NCBI GenBank assembly: GCA_001769385.1
Contig: MEPB01000087.1
Span: 1-43,926, forward strand
Direction: 5' to 3'
Source: Bacteroidetes bacterium RIFCSPLOWO2_12_FULL_35_15
GTDB taxonomy: Bacteria; Bacteroidota; Bacteroidia; 2-12-FULL-35-15
DNA length: 43,926 bases
The notes under the pieces are model-generated. The model did no database searches. It was not told the DNA's origin and saw nothing but the letters and a program-made list of their open reading frames with translations. Shown piece after piece: positions 1 to 43,926 of the stretch. The position numbers and the translations under genes are program-made. Each line of letters begins with the position of its first letter. The stretch's first letter is position 1.

Positions 1-1324
1 CAATTAATTTCTCTTTAATAACGCTTAACGGAACAGCACCATACATTGAATATTCATCGATCGGATACGAATCCAGATATGCCGGGAATGCACCCGCCAG
101 GACAAGTCCGTAATGATGTGACTTATGGCAATCCCTGTCAACAAGCACCACATCACCCGGCCTGATCAATGCCTGTTGCACAATTTTATTTGCTGTTGAT
201 GTTCCATTGGTAACAAAAAAAGTATGTTCTGCACCATACGCTTTTGCAGCTTTTTCCTGCGCTTTTTTCAACGGACCTTTTGGTTGTAACAGAGAATCGA
301 GTCCTCCATTTGTTGCGGAAGTTTCAGCTAAAAAAACATTTCTCCCATAAAAATCTCCAAAATCTGAGATCCATCTGGATTTAAAAACAGAGTTTCCTCT
401 TGATATCGGCATGGCATGAAAAACACTGGTTGGCCGTTTGCTATACTCCGTTAAGGCTGTGTAAAAAGGTGTTTCGAAGCGTTCGTTGATGCCGCTGATA
501 ATTGTCAGGTGAAGTTCCTGCAGATCTTCCATACCATAAAATATTCGCCTGAAAGATTTAATAGTTGAATCTTCTAACTGAGTTAAGGATGTATCTGTTA
601 TATAATAAATGTCTAATTCGGGCCTGAACTGATGAATGTATTTTCCTAAAAGCGGTGCTAATTCATCATCTGAAACATTCGTCAGATCGATCTTCAACAC
701 ATTTTGAATAAATGGTTTTATGAGTTTTGCAATGTTTAAAGATAATTTCAATGGTGCATATCGAATACAGGCCGCTTGTATATTATAATTAAAGAACAAA
801 CAAATTAAGGCATCCTGAAATGAGCGTTGCACGATAATATCATATGCTAATGAACTGTTAGGACTTATCAATTCCTTTATTTTATTTTTAAGGATCAGCT
901 CTTCTTTAGCAGACATCTCCTCCACATAAAGCACTTCGAAATAATTTTTCTTAGAACTATTTACTAATGTATCTTTATTGCTTTCGTTTGCAGGTCCTTC
1001 ATTAAATTTTTCGCTCAATACTTCCGGATGAGTTCCGAAATTATCACTTACCAGTAGCGAAACAATTTCCACCACTTGATTACTTATCGCTTTTAGTTCG
1101 TTTTTTTTGACTGACTTTATTATGCGACCAACAACAGCTGCTCCGGGGAAAGAAAAATAGTGTTCAATGCTTAGCAAATTTTGGCAGATCTCATTTACTT
1201 CCTCCAAACGCGCAGCAACAGCTTTTTTATCAGAACTTATGTGTGTTACCAGATTCGCTTTATCTTTCAGCTCGTTCCAAAGATCAATTCTCAGCTGGTT
1301 GATATTATAATGTTTTGAATTCAT
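1..1324 (-). CDS. Orn/Lys/Arg decarboxylase-type PLP enzyme, C-terminal part missing at window edge
   Basis: The reverse strand reads open from ATG at 1324 to the window edge, giving 441 codons of a longer protein. Residues about 325-441 show the fold-type I PLP core of the Orn/Lys/Arg decarboxylase family: TNGTST (about 372-377), which holds the PLP phosphate, followed by PGDVVLVDRDCHKSHH, whose CHKS histidine stacks on the cofactor ring. The catalytic lysine would lie beyond the edge, so activity cannot be judged. The first 320 residues are an acidic, mostly helical region with no motif I recognise; it could be a degenerate wing or receiver-like domain as in the inducible decarboxylases. 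Family membership is secure, but the substrate (lysine, arginine, ornithine or something else) is not. The gene is downstream of the VOC gene on the same strand, separated by a repeat-rich spacer. Confidence 0.85.
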   Translation of the reverse strand, partial: MNSKHYNINQLRIDLWNELKDKANLVTHISSDKKAVAARLEEVNEICQNLLSIEHYFSFPGAAVVGRIIKSVKKNELKAISNQVVEIVSLLVSDNFGTHPEVLSEKFNEGPANESNKDTLVNSSKKNYFEVLYVEEMSAKEELILKNKIKELISPNSSLAYDIIVQRSFQDALICLFFNYNIQAACIRYAPLKLSLNIAKLIKPFIQNVLKIDLTNVSDDELAPLLGKYIHQFRPELDIYYITDTSLTQLEDSTIKSFRRIFYGMEDLQELHLTIISGINERFETPFYTALTEYSKRPTSVFHAMPISRGNSVFKSRWISDFGDFYGRNVFLAETSATNGGLDSLLQPKGPLKKAQEKAAKAYGAEHTFFVTNGTSTANKIVQQALIRPGDVVLVDRDCHKSHHYGLVLAGAFPAYLDSYPIDEYSMYGAVPLSVIKEKLI

Positions 1325-1329
1325 ATTTA

Positions 1330-1451
1330 TAGTATTGAGATATGAAAAATAGATATGAGATATTAGACATGAGATATGAGTATGAGATATGGGACATGAG
1401 ACTGTTCATCTCATTACAGGTCTCAATACTCACATCTATAATCTCACATCT
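1330..1451. repeat. short direct and inverted repeats of ATGAGATAT type
   Basis: The spacer between two reverse-strand genes contains repeated ATGAGATAT/GACATGAGA words on the left and TCTCA..., CACATCTAT words on the right. AGTATTGAGA (1330-1339) pairs exactly with TCTCAATACT (1421-1430), and other GAGAT/ATCTC words could pair inside it. It may fold as a long imperfect hairpin and act as a terminator or processing site, or be a small intergenic repeat element. Confidence 0.6.
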
Positions 1452-1457
1452 ATTTAT

Positions 1458-1895
1458 TTAATGTTTAGAATGAAGGGCCAGCCTGTTTCCTTCCGAATCT
1501 ATAAATAAAGCGAAATAGCCGGTGGTTTCACTCAGAAAAGTTTTTTCCATCACCACTCTTCCTCCTCCTTCGTTTACTTTTGACAATACATTGTTCAGAT
1601 CATCGCCACCATTTAAATAGATCAATGGACCCACTTCGCTAGGTACACAACCATGACCTGTAACTATGGCTCCTCCAATTCCATTTTCGGCAGGAAAAAA
1701 GCCCATGGCAAATCCATTCAACTCCACTGTTGTGATTTCAATTCCATAGATGTAATTAAAAAAAGCAACGGACCTGTAATGATTATAAGCAGGTATTTCA
1801 AACCATGTCACATAGTTTTTAAACACGGATTGTTCCTTCAGTTGCTGTAATTTGGCTTCTTTTATTTTACTTTTTAAATTAACCGTTGATCCCAT
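1458..1895 (-). CDS. VOC (glyoxalase-like) family protein
   Basis: The 145-residue protein is a single vicinal-oxygen-chelate domain preceded by about 25 charged residues. It opens the domain with YVTWFEIPAYNHYRSVAFFN (the usual strand plus helix), has a glycine-rich middle around residues 68-95, and ends with TGYFALFIDSEGNRLALHS, typical of PhnB/glyoxalase-like VOC proteins. Such proteins are small cytoplasmic metal-binding or ligand-binding proteins, but members differ widely in function and no substrate can be assigned. The ATG at 1895 is the only reasonable start for the whole domain. A near-palindrome lies 16 bases upstream. Confidence 0.8.
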   Translation of the reverse strand: MGSTVNLKSKIKEAKLQQLKEQSVFKNYVTWFEIPAYNHYRSVAFFNYIYGIEITTVELNGFAMGFFPAENGIGGAIVTGHGCVPSEVGPLIYLNGGDDLNNVLSKVNEGGGRVVMEKTFLSETTGYFALFIDSEGNRLALHSKH

Positions 1896-2257
1896 GACTT
1901 GCTAAATGAGTTGTTTTTAATATTAAAACAAGATGTACTTAAAATACGCAATAAATTTTCATTCAGATTTGAATAATATATCTTCTGATTATTATTTACT
2001 GCAAATATCTGTTTTCTATATTCAACATAACTGCTAATTTCAAATTTTTTGATCCTGTTTCCAAAAAATAGGTAAATAATACAATTTTCACGGTGAATAA
2101 AATACTTTATACTATAATATTTTAGACCTTCACCAATAATTTAATGGCTATTTGCTTCAAATAAATTTTTATTTTTATAGCCGTGATCCTAAACAGAATT
2201 AAACCTTTACAAATAATGTGGGTCCATTATCATTATGCTAAATTTTAAAGAAGTATT
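1896..2257. other. AT-rich divergent intergenic region
   Basis: These 362 bases separate the reverse-strand VOC gene from the forward channel-peptidase block. They contain an almost perfect palindrome at 1911-1931 (TTGTTTT-T-AAT/ATT-AAAACAA), close to the VOC start, and an ATAATG/CATTAT inverted pair at 2213-2230 just upstream of the block. I see no clear TAnnTTTG promoter core and no structural RNA. Confidence 0.5.
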
Positions 2258-2261
2258 TTGA
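2235..2261 (+). CDS. possible 8-codon leader peptide overlapping the channel-peptidase start
   Basis: ATG at 2235 opens a frame reading MLNFKEVF and stops at TGA 2259-2261. That stop overlaps the TTG start of the next gene in the sequence TTGA, the arrangement of translationally coupled genes. Alternatively this is the real N-terminus of the next protein: one extra T in the run at 2256-2259 would join both frames. I cannot tell a coupled leader from a sequence error or chance. Confidence 0.25.
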   Translation: MLNFKEVF

Positions 2262-4465
2262 ATATCCTGCTCGACAAAATAAAAACAAATTATTGGCTTC
2301 AATGTATTTTGAATAGCTATAGTTTAATGTTGTTTTCATTAGATAATGTTTTTGCGTTTATTATTTTGATTGTTACATTCTTTTCTCCAATTGTTGGGTT
2401 ATGTGGATTTCTGGCAATTGTCCTTATAAATTTTTTTGCATACGTTATTGGATTTAACAGAGAAGAAATACAAAAAGGAATTTTTGGTTTCAATGCACTA
2501 TTTCTTGGTCTTGCCATGGGTTATGAATATTCACTCAACGCTACCTTTATTATTTTATTTATTACAGGAGTTTTAATTTTGCTTCTTATAACTGTTTGGT
2601 TGAAGGGATTATTTGCTGTTTACAATTTGCCATTTTTATCATTCCCTTTCATCATCACTTATTGGATCATTTCTTTAGCGGCAACAAATTTTACGAATAT
2701 CCATTTAGATGAAACGCACATTTATACTGTTAATGAAATAACGCGTAATCAAGCTTCATCATTTTACCAATTTGTTCATTCGCTCGACACTATCCCAATT
2801 TTTTCTTTTGCCCTTATTTACTTTAAAACACTTGCCGGCACTTTTTTTCAAAGCAGTGTTTTAGGCGGAATGTTACTTGCCCTGGGGTTAATCTATTTTT
2901 CACGAATTGCATTTTCATTGAGTCTTATCGGATTCTTCTGTGCTTATTTTTTTTATTCACTTTTCGGTGCAGATGTAAACGATTTAAATTATTATTTGCA
3001 GGGAGCAAATTATATTTTCCTTGCTATTGCAATCGGGTGTTTTTTTATAATTCCTAATACCTATAGTTATCTTACAGTGATACTACTAATACCGGTGTTA
3101 ATGCTGATATTGTTGTCGATTGGAAAAATACTCGGAACATTTCAATTGAAGGCCTATACTTTTTCCTTTAGTGTTGTTTGCACAGCTTTTCTCTTTTCAT
3201 TAAATCAACGTTGGCTACACAACTATTTACAAGTTGTTACCATTCAATATTTTTCTGCTGAAAAAACTATTTATAAATATCTTAACTCCATCCAACGTTT
3301 TAAGAATGAACATTTCAATAAGATCATTCTCCCATTTTCCGGTGAATGGAATGTTAGTCAGGGTTATAACGGTAAGATAACTCATTTAGGAAACTGGAGC
3401 CAGGCTTTGGATTTTGTAATTGTCGATTCGAAACTACAGACTTATCATGAGCCGGCAAATGTCAGAGATTTTTCAAGAGAAAATTTTTACTGTTATAACA
3501 AAGAGATTTTTGCACCTTATGATGGATATGTTTATGACATTGTCAATACAGTTGAAGAAAATGATGTTGGTGAGTTGGACACAGAGCACAATTGGGGAAA
3601 CACAGTAATTCTGAATCATCTCAATGGATTATTTTCTCAGATAAGTCATATTAAAAAAGACTCCTTTAATGTTTTTATCGGGCAATATATCACGAAAGGA
3701 ACATTTCTTGCAACATGTGGTAATTCAGGTCGTTCACCTGAACCGCACATTCATTTTCAACTGCAGACAATTCCAACAATTGGAGCGAAAACAATTGAAT
3801 ATCCTATTTCCTATTTCATCGAGCGGAAGGGACCGGAGAAAACTTTAAAAATTTCAGAAGTTCCTAAAGAAGGTTCATTTATAAGCAATGTGCAGGTAAA
3901 TGAATTATTGATTACCGGTTTTTCCTTTTTACCGGGACAAAAAATTTCTTTTCAAAAAGAAAACAGTACTAGCTTAATCCATTGGGAGGTTTTTACAGAT
4001 GCCTATAACAGAACTTATCTTTATTGCGAAGCAAGTAAATCCTATGCTTACTTTGTGAACGATGGTATTATGATCTATTTTACTGATTTTGAAGGAGACC
4101 GAAGATCATTATTGTTTTACTTTTATCTGGCTGCATACAGGCAATTACTTGGTTATTATGAGAACATAAAGATAAAAGATAATGTTCCCTTGATCCATTT
4201 CAACAATAAAGTGATCCAATTTTTTCAGGATTTTGTTGCTCCGTTTTATTTGTTTACCAAAGCAAATCACACCTCCACTTTTACTTATGCAGATAATATT
4301 TATGCTCCTCAAAAAATAATTATCCGTACCGAAATTGAAACGAAACTTATAAATTACACATTAAAAAAAATTAATTTTGAAATGGAATTAAAGGATAATA
4401 AAATGCATCGGTTCATTATTCATAGTAACAATAAAACCGAATCATATTTATATGTATCAACCTAA
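2258..4465 (+). CDS. urea-transporter-family channel fused to an M23 peptidase domain
   Basis: The 735-residue protein has two parts. Residues 1-320 are about ten membrane segments of the urea transporter (UT) family; the two family repeats are visible as GIFGFNALFLGLAMG (about 74-88) and LQGANYIFLAIAIG (about 247-260). Residues about 355-525 form an M23 (LytM-like) metallopeptidase domain with H376 and D385 (in the YALDF-like variant, here SQALDF), H464, and the HxH pair H497/H499, so all metal and catalytic positions seem present. Residues 525-735 are an unrecognised beta-rich tail. I infer that the channel passes urea or a similar small solute while the peptidase domain faces the periplasm and cuts or binds peptidoglycan peptides. 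TTG 2258 is chosen because the next in-frame Met (residue 24) lies inside the first UT segment and TAA at 2246 blocks extension. No urease genes are in the window. Confidence 0.82.
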   Translation: MNILLDKIKTNYWLQCILNSYSLMLFSLDNVFAFIILIVTFFSPIVGLCGFLAIVLINFFAYVIGFNREEIQKGIFGFNALFLGLAMGYEYSLNATFIILFITGVLILLLITVWLKGLFAVYNLPFLSFPFIITYWIISLAATNFTNIHLDETHIYTVNEITRNQASSFYQFVHSLDTIPIFSFALIYFKTLAGTFFQSSVLGGMLLALGLIYFSRIAFSLSLIGFFCAYFFYSLFGADVNDLNYYLQGANYIFLAIAIGCFFIIPNTYSYLTVILLIPVLMLILLSIGKILGTFQLKAYTFSFSVVCTAFLFSLNQRWLHNYLQVVTIQYFSAEKTIYKYLNSIQRFKNEHFNKIILPFSGEWNVSQGYNGKITHLGNWSQALDFVIVDSKLQTYHEPANVRDFSRENFYCYNKEIFAPYDGYVYDIVNTVEENDVGELDTEHNWGNTVILNHLNGLFSQISHIKKDSFNVFIGQYITKGTFLATCGNSGRSPEPHIHFQLQTIPTIGAKTIEYPISYFIERKGPEKTLKISEVPKEGSFISNVQVNELLITGFSFLPGQKISFQKENSTSLIHWEVFTDAYNRTYLYCEASKSYAYFVNDGIMIYFTDFEGDRRSLLFYFYLAAYRQLLGYYENIKIKDNVPLIHFNNKVIQFFQDFVAPFYLFTKANHTSTFTYADNIYAPQKIIIRTEIETKLINYTLKKINFEMELKDNKMHRFIIHSNNKTESYLYVST

Positions 4466-4513
4466 TTTTTTATAAATCAAATAGAATATTCATCTATCCA
4501 TAAAATAATCGAA

Positions 4514-5128
4514 ATGAAACTTTTAAAAAAATCAATAACGGCTATCCTGCTTATCACAGCTATAAGTGTTCAAGCGCAAGACAAAACATTAATGAATGCA
4601 TTTAGTCAATCCTACGACTATGAAGCAATAAAAAAATATGATGCCGCAATATCATCTTTAAATACTGTTTATAATGCATCATCTTATGAGATCAATCTTC
4701 GTTTGGGATGGTTAAATTATCAATCAGGGAAGTACAAAGAAGCTCTTGGATTTTATCAAAAAGCAATTACCTTAATGCCTGCGGCTTCTGAGCCATTGTG
4801 GGCAATAATCAATCCGCTTACTAAATTGGAAAACTGGAACGATATAGAAAAAACATATCTTTCTATTTTAAAATTAGATTCCAAAAATTCCTCTGCAAAT
4901 TACAATTTGGGATTAATTTATTACTACCGTAAAGATTATTTAAATGCAAAAAAACAGTTCGACATCTCTTTAAATCTTTATCCTTTTGATTATAATAATA
5001 TGTTAATGAGCGCATGGACAAATTATTTTTTAGGTAACAAAAATGAAGCAAAAACTTTATTCAATAAAACATTATTGTACAGTCCTAATGACAAATCTGC
5101 TTTAGAAGGGTTAAGTTTAATTAAATAA
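4514..5128 (+). CDS. secreted TPR protein 1
   Basis: This 204-residue protein has a signal peptide (residues 1-22, ending SVQA before QDK) and three to four tetratricopeptide-like repeats, for example NLRLGWLNYQSGKYKEALGF and NYNLGLIYYYRKDYLNAKKQ. It should act as a periplasmic or envelope-bound protein-interaction scaffold. It begins 48 bases after the channel-peptidase gene and is clearly paralogous to the protein at 6791-7408 (shared LRLGWL, PNDxSALEGLxLIK ending). The pair bracket an outer-membrane barrel gene, so the three are probably parts of one envelope assembly. No enzyme motif is seen. Confidence 0.8.
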   Translation: MKLLKKSITAILLITAISVQAQDKTLMNAFSQSYDYEAIKKYDAAISSLNTVYNASSYEINLRLGWLNYQSGKYKEALGFYQKAITLMPAASEPLWAIINPLTKLENWNDIEKTYLSILKLDSKNSSANYNLGLIYYYRKDYLNAKKQFDISLNLYPFDYNNMLMSAWTNYFLGNKNEAKTLFNKTLLYSPNDKSALEGLSLIK

Positions 5129-5151
5129 AGTACAAAAGCATAGTTAGATGT

Positions 5152-5170
5152 ATCAATAGAAAATATTGAT
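5152..5170 (+). promoter_or_regulatory. intercistronic hairpin
   Basis: ATCAATA (5152-5158) pairs with TATTGAT (5164-5170) over a GAAAA loop, inside the 87-base gap before the barrel gene. GATGTATC (5147-5154) and GATACATT (5187-5194) offer a longer alternative pairing. There is no T-run, so it is more like an RNA-processing or attenuation element than a terminator. Confidence 0.35.
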
Positions 5171-5202
5171 CCCGGTTCACAGAAAAGATACATTATCATT
5201 AC

Positions 5203-5209
5203 GAGGAGG
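5203..5209 (+). promoter_or_regulatory. strong Shine-Dalgarno sequence
   Basis: GAGGAGG sits six bases before the ATG at 5216. Most starts in this window lack such a sequence, as is usual for Bacteroidota. It supports this ATG as the barrel protein's start and suggests translation that does not depend on the genes upstream. Confidence 0.6.
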
Positions 5210-5215
5210 CGATTA

Positions 5216-6778
5216 ATGCATTTAAGCAGAATTTATAAGATCCTAATTTTTGTTTTTTTATTTCAAATTACTAAAAGTATCGCCCAGGACACTTTAAATT
5301 CAGCCATTGTAGAACAAAAAAGTTATCAGCTCTATCTTGATAAAAATTGGGGTGAACTCATTAAATACGGGAATATTGCAGTAGATAAAGGTTACGATTA
5401 TTTTTACTTACAAATGAGAATTGGCATTGCTTTTTATGAAAAAAAGAATTATTATCTTGCTGAGGTTCATTTCAGAAAAGCATTAAAATATAGTTCCAGC
5501 GATGACCTAGCGCTGGAGTATTTATACTATTGTTATGTCTATACAGGAAGAATGGAAGAGGCAAGAAAATTTAGTAAAATATTCGGCTCTCCACTTGCAG
5601 AAAAAATCGGAACAAATAAATTTTCACCCATTGGATATGTTAATCTTGAAGGGGGGACAAAGATCAATACTAATAGCACCTTTGTTGACCCAAAAACCAA
5701 TACAAATCAAAATTATTTTAACCCGTCAACCTATTTCCAATTATCTCTGAATCACTATGTAAAAAACAAGTTTTCTTTGTTGCATGCGGCCAGTTATTAC
5801 CAGCAACAATATTATTCTGCGATCCCGGAATTAAATCACCCACAAGCATACAGCAGTAAGGAAATTAAACAGTTGCAATATTATTTAAAGGCAACTGTTC
5901 CAATCAAAAATAATTGGATGATATCGCCTTCTATCCATTTGATAAATTTTAAAAAAACGTCCGATAATTCTGCATATGCAGCCCAAGAACAGAAGTTAAC
6001 ACATGACCAACAATCAATACAACAGCAACAACAACCTCTCATTCAACAGCAGCAACAATTACAGCAACAAGCAAATGGCGACCAACAACAAATTAACCAA
6101 CTGCTGGCATTACCACAACCATTACCTCCCATGCAACAAAATCAGTTGAATTATTTGCAAGGGGACCTTTATAATGTGCAACAACAATTAAATGGTATTC
6201 AACAACAATTAACTAATAATCAACAACAAATAGATAGTTATAACAAACGTATTAAGGACGCACGAGATGCCCAAAAAGTTGGGCCCACCATAAAAAACTA
6301 TTTTGTTGCCTCATTAACTATTCAAAAAACAGTTAAAAAAATAGCTTTTTCGATTGGAACAACAGTTTCTAATTTTGATACAACAACTCAATTTAATCAC
6401 TTCGGAAGAATAGCTTATTCGGTTTTAGGTAATAACAAACTGGTTTTAGGAGGCACAGGTTATTTTCATACTATTGACAGTTATAAAAAAACGTATTCTT
6501 CGTTTTCACCATTTATTTATATCCAACCAATAAACCGTTTATCAATTACCGCCTGTTATTTTTTGAATAATGGACATAATATCATGGAAGATAATGGTGC
6601 TTTGGTTAATAACTCTGTCGATCTGACTACTTCAAGATGGTCGTTTATTGCTAATGTCAATCTCAGCAAACATATATCTATGTATGGTTTGTATCAAATG
6701 GAACACAAAACAGAAAAGATTCAAAAATTTAAATATAACTACAACACATTCCTGGTTGGATTTAAAATAATTCCATAA
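5216..6778 (+). CDS. TPR plus outer-membrane beta-barrel protein with Gln-rich insert (YaiO-like)
   Basis: This 520-residue exported protein starts with a signal peptide (residues 1-24, ending SIAQ). Residues about 30-135 carry TPR-like helices (RIGIAFYEKKNYYLAEVHFR, LEYLYYCYVYTGRMEEARKF). From about 140 to the end it is made of alternating aromatic/polar strands typical of an outer-membrane barrel (SPIGYVNLEGG, YFQLSLNHYV, RWSFIANVNLSKHISMYGLY) and ends with FLVGFKIIP. Residues about 257-350 interrupt the barrel with a Gln-rich, coiled-coil-like stretch. The order TPR then barrel resembles YaiO-type proteins. It lies 12 bases before TPR protein 2. The likely role is an outer-membrane pore or anchor for the channel-peptidase block; what it transports is unknown. 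Confidence 0.7.
   Translation: MHLSRIYKILIFVFLFQITKSIAQDTLNSAIVEQKSYQLYLDKNWGELIKYGNIAVDKGYDYFYLQMRIGIAFYEKKNYYLAEVHFRKALKYSSSDDLALEYLYYCYVYTGRMEEARKFSKIFGSPLAEKIGTNKFSPIGYVNLEGGTKINTNSTFVDPKTNTNQNYFNPSTYFQLSLNHYVKNKFSLLHAASYYQQQYYSAIPELNHPQAYSSKEIKQLQYYLKATVPIKNNWMISPSIHLINFKKTSDNSAYAAQEQKLTHDQQSIQQQQQPLIQQQQQLQQQANGDQQQINQLLALPQPLPPMQQNQLNYLQGDLYNVQQQLNGIQQQLTNNQQQIDSYNKRIKDARDAQKVGPTIKNYFVASLTIQKTVKKIAFSIGTTVSNFDTTTQFNHFGRIAYSVLGNNKLVLGGTGYFHTIDSYKKTYSSFSPFIYIQPINRLSITACYFLNNGHNIMEDNGALVNNSVDLTTSRWSFIANVNLSKHISMYGLYQMEHKTEKIQKFKYNYNTFLVGFKIIP
5983..6262 (+). other. Gln-rich low-complexity insert in the barrel gene
   Basis: CAA/CAG codons cluster here and encode runs such as QQQQQ, QQQLNGIQQQLTNNQQQ. 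Leu/Ile residues recur in a pattern suited to a coiled coil, so this is probably a helical arm that extends from one turn or loop of the barrel rather than disorder alone. The codon runs could expand or contract by replication slippage. Confidence 0.6.
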
Positions 6779-6790
6779 AAAATCATACTC

Positions 6791-7408
6791 ATGAAAATCA
6801 TTAATAACATTTTAATCGGCAGTATATTATTCTTAAACATCACTTCCACATTGGCACAAACAGATAAAGTCGTTGCCGCTTTTTCAAAAAGTTATACGGA
6901 AGAAAAAAATGCGGATTATGTAGGTGCAATTATGACCATTAAAGAAGTATATGATGCCAAATCTTACGAATTAAATCTTCGGCTTGGTTGGCTTTATTAC
7001 GAAGTTGGACAAAACAAAGAATCGATGTCGTTTTATCAACTGGCAATGAATCTAATGCCGAATTCTATTGAGGCAAAATTAGCATATGTTTATCCTGCAG
7101 CTGCTTTAGGAAACATGGATCAGGTAGTTGCACAATACAAAAAAATATTAGAAATTGATCCTCAAAACACCACTGCAAACTATAAAATGGGGATGATTTA
7201 TTATTATAAGAAAGATTATCCTGCAGCAACTACCTATTTTGAAAAAGTAGTAACTATTTACCCTTTCGGATACGATACTTTATTGATGTACGCCTGGACA
7301 AATTTTCAACTGGGGAAAACAAATGAAGCAAAAGTATTATTCAATAAAGTGTTAATGCTTTCACCAAACGACACATCCGCGCTTGAAGGCCTCGCCTTAA
7401 TAAAATAA
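6791..7408 (+). CDS. secreted TPR protein 2 (paralogue of 4514-5128)
   Basis: The 205-residue protein has a signal peptide (residues 1-22, ending STLAQ) followed by TPR repeats such as NLRLGWLYYEVGQNKESMSF and NYKMGMIYYYKKDYPAATTY. It aligns with TPR protein 1 along its whole length, with the best-kept parts in LRLGWL, YYYxKDY, AWTNxxLG and the ending SPNDTSALEGLALIK, so the two arose by duplication. It follows the barrel gene by 12 bases and probably shares its transcript. It should work in the periplasm as an adaptor to the barrel or the M23 domain; this role is inferred only from context. Confidence 0.8.
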   Translation: MKIINNILIGSILFLNITSTLAQTDKVVAAFSKSYTEEKNADYVGAIMTIKEVYDAKSYELNLRLGWLYYEVGQNKESMSFYQLAMNLMPNSIEAKLAYVYPAAALGNMDQVVAQYKKILEIDPQNTTANYKMGMIYYYKKDYPAATTYFEKVVTIYPFGYDTLLMYAWTNFQLGKTNEAKVLFNKVLMLSPNDTSALEGLALIK

Positions 7409-7415
7409 ATATATT

Positions 7416-7438
7416 ACGTAGAATTCTTCGTAAATTTG
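7416..7438 (+). promoter_or_regulatory. promoter core with overlapping palindrome
   Basis: TAAATTTG (7431-7438) fits the Bacteroidota -7 consensus TAnnTTTG and would drive the deaminase gene. A near-palindrome ACGTAGAATTCTTCGT (7416-7431, one mismatched pair) touches its upstream edge, a position suited to an operator. A clear -33 TTG at the right distance is not seen. Confidence 0.4.
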
Positions 7439-7527
7439 CCCCGCATACTGATTCAAAATGTGTGAACAAAAAAATAATCCGAGTGATACTTACTTTACTT
7501 ACAATAGCAGTATACCTCAATAAATAA

Positions 7528-7542
7528 AATACCTTAGGTATT
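7528..7542. promoter_or_regulatory. 15-base palindrome upstream of the deaminase
   Basis: AATACC-TTA-GGTATT is a perfect 6-3-6 inverted repeat ending 15 bases before the ATG at 7558. It may be an operator or a small mRNA hairpin controlling access to the start codon. Confidence 0.35.
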
Positions 7543-7557
7543 ATTAATTACGAAGAA

Positions 7558-8016
7558 ATGAGCAAACCTACGTTTGATGAAATTTATATGGAGTTGGCAG
7601 AGAACCTGGCCAAAAGATCACATTGTGTGAAAGCTAAAGTAGGCGCTGTACTTACAAAAGATACACGAATTATTTCACTGGGTTATAATGGTCCACCTGC
7701 AGGAACACATAATTGTGATGAAGAATGGCCGGAAGTTGGTTGCCCGCGCGACAGCAAAGGAAGTTGTTCATTAGCTCTGCATGCTGAGCAAAATGCAATT
7801 TTATATGCAGCAAAAAATAATTTTTCTGTTGATGGATCCACCCTTTATGTGACCTTATCGCCATGCATTTCTTGTGCACGTGTAATTTTCACCACTGGAA
7901 TAAAAAAAATATATTACTTAAATTCCTATGCTGATTTTAAAGGGTTACCAAGCGATGAAGGTGTTGATTTTCTAAGAAAATTTGGTGTCGAAGTGGTTCG
8001 GTACATTAAGAAGTAA
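7558..8016 (+). CDS. dCMP deaminase-family protein (ComEB-like)
   Basis: The 152-residue protein is a complete zinc-dependent cytidine/deoxycytidylate deaminase. HAEQNA (H75, E77) supplies a zinc ligand and the proton-shuttling glutamate, and PCISC (C103, C106) the other zinc ligands. NGPPAGTHNC with the C/H cluster around residues 51-70 is typical of dCMP deaminases. The expected reaction is dCMP to dUMP, feeding thymidylate synthesis in the cytoplasm. ATG 7558 gives the usual family length. The S41 protease gene follows 45 bases later on the same strand. Confidence 0.88.
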   Translation: MSKPTFDEIYMELAENLAKRSHCVKAKVGAVLTKDTRIISLGYNGPPAGTHNCDEEWPEVGCPRDSKGSCSLALHAEQNAILYAAKNNFSVDGSTLYVTLSPCISCARVIFTTGIKKIYYLNSYADFKGLPSDEGVDFLRKFGVEVVRYIKK

Positions 8017-8061
8017 CAATCTGTAAATCGATTTTTTTATTAGTAAACTATCATAATTTAA

Positions 8062-9663
8062 ATGAACCGTCCAAAATTTTACGTTTTTTTACCAATCGTA
8101 TTTGCTCTTATATTAATTCTGGGAATCATCATTGGCAATACGTTTCAACTCCATAATAATATAGGGACACTTACTCTTGATGCCAATAATAAGTTTAGCA
8201 AGATCGATGAAATTTTGCGTTACGTAAATGAGGAATATGTTGATACCATTAAATCGGAGCAATTAGTTGACAAAACAATTGTTGCAATGTTACAAAACCT
8301 CGATCCACATTCAGCATATATTTCTGCTAATGAATTAGCTTCTGCCAACGAGCCACTGCAAGGCAATTTTGAAGGAGTAGGAATTGAGTTTAATATTGTA
8401 GAGGATACAATTCGTGTTGTTGCGGCTATTCCCGGAGGACCTGCGGAATCAGTGGGTGTTCAAGCCGGTGATAAGTTAATTAAAGTAGAAGGAAAAAAAG
8501 TTGCAGGAATTAAGATCACCAACAAACAAGTGATGGAGAATTTGAAAGGAAAAGGTGGCACCAAAGTGAAAGTGAGTATCATGCGAAAAGGAAAATCAAA
8601 ACTTATTGATTTTATAATTACACGCGGCAAAATTCCTATTTATAGTATTGATGTAGCATACATGGTAAATCAAAAAACGGGTTATATAAAAATCAGCCGG
8701 TTTGCTGCAACTACTTTTGATGAATATAAAACAGCATTTGAAAAATTACAACTTCAAGGAATGCAACAGTTAATTATTGACCTGCGAGGAAATGGTGGTG
8801 GATACTTAAACACAGCCGTTGACCTTGCTGATGAATTTTTGAGTGACGGAAAAGAAATTGTTTATACGCAAGGCAAAGCACGAAAACGGAAAGATTATAA
8901 AGCAACCAATAAAGGAAATTTTGAAAACGGGAAATTAATTGTTCTGATAGATGACGGCTCTGCTTCAGCAAGTGAAATTTTATCCGGAGCCTTGCAAGAT
9001 AATGACAGAGCAACAATTTTAGGAAGACGTTCATTTGGAAAAGGATTGGTTCAGGAACAAAGTGAATTTTCTGATGGATCTGCCATTCGACTAACCATTG
9101 CTCGTTATTACACTCCTACCGGGCGATGCATTCAAAAACCCTATACTGCTGATTTAGAAGCTTATTATGATGAAGAATTCAAACGTTTTACAAGCGGAGA
9201 ACTTGAAAATGCTGATAGTATTAAGATCTCGGACTCCTTAATATTTAAAACACCTTTAGGAAAAATTGTTTACGGTGGCGGAGGAATCACTCCTGATGTG
9301 TTTGTTCCTTTAGATACAATCGGGCGTTCACATTATTTAAGTGAAGTAGCCTACACCGGTTTGATCAATGATTTTGCTTTTGATTATGCTGACAAAGAAC
9401 GGCCAAAATTAAAAACATACAAAACAGTTCAAAGTTTCAACAAATCATTTATTATCACACCCGACATTTTTAATGCCTTTATTTCATATGCCGAAAAAAA
9501 CAAAGTTAAACGCAATGAAAAACAGATCAAAGCATCAGAAGATATTATTAAAATACAATTGAAAGCATTAATTGCCAGAAATATATGGAACAGTGCCGGA
9601 TATTATCCAGTCATTCAAAGCAGAGATAATGTGTTAAATAAAGCAATAGAGTTGATGAAATAG
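8062..9663 (+). CDS. S41 family C-terminal processing peptidase
   Basis: The 533-residue protein has an N-terminal signal anchor (about residues 7-27), a short helical segment, a PDZ domain (about 95-175, with GVGIEFNI and the GPAESVGVQAGDKLIKVEGK core) and the S41 protease core. The catalytic pair should be S302 in GSASASEI and K327 in FGKGLVQ, 25 residues apart as in Prc/CtpA. The C-terminal 150 residues include GGGGITPDV, a common mark of the CtpA-type branch. It would act in the periplasm, tethered to the inner membrane, trimming or degrading envelope proteins. A strong hairpin terminator lies 50 bases beyond the stop. Confidence 0.92.
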   Translation: MNRPKFYVFLPIVFALILILGIIIGNTFQLHNNIGTLTLDANNKFSKIDEILRYVNEEYVDTIKSEQLVDKTIVAMLQNLDPHSAYISANELASANEPLQGNFEGVGIEFNIVEDTIRVVAAIPGGPAESVGVQAGDKLIKVEGKKVAGIKITNKQVMENLKGKGGTKVKVSIMRKGKSKLIDFIITRGKIPIYSIDVAYMVNQKTGYIKISRFAATTFDEYKTAFEKLQLQGMQQLIIDLRGNGGGYLNTAVDLADEFLSDGKEIVYTQGKARKRKDYKATNKGNFENGKLIVLIDDGSASASEILSGALQDNDRATILGRRSFGKGLVQEQSEFSDGSAIRLTIARYYTPTGRCIQKPYTADLEAYYDEEFKRFTSGELENADSIKISDSLIFKTPLGKIVYGGGGITPDVFVPLDTIGRSHYLSEVAYTGLINDFAFDYADKERPKLKTYKTVQSFNKSFIITPDIFNAFISYAEKNKVKRNEKQIKASEDIIKIQLKALIARNIWNSAGYYPVIQSRDNVLNKAIELMK

Positions 9664-9714
9664 TTTCTCTTTCAATAAAAAAACGCCATGGAGTTGTGTG
9701 GTATTCTTTAAAAT

Positions 9715-9752
9715 AAAAAATGCGTCCTGCAAAATTGCAGGACGCATTTTTT
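9715..9752. terminator. bidirectional intrinsic terminator
   Basis: TGCGTCCTGCAA (9721-9732) and TTGCAGGACGCA (9735-9746) form a perfect 12-base-pair stem with a two-base loop, flanked by an A-run on the left and a T-run on the right. It sits between the convergent S41 and lipoprotein genes and should stop both. Confidence 0.93.
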
Positions 9753-9770
9753 ATTTTCTGAAAAACAAAA

Positions 9771-9983
9771 TTATTTTGTTTCAGCAGGTGCTGTTGCTAA
9801 TGAATCAACCGTTGTAGCAACTGAATCTAAAGCAGTAGAAATGCTTTGGCTGGCAGAATTGAATAAAGAATCCATTTTTGCTTTTGCATCAGCTTCCATT
9901 TTTGCTTTTTCTTCAGCGCTTGGTCCGCAAGCTACTATGCTCATTGCACCTGCAATGAACAACACTGTAAATAATTTTTTCAT
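9771..9983 (-). CDS. small Ala/Lys/Ser-rich lipoprotein
   Basis: This 70-residue protein has a lipoprotein signal peptide (MKKLFTVLFIAGAMSIVAC) with the lipobox SIVAC, so the mature protein should start at Cys19. The remainder is an acidic and Lys-rich helix followed by a Ser/Thr/Ala/Asp stretch (SISTALDSVATTVDSLATA). No domain is recognisable. It is probably an outer-membrane or periplasmic lipoprotein of structural or stress-related nature. A TATCTTTG promoter core lies 44 bases upstream (10027-10034 on the reverse strand), and the shared terminator follows. Confidence 0.75.
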   Translation of the reverse strand: MKKLFTVLFIAGAMSIVACGPSAEEKAKMEADAKAKMDSLFNSASQSISTALDSVATTVDSLATAPAETK

Positions 9984-10026
9984 GTTTTGATTTTTGTTTT
10001 GTTTTGTTAATAATAGTATCTAAATG

Positions 10027-10034
10027 CAAAGATA
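10027..10034 (-). promoter_or_regulatory. -7 promoter element for the small lipoprotein
   Basis: The reverse strand reads TATCTTTG here, an exact TAnnTTTG match, 44 bases before the ATG at 9983. Confidence 0.55.
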
Positions 10035-10106
10035 ATCAAAAAACAATATCAATTGATTTGATAATCAGTCTATAAGAATTTTCTTTAAACAATGCAATGT
10101 TAAAAA

Positions 10107-10172
10107 CCAATGAGAACATTGATTCATTGGGGGGAGTTTTTATGACAAAGAACATAAAAATTCATACCTTTG
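10107..10172 (+). promoter_or_regulatory. sod promoter core with upstream inverted repeat
   Basis: TACCTTTG (10165-10172) matches TAnnTTTG 43 bases before the sod ATG. CCAATGA (10107-10113) and TCATTGG (10124-10130) form a perfect inverted repeat 35 bases upstream of it and could bind a redox or metal regulator. The regulator is not known. Confidence 0.5.
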
Positions 10173-10215
10173 GGGTCAATAATAAAATTAAAACTAACTC
10201 TAAAAAAATAAAAAA

Positions 10216-10845
10216 ATGGCTTTCGAACTACCTAAACTAGCTTATGCGTATGACGCATTAGAGCCTCATATTGATGCTCGCACCATGGAAATACACCATA
10301 CAAAACATCATCAGGCTTACATTACAAATTTAAATAATGCGATTGCAGGAACTGATGCTGAAAAATTAAGCATCGAAGATATCTGCAAAAGCATTTCAAA
10401 ATACCCAATGTCGGTGCGTAATAATGGTGGCGGACATTTTAATCATTCCATGTTTTGGACCATAATGGCACCAAATGCAGGAGGAGAACCAACAGGTGAT
10501 GTATTAACCGGTATCAATACTGCTTTCGGTTCGTTTAGCGAATTTAAAACACAATTTGCTACTGCTGCAGCTACTCGTTTTGGATCCGGCTGGGCATGGT
10601 TACTTGTAAAAGATGGAAAATTTGTGATTAGTTCCACTCCCAACCAGGATAATCCATTAATGGATATTGCTGAGGTTAAAGGTTCACCCATTTTAGGTAT
10701 TGATGTTTGGGAACACGCCTATTATTTACATTACCAAAACAGACGTCCGGATTATGTTGCCGCTTTTTGGAACGTGATTAACTGGAACGAAGTTGGAAAA
10801 CGTTTAAAAGAAGTATCTGCACTACATTTGCAAGGAGTAAAATAA
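10216..10845 (+). CDS. sodA: superoxide dismutase, Mn-type of the Fe/Mn family
   Basis: This 209-residue enzyme converts superoxide to oxygen and hydrogen peroxide in the cytoplasm. The four metal ligands are H27 ([10 protein letters not shown]), H77 (FNHSMFW), D163 and H167 (DVWEHAYY). Two features favour manganese or cambialistic use over iron: GGGHFNHS has Gly where iron enzymes place the active-site Gln, and Gln occurs instead in TPNQDNPLM (about residue 144). Length and sequence are complete, and there is no signal peptide. A promoter core lies at 10165-10172 and a terminator directly after the stop, so it is a single-gene unit. Actual metal preference cannot be fixed from sequence. Confidence 0.95.
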
Positions 10846-10852
10846 AAAAAAC

Positions 10853-10880
10853 AGGGGATGAATTAAATCATCCCCTTTTT
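10853..10880 (+). terminator. intrinsic terminator after sod
   Basis: AGGGGATGA (10853-10861) pairs with TCATCCCCT (10868-10876) over a six-base loop, followed by TTTTT. It starts eight bases after the sod stop, and the next gene begins 15 bases beyond its T-run. Confidence 0.88.
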
Positions 10881-10890
10881 ATTTTTCAAT

Positions 10891-11319
10891 ATGAATAAAT
10901 CAACATTTTTTTTCATTATCGCCCTTCTTTTAATCGACACTTCATTGCTTGCCTCTGCCTCCGAAACAGAATTGCCGGTTATTCTTTTAAATGATTCTAC
11001 AGTCGTTTTTTCGGATTCGATAAAAATTCAAAATCCTCTGACTTTGTCAGACTCTGCATTTCACAAAAAGTCAGCTTCCGCGAAAGCGCTAAGAAAGAAA
11101 AAAATTATTTCCTCATTATGCGCATTCCCTTTTCCATTAGGTTTTGTTGGGGCACACCGTGTCATGTTAGGAACAAAACCTTGGGTTCCGATTGTTTATG
11201 TTGCAACTTTTGGAGGATGTTTTGGACTTTTGCCCCTAATCGATTTTTGCGTGATCATATTCAGCAAAGACATTGCGCAGTATGAAAACAATCCCACTAT
11301 TTTTATGTGGGTGAAGTAG
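10891..11319 (+). CDS. TM2-domain membrane protein with signal peptide
   Basis: The 142-residue protein starts with a signal peptide or first membrane helix (residues 1-23), then about 45 Ser/Thr-rich residues, a basic patch (KALRKKK) and a TM2 domain (about 74-125). The domain is visible as FPLGFVGAHRVMLGTKPW, the usual G-x-x-G-x-HRF-YLG turn, with a membrane helix on each side. TM2 proteins are small inner-membrane proteins of poorly known function. It is very close to the sod terminator, so its own promoter must overlap that region or it relies on read-through. Confidence 0.75.
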   Translation: MNKSTFFFIIALLLIDTSLLASASETELPVILLNDSTVVFSDSIKIQNPLTLSDSAFHKKSASAKALRKKKIISSLCAFPFPLGFVGAHRVMLGTKPWVPIVYVATFGGCFGLLPLIDFCVIIFSKDIAQYENNPTIFMWVK

Positions 11320-11333
11320 TTACAAATAAATGT

Positions 11334-11476
11334 ATGGCTGCGAATTTGCGAAATGGTTTGTTTAAAACAGGAAACTAAATTTCTTTATTGCTTCCTCAGT
11401 AATTACCCTATCCATAACACATAAATTTATACTGATTCTTTACCTTTAACCGATTGTTTCGTAAATTCGCAACCAT
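11334..11476. repeat. 16-base imperfect inverted repeat around the nadD promoter
   Basis: ATGGCTGCGAATTTGC (11334-11349) and GTAAATTCGCAACCAT (11461-11476) are complementary at 14 of 16 positions and enclose 111 bases. The weak -7 element TACCTTTA (11441-11448) lies inside. It could be a decayed insertion element with terminal repeats or a transcript structure. I see no open frame inside it. Confidence 0.45.
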
Positions 11477-11501
11477 TCTTTTTTTAGTAAACTGTAATTA
11501 T

Positions 11502-12077
11502 ATGAAGGTTGGTTTATTTTTCGGTTCCTTTAATCCCATCCATATCGGCCACATGGTTCTTGCCAATTATATGCTGGAATTTACCGATCTGGAACGTATT
11601 TGGTTTGTTGTTTCACCTCACAACCCATTAAAAAATAAAAACACCTTGCTGGATGAAAAACAGCGATTGCATTTAGTGAATCTTGCTATTGGCGACAACA
11701 ATAAATTAAAGGCGAGTAACATCGAATTCAAGCTTCCGCAGCCATCTTACACCATCAACACACTTACCTATCTGAAAGAAAAATATCCCCAACATCAATT
11801 CGCGCTAATTATGGGAGCAGATAATTTACAGAGTTTTCATAAATGGAAAAACTTTGAGGAAATATTAAAATATCATCAATTGTATGTGTATCCGCGACCA
11901 AATTCTGATGGAGGCAAATTGAAAGAACATGAAAAAGTAAAATGGGTGAATGCCCCATTGATGGAAATATCGTCAACACTGATTCGCCAAGCAATTAAAG
12001 ATAAAAAAGATATGCGCTATTTTATGCCTGAAGAGGCCTGGCAATATGCCAAAGAAATGCATTTTTATAAAAAATAG
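11502..12077 (+). CDS. nadD: nicotinate-nucleotide adenylyltransferase
   Basis: This enzyme transfers AMP from ATP to nicotinate mononucleotide, giving nicotinate adenine dinucleotide for NAD synthesis. The protein opens with MKVGLFFGSFNPIHIGHM, the nucleotidyltransferase GxFNPxHxGH motif, and carries the second nucleotide-binding motif ISSTLIRQ near the C-terminus. I chose ATG 11502 (191 residues) over the upstream ATG at 11454, because the extra 16 residues precede the conserved first strand and overlap the probable promoter. It converges with purQ, whose stop is only three bases away, with no hairpin between them. Confidence 0.93.
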   Translation: MKVGLFFGSFNPIHIGHMVLANYMLEFTDLERIWFVVSPHNPLKNKNTLLDEKQRLHLVNLAIGDNNKLKASNIEFKLPQPSYTINTLTYLKEKYPQHQFALIMGADNLQSFHKWKNFEEILKYHQLYVYPRPNSDGGKLKEHEKVKWVNAPLMEISSTLIRQAIKDKKDMRYFMPEEAWQYAKEMHFYKK

Positions 12078-12080
12078 AAT

Positions 12081-12776
12081 TTAGCTCTTCACCAAATTAA
12101 GAATAGATTCAAAGATCAACCTTCCGTCAGTATTGCTAAGTTCTCCATCAGCGGCACGTTCAGGATGTGGCATCATTCCAAATACATTTTTCCCTGCATT
12201 GCAAACACCTGCAATATTTTCAGTTGAACCATTTGGATTCGACTCTTCGGTTATATTTCCTTTTTCATCACAATAGCGGAAAAGTATTTGTCCGTTTGCA
12301 TTCATTTGCTTCAATGTTTCAGCATCCGCATAATATTTTCCTTCGCCATGAGCTATTGGAATTTTAAGTGCTTTTTCTTTCGGAATTGAAGAAGTAACGA
12401 GTGTATCTGTATTTTGAGCTTTTATAAAAACATTTTTGCAAATAAATTTCCGTTCATTGTTATGTAACAATGCTCCCGGAACCAGTCCTGCTTCACATAA
12501 AATTTGAAATCCGTTACAAATACCCATGACATAACCACCCTTATTAGCAAATTCAATTACTTTTTCCATGATTGGAGAAAAACGAGCAATTGCTCCCGAC
12601 CGTAAGTAATCTCCATATGAAAAACCTCCCGGAAGCACAATAAAATCACACCCTTTCAGATCGGTATCTTTATGCCACAGTTCTACTACTTCCTGTCCCA
12701 TCATATTGCGTAGCGCATAGATCATATCCTGGTCACAATTAGACCCCGGGAAAATAACGACTCCAAATTTGCTCAT
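12081..12776 (-). CDS. purQ: phosphoribosylformylglycinamidine synthase glutaminase subunit
   Basis: The 231-residue protein is the separate class I glutamine amidotransferase subunit that supplies ammonia to PurL in the fourth step of purine synthesis. The N-terminal VVIFPGSNCDQDM and VLPGGFSYGDYLRSGA are characteristic of PurQ, the nucleophile is C88 in GICNGFQIL, and the other triad members are H204 and E206 in MPHPERA. A stand-alone PurQ means this organism uses the split PurS/PurL/PurQ system rather than one fused protein. purL and purS are not in the window. A TAACTTTG promoter core lies 24 bases upstream. Confidence 0.95.
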   Translation of the reverse strand: MSKFGVVIFPGSNCDQDMIYALRNMMGQEVVELWHKDTDLKGCDFIVLPGGFSYGDYLRSGAIARFSPIMEKVIEFANKGGYVMGICNGFQILCEAGLVPGALLHNNERKFICKNVFIKAQNTDTLVTSSIPKEKALKIPIAHGEGKYYADAETLKQMNANGQILFRYCDEKGNITEESNPNGSTENIAGVCNAGKNVFGMMPHPERAADGELSNTDGRLIFESILNLVKS

Positions 12777-12799
12777 CTCTGTATCTGAATTTTAGGTTG

Positions 12800-12807
12800 C
12801 AAAGTTA
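12800..12807 (-). promoter_or_regulatory. -7 promoter element for purQ
   Basis: The reverse strand reads TAACTTTG, an exact TAnnTTTG match, leaving a leader of roughly 17 bases before the purQ ATG at 12776. Confidence 0.55.
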
Positions 12808-12846
12808 AAAATAAAAAACCTGAATGCTTGCTAATTAACGAATTGT

Positions 12847-13830
12847 TCAAAAAAAATGAACAAGTAAATTTATGATAATAGAAGAAAAGAACAATATGAA
12901 TAACAGCTCGGCCCACCATTCCTTTTTAATATTTAAAAAGTAATTGGCACAAAAAACCGAAGCAGGAATGGCAAATGCAGAGAATGACCTTGTGGTAATT
13001 TCAGGCGCCAGAAGTACCGATCCTATTGAAAAAACAAATAACCAGATCATTAAGATCATGCTTTTTTTGCTTTTTTGAGAACCGCCTGTAAGTCCGCCAA
13101 ATAGTCTGCCAAAGGAAAATAGCAGAATTCCCCAGCCCATTATCATTGTAAAGTAAAAACTGGTTGAGAAATTATATTTTGGTTGTTCTTGCAGAATAGC
13201 ATAAAGCATGTTTTCATGCCAAAAAGTACTTAACGAATCATTCCAAAAATAATAAGTAGCCACAAAGCAATATGGCAGCATCACCCCAAATATGGAAATG
13301 ATCCATTCCCGCCAAATAAAAGGCCGGAGTAAAATAAAGGCTATACCTAAAACAGGAACAAAAACTATGTAAGGAAAATAAAAAAGAGTAGCTATTGAAA
13401 TTAAAAATCCGGCATTAAATGCTTCTGCAAAGGCTTTGTCTTTACGATAAGCATTTAAAAGTTGATCTATTGCAAATAATAAAAACAAATTGGCAAACAA
13501 AAGCGGGTGTGTTGTAAGCATTGCATTATTATTGCTCATAAAAAGGACATAAAACAGGGCAGGAAGAAATGATTGCTTTGTAAATATGGCGTTCTCTGTA
13601 ATGATATAATTCAACAAAAAAGCTTCGCTTAGCACCAGGAGCATTGCTATTATTATATTCAACCAATGTAATTTTGAGATACCTCCGCTGATTAAATCAT
13701 AAAAAGGCATAACGTGCTGTGATGGCTGTATAGGAGGAAAGAAAAAGCCAAACCCCCAAATAGCCAATACGAGGATCGGCAAAAAAATATATGCCGCAGC
13801 ATTATTGGATTTAAAAAATCGTATAAACAT
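12847..13830 (-). CDS. polytopic membrane protein, DUF6427-like
   Basis: The 327-residue protein is almost entirely hydrophobic, with about nine to ten membrane segments separated by short loops. It begins with MFIRFFKSNNAAAYIFLPIL and has conserved-looking positions in TKQSFLPALFYVLFMSNNN and PFIWREWIISIFGVMLPYC. The composition and opening resemble the Bacteroidota DUF6427 family, which often lies next to a small DUF6341 protein, and the divergent 61-codon gene fits that pairing. Function is unknown. It ends 71 bases upstream of purQ on the same strand. Confidence 0.65.
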   Translation of the reverse strand: MFIRFFKSNNAAAYIFLPILVLAIWGFGFFFPPIQPSQHVMPFYDLISGGISKLHWLNIIIAMLLVLSEAFLLNYIITENAIFTKQSFLPALFYVLFMSNNNAMLTTHPLLFANLFLLFAIDQLLNAYRKDKAFAEAFNAGFLISIATLFYFPYIVFVPVLGIAFILLRPFIWREWIISIFGVMLPYCFVATYYFWNDSLSTFWHENMLYAILQEQPKYNFSTSFYFTMIMGWGILLFSFGRLFGGLTGGSQKSKKSMILMIWLFVFSIGSVLLAPEITTRSFSAFAIPASVFCANYFLNIKKEWWAELLFILFFSSIIINLLVHFF

Positions 13831-13863
13831 AATTTTATGAGTCTAAAAATAGCACAAAAAAAA

Positions 13864-13892
13864 TTGTATTATTAATAAATTTTGTATTTTTG
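13864..13892 (+). promoter_or_regulatory. well-formed Bacteroidota promoter
   Basis: TTG (13864-13866) and TATTTTTG (13885-13892) are 18 bases apart, close to the expected -33/-7 arrangement. It drives the small membrane protein whose ATG is 24 bases downstream. Confidence 0.65.
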
Positions 13893-13915
13893 ACGACAAT
13901 CAAAAAAACGATTAA

Positions 13916-14101
13916 ATGAATATGACAGATGTTTTTAACGGACTGGGACATTTTTTTCAATGGACCTTCACTTTTATGAAAGGCTTGGGCAACGCACCAA
14001 ATGTATTTTTTTGGTTTGCAATTGTTACACTAATAATCATTTGGTTAACAATGCAAGCTAGATTTAATAAAGCAGCAAAGAAGAACAATACCTTACAATA
14101 A
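13916..14101 (+). CDS. small single-span membrane protein, DUF6341-like
   Basis: This 61-residue protein has an amphipathic/aromatic start (FNGLGHFFQWTFTFMKGLGN), one membrane helix (VFFWFAIVTLIIIWLTM) and a basic C-terminal tail (KAAKKNN). A well-placed promoter directly upstream and a strong terminator directly downstream show it is a real transcription unit despite its size. Its form and its position next to a DUF6427-like gene and purD match the DUF6341 family of the phylum. Function is unknown; it may pair with the divergent membrane protein. Confidence 0.7.
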   Translation: MNMTDVFNGLGHFFQWTFTFMKGLGNAPNVFFWFAIVTLIIIWLTMQARFNKAAKKNNTLQ

Positions 14102-14110
14102 TAGCATTAA

Positions 14111-14149
14111 AAAAAGAACCCCAAACTGATTATTCGGTTTGGGGTTTTT
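14111..14149. terminator. bidirectional intrinsic terminator
   Basis: AACCCCAAAC (14117-14126) pairs with GTTTGGGGTT (14137-14146), with an A-run on the left and TTTTT on the right. It separates the small membrane protein gene from the convergent purD. Confidence 0.9.
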
Positions 14150-14167
14150 GTATTTAATAACAATGCA

Positions 14168-15457
14168 TTATTTCAAATCATTTCCAATATCTTTTCTATA
14201 ATATTTACCTTTATATTGAATTCGTTCAGCATTGGCAAAGGACCTTTTTAATGCATCTTCCATTGTATCACCATAAGAAGTAATTGCAATAACCCTTCCT
14301 CCATTTGTTACAACTGGTTGTTGATCGTTTGTTGCAAGTTGTTGGGCAGTTCCGGCATGAAAAGCAAAACTTCCTTCTACCAACTCTAATCCTGAAATTT
14401 CGTCCCCTTTTTTGTATTCTTCGGGGTAACCTCCCGCAACAAGCATTACAGTAGTGGCAAAACGGGCATCGACTTCAAAAGATTTTTCATGTAAATTCCC
14501 ATTTGCAACACCTTCAAAAAGATCCAACAGATCAGATTTTATTCTTGGTATCACTGTTTCTGTTTCCGGATCGCCCATACGTACATTGTATTCAATCACT
14601 TGAGGGTTTCCATTTACATTCATCAAACCGATAAAAATAAAACCTTTGTATAATATTCCTTCTTTTTTTAATCCATTTATTGTGGGAACAATTACACGCT
14701 GTTCCACTTTTTTAATAAAAGCTTCATCCGCAAAAGGCACCGGTGAAACGGCTCCCATACCACCTGTGTTTAACCCTGTATCCCCTTCTCCTATTCGCTT
14801 ATAATCTTTCGCTGAAGGTAATATTTTATATGAATTTCCATCGGTTAAAACAAAAACAGAAAGTTCAATTCCTTTTAAAAATTCTTCGATCACCACTTTT
14901 GCAGAAGCATCACCAAACTTTGCGTTAGCAAGCATTTCTGTCAATTCTTTTTTTGCATCATCCAGTGTGGTTGGAATAATAACGCCTTTCCCTGCAGCCA
15001 ACCCATCCGCTTTTAAAACATAAGGGGCTTGCAGTGTTTCTAAAAATCGTAATCCTTCATTTAATGTTTCCTTGGTAAATGTTTCGTAACGTGCAGTAGG
15101 AATGTTATGACGCATCATGAATTGCTTAGAGAAATCTTTGCTGCCTTCTAATTGGGCTCCATCTTTTTGAGGACCAATTACCGGAATGTTCTTTAATAAT
15201 TCATCCGCCAAAAAGAAATCATGAATCCCTTTCACCAATGGATCTTCCGGACCAACGATCACCATATTGATCTTGTTTTTCAAAACAAGATTTTTTATTG
15301 CATCAAAATCAGTTACTGAAACAGGAATGTTTGTTCCTACTAGTGCTGTACCTGCATTACCGGGAGCAATAAACAATTTTTCTATTTTTTTACTTTGAGC
15401 TAATTTCCATGCAAATGCATGTTCGCGACCACCAGAACCAAGAATTAAAATATTCAT
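14168..15457 (-). CDS. purD: phosphoribosylamine--glycine ligase
   Basis: This 429-residue ATP-grasp enzyme joins glycine to phosphoribosylamine, giving GAR in the second step of purine synthesis. It opens with [19 protein letters not shown], the PurD N-terminal signature, followed by [13 protein letters not shown]-grasp motifs include [16 protein letters not shown] (about 145-160) and the metal-binding [11 protein letters not shown] (about 290-300). All domains are present and length is normal. Together with purQ it places two purine genes within 3.4 kb, both on the reverse strand but separately transcribed. The start is followed upstream by a palindromic repeat (15490-15530) that also borders pgeF. 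Confidence 0.96.
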
Positions 15458-15489
15458 TGTTTAAATTTTGTGCAAAGAAACAAAAAAAA

Positions 15490-15530
15490 GACCTCGCCCC
15501 TAACCCCTCTCCTAAAAAAAGGAGAGGGAG
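15490..15530 (+). repeat. GACCTC-type palindromic repeat, copy 1
   Basis: The copy begins GACCTCGCCCCTAACCC and folds through CCCTCTCCT (15505-15513) with AGGAGAGGG (15520-15528). It lies between the divergent purD and pgeF genes, directly upstream of the pgeF promoter core, in the same orientation as copies at 16315 and 16816. Confidence 0.85.
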
Positions 15531-15552
15531 AATAATATAGAAATCTTTCTTT

Positions 15553-15560
15553 TACCTTTG
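15553..15560 (+). promoter_or_regulatory. -7 promoter element for pgeF, probably leaderless
   Basis: TACCTTTG ends only four bases before the ATG at 15565. Transcription normally starts about seven bases after this element, which would place the first base at or within the start codon. The repeat at 15490-15530 occupies the -33 position. Confidence 0.5.
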
Positions 15561-15564
15561 CATT

Positions 15565-16299
15565 ATGATCATCCAACCTAAAATATTCGATTCTTCAAAA
15601 GTTATTGTTGCTCAAAGCAGTCGTTTGGGTGGAATAAGCGCTGAGCCTTTTAATTCACTGAATTTAAGTTTGTCTGTAAATGATGACGAACAAAATGTGC
15701 GAAAGAATAGAGAATTATTTTTTGGAAGATTAGGAATCGAACTATCCAAAGTATCAAGATGTTATCAAGTTCATGGAAATGATGTATTGCTTGTCAACGA
15801 ACCCGTAACGAATGAAAAACATGATGCACAGATCACAAATAAACCAAACGTATATTTAGCCGTTTCTATTGCTGATTGTACACCTATTTTGATTCATGAT
15901 GAAAAGGAAAATGCAATAGCAGCGATACATGCAGGATGGAGAGGAACTGTGGGGGGAATTGTAAGCAATACCTTACATAAAATGCAGGAAAATTTTGGAA
16001 CCAAAGGAGAAAACTGCAAAGCCTTTATTGGCGCATGTATAGGTTATGAAAATTTTGAAGTTGGGGATGATGTTGCAAAATATTTTGATGATTCCATGAA
16101 ACGGTTTGATGAACAAAAACTTAAATGGTTTGTGGATCTAAAGAAAGCGAATAGAGAACAGTTAATAGGCTTTGGGGTGTTAAAAGAAAATATAGAGACC
16201 TCAACTTATTGCACCGTAAAAAATAATGATCTGTTTTTTTCGCATCGGAAAGAAAAAGGGGTTACGGGAAGGATGATGGCGGTGATTGGGATTATTTGA
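15565..16299 (+). CDS. pgeF: peptidoglycan editing factor (PgeF/YfiH, DUF152 family)
   Basis: The 244-residue protein belongs to the family once called multicopper polyphenol oxidase/laccase. The conserved metal site is complete: H70 in CYQVHGND, C105 in ADCTPILI, and H122 in AAIHAGWRGT. PgeF proteins are known to remove wrongly inserted L-Ser from muropeptide precursors, while related proteins have purine nucleoside phosphorylase or adenosine deaminase activity; sequence alone does not separate these. It is cytoplasmic, with no signal peptide. Repeats of the same family flank it on both sides (15490-15530 and 16315-16357). The start is fixed by the first conserved strand. Confidence 0.88.
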   Translation: MIIQPKIFDSSKVIVAQSSRLGGISAEPFNSLNLSLSVNDDEQNVRKNRELFFGRLGIELSKVSRCYQVHGNDVLLVNEPVTNEKHDAQITNKPNVYLAVSIADCTPILIHDEKENAIAAIHAGWRGTVGGIVSNTLHKMQENFGTKGENCKAFIGACIGYENFEVGDDVAKYFDDSMKRFDEQKLKWFVDLKKANREQLIGFGVLKENIETSTYCTVKNNDLFFSHRKEKGVTGRMMAVIGII

Positions 16300-16314
16300 C
16301 TTTAAAGCATTATA

Positions 16315-16357
16315 GACCTGGCCCCTCTTCTTGAAGGAAGGAGAGGGGGAAAAGACC
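16315..16357 (+). repeat. GACCTC-type palindromic repeat, copy 2 (degenerate)
   Basis: GACCTGGCCCCTCTTCTT and AAGGAGAGGGGG form an imperfect hairpin, with another GACC at the right end. It sits 16 bases after the pgeF stop in the same orientation as copy 1. Confidence 0.75.
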
Positions 16358-16413
16358 TTGCTATAATTGTACTTAATATATGAATTAGTGGACGAGGCTG
16401 CCTGTGCGGCTGC

Positions 16414-16461
16414 AAGTCCTTCTCCTTTTTTATGGAGAAGGACTTAGGATGAGGTCTTTGT
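16414..16461 (-). repeat. GACCTC-type palindromic repeat, copy 3
   Basis: AAGTCCTTCTCC (16414-16425) and GGAGAAGGACTT (16434-16445) form a perfect 12-base-pair stem, followed by AGGATGAGGTCTTTG. It is inverted relative to copies 1, 2 and 4 and nearly identical to copy 5. The end of the DUF559 reading frame, including its stop codon, lies within it. Confidence 0.9.
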
Positions 16462-16812
16462 GTTAGAATACGCCACAATTTCTTTTAAAACATCGTCAAT
16501 ACTAAAAAGAACCTCTTCATTTTTAAATCGCATGACCTTAAATCCCATGTCGATCAGATTTTCATCGCGAAGTTTATCTTTTTCTGATTGTGAAAGTGTA
16601 TTATGAATTCCTCCATCCACTTCAATTATTAATCTTTTGGAAGCGCAATAGAAATCAACAATATAATTACCAATGCTATGCTGGCGTTTGCATTTTAAAT
16701 CATTTGTTTTTCCATTTCTTAACTGTTGCCACAAACAATCTTCCGCTGGAGTTGATTTTTGTCGCAACTTCCTTCTGATCTCAAGTAATGATTTTTTATT
16801 GTGAACTTTCAT
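16444..16812 (-). CDS. DUF559 endonuclease-domain protein (Vsr-like PD-(D/E)XK fold)
   Basis: The 122-residue protein has the DUF559 pattern in full: TPAEDCLWQQLR (21-32), KCKRQHSIGNYIVDFYC (40-56) and LIIEVDGGIH (61-70), with D53 and E64/D66 as the probable catalytic acids of a restriction-like nuclease fold. DUF559 proteins are small predicted DNA nucleases related to Vsr; their targets are unknown. The gene is tightly enclosed by copies 3 and 4 of the repeat in inverted orientation: copy 4 ends three bases before the start codon, where its GAGG could serve as ribosome-binding site, and copy 3 encodes the last residues KTSS and the stop. This suggests a cassette made of gene plus repeats. 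No transposase accompanies it. Confidence 0.88.
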   Translation of the reverse strand: MKVHNKKSLLEIRRKLRQKSTPAEDCLWQQLRNGKTNDLKCKRQHSIGNYIVDFYCASKRLIIEVDGGIHNTLSQSEKDKLRDENLIDMGFKVMRFKNEEVLFSIDDVLKEIVAYSNTKTSS

Positions 16813-16815
16813 AAT

Positions 16816-16857
16816 AAGACCTCACCCCAACCCTCTCCTTAAAAAAAGGAGAGTGGG
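16816..16857 (+). repeat. GACCTC-type palindromic repeat, copy 4
   Basis: The copy starts AAGACCTCACCCCAACCC and folds through CTCTCCTT with AAGGAGAG. It directly abuts the start codon of the reverse-strand DUF559 gene and has the opposite orientation to copies 3 and 5. Confidence 0.88.
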
Positions 16858-16923
16858 AAAGTAAACAATAATGGTTGTTTCTTTAAAAATTATAAATAGA
16901 ATTAAAATTTGCTTGTGTGTTGC

Positions 16924-16967
16924 AAGTCCTTCTCCTTTTTCAAGGAGAAGGATTTAGGATGAGGTCT
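16924..16967 (-). repeat. GACCTC-type palindromic repeat, copy 5
   Basis: TCCTTCTCCTT (16927-16937) pairs with AAGGAGAAGGA (16942-16952), followed by TTTAGGATGAGGTCT. It matches copy 3 nearly base for base, including the preceding TGCAAG. Its edge overlaps the stop codon of the carboxylase gene. Confidence 0.88.
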
Positions 16968-18510
16968 ACAACGGAATATTCCCGTGCTTTTTCTTAGGCA
17001 GTTTAGCTACTTTATTTTTTAGCATATTAAATGCTTTGATTAATTTTTCACGTGTATCTTCCGGTCGTATCACTTCATCCACATATCCTCTTTCAGCTGC
17101 ACGATATGGGTTTGCGAAATGTAAAATATATTCCTTTTCCTTTTCTGCCAATTTAGCTACCGGATCTTTTGCGGCTGCTATTTCATTTTTGAAAATGATC
17201 TCCGCAGCGCCTTTTGCACCCATAACAGCAATCTCTGCAGAAGGCCATGCATAATTCATATCTGCACCAATGTGTTTGCTATTCATCACATCATAGGCTC
17301 CGCCATATGCCTTGCGCGTGATCACTGTAATCCGGGGAACGGTCGCTTCACAGAACGCATATAATAATTTTGCTCCATTGGTAATGATCCCGTGCCACTC
17401 CTGATCAGTACCGGGTAAAAAACCCGGAACATCTTCAAATACTAACAAAGGAATATTGAAACTATCGCAAAAACGCACAAAACGAGCTGCTTTTGTAGAT
17501 GAATTAATATCCAATACTCCTGCTAAAAATGCAGGTTGGTTTGCAACAATACCAATACTCTTACCTGCTAATCGGGCAAAACCAACAACAATATTTTCCG
17601 CAAAATTCTTATGAACTTCTAAAAAGGTATCGGTATCAATAACTCCTGCAATTACTTCACGAATATCGTAGGGTTGATTTGGATTTTCCGGGATAATGTC
17701 ATTTAGTTCGGAGCGTTTTTCATTTTCTTTTTTCTCATATGGAACGCTTGGCGCATCATCTTCGCAATTTTGAGGCATATAGCTCAACAACGCTTTGATA
17801 TTATTGATGCACTCAATCTCATTTGCGCAAGAAAAATGAGTCACACCCGATTTTGTAGAATGTGTGGAAGCTCCACCTAACTCTTCACTTGTTACTTCTT
17901 CATGTGTTACCGTTTTTACAACGTTTGGCCCTGTAACAAACATATAAGAAGTATTTTCCACCATCATGATAAAATCGGTAATAGCAGGAGAATAAACCGC
18001 ACCTCCGGCACAAGGTCCCATAATGGCTGATAGCTGAGGAACAACTCCTGAAGCTAATGTATTACGATAAAAAATATCGGCATACCCTCCCAAAGAAACA
18101 ACGCCTTCCTGAATACGAGCGCCACCACTATCATTTAAACCAATAACAGGCGCTCCGTTTTGCATTGCCAGATCCATGATTCTGCAAATTTTTTCTGCAT
18201 GAGTTTCACTTAATGAACCACCAAAAACAGTAAAATCCTGTGAGAATACATATACCAAACGTCCGTTGATAGTACCAAACCCAGTAATTACACCATCACC
18301 AATATATTTTTCACGCTCTAAACCAAACTCTGTTGAACGATGTGTTACCAACATACTAACTTCTTCAAAACTGCCTTCGTCCATCAAAAAATGCAAACGC
18401 TCTCTTGCAGTTAATTTCCCTTTTTTATGTTGTGATTCGATACGTTTTTCACCACCTCCCAAATGTGCTTCAACGATCTTTTTTTCTAATTCCTGGAGTT
18501 TATTTTTCAT
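16966..18510 (-). CDS. acyl-CoA carboxylase carboxyltransferase (propionyl-CoA carboxylase beta type)
   Basis: The 514-residue protein is a crotonase-fold carboxyltransferase subunit that moves CO2 from carboxybiotin to an acyl-CoA, most likely propionyl-CoA. It shows [18 protein letters not shown] at the N-terminus, [11 protein letters not shown] and [16 protein letters not shown] in the first domain, and [15 protein letters not shown] and [16 protein letters not shown] in the second. Family members are PccB/MmdA, and the exact acyl substrate is not certain. The biotin carboxylase and carrier subunits are not adjacent and must be encoded elsewhere. A TATTTTTG promoter core lies 28 bases upstream. 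The TAG stop overlaps the edge of repeat copy 5, so the repeat inserted exactly at the gene end. Confidence 0.92.
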
Positions 18511-18538
18511 AACACTATTGTCTTATAATCTAAGGTTT

Positions 18539-18546
18539 CAAAAATA
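18539..18546 (-). promoter_or_regulatory. -7 promoter element for the carboxylase gene
   Basis: The reverse strand reads TATTTTTG, an exact TAnnTTTG match, 28 bases before the ATG at 18510. Confidence 0.5.
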
Positions 18547-18600
18547 GTTAAATTATTCTTGGTTTTGGATAAAAAAACGGGTAAAATAGATACTATTTCC

Positions 18601-18608
18601 TACTTTTG
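18601..18608 (+). promoter_or_regulatory. -7 promoter element for the MmcQ/YjbR gene
   Basis: TACTTTTG lies 50 bases before the ATG at 18659. The -33 part is not clear. Confidence 0.45.
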
Positions 18609-18658
18609 AAAGATAGAAAACATCGTTTTGTCGGAAGTGTTTTTAAAAATAAAAAATA

Positions 18659-19015
18659 ATGAATATTGAAGAGTTAAGAGAATACTGTCTTTCCCTGAAA
18701 AACACAGAAGAAGCCATGCCGTTCGGTCCCGACACACTCATTTTTAAAGTCGGAGGGAAAATGTTTCTAATTGTAGGTTTAGATGATTCTCCTTTACAAT
18801 TCAATGTAAAATGTGATCCCGAAAAAGCAATTGAATTGCGTGAACAGTACAATTATGTGATACCGGGTTACCACATGAGTAAAAAACATTGGAACACCAT
18901 TATTATTGACGGGAGAGCTTCTGAAAAACTAGTTCGTCAATGGATCTTTGACTCTTACACGCTTGTAATTGCAGGGCTTTCAAAATCAGAACAGAAAAGA
19001 TTAAAAGAAATGTAA
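18659..19015 (+). CDS. MmcQ/YjbR family protein
   Basis: This 118-residue single-domain protein begins MNIEELREYCLSLKNTEEAM and continues FGPDTLIFKVGGKMFLIVGL, then GYHMSKKHWNTIIIDG, all typical of MmcQ/YjbR proteins with a CyaY-like, double-wing fold. Members have been proposed to bind DNA, but no cellular role is settled. It has no signal peptide and its length is normal. It is transcribed away from the carboxylase gene and followed 49 bases later by the DUF502 gene, which has its own promoter core. Confidence 0.88.
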   Translation: MNIEELREYCLSLKNTEEAMPFGPDTLIFKVGGKMFLIVGLDDSPLQFNVKCDPEKAIELREQYNYVIPGYHMSKKHWNTIIIDGRASEKLVRQWIFDSYTLVIAGLSKSEQKRLKEM

Positions 19016-19037
19016 ACCTCCTCAACATTTATTTCAG

Positions 19038-19045
19038 TAATTTTG
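19038..19045 (+). promoter_or_regulatory. -7 promoter element for the DUF502 gene
   Basis: TAATTTTG lies 19 bases before the ATG at 19065, so the untranslated leader would be only about 12 bases. Confidence 0.45.
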
Positions 19046-19064
19046 CTTTCTTAAATATTATAAA

Positions 19065-19640
19065 ATGAAAACCGCCTTAAGGTATTTTTTTCAAGGATTA
19101 CTTATTACTGTTCCTGTTGTTATTACAGCCATAGTAGTCTATAAATTATTTTATCTGGTTGTTTCCTTGTTTAGTATTTTTGGGACAATAATCAGCCCGA
19201 CAATTGATCCTTTTATTGAAATAGCAATTTCTTTGCTTCTCATTTTTTTAATGGGAATGCTGGGGTCATCCATTATTTTACGTCCCCTGTTTAATATGTT
19301 TGATTATGCAATGGAGCATACCCCATTTATTAAAATCGTTTATTCATCAATCAAGGATCTATTATCAGCTTTTGTTGGAAGCAAAAAAAGGTTTAACAAA
19401 CCTGTTTTAGTTACTATTAATAAAGAAAATAATATTCAGCAATTAGGTTTTATTACCAAAGAAGATCTGAGTGAAATTCATATTAAAAAAGGAACCGTTG
19501 CTGTATATGTTCCTTTATCTTACTCCTTTTCGGGAAATTTATTGATCGTCCCTGCCGATAGTGTTATTCCTGTGGATGCTTCTTCGCCTGAAGTAATGAA
19601 ATTTATTGTTTCCGGAGGGGTAACAGATATTGATGAATAA
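19065..19640 (+). CDS. DUF502 family membrane protein
   Basis: The 191-residue protein has two membrane helices (about residues 7-33 and 47-72) followed by a soluble beta-rich domain. FFQGLLITVPVVITAIVVYK at the start, HTPFIKIVYSSIKDLLSAFV in the middle and VPLSYSFSGNLLIVPADSVI near the end are the usual DUF502 blocks. The family is widespread in bacteria and plants and may help membrane protein or envelope function, but no biochemical activity is established. The next gene follows 48 bases later and may share the transcript. Confidence 0.88.
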   Translation: MKTALRYFFQGLLITVPVVITAIVVYKLFYLVVSLFSIFGTIISPTIDPFIEIAISLLLIFLMGMLGSSIILRPLFNMFDYAMEHTPFIKIVYSSIKDLLSAFVGSKKRFNKPVLVTINKENNIQQLGFITKEDLSEIHIKKGTVAVYVPLSYSFSGNLLIVPADSVIPVDASSPEVMKFIVSGGVTDIDE

Positions 19641-19688
19641 GTCTAAAAAAATTTGTACCTTGTAATTCAAATTAATAATTCTCTTCGT

Positions 19689-20357
19689 ATGAAAAAACTA
19701 TTCGTTCTTGCCTTTGCTATTGCAATTACCTTTTCGGTATCGGCACAAAAAATAAAAGTAAAAGAAGCCAATGAAAATATTGGTGGAGGAAGTCACAATT
19801 CAATAACAGTAACGCTTTACGACATAAGCCCATCCGATGCTGTTGATGCATTCCGGTCATTCATAAAAAAATATGATGGCAAAAGATCATCTTTGGATGG
19901 AGGAGTTTTTTCTGATAATGCCACTATTAAAGATATGGGTAACAACACCATTGATATCTATGGAAAGGCACAAGGAAAAAAAGGGGATCCTGAAATTACA
20001 TTTGTCATCGCTTTTGATTTAGGTGGTGCTTTTTTAAACTCCTCCGACCATAAGGAACAATATAAAACAGCTGAAAAAATCGCAAAAGAATTTGCCATTA
20101 ACACTTGCAAAGAAATTGTGGAACAAAAATTAAAAGATGCACAAAGAAAACAGTCTGGTTTTGAAGATGAACAAAAAGATCTGGAAAAAGAGAACAGAAG
20201 TTTAACAAGTGATATTGAAGATTACAAAGCAAAAATTAAAAAAGCAGAAGATAATATCGTAACGAATAAATCGAATCAAGAGAAGAAAAAAGCTGAAATA
20301 GAAACTCAGAAAAAAGCGGTTTCTGAAGTGGAAACGAAATTAAAATCTATTGAATAA
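19689..20357 (+). CDS. secreted protein with C-terminal coiled coil
   Basis: I chose ATG 19689 (222 residues), as it starts a good signal peptide (MKKLFVLAFAIAITFSVSAQ); an upstream ATG at 19653 would put 12 polar residues before it. The mature part has an alpha/beta segment of about 120 residues (TVTLYDISPSDAVDAFRSFI, FVIAFDLGGAFLNSS) followed by about 75 residues of Lys/Glu-rich coiled coil (KDLEKENRSLTSDIEDYKAK). No family is recognised. It probably forms oligomers in the periplasm or at the outer membrane. It converges with gpsA, with 32 bases between the stops. Confidence 0.7.
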   Translation: MKKLFVLAFAIAITFSVSAQKIKVKEANENIGGGSHNSITVTLYDISPSDAVDAFRSFIKKYDGKRSSLDGGVFSDNATIKDMGNNTIDIYGKAQGKKGDPEITFVIAFDLGGAFLNSSDHKEQYKTAEKIAKEFAINTCKEIVEQKLKDAQRKQSGFEDEQKDLEKENRSLTSDIEDYKAKIKKAEDNIVTNKSNQEKKKAEIETQKKAVSEVETKLKSIE

Positions 20358-20389
20358 GAACAAAAAAAATCTTCTAAACCTTTAAAATT

Positions 20390-21388
20390 CTAAGATAATC
20401 TATCGGTAAGCAATTTCATTTCAATTGCCGGTGAGATCTTTTCATAAAGTATGTTGTAAACAGCATCTGTTATTGGCATATCCACTCCATATTTTTTATT
20501 TATTTCATGAATCGATTTGACACCATAATAACCTTCGGCCACCATATTCATTTCTAACTGTGCATATTTAACAGAATATCCTTTTCCAACCATAGCTCCA
20601 AACATCCTGTTTCTACTGAATTGTGAATAGGCCGTTACTAACAGGTCGCCAAGATAAGCAGAACTTTTTATATCTCTGTCAATCGGATGAACGGCATCTA
20701 CAAAGCGTTTTATTTCCTGTATTGCATTTGAAATTAATACTGCCTGAAAATTATCACCGTAGCCTAAGCCATGACAAATACCACTTGCTACAGCAAAAAC
20801 ATTTTTTAATACGGCAGAAAATTCCGTTCCGAAAATATCATCTGAAATAGTTGTTCGTATATATCTGCAATTTAGTTGTGAGGCCACATAAGCAGCACTT
20901 TCGCTATTTTGAGAAGCTATAGTTAAATACGAAAGTTTTTCCATTGCCACCTCTTCTGCATGACATGGGCCGGTAATCACTCCAATGTTTTCCATTGGAA
21001 TTTTATATTCGGTGTTAAAAAATTCGCCAACAATTAAATTATGTTCAGGTACAATTCCTTTTATTGCAGAAAACACTTTTTTATTTTTAAAATCCGCTTC
21101 AGTTAATCCTGAAAGAGCATCTTTTAAAAATGCGGATGGGACCGCCATAATTAAAATATCAGCTTTTGAAATAACCTCTTTCAGATCGGCACATAATAAA
21201 AGTTTATCAACGTTAAACTCAACCGATGTTAAATAATTAGGATTATGATTGTATTTTTTAATATGCTCTATTGTTGATGCATTTCGGATCCACCAATGTA
21301 TTTGAGATGAATTATTGCACAGCATTTTAACAATGGCAGTAGCCCAGCTTCCTCCTCCTATTACTGCAATTTGTGGTAATTTATCCAT
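20390..21388 (-). CDS. gpsA: glycerol-3-phosphate dehydrogenase [NAD(P)+]
   Basis: This 332-residue cytoplasmic enzyme reduces dihydroxyacetone phosphate to sn-glycerol-3-phosphate, the backbone for phospholipids. The Rossmann motif is IAVIGGGSWATAIVK at residues 7-21, with MAVPSAFL after the third strand. ITGPCHAEEVA and NVFAVASGICHGLGYGDN contain the conserved substrate-site positions. DLLVTAYSQFSRNRMFG belongs to the C-terminal helical domain. It starts 65 bases after the end of the YfhO-like gene on the same strand. Length and motifs are complete. Confidence 0.95.
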   Translation of the reverse strand: MDKLPQIAVIGGGSWATAIVKMLCNNSSQIHWWIRNASTIEHIKKYNHNPNYLTSVEFNVDKLLLCADLKEVISKADILIMAVPSAFLKDALSGLTEADFKNKKVFSAIKGIVPEHNLIVGEFFNTEYKIPMENIGVITGPCHAEEVAMEKLSYLTIASQNSESAAYVASQLNCRYIRTTISDDIFGTEFSAVLKNVFAVASGICHGLGYGDNFQAVLISNAIQEIKRFVDAVHPIDRDIKSSAYLGDLLVTAYSQFSRNRMFGAMVGKGYSVKYAQLEMNMVAEGYYGVKSIHEINKKYGVDMPITDAVYNILYEKISPAIEMKLLTDRLS

Positions 21389-21453
21389 ATAAAAAACTTA
21401 TCATATTATTTTAAAGGGTGAATTTACAATTTTTTCTTCTTTCTCGTTCCCAT

Positions 21454-23706
21454 CTACCAGAGAAAATAATACAACACTGCACTTACAAGTATGAACCAAA
21501 TTAAAGCAGGAGCCCAATAATTTTTTTGTTTTTTTATCCAAACAAACGAAAGGATAATTAAAATAATCAGAAAGGAAGTGTAAGAAAGTATTCCTGCTTT
21601 TATGATCAGGGGGTTTTTATATCGAAACATTACTTCATGTTCTCCTTTGGGAAACAATACAGACATTGTCAGGTAATTTGAAACAACCATTGGCACATGC
21701 CTCTTGTCAATCAAAACTTCCCAGCCATTATAATAACTTTGCAAAAGTGTTAACAGTTGAGGCTTTGAGGCGGTTGCTTTTATACTAATTTCATTGGGAT
21801 TGTATGAAGTAATAATAATGGATTCAATTAATGTATCATTGCTGTTTATTTTTATCTGCCCGGCAATTGTTTTATAATCACCATTCGACAAAACAATAGT
21901 TTTATTTGTCAGAATAGCAAAATCAATTTTATTTATTTCCGAAGCAGGATATATACGATCAGAAAAATAAATCAATTTATTTTTCAAAAAAGCAGCATAC
22001 AATTGAGGCATTGAATCTCTTAGCAGTGCATAATTTTTAAATGCGTAGGAATTAAATACATCCGCTGAGATTCGTTTATGAAAAACACTTGTATTGCGGT
22101 ATAATCCATGCTTTTGGCCAAGTTCTTCCGTATTTTCAATTATACTATTATCCGAAGGAATAGGGAAATTTTGCGGTAAGGACAAAATATACTCATGCAA
22201 TTCTTTTGGTGAAGCGGGAGAAAATCCAACGTAAGCTATGTTTAATTGGAGGGCGACAAATAGATCCAAGATGATTAAAATACCGGTGATACGAAGCCGG
22301 TATTTTTTCAAAGGGCCTATCAATGCAAAAACAAATATTCCCAGAAATAATAATTGTATAAATCCTTGCAATACTATATTTTGTTTTAAAGAAGAGGCTT
22401 TCAGGAAATCGAAAACAGTATCGTATTTTTTAAAAAAGAAAAAATGTTGATTGTGATTTTTAATAAATGCGAGAATCACAAATGAAATTATGAGTAATGA
22501 AACTGCTCCTATTACTATAATAATTTTCTTCCTGCTGATAACCGGATTTTCTACAATTACAGCCAGCTGCTTTCCGGCTAACAACAAAAAGATCATTACG
22601 GAGAATAAACTAAAATAACTTGGAAAGCGAAATAAATTCATGAAGGGTACATAACTAAATAACAGCTTGTGAACCGGTGTGTAGTCACCAAATGAAGCCA
22701 ATAAACAAATGATTGCAAAAGCAAAAAGCAATTTTTCAAATACTATTTTTTTACTTACAAATGCCATAATTACAAATACAAACATGATAACGCCTGTATA
22801 AATATTACACATCGAAGGATCGGTATTAAAAAAATCAACACTATTAACTGTTGAAAAAGGAAGTATAATTGATAAAAGTGATTGAGGAGATAATGGACAT
22901 ACTGCTGCATCTTTATAGATCATTCCACCCAAACGTGAAACATAAGGAGCCGTTTGGTAATAGGCAACCAATACCACAGAAGCGAGTAAAAGTGTTGCAC
23001 CCACAAACAAAAAATTAATTTTTAAATAATGTAAAATATCTTTTTTGTTTTTTTCTTTTAGTGCAGCAAAAACAAAATATCCAAAGATCAACACAAATAA
23101 ATAAACCAGAATAATTGAAAACGTATGGTTTCCACCTGTCAGATTAAAGAACATGAACACTGAAGCATATAATGCACGCAGATAACTCTTTTCTGTATGC
23201 ATTTTGTAGTAATTCAAGAGTATAAATGGCAGCCAGGCTGCACCAATGATGGCATAGAAATGCTGTACATGGGCGGCAAAAAACCCACCAAGCATATAAC
23301 AGACAGCGGTTAAAAAGGCAATATTTTTTTTAGTATGAAAACATAAGGAAAGAAAATACATTCCCATACCGGCCATGAACACATAAAAAACAAACAAAAA
23401 ATGGATCGTATAATTTGTTTGCCCGGTGGTCATGCTTAGGAGTAATGACTCCAGGTACCATGTGGGGCCCTGTAAATCTGCATGAATAGGATAACCTAGC
23501 TGCTGATAAGGATTCCAAAAAGGAAAGATATGATTTTGAAAACACTGTGAAATATAATAACGCCAAGGAATCCAGCAGTTGATCATATCATGCGTCACCG
23601 AATATTTCAGAAAAGAAATTTGCCAAAAACCCAGAATTGCTATTAACAGCAATAATGCGATATATTTGAAATGCGAGTCCTTTGCTTTTTCTGTATTCAG
23701 CACCAT
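21454..23706 (-). CDS. YfhO-like large membrane protein
   Basis: The 750-residue protein has about twelve membrane helices in its first 480 residues, a soluble C-terminal domain and two final helices. The first loop reads PFWNPYQQLGYPIHADLQGP, a pattern typical of YfhO-type proteins, and the soluble domain ends SYYNGWEVLIDKRHVPMV, followed by FPKGEHEVMFRYKNP, another family trait. YfhO relatives are GT-C-like glycosyltransferases that modify envelope polymers from lipid-linked sugars, but a function here is only inferred. lysS lies 24 bases upstream of its start, so the two are probably co-transcribed. Confidence 0.82.
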   Translation of the reverse strand: MVLNTEKAKDSHFKYIALLLLIAILGFWQISFLKYSVTHDMINCWIPWRYYISQCFQNHIFPFWNPYQQLGYPIHADLQGPTWYLESLLLSMTTGQTNYTIHFLFVFYVFMAGMGMYFLSLCFHTKKNIAFLTAVCYMLGGFFAAHVQHFYAIIGAAWLPFILLNYYKMHTEKSYLRALYASVFMFFNLTGGNHTFSIILVYLFVLIFGYFVFAALKEKNKKDILHYLKINFLFVGATLLLASVVLVAYYQTAPYVSRLGGMIYKDAAVCPLSPQSLLSIILPFSTVNSVDFFNTDPSMCNIYTGVIMFVFVIMAFVSKKIVFEKLLFAFAIICLLASFGDYTPVHKLLFSYVPFMNLFRFPSYFSLFSVMIFLLLAGKQLAVIVENPVISRKKIIIVIGAVSLLIISFVILAFIKNHNQHFFFFKKYDTVFDFLKASSLKQNIVLQGFIQLLFLGIFVFALIGPLKKYRLRITGILIILDLFVALQLNIAYVGFSPASPKELHEYILSLPQNFPIPSDNSIIENTEELGQKHGLYRNTSVFHKRISADVFNSYAFKNYALLRDSMPQLYAAFLKNKLIYFSDRIYPASEINKIDFAILTNKTIVLSNGDYKTIAGQIKINSNDTLIESIIITSYNPNEISIKATASKPQLLTLLQSYYNGWEVLIDKRHVPMVVSNYLTMSVLFPKGEHEVMFRYKNPLIIKAGILSYTSFLIILIILSFVWIKKQKNYWAPALIWFILVSAVLYYFLW

Positions 23707-23730
23707 GCATGTGTTTTATTTTGATCCCGG

Positions 23731-25515
23731 CTATACCGATTGAAAAACCGGACCTTCCCTTTTGATCATATTTTTTTCGGTTAAGGAAGTAAGTATTTTC
23801 TGCAATTGATTTTTTGAAATACCTGTTGCTTCACTCACGCTCACAATTGTTGCCTGATTTTGCTTTTTCACTTCATCCAATACTTTTTGCTCATCGCCTT
23901 TTAATTCAACAACCACCTTCTTAATTTCCTCCGGACGTATTTCCCTCACATTACTATTTTTCTTTTCGATGCTTTGGAACTCCGCCTCCACAACACCGGT
24001 TCCTCCTTCCGGCTTCATTTGCGGAAAGAACAACACATCCTGAATAGATACATTATTGGTCATGATCATCGCCAAACGGTCAATTCCAATACCGATTCCG
24101 GCAGTTGGCGGCATCCCATATTCCAGTGCACGTAAAAAATCCTGGTCAATAAACATGGCTTCATCATCACCTCGTTCCATCAACTTTGCCTGTTCTTCAA
24201 ACCGTTCGCGTTGGTCAATAGGATCATTTAATTCAGAGTACGCATTTGCTAATTCTTTTCCATTTACCATCAACTCAAAACGCTCCACCAACCCGGGTTT
24301 ACTCCGGTGTTTTTTAGTAAGCGGACTCATTTCTACCGGGTAATCTGTAATAAATGTTGGTTGAATATAATTTCCTTCACACTTCGCTCCGAAAATCTCA
24401 TCAATCAATTTTCCTTTGCCCATGCTCGGTGCAATTTCTATATTTAATTGATTACAAGCTTCGCGTAATTGATCCTCCTCCATATTGCTGATGTCCATTC
24501 CGGTAAATTCTTTAATGGAATCAAACATGGTGATCCGTTTGAAAGGTCTTTTGAAATCAACCATTTTATCTCCAACAGGAACTATTGTTGTTCCATTCAG
24601 ATCCATTGCTATTTTTTCGATCAGCTCTTCCGTAATGTCCATCATCCAGTTATAATCTTTGTATGCCACATACAATTCCATAACTGTAAATTCAGGATTA
24701 TGTGTCCTGTCCATTCCTTCATTTCGGAAGTTTCTGGAAAATTCATAAACCCCATCAAAACCTCCAACTATCAATCGTTTTAGGTACAACTCATTTGCAA
24801 TTCGCATATACATTGGCATATCCAATGTGTTATGATGCGTTGCAAACGGACGAGCAGTTGCTCCGCCAGGTATCGCTTGTAACACAGGAGTATCTACTTC
24901 TAAATAACCTTTTGCATTATAAAAATCGCGAATGGTATTCACCATTTTTGTGCGTTTGATAAACGTTTCTTTTACAGAAGGATTCACGATCAGATCAACA
25001 TAACGTTGACGGTAACGAAACTCCGGATCAGTCACTTCGTCAAACACGTTCCCTTCGTCATCACGTTTTACCGAAGGTAATGGACGCAATGATTTGCTCA
25101 ACATTTTAAAAGAGGTGGCATGGATGGATATTTCACCCACTTTGGTTACAAAAACAAATCCAGTAATCCCAATAATATCACCCAGATCGGTATGTTTTTT
25201 AAATAACAAATCAAATGTACTTTTATCTTCCCCCGGGCAAATATCATCTCTGCGGATGTAAACCTGAATACGACCGGTAGCATCTTGTAAACTCACAAAA
25301 CAAGCTTTTCCCATATCACGATTACTCATCACACGCCCGGCAATACAAATATTTTTATATTCTTCTGCCTTTTCAGGAGTGAAATTTTCCAGAATACCTT
25401 TTGCTGTTGCATTTATTTCAACCACCTCAGCAGGATAAGCATCAATCCCCATTTTGGTGATCTCTTCTAATTTTGCTCTTCGTAATAATTCCTGTTCACT
25501 TAACTCATTACTCAT
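23731..25515 (-). CDS. lysS: lysyl-tRNA synthetase (class II) with winged-helix-like tail
   Basis: The 594-residue enzyme charges tRNA-Lys. The OB-fold anticodon domain covers about residues 50-150 (GRVMSNRDMGKACFVSLQD), and the class II core is complete with motif 2 FSRNFRNEGMDRTHNPEFT and motif 3 GIGIGIDRLAMI. It is about 90 residues longer than the E. coli enzyme. Extra residues 533-594 read as a small helix-turn-helix or winged helix (VSVSEATGISKNQLQKILTS). A TATATTTG promoter core lies 27 bases upstream. The tail may contact tRNA or DNA, or be only a stabilising module. Confidence 0.95.
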   Translation of the reverse strand: MSNELSEQELLRRAKLEEITKMGIDAYPAEVVEINATAKGILENFTPEKAEEYKNICIAGRVMSNRDMGKACFVSLQDATGRIQVYIRRDDICPGEDKSTFDLLFKKHTDLGDIIGITGFVFVTKVGEISIHATSFKMLSKSLRPLPSVKRDDEGNVFDEVTDPEFRYRQRYVDLIVNPSVKETFIKRTKMVNTIRDFYNAKGYLEVDTPVLQAIPGGATARPFATHHNTLDMPMYMRIANELYLKRLIVGGFDGVYEFSRNFRNEGMDRTHNPEFTVMELYVAYKDYNWMMDITEELIEKIAMDLNGTTIVPVGDKMVDFKRPFKRITMFDSIKEFTGMDISNMEEDQLREACNQLNIEIAPSMGKGKLIDEIFGAKCEGNYIQPTFITDYPVEMSPLTKKHRSKPGLVERFELMVNGKELANAYSELNDPIDQRERFEEQAKLMERGDDEAMFIDQDFLRALEYGMPPTAGIGIGIDRLAMIMTNNVSIQDVLFFPQMKPEGGTGVVEAEFQSIEKKNSNVREIRPEEIKKVVVELKGDEQKVLDEVKKQNQATIVSVSEATGISKNQLQKILTSLTEKNMIKREGPVFQSV

Positions 25516-25541
25516 TTTATGTATCTATTAGTTTTAGATTG

Positions 25542-25549
25542 CAAATATA
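25542..25549 (-). promoter_or_regulatory. -7 promoter element for lysS
   Basis: The reverse strand reads TATATTTG, an exact TAnnTTTG match, 27 bases before the lysS ATG. Confidence 0.55.
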
Positions 25550-25648
25550 CATGCATTGATTTAAAAATTATGACTTCTCTCATTAAAATTAAGGTGGATT
25601 TCAAGCAAAAATTGTATTTTTACCCTTCCAAAAAAGAAAACTAAAGAC

Positions 25649-26632
25649 ATGAAATCATTAGTAGCCAACTTTTCAAAACAATTAACCGAAGCCATTAACA
25701 TTGGTAACAATGCAAAATTAACAGCATCTAAAAACAAAATTTCCAATGTATTAATTTGTGGACTTGGGGGCTCAGGCATTGGAGGAAACATTGTTTCCGA
25801 GCTTGTTATAGGTGATGCAAATGTACCCATCAATGTTACCAAGGGATATTTTATTCCGGCTTATGTGAATGAAAACACCTTAGTAATTATTTCTTCCTAC
25901 TCCGGAAACACAGAAGAAACACTTAATTGCATGGAATTAGCAATTTCGAAAAACGCAAAAATTGTTGGTATCACTTCAGGAGGAAAAGTATTAGAACTAT
26001 GTAAGTCAAATAGTCTTGATTGTATTCTTGTTCCCGGTGGAATGCCTCCACGTGCTTGTCTTGGTTATTCTCTAACCCAATTGTTTTTTGTATTAAATTT
26101 CTTTACCATCATCGGAAATAAATTTAAAAACGAACTGGACGCATCAGTAAAATTACTGGATGCGGAAGAAAATAATATTCTTTCAGAAGCTAAAATTATT
26201 GCTCAAAAATTAGTTGGGAAAACTCCGATCCTTTATGCAACCACGAATAATGAAGGAATGTTAATTCGTTTCCGTCAGCAATTAAATGAGAACTCGAAGA
26301 TGCTTTGCTGGCACCAGATTATTCCGGAAATGAATCACAATGAATTGGTTGGCTGGAGAGACAAAAATGAAAATTTATCAGTTCTTATTTTCCGTGATAA
26401 AGACGAATACGAACGAAATAATTTCAGAATAAATATTAATAAAGAAACCATTTCAAAATATACTTCGAACATTACTGAAGTATATTCTAAAGGCTCTTCA
26501 GCAATTGAAAAAACGATCTATCTGATACATTTGGGTGATTGGATCTCTATCTTTTTAGCAGAAATGCGAGGTTTCGATGCCAGTGAAATTGCTGTGATAA
26601 ACAATTTAAAATCTGCGCTTTCTAAAATTTAA
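25649..26632 (+). CDS. bifunctional phosphoglucose/phosphomannose isomerase
   Basis: This 327-residue protein has two SIS domains. The N-terminal one shows VLICGLGGSGIGGNIVSEL (about 33-51), then LVIISSYSGNTEETLNCMEL with the phosphate-binding SYSGNTEE, and VPGGMPPRACLGY. The C-terminal half contains ENSKMLCWHQIIPEMNHNEL, with the conserved EMNHNE of Pgi/Pmi enzymes. It should interconvert glucose-6-P, fructose-6-P and mannose-6-P in the cytoplasm. This short family is found in archaea and several bacterial groups, including Bacteroidota. A normal Pgi may exist elsewhere. A palindromic repeat follows the stop and may serve as terminator. Confidence 0.92.
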   Translation: MKSLVANFSKQLTEAINIGNNAKLTASKNKISNVLICGLGGSGIGGNIVSELVIGDANVPINVTKGYFIPAYVNENTLVIISSYSGNTEETLNCMELAISKNAKIVGITSGGKVLELCKSNSLDCILVPGGMPPRACLGYSLTQLFFVLNFFTIIGNKFKNELDASVKLLDAEENNILSEAKIIAQKLVGKTPILYATTNNEGMLIRFRQQLNENSKMLCWHQIIPEMNHNELVGWRDKNENLSVLIFRDKDEYERNNFRININKETISKYTSNITEVYSKGSSAIEKTIYLIHLGDWISIFLAEMRGFDASEIAVINNLKSALSKI

Positions 26633-26640
26633 AACAGAAG

Positions 26641-26680
26641 CCTCTTCCCTTAATCCCCTCTCCGCAAGAGAGGGGGGAGA
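26641..26680 (+). repeat. GACCTC-family palindromic repeat, copy 6 (partial)
   Basis: GCCTCTTCCC is followed by a stem of CCCCTCTC (26655-26662) with GAGAGGGG (26668-26675). An A-run follows, so it may terminate the isomerase transcript. A further weak copy with GCCTCTTCTC begins at 26719. Confidence 0.7.
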
Positions 26681-26762
26681 TACATAAAAAAAAGATTTAA
26701 TTGGGTTTTTAACATAATGCCTCTTCTCATTGGAGAAATATTAAGAGAAGTGCTCTCAACAC

Positions 26763-27464
26763 ATGAAAAAAATTAAATGCATTAATTTAGGCTTAATAGA
26801 TTACAAGCAAGCATGGGATTATCAGGAAAAATTATTTACCGAAATTGTTTCTTTAAAAATCAACAATCGAGATCTTTCGCAGGAAAATAAAGTTCAAACT
26901 CCAAACTATTTTCTCTTCTGTGAACATCCTCATGTCTATACTCTTGGGAAAAGCGGTGACACAAAAAATCTACTCATTAATGAAAAACAACTGGAAGAAA
27001 AAAAAGCTACATTCTATAAAATAAATCGTGGTGGAGATATTACCTATCATGGACCCGGGCAAATTGTTGGGTATCCTATTTTAGATCTCGATAATTTTTT
27101 CACGGACATACATAAATACCTGCGTTTTCTGGAAGAAATGGTCATCCTCACATTAGCTGAATATGGAATTGAAGCAAGCAGAAGCAAGGGAGAAACAGGA
27201 GTTTGGTTAGATGTTGGAATGCCACAAAAGGCTCGAAAGATATGTGCCTTGGGTGTTCGTGCAAGCCGCTGGGTTACCATGCATGGTTTCGCATTTAACA
27301 TTAATACTGATCTGAATTATTTTGGGAACATTATTCCTTGCGGTATCACAGATAAAGCGGTAACATCATTAGAAAAAGAACTTGGAAGAAAAGTGAATGA
27401 GGAAGAAGTAAAACAAAAACTTAAAAAACACTTCGCAAATTTGTTTGAATGTGAATTAATTTAA
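26763..27464 (+). CDS. lipB: lipoyl (octanoyl) transferase
   Basis: The 233-residue protein transfers octanoyl groups from acyl carrier protein to lipoyl domains of 2-oxoacid dehydrogenases, the first step of endogenous lipoate synthesis. FCEHPHVYTLGKSGD, INRGGDITYHGPGQIVGYPI and MHGFAFNINTDL are family blocks. The catalytic pair is K159 (ARKICALGV) and C193 (IIPCGI). An N-terminal extension of about 25 residues is common in this phylum. It starts 130 bases after the isomerase, beyond the repeat, and lies 53 bases before the ABC operon. Cytoplasmic, complete. Confidence 0.95.
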   Translation: MKKIKCINLGLIDYKQAWDYQEKLFTEIVSLKINNRDLSQENKVQTPNYFLFCEHPHVYTLGKSGDTKNLLINEKQLEEKKATFYKINRGGDITYHGPGQIVGYPILDLDNFFTDIHKYLRFLEEMVILTLAEYGIEASRSKGETGVWLDVGMPQKARKICALGVRASRWVTMHGFAFNINTDLNYFGNIIPCGITDKAVTSLEKELGRKVNEEEVKQKLKKHFANLFECELI

Positions 27465-27517
27465 CGCAACTATAAATACTACCTTTACAAGAGTCTATTT
27501 CCTATCCGAATAAAATT

Positions 27518-28438
27518 ATGTCTGACACACCGGAAAAAATAATTGAAATAAAACATCTTGTAAAACATTTTGGTAAATTCAAAGCAGTTGAAGATGTGAA
27601 CTTCGATGTTTTTCGTGGTGATATTTTTGGATTTTTAGGTCCGAATGGCGCTGGTAAAAGTACAACCATACGCGCCATGCTTTCATTGATACGACCTACA
27701 AGCGGTGAACTGAAATTATTTGGAAAAGATTTGTTAAAAAACCGAAGTTATATTTTGCAACGTATCGGTTGTATTGTTGAAAAGCCTGATTTCTATAAAT
27801 ACCTTTCTGCCGAAAAAAATATTGAAATCTTCGCACGTTTATCTGGCGTTGATGTTTCGAAAAGTAAAGTGCATAAAATTATTGAATTTGTTGGTTTAAA
27901 AGGAAGAGAACGAGATAAAGTAAATGGCTTTTCGCATGGCATGAAACAACGTTTGGGTATTGCACAAACCTTGGTGCATGATCCCGAATTAATTATTTTG
28001 GATGAGCCCACTACCGGATTAGACCCGCAAGGTATTATTGATATCCGTAATTTAATTTTACAATTAAAAAACGAGCACAATAAAACTGTTTTACTCTCCT
28101 CCCATATCCTTTCTGAAATTGAATTGATTGCAACGCGCCTGGTGATTATCAATAAAGGAAAAACAATCGTACAAGGTTCAGTAAGTGATCTGTTAAACGC
28201 CCAGGAACTTGTTGTTTCTTTTACGATTGATAATATAGAGAAGGCAAAACAAATTGTTCAGTCCTCATCGTTGAATATTACTTTAGAAAGTGAAACATCA
28301 ACTAATTTATTGTTGCATATTTCACAGGAAAAAATCCCTTTGTTGAACAAACTTTTTTGTGATAATGGAATTAATGTTTTTTCAATTGAAGCCAAGCGCA
28401 AGCTGGAAGATTACTTTTTAAAGCTTATAAGTGCATGA
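27518..28438 (+). CDS. ABC transporter ATP-binding protein
   Basis: This 306-residue ATPase contains Walker A GPNGAGKST (41-49), signature SHGMKQRLG (139-147), Walker B LIILDEPT (158-165) and the switch His in LLSSHILSE. The ending after residue 220 is the extension typical of ATPases paired with ABC-2 permeases. It energises the permease encoded directly downstream; their genes overlap in ATGATG. A weak TACCTTTA element at 27480-27487 may be the operon promoter. The substrate is unknown: such pairs export drugs, lipids, peptides or function in gliding and envelope assembly. Confidence 0.9.
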   Translation: MSDTPEKIIEIKHLVKHFGKFKAVEDVNFDVFRGDIFGFLGPNGAGKSTTIRAMLSLIRPTSGELKLFGKDLLKNRSYILQRIGCIVEKPDFYKYLSAEKNIEIFARLSGVDVSKSKVHKIIEFVGLKGRERDKVNGFSHGMKQRLGIAQTLVHDPELIILDEPTTGLDPQGIIDIRNLILQLKNEHNKTVLLSSHILSEIELIATRLVIINKGKTIVQGSVSDLLNAQELVVSFTIDNIEKAKQIVQSSSLNITLESETSTNLLLHISQEKIPLLNKLFCDNGINVFSIEAKRKLEDYFLKLISA

Positions 28439-29280
28439 TGTTTTGGAAAAGTACATACAATGAATTTATAAAAATTGCTGCTAAACCTCGTAGTTATATT
28501 GGTATTGGTGTTATTTCGGTTATTGTTGGTATTATTTTGTACGCAATGTATAAAGAAGGTCATGGATTTATAGGGGCCATTACCTGGCGAATGGAGCAGT
28601 CCTTAACTCTGGAAGGAAATATTTTAAATGGAAATTTAGTAGCCTATATTATTTTACAAACACTTATTATTCATGTACCCTTATTGATTGTACTAGTAAC
28701 GGGTGATTTGGTTTCAGGTGAAGGTGCAATGGGAACTATTCGTTTACTGCTTACAAAACCTGTTTCACGGACCAACATTTTACTTTCGAAATACCTTGCA
28801 GGGTGTGGATATACTTTTGTTATGTTAGTATGGCTTGTTTTTCTTTCGTTGGTTATTGGTAAATTATTATTTGGAACCGGCGATTTAATAGTATTAAATG
28901 ATGATGTAATAGTTGTGTTGCAACAGCAAGAACTTGGTTGGCGATTTGCTTGTGCATTTAGTACGGCCTTCCTTTCATTAATAATGGTTGCAACGTTATC
29001 GTTAACATTTTCTTGTTTTGCCGACAACTCAATAGGACCAATTGTTACCACAATGGCAGTTATTATTTTATTTACCATTCTGGGTGCATTAAATGTTCCG
29101 GCATTGCAAAAAATACAACCGTATTTATTTACCAATCACATGTCGGCCTGGCGTTACTTTTTTGAAGATCCCTTGCCAATAGGTAAAATATTCAATTCTA
29201 TTGGTATTTTGTTGATTCACATTGTTGGTTTATTAGCAATAGCTGTTTATAAATTCAAGAGAAAAGATATTTTATCATGA
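28435..29280 (+). CDS. ABC-2 type transporter permease
   Basis: The 281-residue protein has six predicted membrane helices and the cytoplasmic-loop pattern SGEGAMGTIRLLLTKPVSRTN, common to ABC-2 family permeases. It begins within the stop of the ATPase gene (ATG 28435 overlaps TGA 28436-28438; a second ATG at 28438 is equally possible) and its stop overlaps the next gene's start, so the three are translationally coupled. It should form the membrane channel as a dimer. The large hydrophilic stretch after helix 2 seen in peptide exporters is absent. Confidence 0.85.
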   Translation: MMFWKSTYNEFIKIAAKPRSYIGIGVISVIVGIILYAMYKEGHGFIGAITWRMEQSLTLEGNILNGNLVAYIILQTLIIHVPLLIVLVTGDLVSGEGAMGTIRLLLTKPVSRTNILLSKYLAGCGYTFVMLVWLVFLSLVIGKLLFGTGDLIVLNDDVIVVLQQQELGWRFACAFSTAFLSLIMVATLSLTFSCFADNSIGPIVTTMAVIILFTILGALNVPALQKIQPYLFTNHMSAWRYFFEDPLPIGKIFNSIGILLIHIVGLLAIAVYKFKRKDILS

Positions 29281-29969
29281 TGCGATTTAAAATTTGTTTA
29301 TTGGTATTTTTTGTTTGGGTATTCTCTATATCAATAGAGGCACAAAGCAATGCTAATGTGATTTTGCATACGGTATATGCCAAATTACAAAAAGCAAAAG
29401 ATTATTCGGTTGACGCAAATATAAAAGTAGATATGCCCTTTATCCGTATACTGCCAATCAATGCTAAAATCTATTTTAAACAAAAAGATAAATTTAAAGT
29501 AGAGTCTAAAAGTATTGCTATTGTTCCACGTCAGGGTTTTGATCAGGCATCAAAAATGTTGGCTGATACCAATTCCTTTACTGCTGTGATTCAAGGTAAC
29601 GAAATGATAGGCCCTATAAAAACAACTGTTGTAACTATTATTCCATTATCGGATACAAGCGATTTGGTACTAGGCAGACTTTGGATTGATTTAACACAAA
29701 ACATTATTCTTAAATCGCAACTCACAACAAAATCGAGTGGATCTATTTTAACTGAATATACTTATGGAAGTCAGGCTAGTTATGGACTACCGGATAAGAT
29801 GATTTTTTCAATTGATGTGAAAAAATTTAAAATCCCTAAAGGAGTTGTTTCAGAAGCAGGTAATAACTCTGATGCTAAAAAGAAAGACGAAAAAAAAGGA
29901 CAGATTATTATTGTACTTACAAACTATCAGGTAAATAAGGGTATTTTGGATAGCGTCTTTAATAAGTAA
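29277..29969 (+). CDS. secreted LolA-like protein coupled to the ABC transporter
   Basis: The 230-residue protein has a signal peptide (residues 1-22, ending SIEAQ) and then an all-beta pattern with antiparallel strands (AKIYFKQKDKFKVESK, GRLWIDLTQNIILKSQL, ILTEYTYGSQASYGLPDKMI) resembling the half-barrel of LolA and other outer-membrane lipoprotein-sorting-like proteins. LolA-type residues cannot be checked by eye, so the fold assignment is tentative. Its start overlaps the permease stop in ATGA, which links it to the transporter as a possible periplasmic carrier for a hydrophobic cargo. A Lys-rich patch (SDAKKKDEKKG) near residue 200 is notable. Confidence 0.6.
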   Translation: MMRFKICLLVFFVWVFSISIEAQSNANVILHTVYAKLQKAKDYSVDANIKVDMPFIRILPINAKIYFKQKDKFKVESKSIAIVPRQGFDQASKMLADTNSFTAVIQGNEMIGPIKTTVVTIIPLSDTSDLVLGRLWIDLTQNIILKSQLTTKSSGSILTEYTYGSQASYGLPDKMIFSIDVKKFKIPKGVVSEAGNNSDAKKKDEKKGQIIIVLTNYQVNKGILDSVFNK

Positions 29970-29979
29970 ACGAATTCAG

Positions 29980-30567
29980 ATGAACTACTACATCATTTAC
30001 AAACCCTATAAAATGATCTCTCAATTTACTTCTTCTCATAAAAAGAAGAAGTGCCTAGGAGAATTAGGATTTACATTTCCAAAAGATGTTTATCCTGTTG
30101 GTCGTTTAGATGAAAATAGTGAAGGACTTTTAATTTTAACCAACGACAAAAGTTTAAATTTTAAATTGCTTAATCCGGAATTTGAACATAAGAGAATATA
30201 CCTCGTTCAACTGCAAGGAATAATTACACCCGCAGCCATCAAACAGTTGGAAGCCGGTGTTGAAATCGCACTTGATGCCGGCCCCTATTTAACAAAATCC
30301 TGTACTGCCAAAACTGTTGCAAAGCCTGAAAAATTACCTCCTCGGGGTCATCCAATCAGCGAACAACTTCCGACCTCCTGGATAGAATTAACGCTTACCG
30401 AGGGCAAATTTCATCAGGTTCGTAAGATGACAGCCGGGGTTGGATTTCCATGCTTGCGCTTAATACGTATCGCAATTGAAGATATTCGTATCGAAAACAT
30501 GTTACCAAGTGACGTTCGGGAACTAAAGCGCGATGCTGTTTATAAAAAACTTCACATTCCTGTCTGA
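29980..30567 (+). CDS. rRNA pseudouridine synthase, RluE-like
   Basis: This 195-residue enzyme of the RsuA/RluB/E/F branch isomerises a uridine in rRNA. The catalytic aspartate is in VGRLDENSEGLLILTN (about residue 42). EGKFHQVRKMTAGVGFPCLR is the second family motif. It lacks an S4 domain and the segment PPRGHPISEQLPTSWIELTL resembles RluE, which acts on 23S rRNA helix 89 in E. coli. The exact target here is inferred. It begins ten bases after the LolA-like gene and might be the last gene of that operon. Confidence 0.88.
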   Translation: MNYYIIYKPYKMISQFTSSHKKKKCLGELGFTFPKDVYPVGRLDENSEGLLILTNDKSLNFKLLNPEFEHKRIYLVQLQGIITPAAIKQLEAGVEIALDAGPYLTKSCTAKTVAKPEKLPPRGHPISEQLPTSWIELTLTEGKFHQVRKMTAGVGFPCLRLIRIAIEDIRIENMLPSDVRELKRDAVYKKLHIPV

Positions 30568-30642
30568 CAAACGGAATATACACTTGCCCTTCCGTTATTT
30601 TTTGTTAATTTCGTTACCGATAAATCAATCTTTATAAGTGTT

Positions 30643-31986
30643 TTGAACTCCTTTTTTATCGACAAACGCGTTTTTCTTTTGTTCCGGATTTTTCTGGCAG
30701 GCATTTTCTTTTGTTCATTTTCAACTACTTCAAAAGCACAAGCACCAAGCATGCTTGAACTTGCCGGCCGAACCATAAAAGATGGTAAACCCTTATCCGG
30801 TGCATTAGTTACTGTTTATAAAAATGGAACTATTCAACAGGAACAAATCAAAACCGGGAAAAATGGGAAGTTCCGATTTTACTTAATATTCGGATCTGAT
30901 TATAAAGTTACCTTTTCTTATCCGGGTTGTGTAGATATGCACCTGGTAGTTTACACCGGAAAATTTTCGAAAGATAAATTGAATTTATTTCCATTGTATG
31001 AAACGGATGTTCCATTTTTCGAAACTACAACCAATGCTGTTCGGATTGAAAAGTTTAAGCAACCTTTTACAAAAATTATTTTTGATGGAAATAAAGCGTT
31101 CAAAGATGATGAAACCTATTTAGCTGATTTTACAAAAGATATAATCATTGACCCTGCAGAACAAGCGAAAATTCAGGCAGCAAAAGAAGCGAAAGAAAAA
31201 GCGGAGAAAGAAAAATTAGAACTTGCCGAAAAAGCAAAAAAAGAGGCGGAGGAAAAAGCAAGAAAAGAGGCTGCTGATAAATTGCTTGCTGAACAACAAG
31301 CAAGAGAAGATGCCCTTGCAAAAGCAAACGAATTAGCTCGTTTAAAAGAAGAGAGTGAAAAACAAAAATTGCTTGAATATGAAACCATGGAATCTGAAGC
31401 CATTCGTTTGCAACGAGAAAAGGAAGCCAAAGGCATTTTAACCAAAAAGAATAAAGATATCAAAACAGGTTTTGAAAACGATTTATTAAAAGCAGTTGCA
31501 GAAAACGAACGTCTTGCAAAAGAAAAAACATATAACAAACAAAAGTATGAAGCAAGAGGCAAAACTGTGATCGAACAAATGAGAAAAGAAACTCAGGTAA
31601 AAGCACAAGCAAATAAACTTAGAGAAGAATTAAAACTTAAACAAAAGAAAACACTGGAAAACCGGCAATATAAAACCACAGAAGTACGTAAACTTATTGA
31701 GGCTGCTGCTTTTGCTGAACGAGCGGTGAGAATTAACAATCAAAAAACGTTGCCTGACGTAAAAGGATACAAACCTATTGAAACACCAAATGTTACAGTA
31801 ACTGTAAATAAAGAAATACTAAAAACTATAAGAACTACAGTCGTTACAAAAGGAAAGAAAATGGATGCCTATCGTAAAGAAATTTATTTCTGGGGAAGCA
31901 CTTATTACTATAAAAACAATATTGAAATTGATGAAGCTTCCTATAACAAGGATATTTCATTTTACGCTGGTTATCAAAACAAATAA
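30643..31986 (+). CDS. secreted protein: carboxypeptidase-regulatory-like domain plus long charged coiled coil
   Basis: The 447-residue protein has an unusual TTG start at 30643; the first ATG would remove the signal peptide. Residues 1-33 form the signal peptide (ending SKAQA). Residues about 38-105 are a carboxypeptidase-regulatory-like beta domain (AGRTIKDGKPLSGALVTVYK, GKFRFYLIFGSDYKVTFSYP). Residues about 170-365 are a Lys/Glu/Ala-rich coiled coil (KEKAEKEKLELAEKAKKEAE). It ends eight bases before the large sensor gene and is probably expressed with it. It may form a periplasmic or surface filament or stalk that feeds a signal to the sensor; this is inference. Confidence 0.75.
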   Translation: MNSFFIDKRVFLLFRIFLAGIFFCSFSTTSKAQAPSMLELAGRTIKDGKPLSGALVTVYKNGTIQQEQIKTGKNGKFRFYLIFGSDYKVTFSYPGCVDMHLVVYTGKFSKDKLNLFPLYETDVPFFETTTNAVRIEKFKQPFTKIIFDGNKAFKDDETYLADFTKDIIIDPAEQAKIQAAKEAKEKAEKEKLELAEKAKKEAEEKARKEAADKLLAEQQAREDALAKANELARLKEESEKQKLLEYETMESEAIRLQREKEAKGILTKKNKDIKTGFENDLLKAVAENERLAKEKTYNKQKYEARGKTVIEQMRKETQVKAQANKLREELKLKQKKTLENRQYKTTEVRKLIEAAAFAERAVRINNQKTLPDVKGYKPIETPNVTVTVNKEILKTIRTTVVTKGKKMDAYRKEIYFWGSTYYYKNNIEIDEASYNKDISFYAGYQNK

Positions 31987-31994
31987 TTTTTCCG

Positions 31995-34900
31995 ATGAAA
32001 AAATTTTATCACATTTCTATTGCAATACTGCTAATATGGCTCCTGCTATATAACAACAGTCTGCAATCACAAACCACAAGTTTTATTTATTATGGACTTG
32101 AGCAAGGATTGTCGCAATCCCAGATACAGGGTATCACACAGGATGATGACGGAAACCTTTGGATTGGAACACTTTCCGGTTTAACAAAATACAATGGAAA
32201 AGAATTTAAAGTTTATTCAAGAAAAGATTCTTTAGCCGAAGATTGGGTAACTGCACTTTGCAAGGATACTAAAGGAAATATTTGGTTTGGTCATTGGGCA
32301 GGCGGAATTTCATTTTACAACAGCAAAACAAAAAAAATTGAAAACTTAAATTTAGAAGAATATACTCGATTCAAAACAATTACCTGCATTATTGAAGATG
32401 ACAAAAATCGTTTTTGGGTCGCTACTGAAGGAGCAGGGATTTTTGTGTACGATCCAACAAACAAAAAAATGATCGTCCTCAGCAAAAAAGATGGATTGAG
32501 TAGTGATAATGTTTATAAATTATGTCTTGATCAAAAAAATAATGTCTGGGCTGCAACCGATATCGGAATTACAATTTTTAATGGAACAGCCAATTTTAAT
32601 TACAGCATTTTGAACATTGGGAATGGCTTGTTAAGTAACCGAATCACCACACTTGCAATGGTAAACGAATCTGAAATGTGGGTAGGAAGTGCCGATGCGG
32701 GAATAATGGTTTTAAAGATCAAAGATGATTTTAATGTAAAAGCGCCTCATAAAACAATTAAAGATGGCGGACAGCGCATTGATATGAAAAGCGGCTTAGG
32801 CTCCAATTTTATCAATTGTATTTATGAAGACAAAACCCATAATGTTTGGATTGGAACCACAGGAGGTGGCGCTGCAAAATGTACCCCATTCCCGTCAAAT
32901 GATAGAACAGAGGCTATTTCTAAAGCTGTTATCTATAATTACAATACCAAACAGGGGTTAAATTATTTTAATGCAAACACTATTTTTCAAGACAGAGAAG
33001 GTAATGTTTGGATAGGTACCGATATTGGTTTGAACGAATACCGTGGTGAACGTTTTCAAATATATGATGAAGCTGATAGCCTTATAAACAATTTGGTATG
33101 GACAACCCTTTGCGACCGTGATGGAAACATATGGTTAGGAACAAATGAAGGAATTTCAAAAATTTCATTCAGTCATTCTAAAATAAATCACAAAGAATAT
33201 CATAGTCTAAAAAATTACACATCAAAAGATGGATTAAGCAGCAATGTTGTTTTATCATCTTTTGAAGATAAATCCGGAAACTTATGGTTTGGAACAGGTT
33301 TCGGAGGTGTTTGTAAATTCAACGTATCCACCAAAAAGTTTGAAACATATAATAAAACAAATGGCTTAGCCGGAAATGTGGTCTATGCAATCAGCGATGA
33401 TAACCAGGGAAACATTTGGTTCGGAACCAAGGAAGGTGCTTCAAAATTCAATCCTGTTTCAAAAACTTTTAGGAATTATTCCATGGCAGATGGATTAGGC
33501 GGAAATAACGTGTATCGTATTTTTAAGGACAGCAAAGGTAATTTGTGGTTTGGTGCTTTGGGCGGTAGTCTTTCGATGTTTGATGGTGCTAGTTTTAAAA
33601 CGTATGATGAGGAGGATGGAATGCGACACCGGTTTATTTTATGCATCAACGAAGACAAGCAACACAACCTTTGGTTTGGAGCCTATGGTGGAGGCTTGTA
33701 TAAATATGATGGAAAAGAATTTACCAATTTCACAGTTAAAGAAGGCTTGACAACAGATTCGCCTTATTCCATTATTGCCGATAATAATAATCAAATTTGG
33801 ATTGGCAGCAGTCGTGGTATCGATAAGTTTGATGAGCAAACATCAAAATTTATTCATTACGGAAAATCAGAAGGGTTTTTGGGTGTTGAAACAAATCCTA
33901 ATGCTGTTTGTATTGACAAAGAAGGCAACCTTTGGTTTGGAAGTATCATGGGAGCTGTTCGATACAGCCCAAAAGAAGACAAACCAAATACGGTTGAGCC
34001 ACAAACCTTCATTACTGGCTTAAAACTTTTTATGAAAGAAATTCCTTTCCCTGATGATGCCCGATTTTCCTATAATGAAAATCATTTGACATTTAATTTT
34101 CTTGGAATTAGTTTGAGTAATCCTAAAAGCGTGGAGTACCAATACAAACTTGATGGATTCGATAATGATTGGCTTCCCGCGTTTACAAAAGCTACGGAAG
34201 CTGTTTACACCAACTTGCCGGCCGGCTCCTACACATTCATGGTACGTGCTTATAACAGCGATGGAACCTATAATATTCAGCCTGCAGAATATAAATTCTT
34301 TATTGCTCCACCGTTTTGGCAAACTGCAGTATTTTATATTCTTGTAGCTGCTATTGCATTTTTTGGAATATATGTTTTTGATAAAATGCGTACACGAAAA
34401 CTGACATTCGCTAAAAAACAATTAGAAGATAAAGTAGAAGAACGTACTCAGGAACTTGCAAAAATGAATGCTGAATTAGCTGAAAAAAACAAAGGCATTA
34501 CCGATAGTATTCGTTATGCAAAACGGATTCAGGAAGCTATTTTGCCGCCAGAAAAAACTGTTAGCAGGCTTTTGCCAAACTCTTTTGTTCTTTCAAAACC
34601 CAAAGATATTGTAAGTGGAGACTTTTATTTTATTGATGAAAAGGGGGATGAAATTATTGTTGCAGCTGTTGATTGCACAGGACATGGAGTACCGGGCGCT
34701 TTTATGAGCATTGTGGGCCACAATATTTTAAATCAGGCTTTAAGTGAAAGCAAACTGGTTACACCATCTCTTCTGCTCGACAAATTAAATAAAGGAGTAA
34801 GTGAAACATTAAAACAAAGTTCTTTTGAAACCAAGTTGCGCGATGGAATGGATATTGCTTTGTGCACGATCAATTTTAAAACATTGGAATTACAGTTTGC

Positions 34901-35252
34901 AGGAGCTTACAATCCCGTGTTTATCGTTCGGGGAAATGAATTGATTGAAAGAAAAGGAAATATTATTTCTATTGGCAGCTATACAAAAACACAGCAACAA
35001 CAACTTTATACCAACCATGTAATTCAGTTACAAAAAGACGATACTATTTATATTTTCTCTGATGGTTATGCCGATCAATTTGGCGGGTCGGAAGGCAAGA
35101 AATTTAAAATCAATAAATTTAAAACAATGTTGTTAAGTTTCAATGGCGTTTCCATGGATGAGCAAAAATTTATTCTTGAAAAATCGATTGAAGACTGGCG
35201 CGGGAGTCTGCAGCAAGTGGATGATATATTAGTGATTGGGATAAAGATATAG
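31995..35252 (+). CDS. membrane sensor: Reg_prop propeller, Y_Y_Y domain and SpoIIE phosphatase
   Basis: The 1085-residue protein begins with a signal peptide or signal anchor (residues 1-25). Residues about 40-690 hold roughly 14 two-component-regulator propeller repeats (for example DDDGNLWIGTLSGLTKYN, DSKGNLWFGALGGSLSMFDG), likely two seven-bladed propellers, followed by a Y_Y_Y domain (about 700-768). A membrane helix follows at 773-795, a coiled coil at 800-840, then a PP2C/SpoIIE Ser/Thr phosphatase (838-1085) with VSGDFYFID, AVDCTGHGVPGAFMS and DGYADQFGG carrying the metal-binding Asp residues. It should sense a periplasmic or surface ligand and dephosphorylate an anti-sigma antagonist or similar partner in the cytoplasm. 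No HPK or regulator is adjacent. Confidence 0.9.
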   Translation: MKKFYHISIAILLIWLLLYNNSLQSQTTSFIYYGLEQGLSQSQIQGITQDDDGNLWIGTLSGLTKYNGKEFKVYSRKDSLAEDWVTALCKDTKGNIWFGHWAGGISFYNSKTKKIENLNLEEYTRFKTITCIIEDDKNRFWVATEGAGIFVYDPTNKKMIVLSKKDGLSSDNVYKLCLDQKNNVWAATDIGITIFNGTANFNYSILNIGNGLLSNRITTLAMVNESEMWVGSADAGIMVLKIKDDFNVKAPHKTIKDGGQRIDMKSGLGSNFINCIYEDKTHNVWIGTTGGGAAKCTPFPSNDRTEAISKAVIYNYNTKQGLNYFNANTIFQDREGNVWIGTDIGLNEYRGERFQIYDEADSLINNLVWTTLCDRDGNIWLGTNEGISKISFSHSKINHKEYHSLKNYTSKDGLSSNVVLSSFEDKSGNLWFGTGFGGVCKFNVSTKKFETYNKTNGLAGNVVYAISDDNQGNIWFGTKEGASKFNPVSKTFRNYSMADGLGGNNVYRIFKDSKGNLWFGALGGSLSMFDGASFKTYDEEDGMRHRFILCINEDKQHNLWFGAYGGGLYKYDGKEFTNFTVKEGLTTDSPYSIIADNNNQIWIGSSRGIDKFDEQTSKFIHYGKSEGFLGVETNPNAVCIDKEGNLWFGSIMGAVRYSPKEDKPNTVEPQTFITGLKLFMKEIPFPDDARFSYNENHLTFNFLGISLSNPKSVEYQYKLDGFDNDWLPAFTKATEAVYTNLPAGSYTFMVRAYNSDGTYNIQPAEYKFFIAPPFWQTAVFYILVAAIAFFGIYVFDKMRTRKLTFAKKQLEDKVEERTQELAKMNAELAEKNKGITDSIRYAKRIQEAILPPEKTVSRLLPNSFVLSKPKDIVSGDFYFIDEKGDEIIVAAVDCTGHGVPGAFMSIVGHNILNQALSESKLVTPSLLLDKLNKGVSETLKQSSFETKLRDGMDIALCTINFKTLELQFAGAYNPVFIVRGNELIERKGNIISIGSYTKTQQQQLYTNHVIQLQKDDTIYIFSDGYADQFGGSEGKKFKINKFKTMLLSFNGVSMDEQKFILEKSIEDWRGSLQQVDDILVIGIKI

Positions 35253-35271
35253 TTGATTGCAATCGGTTCGT

Positions 35272-35319
35272 TCTGAATTTATTTCAGAATCGATGCGCGG
35301 ATGCTGAATCATTTCAGCG
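35272..35319. repeat. tandem TTCTGAA/TTCAGAA and GCTGAA/TTCAGC hairpins
   Basis: TTCTGAA (35272-35278) pairs with TTCAGAA (35284-35290), and GCTGAA (35304-35309) with TTCAGC (35314-35319). They lie between convergent genes. They resemble a GATGCTGAA...TTCAGC type of intergenic repeat and may reduce read-through, but they lack T-runs. Confidence 0.5.
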
Positions 35320-35334
35320 TAAATCAACAAAATT

Positions 35335-37365
35335 TTACTTTACAACAATTCTGCCCAACAAGGCATTGAATGTTTTTTTTGCTTCTAATAATGCATAGAG
35401 TTGAGGCATTAACGTCATTAGCTCTTCTTCAGGAGGATTTTCTTTTAAACGTTTTTGAATATCATGGATCATCATTTCCAGTCTGCGACTTTTTAGTGCA
35501 TATACTGCATTTTCCAATGATTTTTTTAATATATTTTCTTCTTTCGTAATATAAATACTATGCTTTTCCCAGTCAGAAAGTAAATAAGGACTACTTATCA
35601 GATCGATTGTTAATCCACAAATAGCAACATTTTCATGACTTACAAAATAGTTAAAATCCGGTACAGTATCTTTTTCTAAATGCTGAACAAACTCATTATA
35701 AATACTATTGTACAATAAATTATCGAGCACAATATTATCATGTTGTAATTCATGAATAATAAGTTGTGCCACTGAAACTTCTATTTGCACAGCCTTACCT
35801 CTTTCATCTTTTTCATCTGAGTCAATGAAAAGGTTTTTATTTCCGTAATTAATTAAAATGCGAATGATATCCCTTTCCTGATGTTCGGCATCAGCAATCG
35901 CATTTTCCTTTTTTTCTTCAAGAGCAGCAACTTCAGAACCAAGGTTCTCTTCTGAACTTAGATTTTCGGAATTGCTTTGATTTCTTTTTTCGTTGAACTT
36001 TTTGCTTCGTATCTTATTTAACTCATTCAATAAGATCTGCTCCTCAACATCCATAATACGGCTACATTCCTTCACATATACCGAACGGTAAATAGCTTCA
36101 GGAATCAATGCAATGCTCTCCACAATTTCTTTTATCAGTCCGGCTTTTTTAATGGGATCGTTTTGTACATCACCCATCAACAAATTCGTTTTGAAAGAAA
36201 TAAAATCCTTAGAATTATTTTTAATAAAGGATTTCAGCTCCTCGCTACTAACTCGTTTCGAATATGAATCAGGATCTTCACCATCGGGAAAAAGTAAAAC
36301 CTTTACGTTCATCCCCTCTTCCAAAATTAAATCTATCCCCCTAAAACTGGCTTTAATACCGGCATTGTCGCCATCATATAAAATAGTGATGTTTTTTGTA
36401 AAACGATTGATCAATTTTATCTGACCATGGGTAAGTGATGTCCCACTGCTTGCCACCACATTTTCTATTCCTGCCTGGTGCATTGATATAACATCAGTAT
36501 AGCCTTCCACTAAAAAACAATTATCCTGATTGATAATTTCTTTTTTCGCGAAATAAATTCCATACAATACATCACTCTTGTGATAAATTTCCGTTTCCGG
36601 AGAGTTGATGTATTTTGCAATTTTTTTTGTATCGGTTCGTAATGTCCTGCCACCAAAAGCAATTACCCGCCCAGTAACATTATGTATTGGAAACATGACA
36701 CGACCCCAAAACCGATCTAGATATTTATTTTCTTGTTTGGTTTCCGCAACATTTTCTTGTTCTTCTGTATTCTTTTCAGTCTGGTTTTCATTTTTATATT
36801 CAATGGTAAGTCCGGATTTTACAAGATAATCCATCTTATAACCGGTTGCCAATGCAATATCCGTAAATACAGTCCGATGGTTGATACTATAACCTAATTG
36901 AAATTTTTGAATGATATCTTCTCTGAAACCACGCTCCTTGAAATATCCTAATCCTACCGATTTTCCTTCATCCGTATTATATAGATTTTCAGAAAAATGT
37001 TTTTGAGCATAGGAAGAAACAACAAGCAAACTTTCTCTGTCATTCTGTGTTTGAAGCTGTTCGGGTGATTGTTCCTCCTCTGTTATCCGGATATTGTATT
37101 TTTTTGCTAAGGAACGCAATGCATCGGGATATGACAATTGCTCTTTGTCCATCAAAAAATTAATGGCATGTCCTCCTTTTCCACAACCAAAGCACTTATA
37201 AATTCCTTTTGCCGGTGACACATAAAATGAAGGAGTTTTTTCATCATGAAAAGGGCACAACCCAATAAGATTTACTCCACGTTTTTTAAGTGTTACATAA
37301 TCAGCTACCACCTCTTCAACACGAGCAGCTTCAAATATTTTATCAATGTCTTCTTTGTGTATCAC
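35335..37365 (-). CDS. dnaG: DNA primase
   Basis: The 676-residue protein synthesises RNA primers for DNA replication. The N-terminal zinc-ribbon has C37, H40, C58 and C61 (CPFHDEKTPSFYVSP, CFGCGKGG). The toprim core follows: FGGRTL, then LVEGYTDVISMHQAG with its conserved Glu near residue 285, and LYDGDNAGIKAS with the acidic pair. The helicase-binding C-terminal region is recognisable only by position and is longer and more charged than in E. coli, with a low-complexity stretch (about 460-500). ATG 37365 is the start; a hairpin repeat pair lies 20-70 bases upstream. Confidence 0.95.
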   Translation of the reverse strand: MIHKEDIDKIFEAARVEEVVADYVTLKKRGVNLIGLCPFHDEKTPSFYVSPAKGIYKCFGCGKGGHAINFLMDKEQLSYPDALRSLAKKYNIRITEEEQSPEQLQTQNDRESLLVVSSYAQKHFSENLYNTDEGKSVGLGYFKERGFREDIIQKFQLGYSINHRTVFTDIALATGYKMDYLVKSGLTIEYKNENQTEKNTEEQENVAETKQENKYLDRFWGRVMFPIHNVTGRVIAFGGRTLRTDTKKIAKYINSPETEIYHKSDVLYGIYFAKKEIINQDNCFLVEGYTDVISMHQAGIENVVASSGTSLTHGQIKLINRFTKNITILYDGDNAGIKASFRGIDLILEEGMNVKVLLFPDGEDPDSYSKRVSSEELKSFIKNNSKDFISFKTNLLMGDVQNDPIKKAGLIKEIVESIALIPEAIYRSVYVKECSRIMDVEEQILLNELNKIRSKKFNEKRNQSNSENLSSEENLGSEVAALEEKKENAIADAEHQERDIIRILINYGNKNLFIDSDEKDERGKAVQIEVSVAQLIIHELQHDNIVLDNLLYNSIYNEFVQHLEKDTVPDFNYFVSHENVAICGLTIDLISSPYLLSDWEKHSIYITKEENILKKSLENAVYALKSRRLEMMIHDIQKRLKENPPEEELMTLMPQLYALLEAKKTFNALLGRIVVK

Positions 37366-37384
37366 TTAAATCATTTCTTTTATG

Positions 37385-37455
37385 TTCGACTCCTCAGGAG
37401 TCGTATGTTTGTATACCGTTTTTTTATTAATATGCGACCCCTTCGGGGTCGAACG
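37385..37455. repeat. inverted pair of GTTCGAC hairpin repeats
   Basis: Hairpin one is CGACTCCT-C-AGGAGTCG (37387-37403) and hairpin two CGACCCC-TTC-GGGGTCG (37435-37451). Read on opposite strands they are two copies of GTTCGAC(T/C)CC...GG(A/G)GTCG(T/C)ATA, in inverted orientation. The arms differ by a paired T-A to C-G change, so the hairpin structure is kept. Members of a small intergenic repeat family. Confidence 0.75.
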
Positions 37456-37621
37456 TTTGAGATCTTTTTTTCTGAAATTTAAAATTTTATTCCTTTCCTG
37501 AAGAATTCAATTCGCAAAAAAATATTTTTTTGAAAAACTTAGCGCCTTTGTGGCAAAAAAACAATCCATCCTCCAAAAAAGGAATGCTAATTTACGAATA
37601 AAATGTGTTGAATTTGAGAAT

Positions 37622-39043
37622 TTATTTGCTGGTCAATTTAGCAATGGCACGTTGGCTCTCTTCGTTATTCGGGTTGAGTTTTAGCGATTTTCGATAGTTT
37701 GCTATTGCCTTTTCTTTTTGTCCCATAATACGATAAGTTTCACCCAAACCATGATACACGCTCCATGAATCCGGATATTGTTCTTCGTTATGTTTAAAAA
37801 GCTTGTAGGCCTCTTCCGTTTTACGTGCTTTTAACAGCTGGAAACCGATATCATTAAACCGTTCATCTCCATTAGGAAATTTATAGGGTGTCAATCCGCT
37901 TAATTCAGTTTCAACTGCTTTTACCTTTGTAATAAAGTAATCAAAAGGGATGGTGCCTTCCAGCAAATCGTTTTCATATTTATCAATACAATTTCCTAAG
38001 TATTTGCACTCATCATAAGGAGCACATTTACAGGAAACATATGCATTTAACATTCTGTCTCCTTCAATCAGATAAACCGAATCGTTTGTTTGCATCACCA
38101 ATTGATCAAAATTACAAAATGCTGCCAGTGCCAATTGCGAATAATTTTGTGAAGCATTTTTAAATCCTCCGTAAGTGGTCTGCCAAACTGTTTGTATCAA
38201 TTGCATTCCACCTTCACACGGATTTATTTTCCGGATAACTCCGGCAACATTTCCTGCTCCTGCATGATAGGAATGTAATACCAACAACCTGAACCATAAA
38301 TCAGTTTCGTTGTAAGAGACATGGGCACTATCCAACATTGCTTTGGTATAAGGAATACAAATCCTGCTTAATAAACGGGATGCACCAAAAGCTGATTTTT
38401 CGATATCCGTGCGCTCATCAACCGTTTTGTTTACAATCAGACCCTGGTTACGTGCAACAGATTTCATTAACTGAAAAGGACCATTTGCTCCAACACCGGA
38501 TTTGGTATTCATTTTTCCCGGACTTTCAATTAACAAGATCGCCTGGGCATACCAGGGATCAACCCCATTCTTTTTAAACACATCAATCGAACGACTGATG
38601 GTAGGCATTACTTTTTTAAACTCGTAAAAATCTTTTTTTCCTGCCGTAATAAGCACATTAATACTATCCGCAATGTTATTTATTTTTCGAATACTATCAC
38701 GGTATAAATTATGCTGAACATCATTTAATTTATTCCAATCTTTTACGGAGATCTTATCTAATACTTTACGATTTGCAGCAATGCTGACAATTGCAGAATC
38801 GGGACGAAGATTCATTATCTGCTGCCAGAATTTTGCCTGAGGAAGCTCTTGCCAACCTTCTGAATATAATTGAGCATCATTAATAAATTTCATTTTCAAA
38901 ACCTCATCATAACCAACCACATACTTTTCGATTATTGACACTTTACTGATATCCGTTTGGGCAGAGGCATAAACACAAATGCCTTGCAGCATCAGAAACA
39001 ATGCCTTTAGAAAAAATTTATATGATCCTTGAATGATTTTCAA
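37622..39043 (-). CDS. SLT-domain lytic transglycosylase with C-terminal TPR
   Basis: The 473-residue protein has a signal peptide (residues 1-28, ending YASAQ), a helical N-terminal part, and an SLT domain at about 155-270: AQAILLIESPGKMNTKS with catalytic E173, GVGANGPFQLM and LVLHSYHAGAGNVAG (the counterpart of YNAGxGxV). The C-terminal segment from about 395 has TPR helices (WSVYHGLGETYRIMGQKEKA). It would cut peptidoglycan glycan strands from the periplasm or outer membrane, the TPR part likely binding partners. A Cys-rich loop (CKCAPYDECKYLGNC, about 335-350) is an unusual addition, perhaps disulfide-bonded. Confidence 0.82.
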   Translation of the reverse strand: MKIIQGSYKFFLKALFLMLQGICVYASAQTDISKVSIIEKYVVGYDEVLKMKFINDAQLYSEGWQELPQAKFWQQIMNLRPDSAIVSIAANRKVLDKISVKDWNKLNDVQHNLYRDSIRKINNIADSINVLITAGKKDFYEFKKVMPTISRSIDVFKKNGVDPWYAQAILLIESPGKMNTKSGVGANGPFQLMKSVARNQGLIVNKTVDERTDIEKSAFGASRLLSRICIPYTKAMLDSAHVSYNETDLWFRLLVLHSYHAGAGNVAGVIRKINPCEGGMQLIQTVWQTTYGGFKNASQNYSQLALAAFCNFDQLVMQTNDSVYLIEGDRMLNAYVSCKCAPYDECKYLGNCIDKYENDLLEGTIPFDYFITKVKAVETELSGLTPYKFPNGDERFNDIGFQLLKARKTEEAYKLFKHNEEQYPDSWSVYHGLGETYRIMGQKEKAIANYRKSLKLNPNNEESQRAIAKLTSK

Positions 39044-39281
39044 AATATGATTTTATAATTTTATAAAAATAGTTTTCTAAATGCAGTCTTCACCATTATT
39101 CTATTATACTTTTTAACATACTTTATCAACAACTTATTTATTCAAACGTTTGAATTTTATTTTAGTTGCATTTGAATTTTTAATTTAAATTTCCTGAACT
39201 CGTTTTTACCATATTATTTTTTCTGAATTTTAACATGATATCGGTAGTCTTTTTCGTCATAATTTATGTAATTTATTTACT

Positions 39282-39289
39282 TACTTTTG
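39282..39289 (+). promoter_or_regulatory. -7 promoter element for the acyl-CoA dehydrogenase
   Basis: TACTTTTG lies 28 bases before the ATG at 39318. The 274-base region before the gene is otherwise very AT-rich with no recognised feature. Confidence 0.5.
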
Positions 39290-39317
39290 TTGCTCAAAAT
39301 TTCTAAACTATATTATT

Positions 39318-40496
39318 ATGGCAACCGATAGATTTGAAGCTCACGATTATTATTTAATGGACGAGTTATTGACTGACGAACATAAGTTAATACGTGAAAC
39401 AGCCCGTGCTTGGGTTAAAAAAGAAGTTACTCCCATTGTGGAAGAAGCTTGTCAGAATGCAAAATTTCCAAAACAATGGATCAAAGGCTTAGCCGATATT
39501 GGCGCTTTTGGTCCTTATATTCCTGCTGAATATGGTGGAGCCGGATTAGATCAGATTTCTTATGGAATCATCATGCAAGAATTAGAGCGTGGCGATAGCG
39601 GATTGCGTTCAACGGCATCCGTACAAAGCTCTTTGGTAATGTATCCTATTTATTCATTTGGTTCAGAAGAACAAAAACGAAAATATCTTCCGAAACTTGC
39701 TGCCGGAGAAATTATGGGCTGCTTTGGTTTAACAGAACCTGATTATGGTTCAAACCCTTCCGGAATGATCACCAACATTAAAGACAAAGGCGACCATTAT
39801 TTATTGAATGGCGCTAAAATGTGGATCTCCAACTCTCCTTTCGCTGATATTGCAGTAGTTTGGGCAAAAGATGAAGCAGGTGATATCCGCGGAATGGTTA
39901 TTGAACGAGGAATGGAAGGATTTACAACCCCTGAAACACATGGCAAATGGAGTTTACGCGCCAGTGCAACAGGCGAATTAGTTTTCTCAAATGTAAAAGT
40001 TCCTAAAGAAAATATTTTTCCTAACATCAAAGGATTAAAAGGTCCTTTGAGTTGCTTAAACTCAGCACGTTTTGGTATTGCCTGGGGTGCAATTGGTGCT
40101 GCAATGGATTGTTATGATTCAGCTTTGCGTTATTCAAAAGAACGTATCCAGTTTGGCAAACCTATTGGTGCATTTCAATTAACGCAAAAGAAATTGGCTG
40201 AAATGATCACAGAGATCACCAAAGCTCAATTATTAACCTGGAGATTAGGCGTTTTGAAAAATGAGAACCGTGCTACACCGGCACAAATTTCGATGAGTAA
40301 ACGTAACAATGTGAACATGGCATTACAAATTGCCCGTGAAGCACGCCAAATACATGGCGGAATGGGTATTACAGGCGAATTCCCGATCATGCGCCACATG
40401 ATGAATTTAGAATCTGTTATAACATACGAAGGAACACATGATATCCATTTATTGATCACAGGTATGGATGTAACAGGTTTTAACGCGTTTGAATAA
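39318..40496 (+). CDS. gcdH: glutaryl-CoA dehydrogenase (acyl-CoA dehydrogenase family)
   Basis: This 392-residue flavoenzyme should oxidise and decarboxylate glutaryl-CoA to crotonyl-CoA in lysine/tryptophan breakdown. The match to GCDH is close: DSGLRSTASVQSSLVMYPIY with R97 at the position that binds the glutaryl carboxylate, CFGLTEPDYGSNPSGM for FAD, GPLSCLNSARFGIAWGAIGA, and the catalytic base E371 in ITYEGTHDIHLL. An ordinary acyl-CoA dehydrogenase is the only real alternative. It stands alone between its own promoter core and a strong terminator, so no pathway partners are adjacent. Confidence 0.92.
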   Translation: MATDRFEAHDYYLMDELLTDEHKLIRETARAWVKKEVTPIVEEACQNAKFPKQWIKGLADIGAFGPYIPAEYGGAGLDQISYGIIMQELERGDSGLRSTASVQSSLVMYPIYSFGSEEQKRKYLPKLAAGEIMGCFGLTEPDYGSNPSGMITNIKDKGDHYLLNGAKMWISNSPFADIAVVWAKDEAGDIRGMVIERGMEGFTTPETHGKWSLRASATGELVFSNVKVPKENIFPNIKGLKGPLSCLNSARFGIAWGAIGAAMDCYDSALRYSKERIQFGKPIGAFQLTQKKLAEMITEITKAQLLTWRLGVLKNENRATPAQISMSKRNNVNMALQIAREARQIHGGMGITGEFPIMRHMMNLESVITYEGTHDIHLLITGMDVTGFNAFE

Positions 40497-40520
40497 TTAT
40501 TGAATCATAATATAAAAAGT

Positions 40521-40556
40521 AAAGGGCAACCATATTTTGGTTGCCCTTTGCTTTTT
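40521..40556 (+). terminator. intrinsic terminator after gcdH
   Basis: AAAGGGCAACCA (40521-40532) pairs with TGGTTGCCCTTT (40538-40549) in a 12-base-pair stem, followed by GC and TTTTT. Confidence 0.93.
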
Positions 40557-40648
40557 AACAAATTTAAACAGAAAAATAATTATCCAACCATAACAAATCT
40601 TAAAGTAAACCGTTCCTGCTTTTGAAAAATTCATATTAAAAATTGTTT

Positions 40649-40656
40649 TATCTTTG
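40649..40656 (+). promoter_or_regulatory. -7 promoter element for dxs
   Basis: TATCTTTG, an exact TAnnTTTG match, lies 27 bases before the dxs ATG. Confidence 0.55.
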
Positions 40657-40683
40657 TTATGCATTTAATTACCCCTAGAATTA

Positions 40684-42615
40684 ATGGATTTTAAAACCGG
40701 GAAATTGCTCGAACAAATTGAATACCCGAGCGATCTAAGAAAATTTAAATTAGAAGATCTTCCACAAATAAGTGATGAACTCCGTCAGTTTATTATTGAT
40801 ATAGTTTCCAAAAAAGGAGGCCACTTTGGCGCTAGTCTTGGTGTAGTGGAGCTAACCGTTGCTTTACATTACGTTTTCAACACCCCATATGACCAATTAG
40901 TATGGGATGTCGGACATCAGGCATATGGACATAAAATATTAACCGGTCGCAGAAAAACTTTCCATACAAATCGTATTTACAAAGGCATCAGCGGGTTTCC
41001 GAAACGTTCGGAAAGCGAATATGATGCATTTGGTGTTGGTCACTCTTCTACTTCTATTGGTGCTGCATTAGGTATGGCAGTAGCTTCGGCTTACAAAGGC
41101 GAAAAAGAACGTCAGCACATTGCGGTAATTGGCGATGGTTCCATGACTGCCGGACAAGCATTTGAAGCAATGAATCATGCAGGAATAACCAATTCGAATT
41201 TATTGGTGATCTTGAATGATAATTGCATGAGTATCGACCCGAATGTAGGCGCACTCCGGGAATATTTAACCGATATCACCACCTCCCATACTTATAATCG
41301 TGTAAAGGATGAAGTCTGGAACCTGCTAGGTAAAATAAGTAAGTTCGGACCAAACGCTCAGGATATCGTTTCAAAAATTGAAAACGGAATCAAATCTTCT
41401 TTACTAAAACAAAGTAATTTATTTGAATCATTAAAATTTCGCTATTTCGGACCGGTTGACGGCCATGATGTGGATCGGTTAGCAAAGGTGTTACAAGATC
41501 TAAAAGGTATTCCCGGACCAAAAATTTTACATATTTTAACTCAAAAAGGAAAAGGATATAAATTTTCGGAACAGGGAAATCAAACCACCTGGCACGCTCC
41601 CGGATTATTTAATAAAGACACCGGTGAAATAATAAAAATAGTTAAAGAAGGACCTCAGCCACCTAAATATCAGGATGTATTTGGCTACACAATCGTAGAA
41701 TTAGCTGAAAAAAATTCGAAAATAATAGGAGTTACTCCTGCCATGTTGAGTGGCTCCTCACTAAACATTATGATGAAAGCTATGCCCAACCGCACATTTG
41801 ATGTTGGCATTGCTGAACAACACGCAGTTACCTTTTCAGCAGGATTAGCAACCCAAGGACTAATTCCCTTCTGTAATATTTATTCATCATTTATGCAACG
41901 CGCCTACGACCAAGTGATACACGATGTTGCATTACAAAACTTACCCGTTGTTTTTTGTTTGGACAGAGGAGGGATTGCAGGAGCTGACGGACCTACGCAC
42001 CATGGCGCTTTTGACCTGGCATACTTCCGTTGTATTCCAAATATGATCGTTTCTGCTCCAATGAATGAAGAAGAATTACGAAACTTAATGTTTACAGCTC
42101 AATTACCGGAAACCAATGCTCCTTTCTCCATTCGTTATCCCCGGGGAAATGGTGTAATGACCGATTGGAAAAAACCATTTCAAAAAATTACAATTGGCAA
42201 AGGCAGAAGAATTCAAACCGGTGACGACATTGCTATTTTAAGTATCGGACCGGTAGGAAATAATGTGGTAGAAGCCAGCAAACAACTGCAGGAAAAAGGA
42301 ATGAAAGCCGCACATTATGATATGCGCTTTGTTAAACCAATTGATGAAGAGTTGTTACATGAAGTGTTTTCAAAACATACTAAAATAATTACTGTTGAAG
42401 ATGGTTGTATCATGGGTGGAATGGGGAGTGCAGTTATTGAATTTATGTCTGATCATAATTATTCGGCACATATAAAACGTTTGGGTATTCCCGATAGATT
42501 TATTGAACATGGTGAACAAGCTGAACTTTATATTGAATGTGCTTTTGATACCCAAAGTATCATTCAAACTGCCGTGCTAATGGTTGGGGTAAAAAAGAAT
42601 ACAATGGTAGGATAA
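40684..42615 (+). CDS. dxs: 1-deoxy-D-xylulose-5-phosphate synthase
   Basis: The 643-residue thiamine-diphosphate enzyme joins pyruvate and glyceraldehyde-3-phosphate in the first step of the MEP isoprenoid pathway. WDVGHQAYGHKILTGR and GHSSTSIGAALGMA belong to the substrate site; VIGDGSMTAGQAFEAMNHAG through LNDNCMSID is the TPP/Mg site; GIAEQHAVTFSAGLA carries the catalytic Glu, and DRGGIAGADGPTHHGAFD follows. All three transketolase-type domains are complete. It is monocistronic here by position, with a promoter core upstream. Confidence 0.97.
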   Translation: MDFKTGKLLEQIEYPSDLRKFKLEDLPQISDELRQFIIDIVSKKGGHFGASLGVVELTVALHYVFNTPYDQLVWDVGHQAYGHKILTGRRKTFHTNRIYKGISGFPKRSESEYDAFGVGHSSTSIGAALGMAVASAYKGEKERQHIAVIGDGSMTAGQAFEAMNHAGITNSNLLVILNDNCMSIDPNVGALREYLTDITTSHTYNRVKDEVWNLLGKISKFGPNAQDIVSKIENGIKSSLLKQSNLFESLKFRYFGPVDGHDVDRLAKVLQDLKGIPGPKILHILTQKGKGYKFSEQGNQTTWHAPGLFNKDTGEIIKIVKEGPQPPKYQDVFGYTIVELAEKNSKIIGVTPAMLSGSSLNIMMKAMPNRTFDVGIAEQHAVTFSAGLATQGLIPFCNIYSSFMQRAYDQVIHDVALQNLPVVFCLDRGGIAGADGPTHHGAFDLAYFRCIPNMIVSAPMNEEELRNLMFTAQLPETNAPFSIRYPRGNGVMTDWKKPFQKITIGKGRRIQTGDDIAILSIGPVGNNVVEASKQLQEKGMKAAHYDMRFVKPIDEELLHEVFSKHTKIITVEDGCIMGGMGSAVIEFMSDHNYSAHIKRLGIPDRFIEHGEQAELYIECAFDTQSIIQTAVLMVGVKKNTMVG

Positions 42616-42729
42616 CCTTCCGGCCTGATAATTTTTTTAATTTTTCTTTTATTTCCGGTTACAAGTAAACAGCAATCATTAATTGTTGTCAAAATAATTT
42701 ATTCAAATTTGAAATTTATAAATTAATAT

Positions 42730-42763
42730 ACTTGTTTTGAACAAGTAATATGTACTATATTTG
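42730..42763 (+). promoter_or_regulatory. promoter with perfect palindrome, operator candidate
   Basis: TATATTTG (42756-42763) is a -7 element with a TTG (42732-42734) upstream. The perfect palindrome ACTTGTT-TTG-AACAAGT (42730-42746) covers that -33 region. A repressor or activator bound there would control the lipoprotein gene that begins at 42789. Confidence 0.5.
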
Positions 42764-42788
42764 GCTGTAAATTAAAAAAACATATACC

Positions 42789-43661
42789 ATGAATCTTAAA
42801 GTAATATCCCAATACGCTTCATGTATTGCTATATCAATAGCACTTGCTGCATGTGGCTCAACCAGTACCGATAGCGAAAACATTTCCGCTGATAACACTG
42901 CAAACACTGTTACTGCAGAAAAAGAAAGCAAGGCTCAAAACGTATTTAATTCAATACCCGGCCCGGTTGAAGCAACAAAAATATTAAAAGACGCTGGAGC
43001 AAAATACAATCCAAAATATTTAAATCCAATTGAAAATGTATCTAAATATTCTACTGTAACAGCAAGGGCTCTTAACCTTGGGGTATATAGCGCTGACTTA
43101 AGCTTTACAAGTGTTTTTGACAAAACACAAGAATCAATGTTATATTTAAAGTGCACCAATAATTTGGCTACAGGCTTAGGAATAAGTGGTGCATTTGATG
43201 AAAACACCTCATCCCGTATTGATGCAAATATGGAAAACAGGGACTCTCTACTTAAAATCATTTCCGATTCATATTGGATCTCTGACTCCTATCTAAGAAA
43301 TAACGGACAAGCAGGAGTTTCGGCTCTATTAGTTGCCGGTGGATGGATGGAAGGATTATACATTGCAACACAAATTGCAAATGATACAAAAAATGAAATG
43401 CTGATTTCAAATATTGGTGACCAGAAAGTATCACTCGATAACCTGGTAGCGCTATTGGAAATTTACAAAGATAATGCCGGTGTAAATGATATGTACAACA
43501 ATTTACTTGGATTAAAAAAGATCTATGATGCTCTTCCCGCTGAAGCAGAAACAGCTGATACCACAAAAAGCACTGAAAAAAATTCTGTTAAATTAAGTCC
43601 TGAACAACTTAAACTTATTACTGACAAAGTATCTGAGATCAGAAAAAAAATGATCCAATAA
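42789..43661 (+). CDS. lipoprotein of unknown function
   Basis: The 290-residue protein carries a lipoprotein signal with lipobox LAAC, so Cys22 would be acylated. Residues 25-55 are Ser/Thr/Asn-rich linker. The main part (about 60-255) is alpha-helical and has patterns such as ARALNLGVYSADLSFTSVFD and GQAGVSALLVAGGWMEGLYI, followed by a short acidic linker and a final helix. I do not recognise the family, though similar lipoproteins are common in Bacteroidota. It has its own promoter with a palindrome and a strong terminator, so it is a single-gene unit under likely specific control. Confidence 0.75.
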   Translation: MNLKVISQYASCIAISIALAACGSTSTDSENISADNTANTVTAEKESKAQNVFNSIPGPVEATKILKDAGAKYNPKYLNPIENVSKYSTVTARALNLGVYSADLSFTSVFDKTQESMLYLKCTNNLATGLGISGAFDENTSSRIDANMENRDSLLKIISDSYWISDSYLRNNGQAGVSALLVAGGWMEGLYIATQIANDTKNEMLISNIGDQKVSLDNLVALLEIYKDNAGVNDMYNNLLGLKKIYDALPAEAETADTTKSTEKNSVKLSPEQLKLITDKVSEIRKKMIQ

Positions 43662-43682
43662 GAAATTTAAAATATTTGAATA

Positions 43683-43720
43683 AAAAAAATACCGCTGAAA
43701 AATTCAGCGGTATTTTTTTT
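43683..43720. terminator. bidirectional intrinsic terminator
   Basis: CCGCTGAA (43692-43699) pairs with TTCAGCGG (43703-43710) and the stem extends through A and T runs on both sides. Confidence 0.92.
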
Positions 43721-43926
43721 ATTCGAGTACTATTTCCAATTGAAATATAAAACCAATTATAAATATATTTTGGTCCAATAAATTCCTGGGCACAGTCTTC
43801 GACAAACTCTGACGGACTTCACACATTGGACCATTTTGGTAATGGTGCAAAAAATAGTTGGTGTTTTTGTAAAAAATAACTCTTATTATAGTCCCGAAAA
43901 TCAAACGAGGACATTGGCTCTGCTGG
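43721..43926. other. no gene seen; repeat-like sequence
   Basis: This stretch has no convincing gene. GTCTTCGACAAACTCTGACGG near 43795-43815 resembles a common intergenic repeat (CTTCGACAAGCTCAG...). TGGTCCAAT (43771-43779) and ATTGGACCA (43825-43833) are a perfect inverted repeat around it. A short reverse reading frame exists but has no family features. Confidence 0.4.

Follow-up and report, generated by a model that had tools for sequence, protein, structure and literature searches.

A protein that joins a channel domain of the urea transporter (UT) family to an M23 metallopeptidase domain is found in many Bacteroidota, usually inside a conserved gene cassette, and we tentatively read this fusion as the inner-membrane part of a cassette for small-molecule biosynthesis and transport, a reading held at well below even confidence. 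The altered pore and the predicted inside-facing peptidase suggest that the fusion is neither an ordinary urea channel nor a cell-wall enzyme. The gene occupies positions 2258..4465 (+ strand) of the window, meaning the whole 43,926-nucleotide stretch analysed (contig MEPB01000087.1 of Bacteroidetes bacterium RIFCSPLOWO2_12_FULL_35_15); it begins with TTG and encodes 735 aa, as defined by the ORF call, Pfam, an AF2 model and relatives.

The UT channel domain (PF03253; 2300..3199, +) spans residues 15-314 with an E-value of 4.6e-40 (7.3e-41 in a second scan) and scores 138 bits against the curated family cutoff of 25, and Peptidase_M23 (PF01551) matches residues 414-503 of the same chain (E 1.1e-11). 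In the AF2 model of the whole protein (pLDDT 88.8), residues 1-346 superpose on solved urea transporters at Z 33-34, dvUT (3k3f) among them at Z 33.2, and residues ~350-534 superpose on M23/LytM domains at Z 12-14. A profile built from 42 fusions (the 45 aligned fusions without L037, L042 and L043) matches dvUT with an E-value of 4.8e-49. The UT identity of the first half, proposed by the first-pass annotation, is thus supported by profile, profile comparison and fold, and a non-UT origin is rejected. The M23 domain (3305..3817, +) carries the metal and catalytic His/Asp set which that annotation had read as intact: the predicted zinc ligands H376 (3383..3385, +) and, in H-x8-D spacing, D385 (3410..3412, +), the predicted catalytic residue H464 (3647..3649, +) and the H497-x-H499 motif (3746..3754, +). 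Each of these five residues is kept in 45/45 aligned fusions of at least 640 aa, an alignment that leaves out L056 (532 aa), L082 and L085.

Across 296 sampled genomes of the phylum, a set confined to that one phylum whose Bacteroidota membership is taken from named relatives, UT-M23 occurs in 27, one of which (G005) has it split into two overlapping frames. The presence in 27/296 genomes and the invariance of the five M23 residues indicate that the fusion is not a chance event. The 36 UT-positive genomes comprise 26 with a fused frame (that of G255 has no tail), the split G005, eight with a stand-alone UT, and G218, whose UT remnant scores under the family cutoff. A contig scan with short peptides of the window protein, which reaches close relatives only, returned 20 loci; this set and a second set of relatives probably share assemblies and are not independent, and of the eight window-type genomes in the second set, four are 75-87% complete. 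Among 72,556 plasmid records queried with the relative L062, 14 matched, none over more than 80% of the query, and the matches were to UT alone or M23 alone.

Three genes follow the fusion on the same strand. They encode an exported TPR protein of 204 aa (4514..5128, +; Pfam TPR_2, 1.1e-15), a 520-aa exported protein combining TPR with a presumed outer-membrane barrel (5216..6778, +; TPR_1 at 6e-4, under the curated cutoff, with homologues beside relatives), and a second exported TPR protein of 205 aa (6791..7408, +; TPR_2, 1.4e-18), export being judged by eye from signal-like N-termini. This order, and the paralogy of the two TPR proteins (phmmer 2e-56), are as first described. The final residue is F, Y or W in 19/41 barrel homologues, and the barrel protein of the window ends in P. 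Within three genes downstream of the fusion, a TPR homologue is found in 41/48 rows of fusion neighbourhoods and a barrel homologue in 40/48, so that the proposed link of fusion, TPR and barrel genes is conserved and its absence is rejected. By homology, neither partner lies downstream in L082 and L057, nor in L056, which has a barrel homologue upstream instead; L058 has no TPR downstream, L039, L059 and L064 have no barrel within three genes downstream, and L044, L048 and L085 stop at contig edges, where downstream partners are not visible.

The fusion shares the fold, profile match and predicted topology of dvUT and the UT family, but adds an M23 domain and differs in its pore. Ser128 (2639..2641, +) occupies what we take to be the position of T130 of dvUT, at the Sm site, and Gly194 (2837..2839, +) presumably that of E187, at the So site (dvUT numbering). 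Threonine at the former is present in 0/45 fusions vs 8/8 stand-alone UTs, and Glu or Gln at the latter likewise in 0/45 vs 8/8, the So position often being taken by hydrophobic residues in fusions. The So and Sm filter sites are those named in PMC4357013. Because these residues are replaced, urea uptake by the fusion is doubtful, and the UT-derived pore has probably lost the selectivity of a urea channel. The same replacements would fit a UT domain that is no longer a channel at all and serves as a trimeric scaffold in the membrane, or as a sensor of small molecules, positioning the M23 domain, as would its weaker conservation (outside the window clade, identity to the window protein is 24-39% in UT vs 38-55% in M23). 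We consider this unlikely, since the UT fold is predicted to be intact and the exported barrel partners suggest solute passage.

A short way upstream of the fusion, each of the 26 other fusion genomes carries an ATP-grasp ligase together with a PLP decarboxylase, accompanied in 21/26 by a PqqD-type RRE protein. By rows, the two enzymes lie within four genes upstream in 34/34 outside the window clade (L085 repeating the locus of L052) and a PqqD homologue in 27/34, and the gene preceding the fusion overlaps it or is separated by fewer than 20 bases in 30/34; L042 and L043 have fewer than 200 bases upstream, so missing genes there prove nothing. Close ATP-grasp orthologues (E 3e-90 or better, after which the best score of the next genome drops from 303 to 61 bits) were detected in 26/296 genomes, every one of which belongs to the 27 that carry UT-M23, and in 0/269 without the fusion, both counts being made over the same genome draw and matched by genome handle. 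Over 31 loci, pairwise distances between fusions correlate with those between the ATP-grasp proteins (r 0.92) and between the decarboxylases (r 0.87), with 0/2000 permutations as high in either case.

The decarboxylase shares fold-III PLP decarboxylase domains with LysA and FslC (NCBIfam), but with 225 and 224 bits the L045 protein stays under their cutoffs of 298 and 500, and relatives read GPLCMNID where the LysA-like protein of the window's own genome reads GPICESSD. Unlike LysA and FslC, it carries an extra N-terminal tag, [YF]xxPx[ILV], found in 33/33 distinct decarboxylases vs 28/496 other ORFs. PMC10368454 gives YxxPxL as the leader motif conserved among the lasso precursors studied there and describes the lasso B1 RREs as PqqD homologues; the two PqqD proteins scanned here match PF05402 at 1.9e-12 and 3.3e-14. 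The relatives, not the window, thus hold a PqqD/RRE protein and a matching leader motif in one operon-like block, as lasso systems do, with putative binding between them; in lasso systems, however, the tag sits on the precursor peptide, and here it sits on the decarboxylase.

None of the PqqD, ATP-grasp and decarboxylase genes is present in the window, which is why the first-pass annotation did not report them. The window's own genome has no ATP-grasp match, no PqqD family protein and no close decarboxylase, and we propose that its lineage keeps the transport half only, namely the fusion, two TPR proteins and the barrel. The M23 site is retained in the window clade while the window's own genome has neither ATP-grasp nor PqqD protein; these two are therefore not needed for M23 conservation, a point against the cassette reading described next.

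In the biosynthesis and transport cassette that we tentatively favour, the cytosolic PqqD-type RRE protein would bind the lasso-leader-like tag on the N-terminus of the decarboxylase, and the decarboxylase, together with the CPS-like ATP-grasp ligase, would yield a small amine or amide derived from an amino acid. This product, or a precursor of it, would pass the inner membrane, in a direction that may be outward or inward, via the UT-derived pore. The M23 domains, of which a preserved UT trimer would hold three, would stand at the cytoplasmic face of the pore and might cleave an amide or peptide bond at that place, and TPR proteins in the periplasm, with the TPR-barrel, would continue the route through the outer membrane. 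A bolder version, which we regard as possible but rather doubtful, has the RRE protein dock an enzyme instead of a precursor peptide via a lasso-type leader, with the product passing first through a urea channel put to new use, where a cytoplasmic, membrane-anchored, non-murein M23 does the gating or processing, and afterwards through TPR adaptors and a porin of the outer membrane, and with one lineage retaining the transport half only, perhaps for taking up a compound made by others.

The co-occurrence of tag, PqqD protein and fusion, along with a predicted cytosolic M23, could also be explained by RiPP-like processing, in which the M23 domain is a leader peptidase that cuts the decarboxylase tag after RRE docking and UT is its anchor. 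This appears quite unlikely: the window clade keeps M23 in a genome devoid of the three upstream partners, and no lasso cyclase, B2 protease or small precursor peptide stood out among the recurrent neighbours, as judged from one example per cluster with ORFs called at 60 aa or more.

The cytoplasmic placement of M23 is a prediction from several features. UT-A termini are intracellular according to PMC12649947, and between the UT domain and M23 no extra TM helix is visible in the AF2 model. In 44/44 fusions and 7/7 stand-alone UTs (L042 and four partial stand-alone frames left out), the side of the membrane that holds the termini carries the positive charge, with membrane sides assigned from the AF2 model helices and positive-inside being a rule. 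Cysteine makes up 1.08% of M23 plus tail vs 0.15% of mature TPR and 0.37% of barrel proteins; the decarboxylase and ATP-grasp proteins have 0.79% and 0.51%. Charge bias and cysteine content together argue for a cytoplasmic rather than periplasmic M23.

The beta-rich C-terminal tail (3821..4462, +; AF2 pLDDT 89.9), missing in the 532-aa relative L056, is as unrecognisable by sequence as first stated: the window protein has no Pfam match there at E <=0.5, a Pfam scan of 42 tails gave nothing beyond isolated weak matches, each confined to one or two tails, and no PDB sequence matches at E <0.3. Foldseek returned nothing at E <=0.001 (best E 8.4e-3). The model bears a weak likeness in shape to LolA/FABP-like cups and to a small porin; the best structural hit, the KdgM porin (Z 8.8, 6% identity), is a shape likeness only, and LolA is among the best likenesses. 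LolA is a periplasmic carrier, and a LolA-like tail weakens the cytoplasmic placement of M23.

That weak likeness, the resemblance of the M23 fold to the murein endopeptidases DipM, ShyA and lysostaphin, and the exported TPR and barrel partners are what speak for the model of the first-pass annotation, in which an inner-membrane UT for urea-like solutes and a periplasmic M23 acting on peptidoglycan are completed by TPR and barrel proteins into a trans-envelope unit. Its conserved TPR and barrel partners stand; a peptidoglycan-active M23 in the periplasm is opposed by the intracellular UT termini, the charge bias and the Cys-rich M23, and the lost urea-site residues and missing urease count against the solute, so that we judge the model as a whole improbable. 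Urease genes lie near the fusion in 0/48 rows vs 5/8 stand-alone UT loci, and the window's own genome has no urease alpha subunit, in agreement with the absence of a urease link noted at the outset. Ordinary urea or nitrogen transport with accidental neighbours, for which UT family membership alone would speak, is scarcely credible in view of the exclusive ATP-grasp co-occurrence, the congruent divergence of fusion and cassette enzymes, the missing urease and the lost urea site.

Over almost its entire length, the fusion's M23 domain can be aligned to M23 proteins with TM anchors, at 35% over 155 aa for Haladaptatus and at 33% over 157 aa for Thermus. Such stand-alone haloarchaeal and Thermus proteins (e.g. 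WP_266081979.1, Haladaptatus) share with it the M23 domain, the CGNSG motif and hydrophobic N-terminal segments, but they are anchored by a few TM helices instead of a UT channel, and their short flanking stretches hold no neighbour named PqqD, ATP-grasp or decarboxylase. To our knowledge, haloarchaea lack murein. These relatives tell little about the membrane side, because K+R exceeds D+E after the last TM in only 4/8 scored; in the haloarchaeal ones the post-TM stretch is balanced or acidic as a whole, although a short basic motif was noted by eye. Six other M23-like matches in the window's own genome cover part of the domain only (best 9.4e-8).

No description of the fusion or cassette was found in the open-licence literature, and the portion of PMC8939145 available contains no urea, decarboxylase or M23. 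If the favoured cassette reading is true, a UT subfamily widespread in one phylum, which automatic annotation would label a urea transporter, would be set apart from urea transport, an M23 peptidase would act inside the cell, and a lasso-type leader would provide a further case of tagging an enzyme. Mucilaginibacter glaciei ZB1P21 (L049), a named strain, also has the full cassette, which makes product, flux and cleavage open to testing.

The open reading frame at 2258-4465 encodes a protein of 735 residues in which a channel of the urea transporter (UT) family and an M23 peptidase domain are joined in one chain, an arrangement proposed in the first-pass annotation and borne out by Pfam (PF03253, 4.6e-40; PF01551, 1.1e-11) and by fold alignments. 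In an AF2 model built from 42 fusions (pLDDT 88.8), structure alignment superposes residues 1-346 on solved urea transporters and residues about 350-534 on M23 domains. The five metal-binding and catalytic residues described there as apparently intact are indeed invariant in all 45 fusions that are at least 640 aa long, and M23 is more alike than UT in 31/31 aligned proteins outside the window clade when compared with the window protein. Across the phylum, UT matches occur in 36/296 genomes: 26 carry a fused frame, one (G005) two overlapping frames, eight a stand-alone UT, and one a remnant scoring under the family cutoff. The overlapping frames of G005 (L082, 7444-9698) look like the result of a frameshift where UT passes into M23. 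A 532-aa relative (L056, 1810-3408) stops right behind M23 and lacks the C-terminal tail; its M23 motif residues are present by eye, and a barrel homologue lies upstream.

Outside the window clade, ATP-grasp and PLP decarboxylase genes lie at most four genes upstream of the fusion in 34/34 neighbourhood rows (L085 being the same locus as L052), and 27 of the 34 also yielded a PqqD homologue, the exceptions being L048, L050, L056, L057, L059, L063 and L071. Scanned examples match PF05402 (PqqD protein), PF15632/PF02655 (ATP-grasp) and PF02784/PF00278 (decarboxylase). Close ATP-grasp orthologues (E 3e-90 or better) are present in 26/296 phylum genomes, every one among the 27 fusion genomes; the sole fusion genome without one is the window's own, in which searches found neither an ATP-grasp match nor a PqqD family protein, and whose decarboxylases are all distant (24-26%). 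Weak ATP-grasp matches only, from 1.6e-16, occur in 60 further genomes. Among 41 relatives examined, 17 bear the fusion: eight have an ATP-grasp at 1e-30 or better, eight are of window type (74-100% identical), all without ATP-grasp, and in G309, which also lacks it, the contig begins at the fusion. ATP-grasp was found in 0/24 relatives without the fusion. Tentatively, the fusion would act in transport or processing at the inner membrane as a component of this small-molecule cassette; searches of open-licence papers gave no description of the UT subfamily or the cassette. In genome G300 the PqqD/ATP-grasp/decarboxylase set is present twice: one copy (L141) runs into the contig end; the other (L142) has the fusion downstream, and upstream of it lie a hybrid histidine kinase and response regulators, of which one has LytTR.

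The transport or processing reading has two main rivals. The first, rather unlikely, is that the UT domain serves as a scaffold. In the pore, none of the 45 fusions keeps the Glu/Gln of filter site So (G, A, S, L, I, F or Y instead) or the first Sm Thr (S or A instead); both are kept in 8/8 stand-alone UTs, one of them read from two frames. A passage of PMC4357013 places Gln at So in mammalian UT-A2, so an E to Q change is tolerated there, and the replacements in the fusions are larger than this. The Si Gln is retained in part of the fusions, not in the window, and other filter positions are variable. Urease genes adjoin stand-alone UTs in 5/8 loci and fusions in 0/48 rows; the window's genome has no urease alpha subunit.

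The second rival is that M23 is a leader peptidase. The cassette's decarboxylases bear a tag: the hexamer [YF]xxPx[ILV] is found near the N-terminus of 33/33 distinct ones (30 fit an extended pattern that adds a G and an NKFG-like end containing K) and within the first 40 residues of 28/496 other ORFs that are at least 200 aa long. PMC10368454 describes YxxPxL as conserved in the leaders of lasso precursors and counts lasso B1 RRE proteins among PqqD homologues. In the cassette, the PqqD-type RRE protein may bind this tag. A leader peptidase is nonetheless unlikely: the window clade lost the enzymes yet kept M23, which would therefore have another substrate, instead of the tag or in addition to it.

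Sequence features were used to judge on which side of the membrane M23 lies. UT termini are intracellular, as PMC12649947 describes for UT-A. With sides assigned by hand from the model's helices, the terminus side is richer in K+R in 44/44 fusions and 7/7 stand-alone UTs (means of 6.9 in the window clade and 8.9 in others, 2.0 on the opposite side). Cys makes up 1.08% of M23 plus tail, 0.15% of mature TPR and 0.37% of barrel proteins, 0.79% of the decarboxylase and 0.51% of ATP-grasp. The charge bias and Cys content argue against the periplasmic M23 proposed earlier; the tail weakly resembles LolA cups, which counts against an inside placement. Stand-alone M23 proteins align with the fusion M23 over 155-157 residues (Haladaptatus 35%, Thermus 33%). 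By our own cut, a hydrophobic segment lies close to the N-terminus in 9 of twelve plasmid-borne ones; no such segment occurs in the Haloferax protein or in one from Streptomyces, and the protein of Mesorhizobium appears to be exported. K+R exceeds D+E between the last hydrophobic segment and M23 in 4/8 scorable proteins. These proteins show that the M23 type of the fusion is often membrane-anchored and do not tell the side. CGNSG-bearing M23 proteins, mostly with hydrophobic N-terminal segments, occur on haloarchaeal, Thermus and Thermomicrobium plasmids (L125-L131). Haloarchaea are not known to have murein.

The next three genes encode TPR, TPR-barrel and TPR proteins, as ORF calls and Pfam confirm (the barrel is presumed), all with signal-like N-termini read by eye. 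Of the proposed trans-envelope unit, the fusion and its putatively exported partners are supported; the predictions do not support a periplasmic M23, and a urea-type channel is doubtful, with the So and Sm residues lost in 45/45 fusions. Within three genes downstream, a TPR homologue is found in 41/48 rows and a barrel homologue in 40/48; misses in L044, L048 and L085 fall at contig ends, and those in L039, L056, L057, L058, L059, L064 and L082 (TPR and/or barrel) may be real. About 100 residues of the window's barrel protein (5975-6280) are rich in Gln, a feature that is shared with L031 (12.5% Q overall) and was not seen at the corresponding place in L032 or L035. On the minus strand, 1458-1895 encodes a 145-aa protein with no Pfam or NCBIfam match, whose homologue adjoins the fusion in 11/14 window-clade rows; the three without it are L036, L042 and L043, of which L042 and L043 lie at contig ends. 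A deoxycytidylate-deaminase-like protein is encoded at 7558-8016; its matches to ComEB (7.8e-28) and to the anti-phage dCTP deaminase profile (2.5e-26) fall short of the respective cutoffs.
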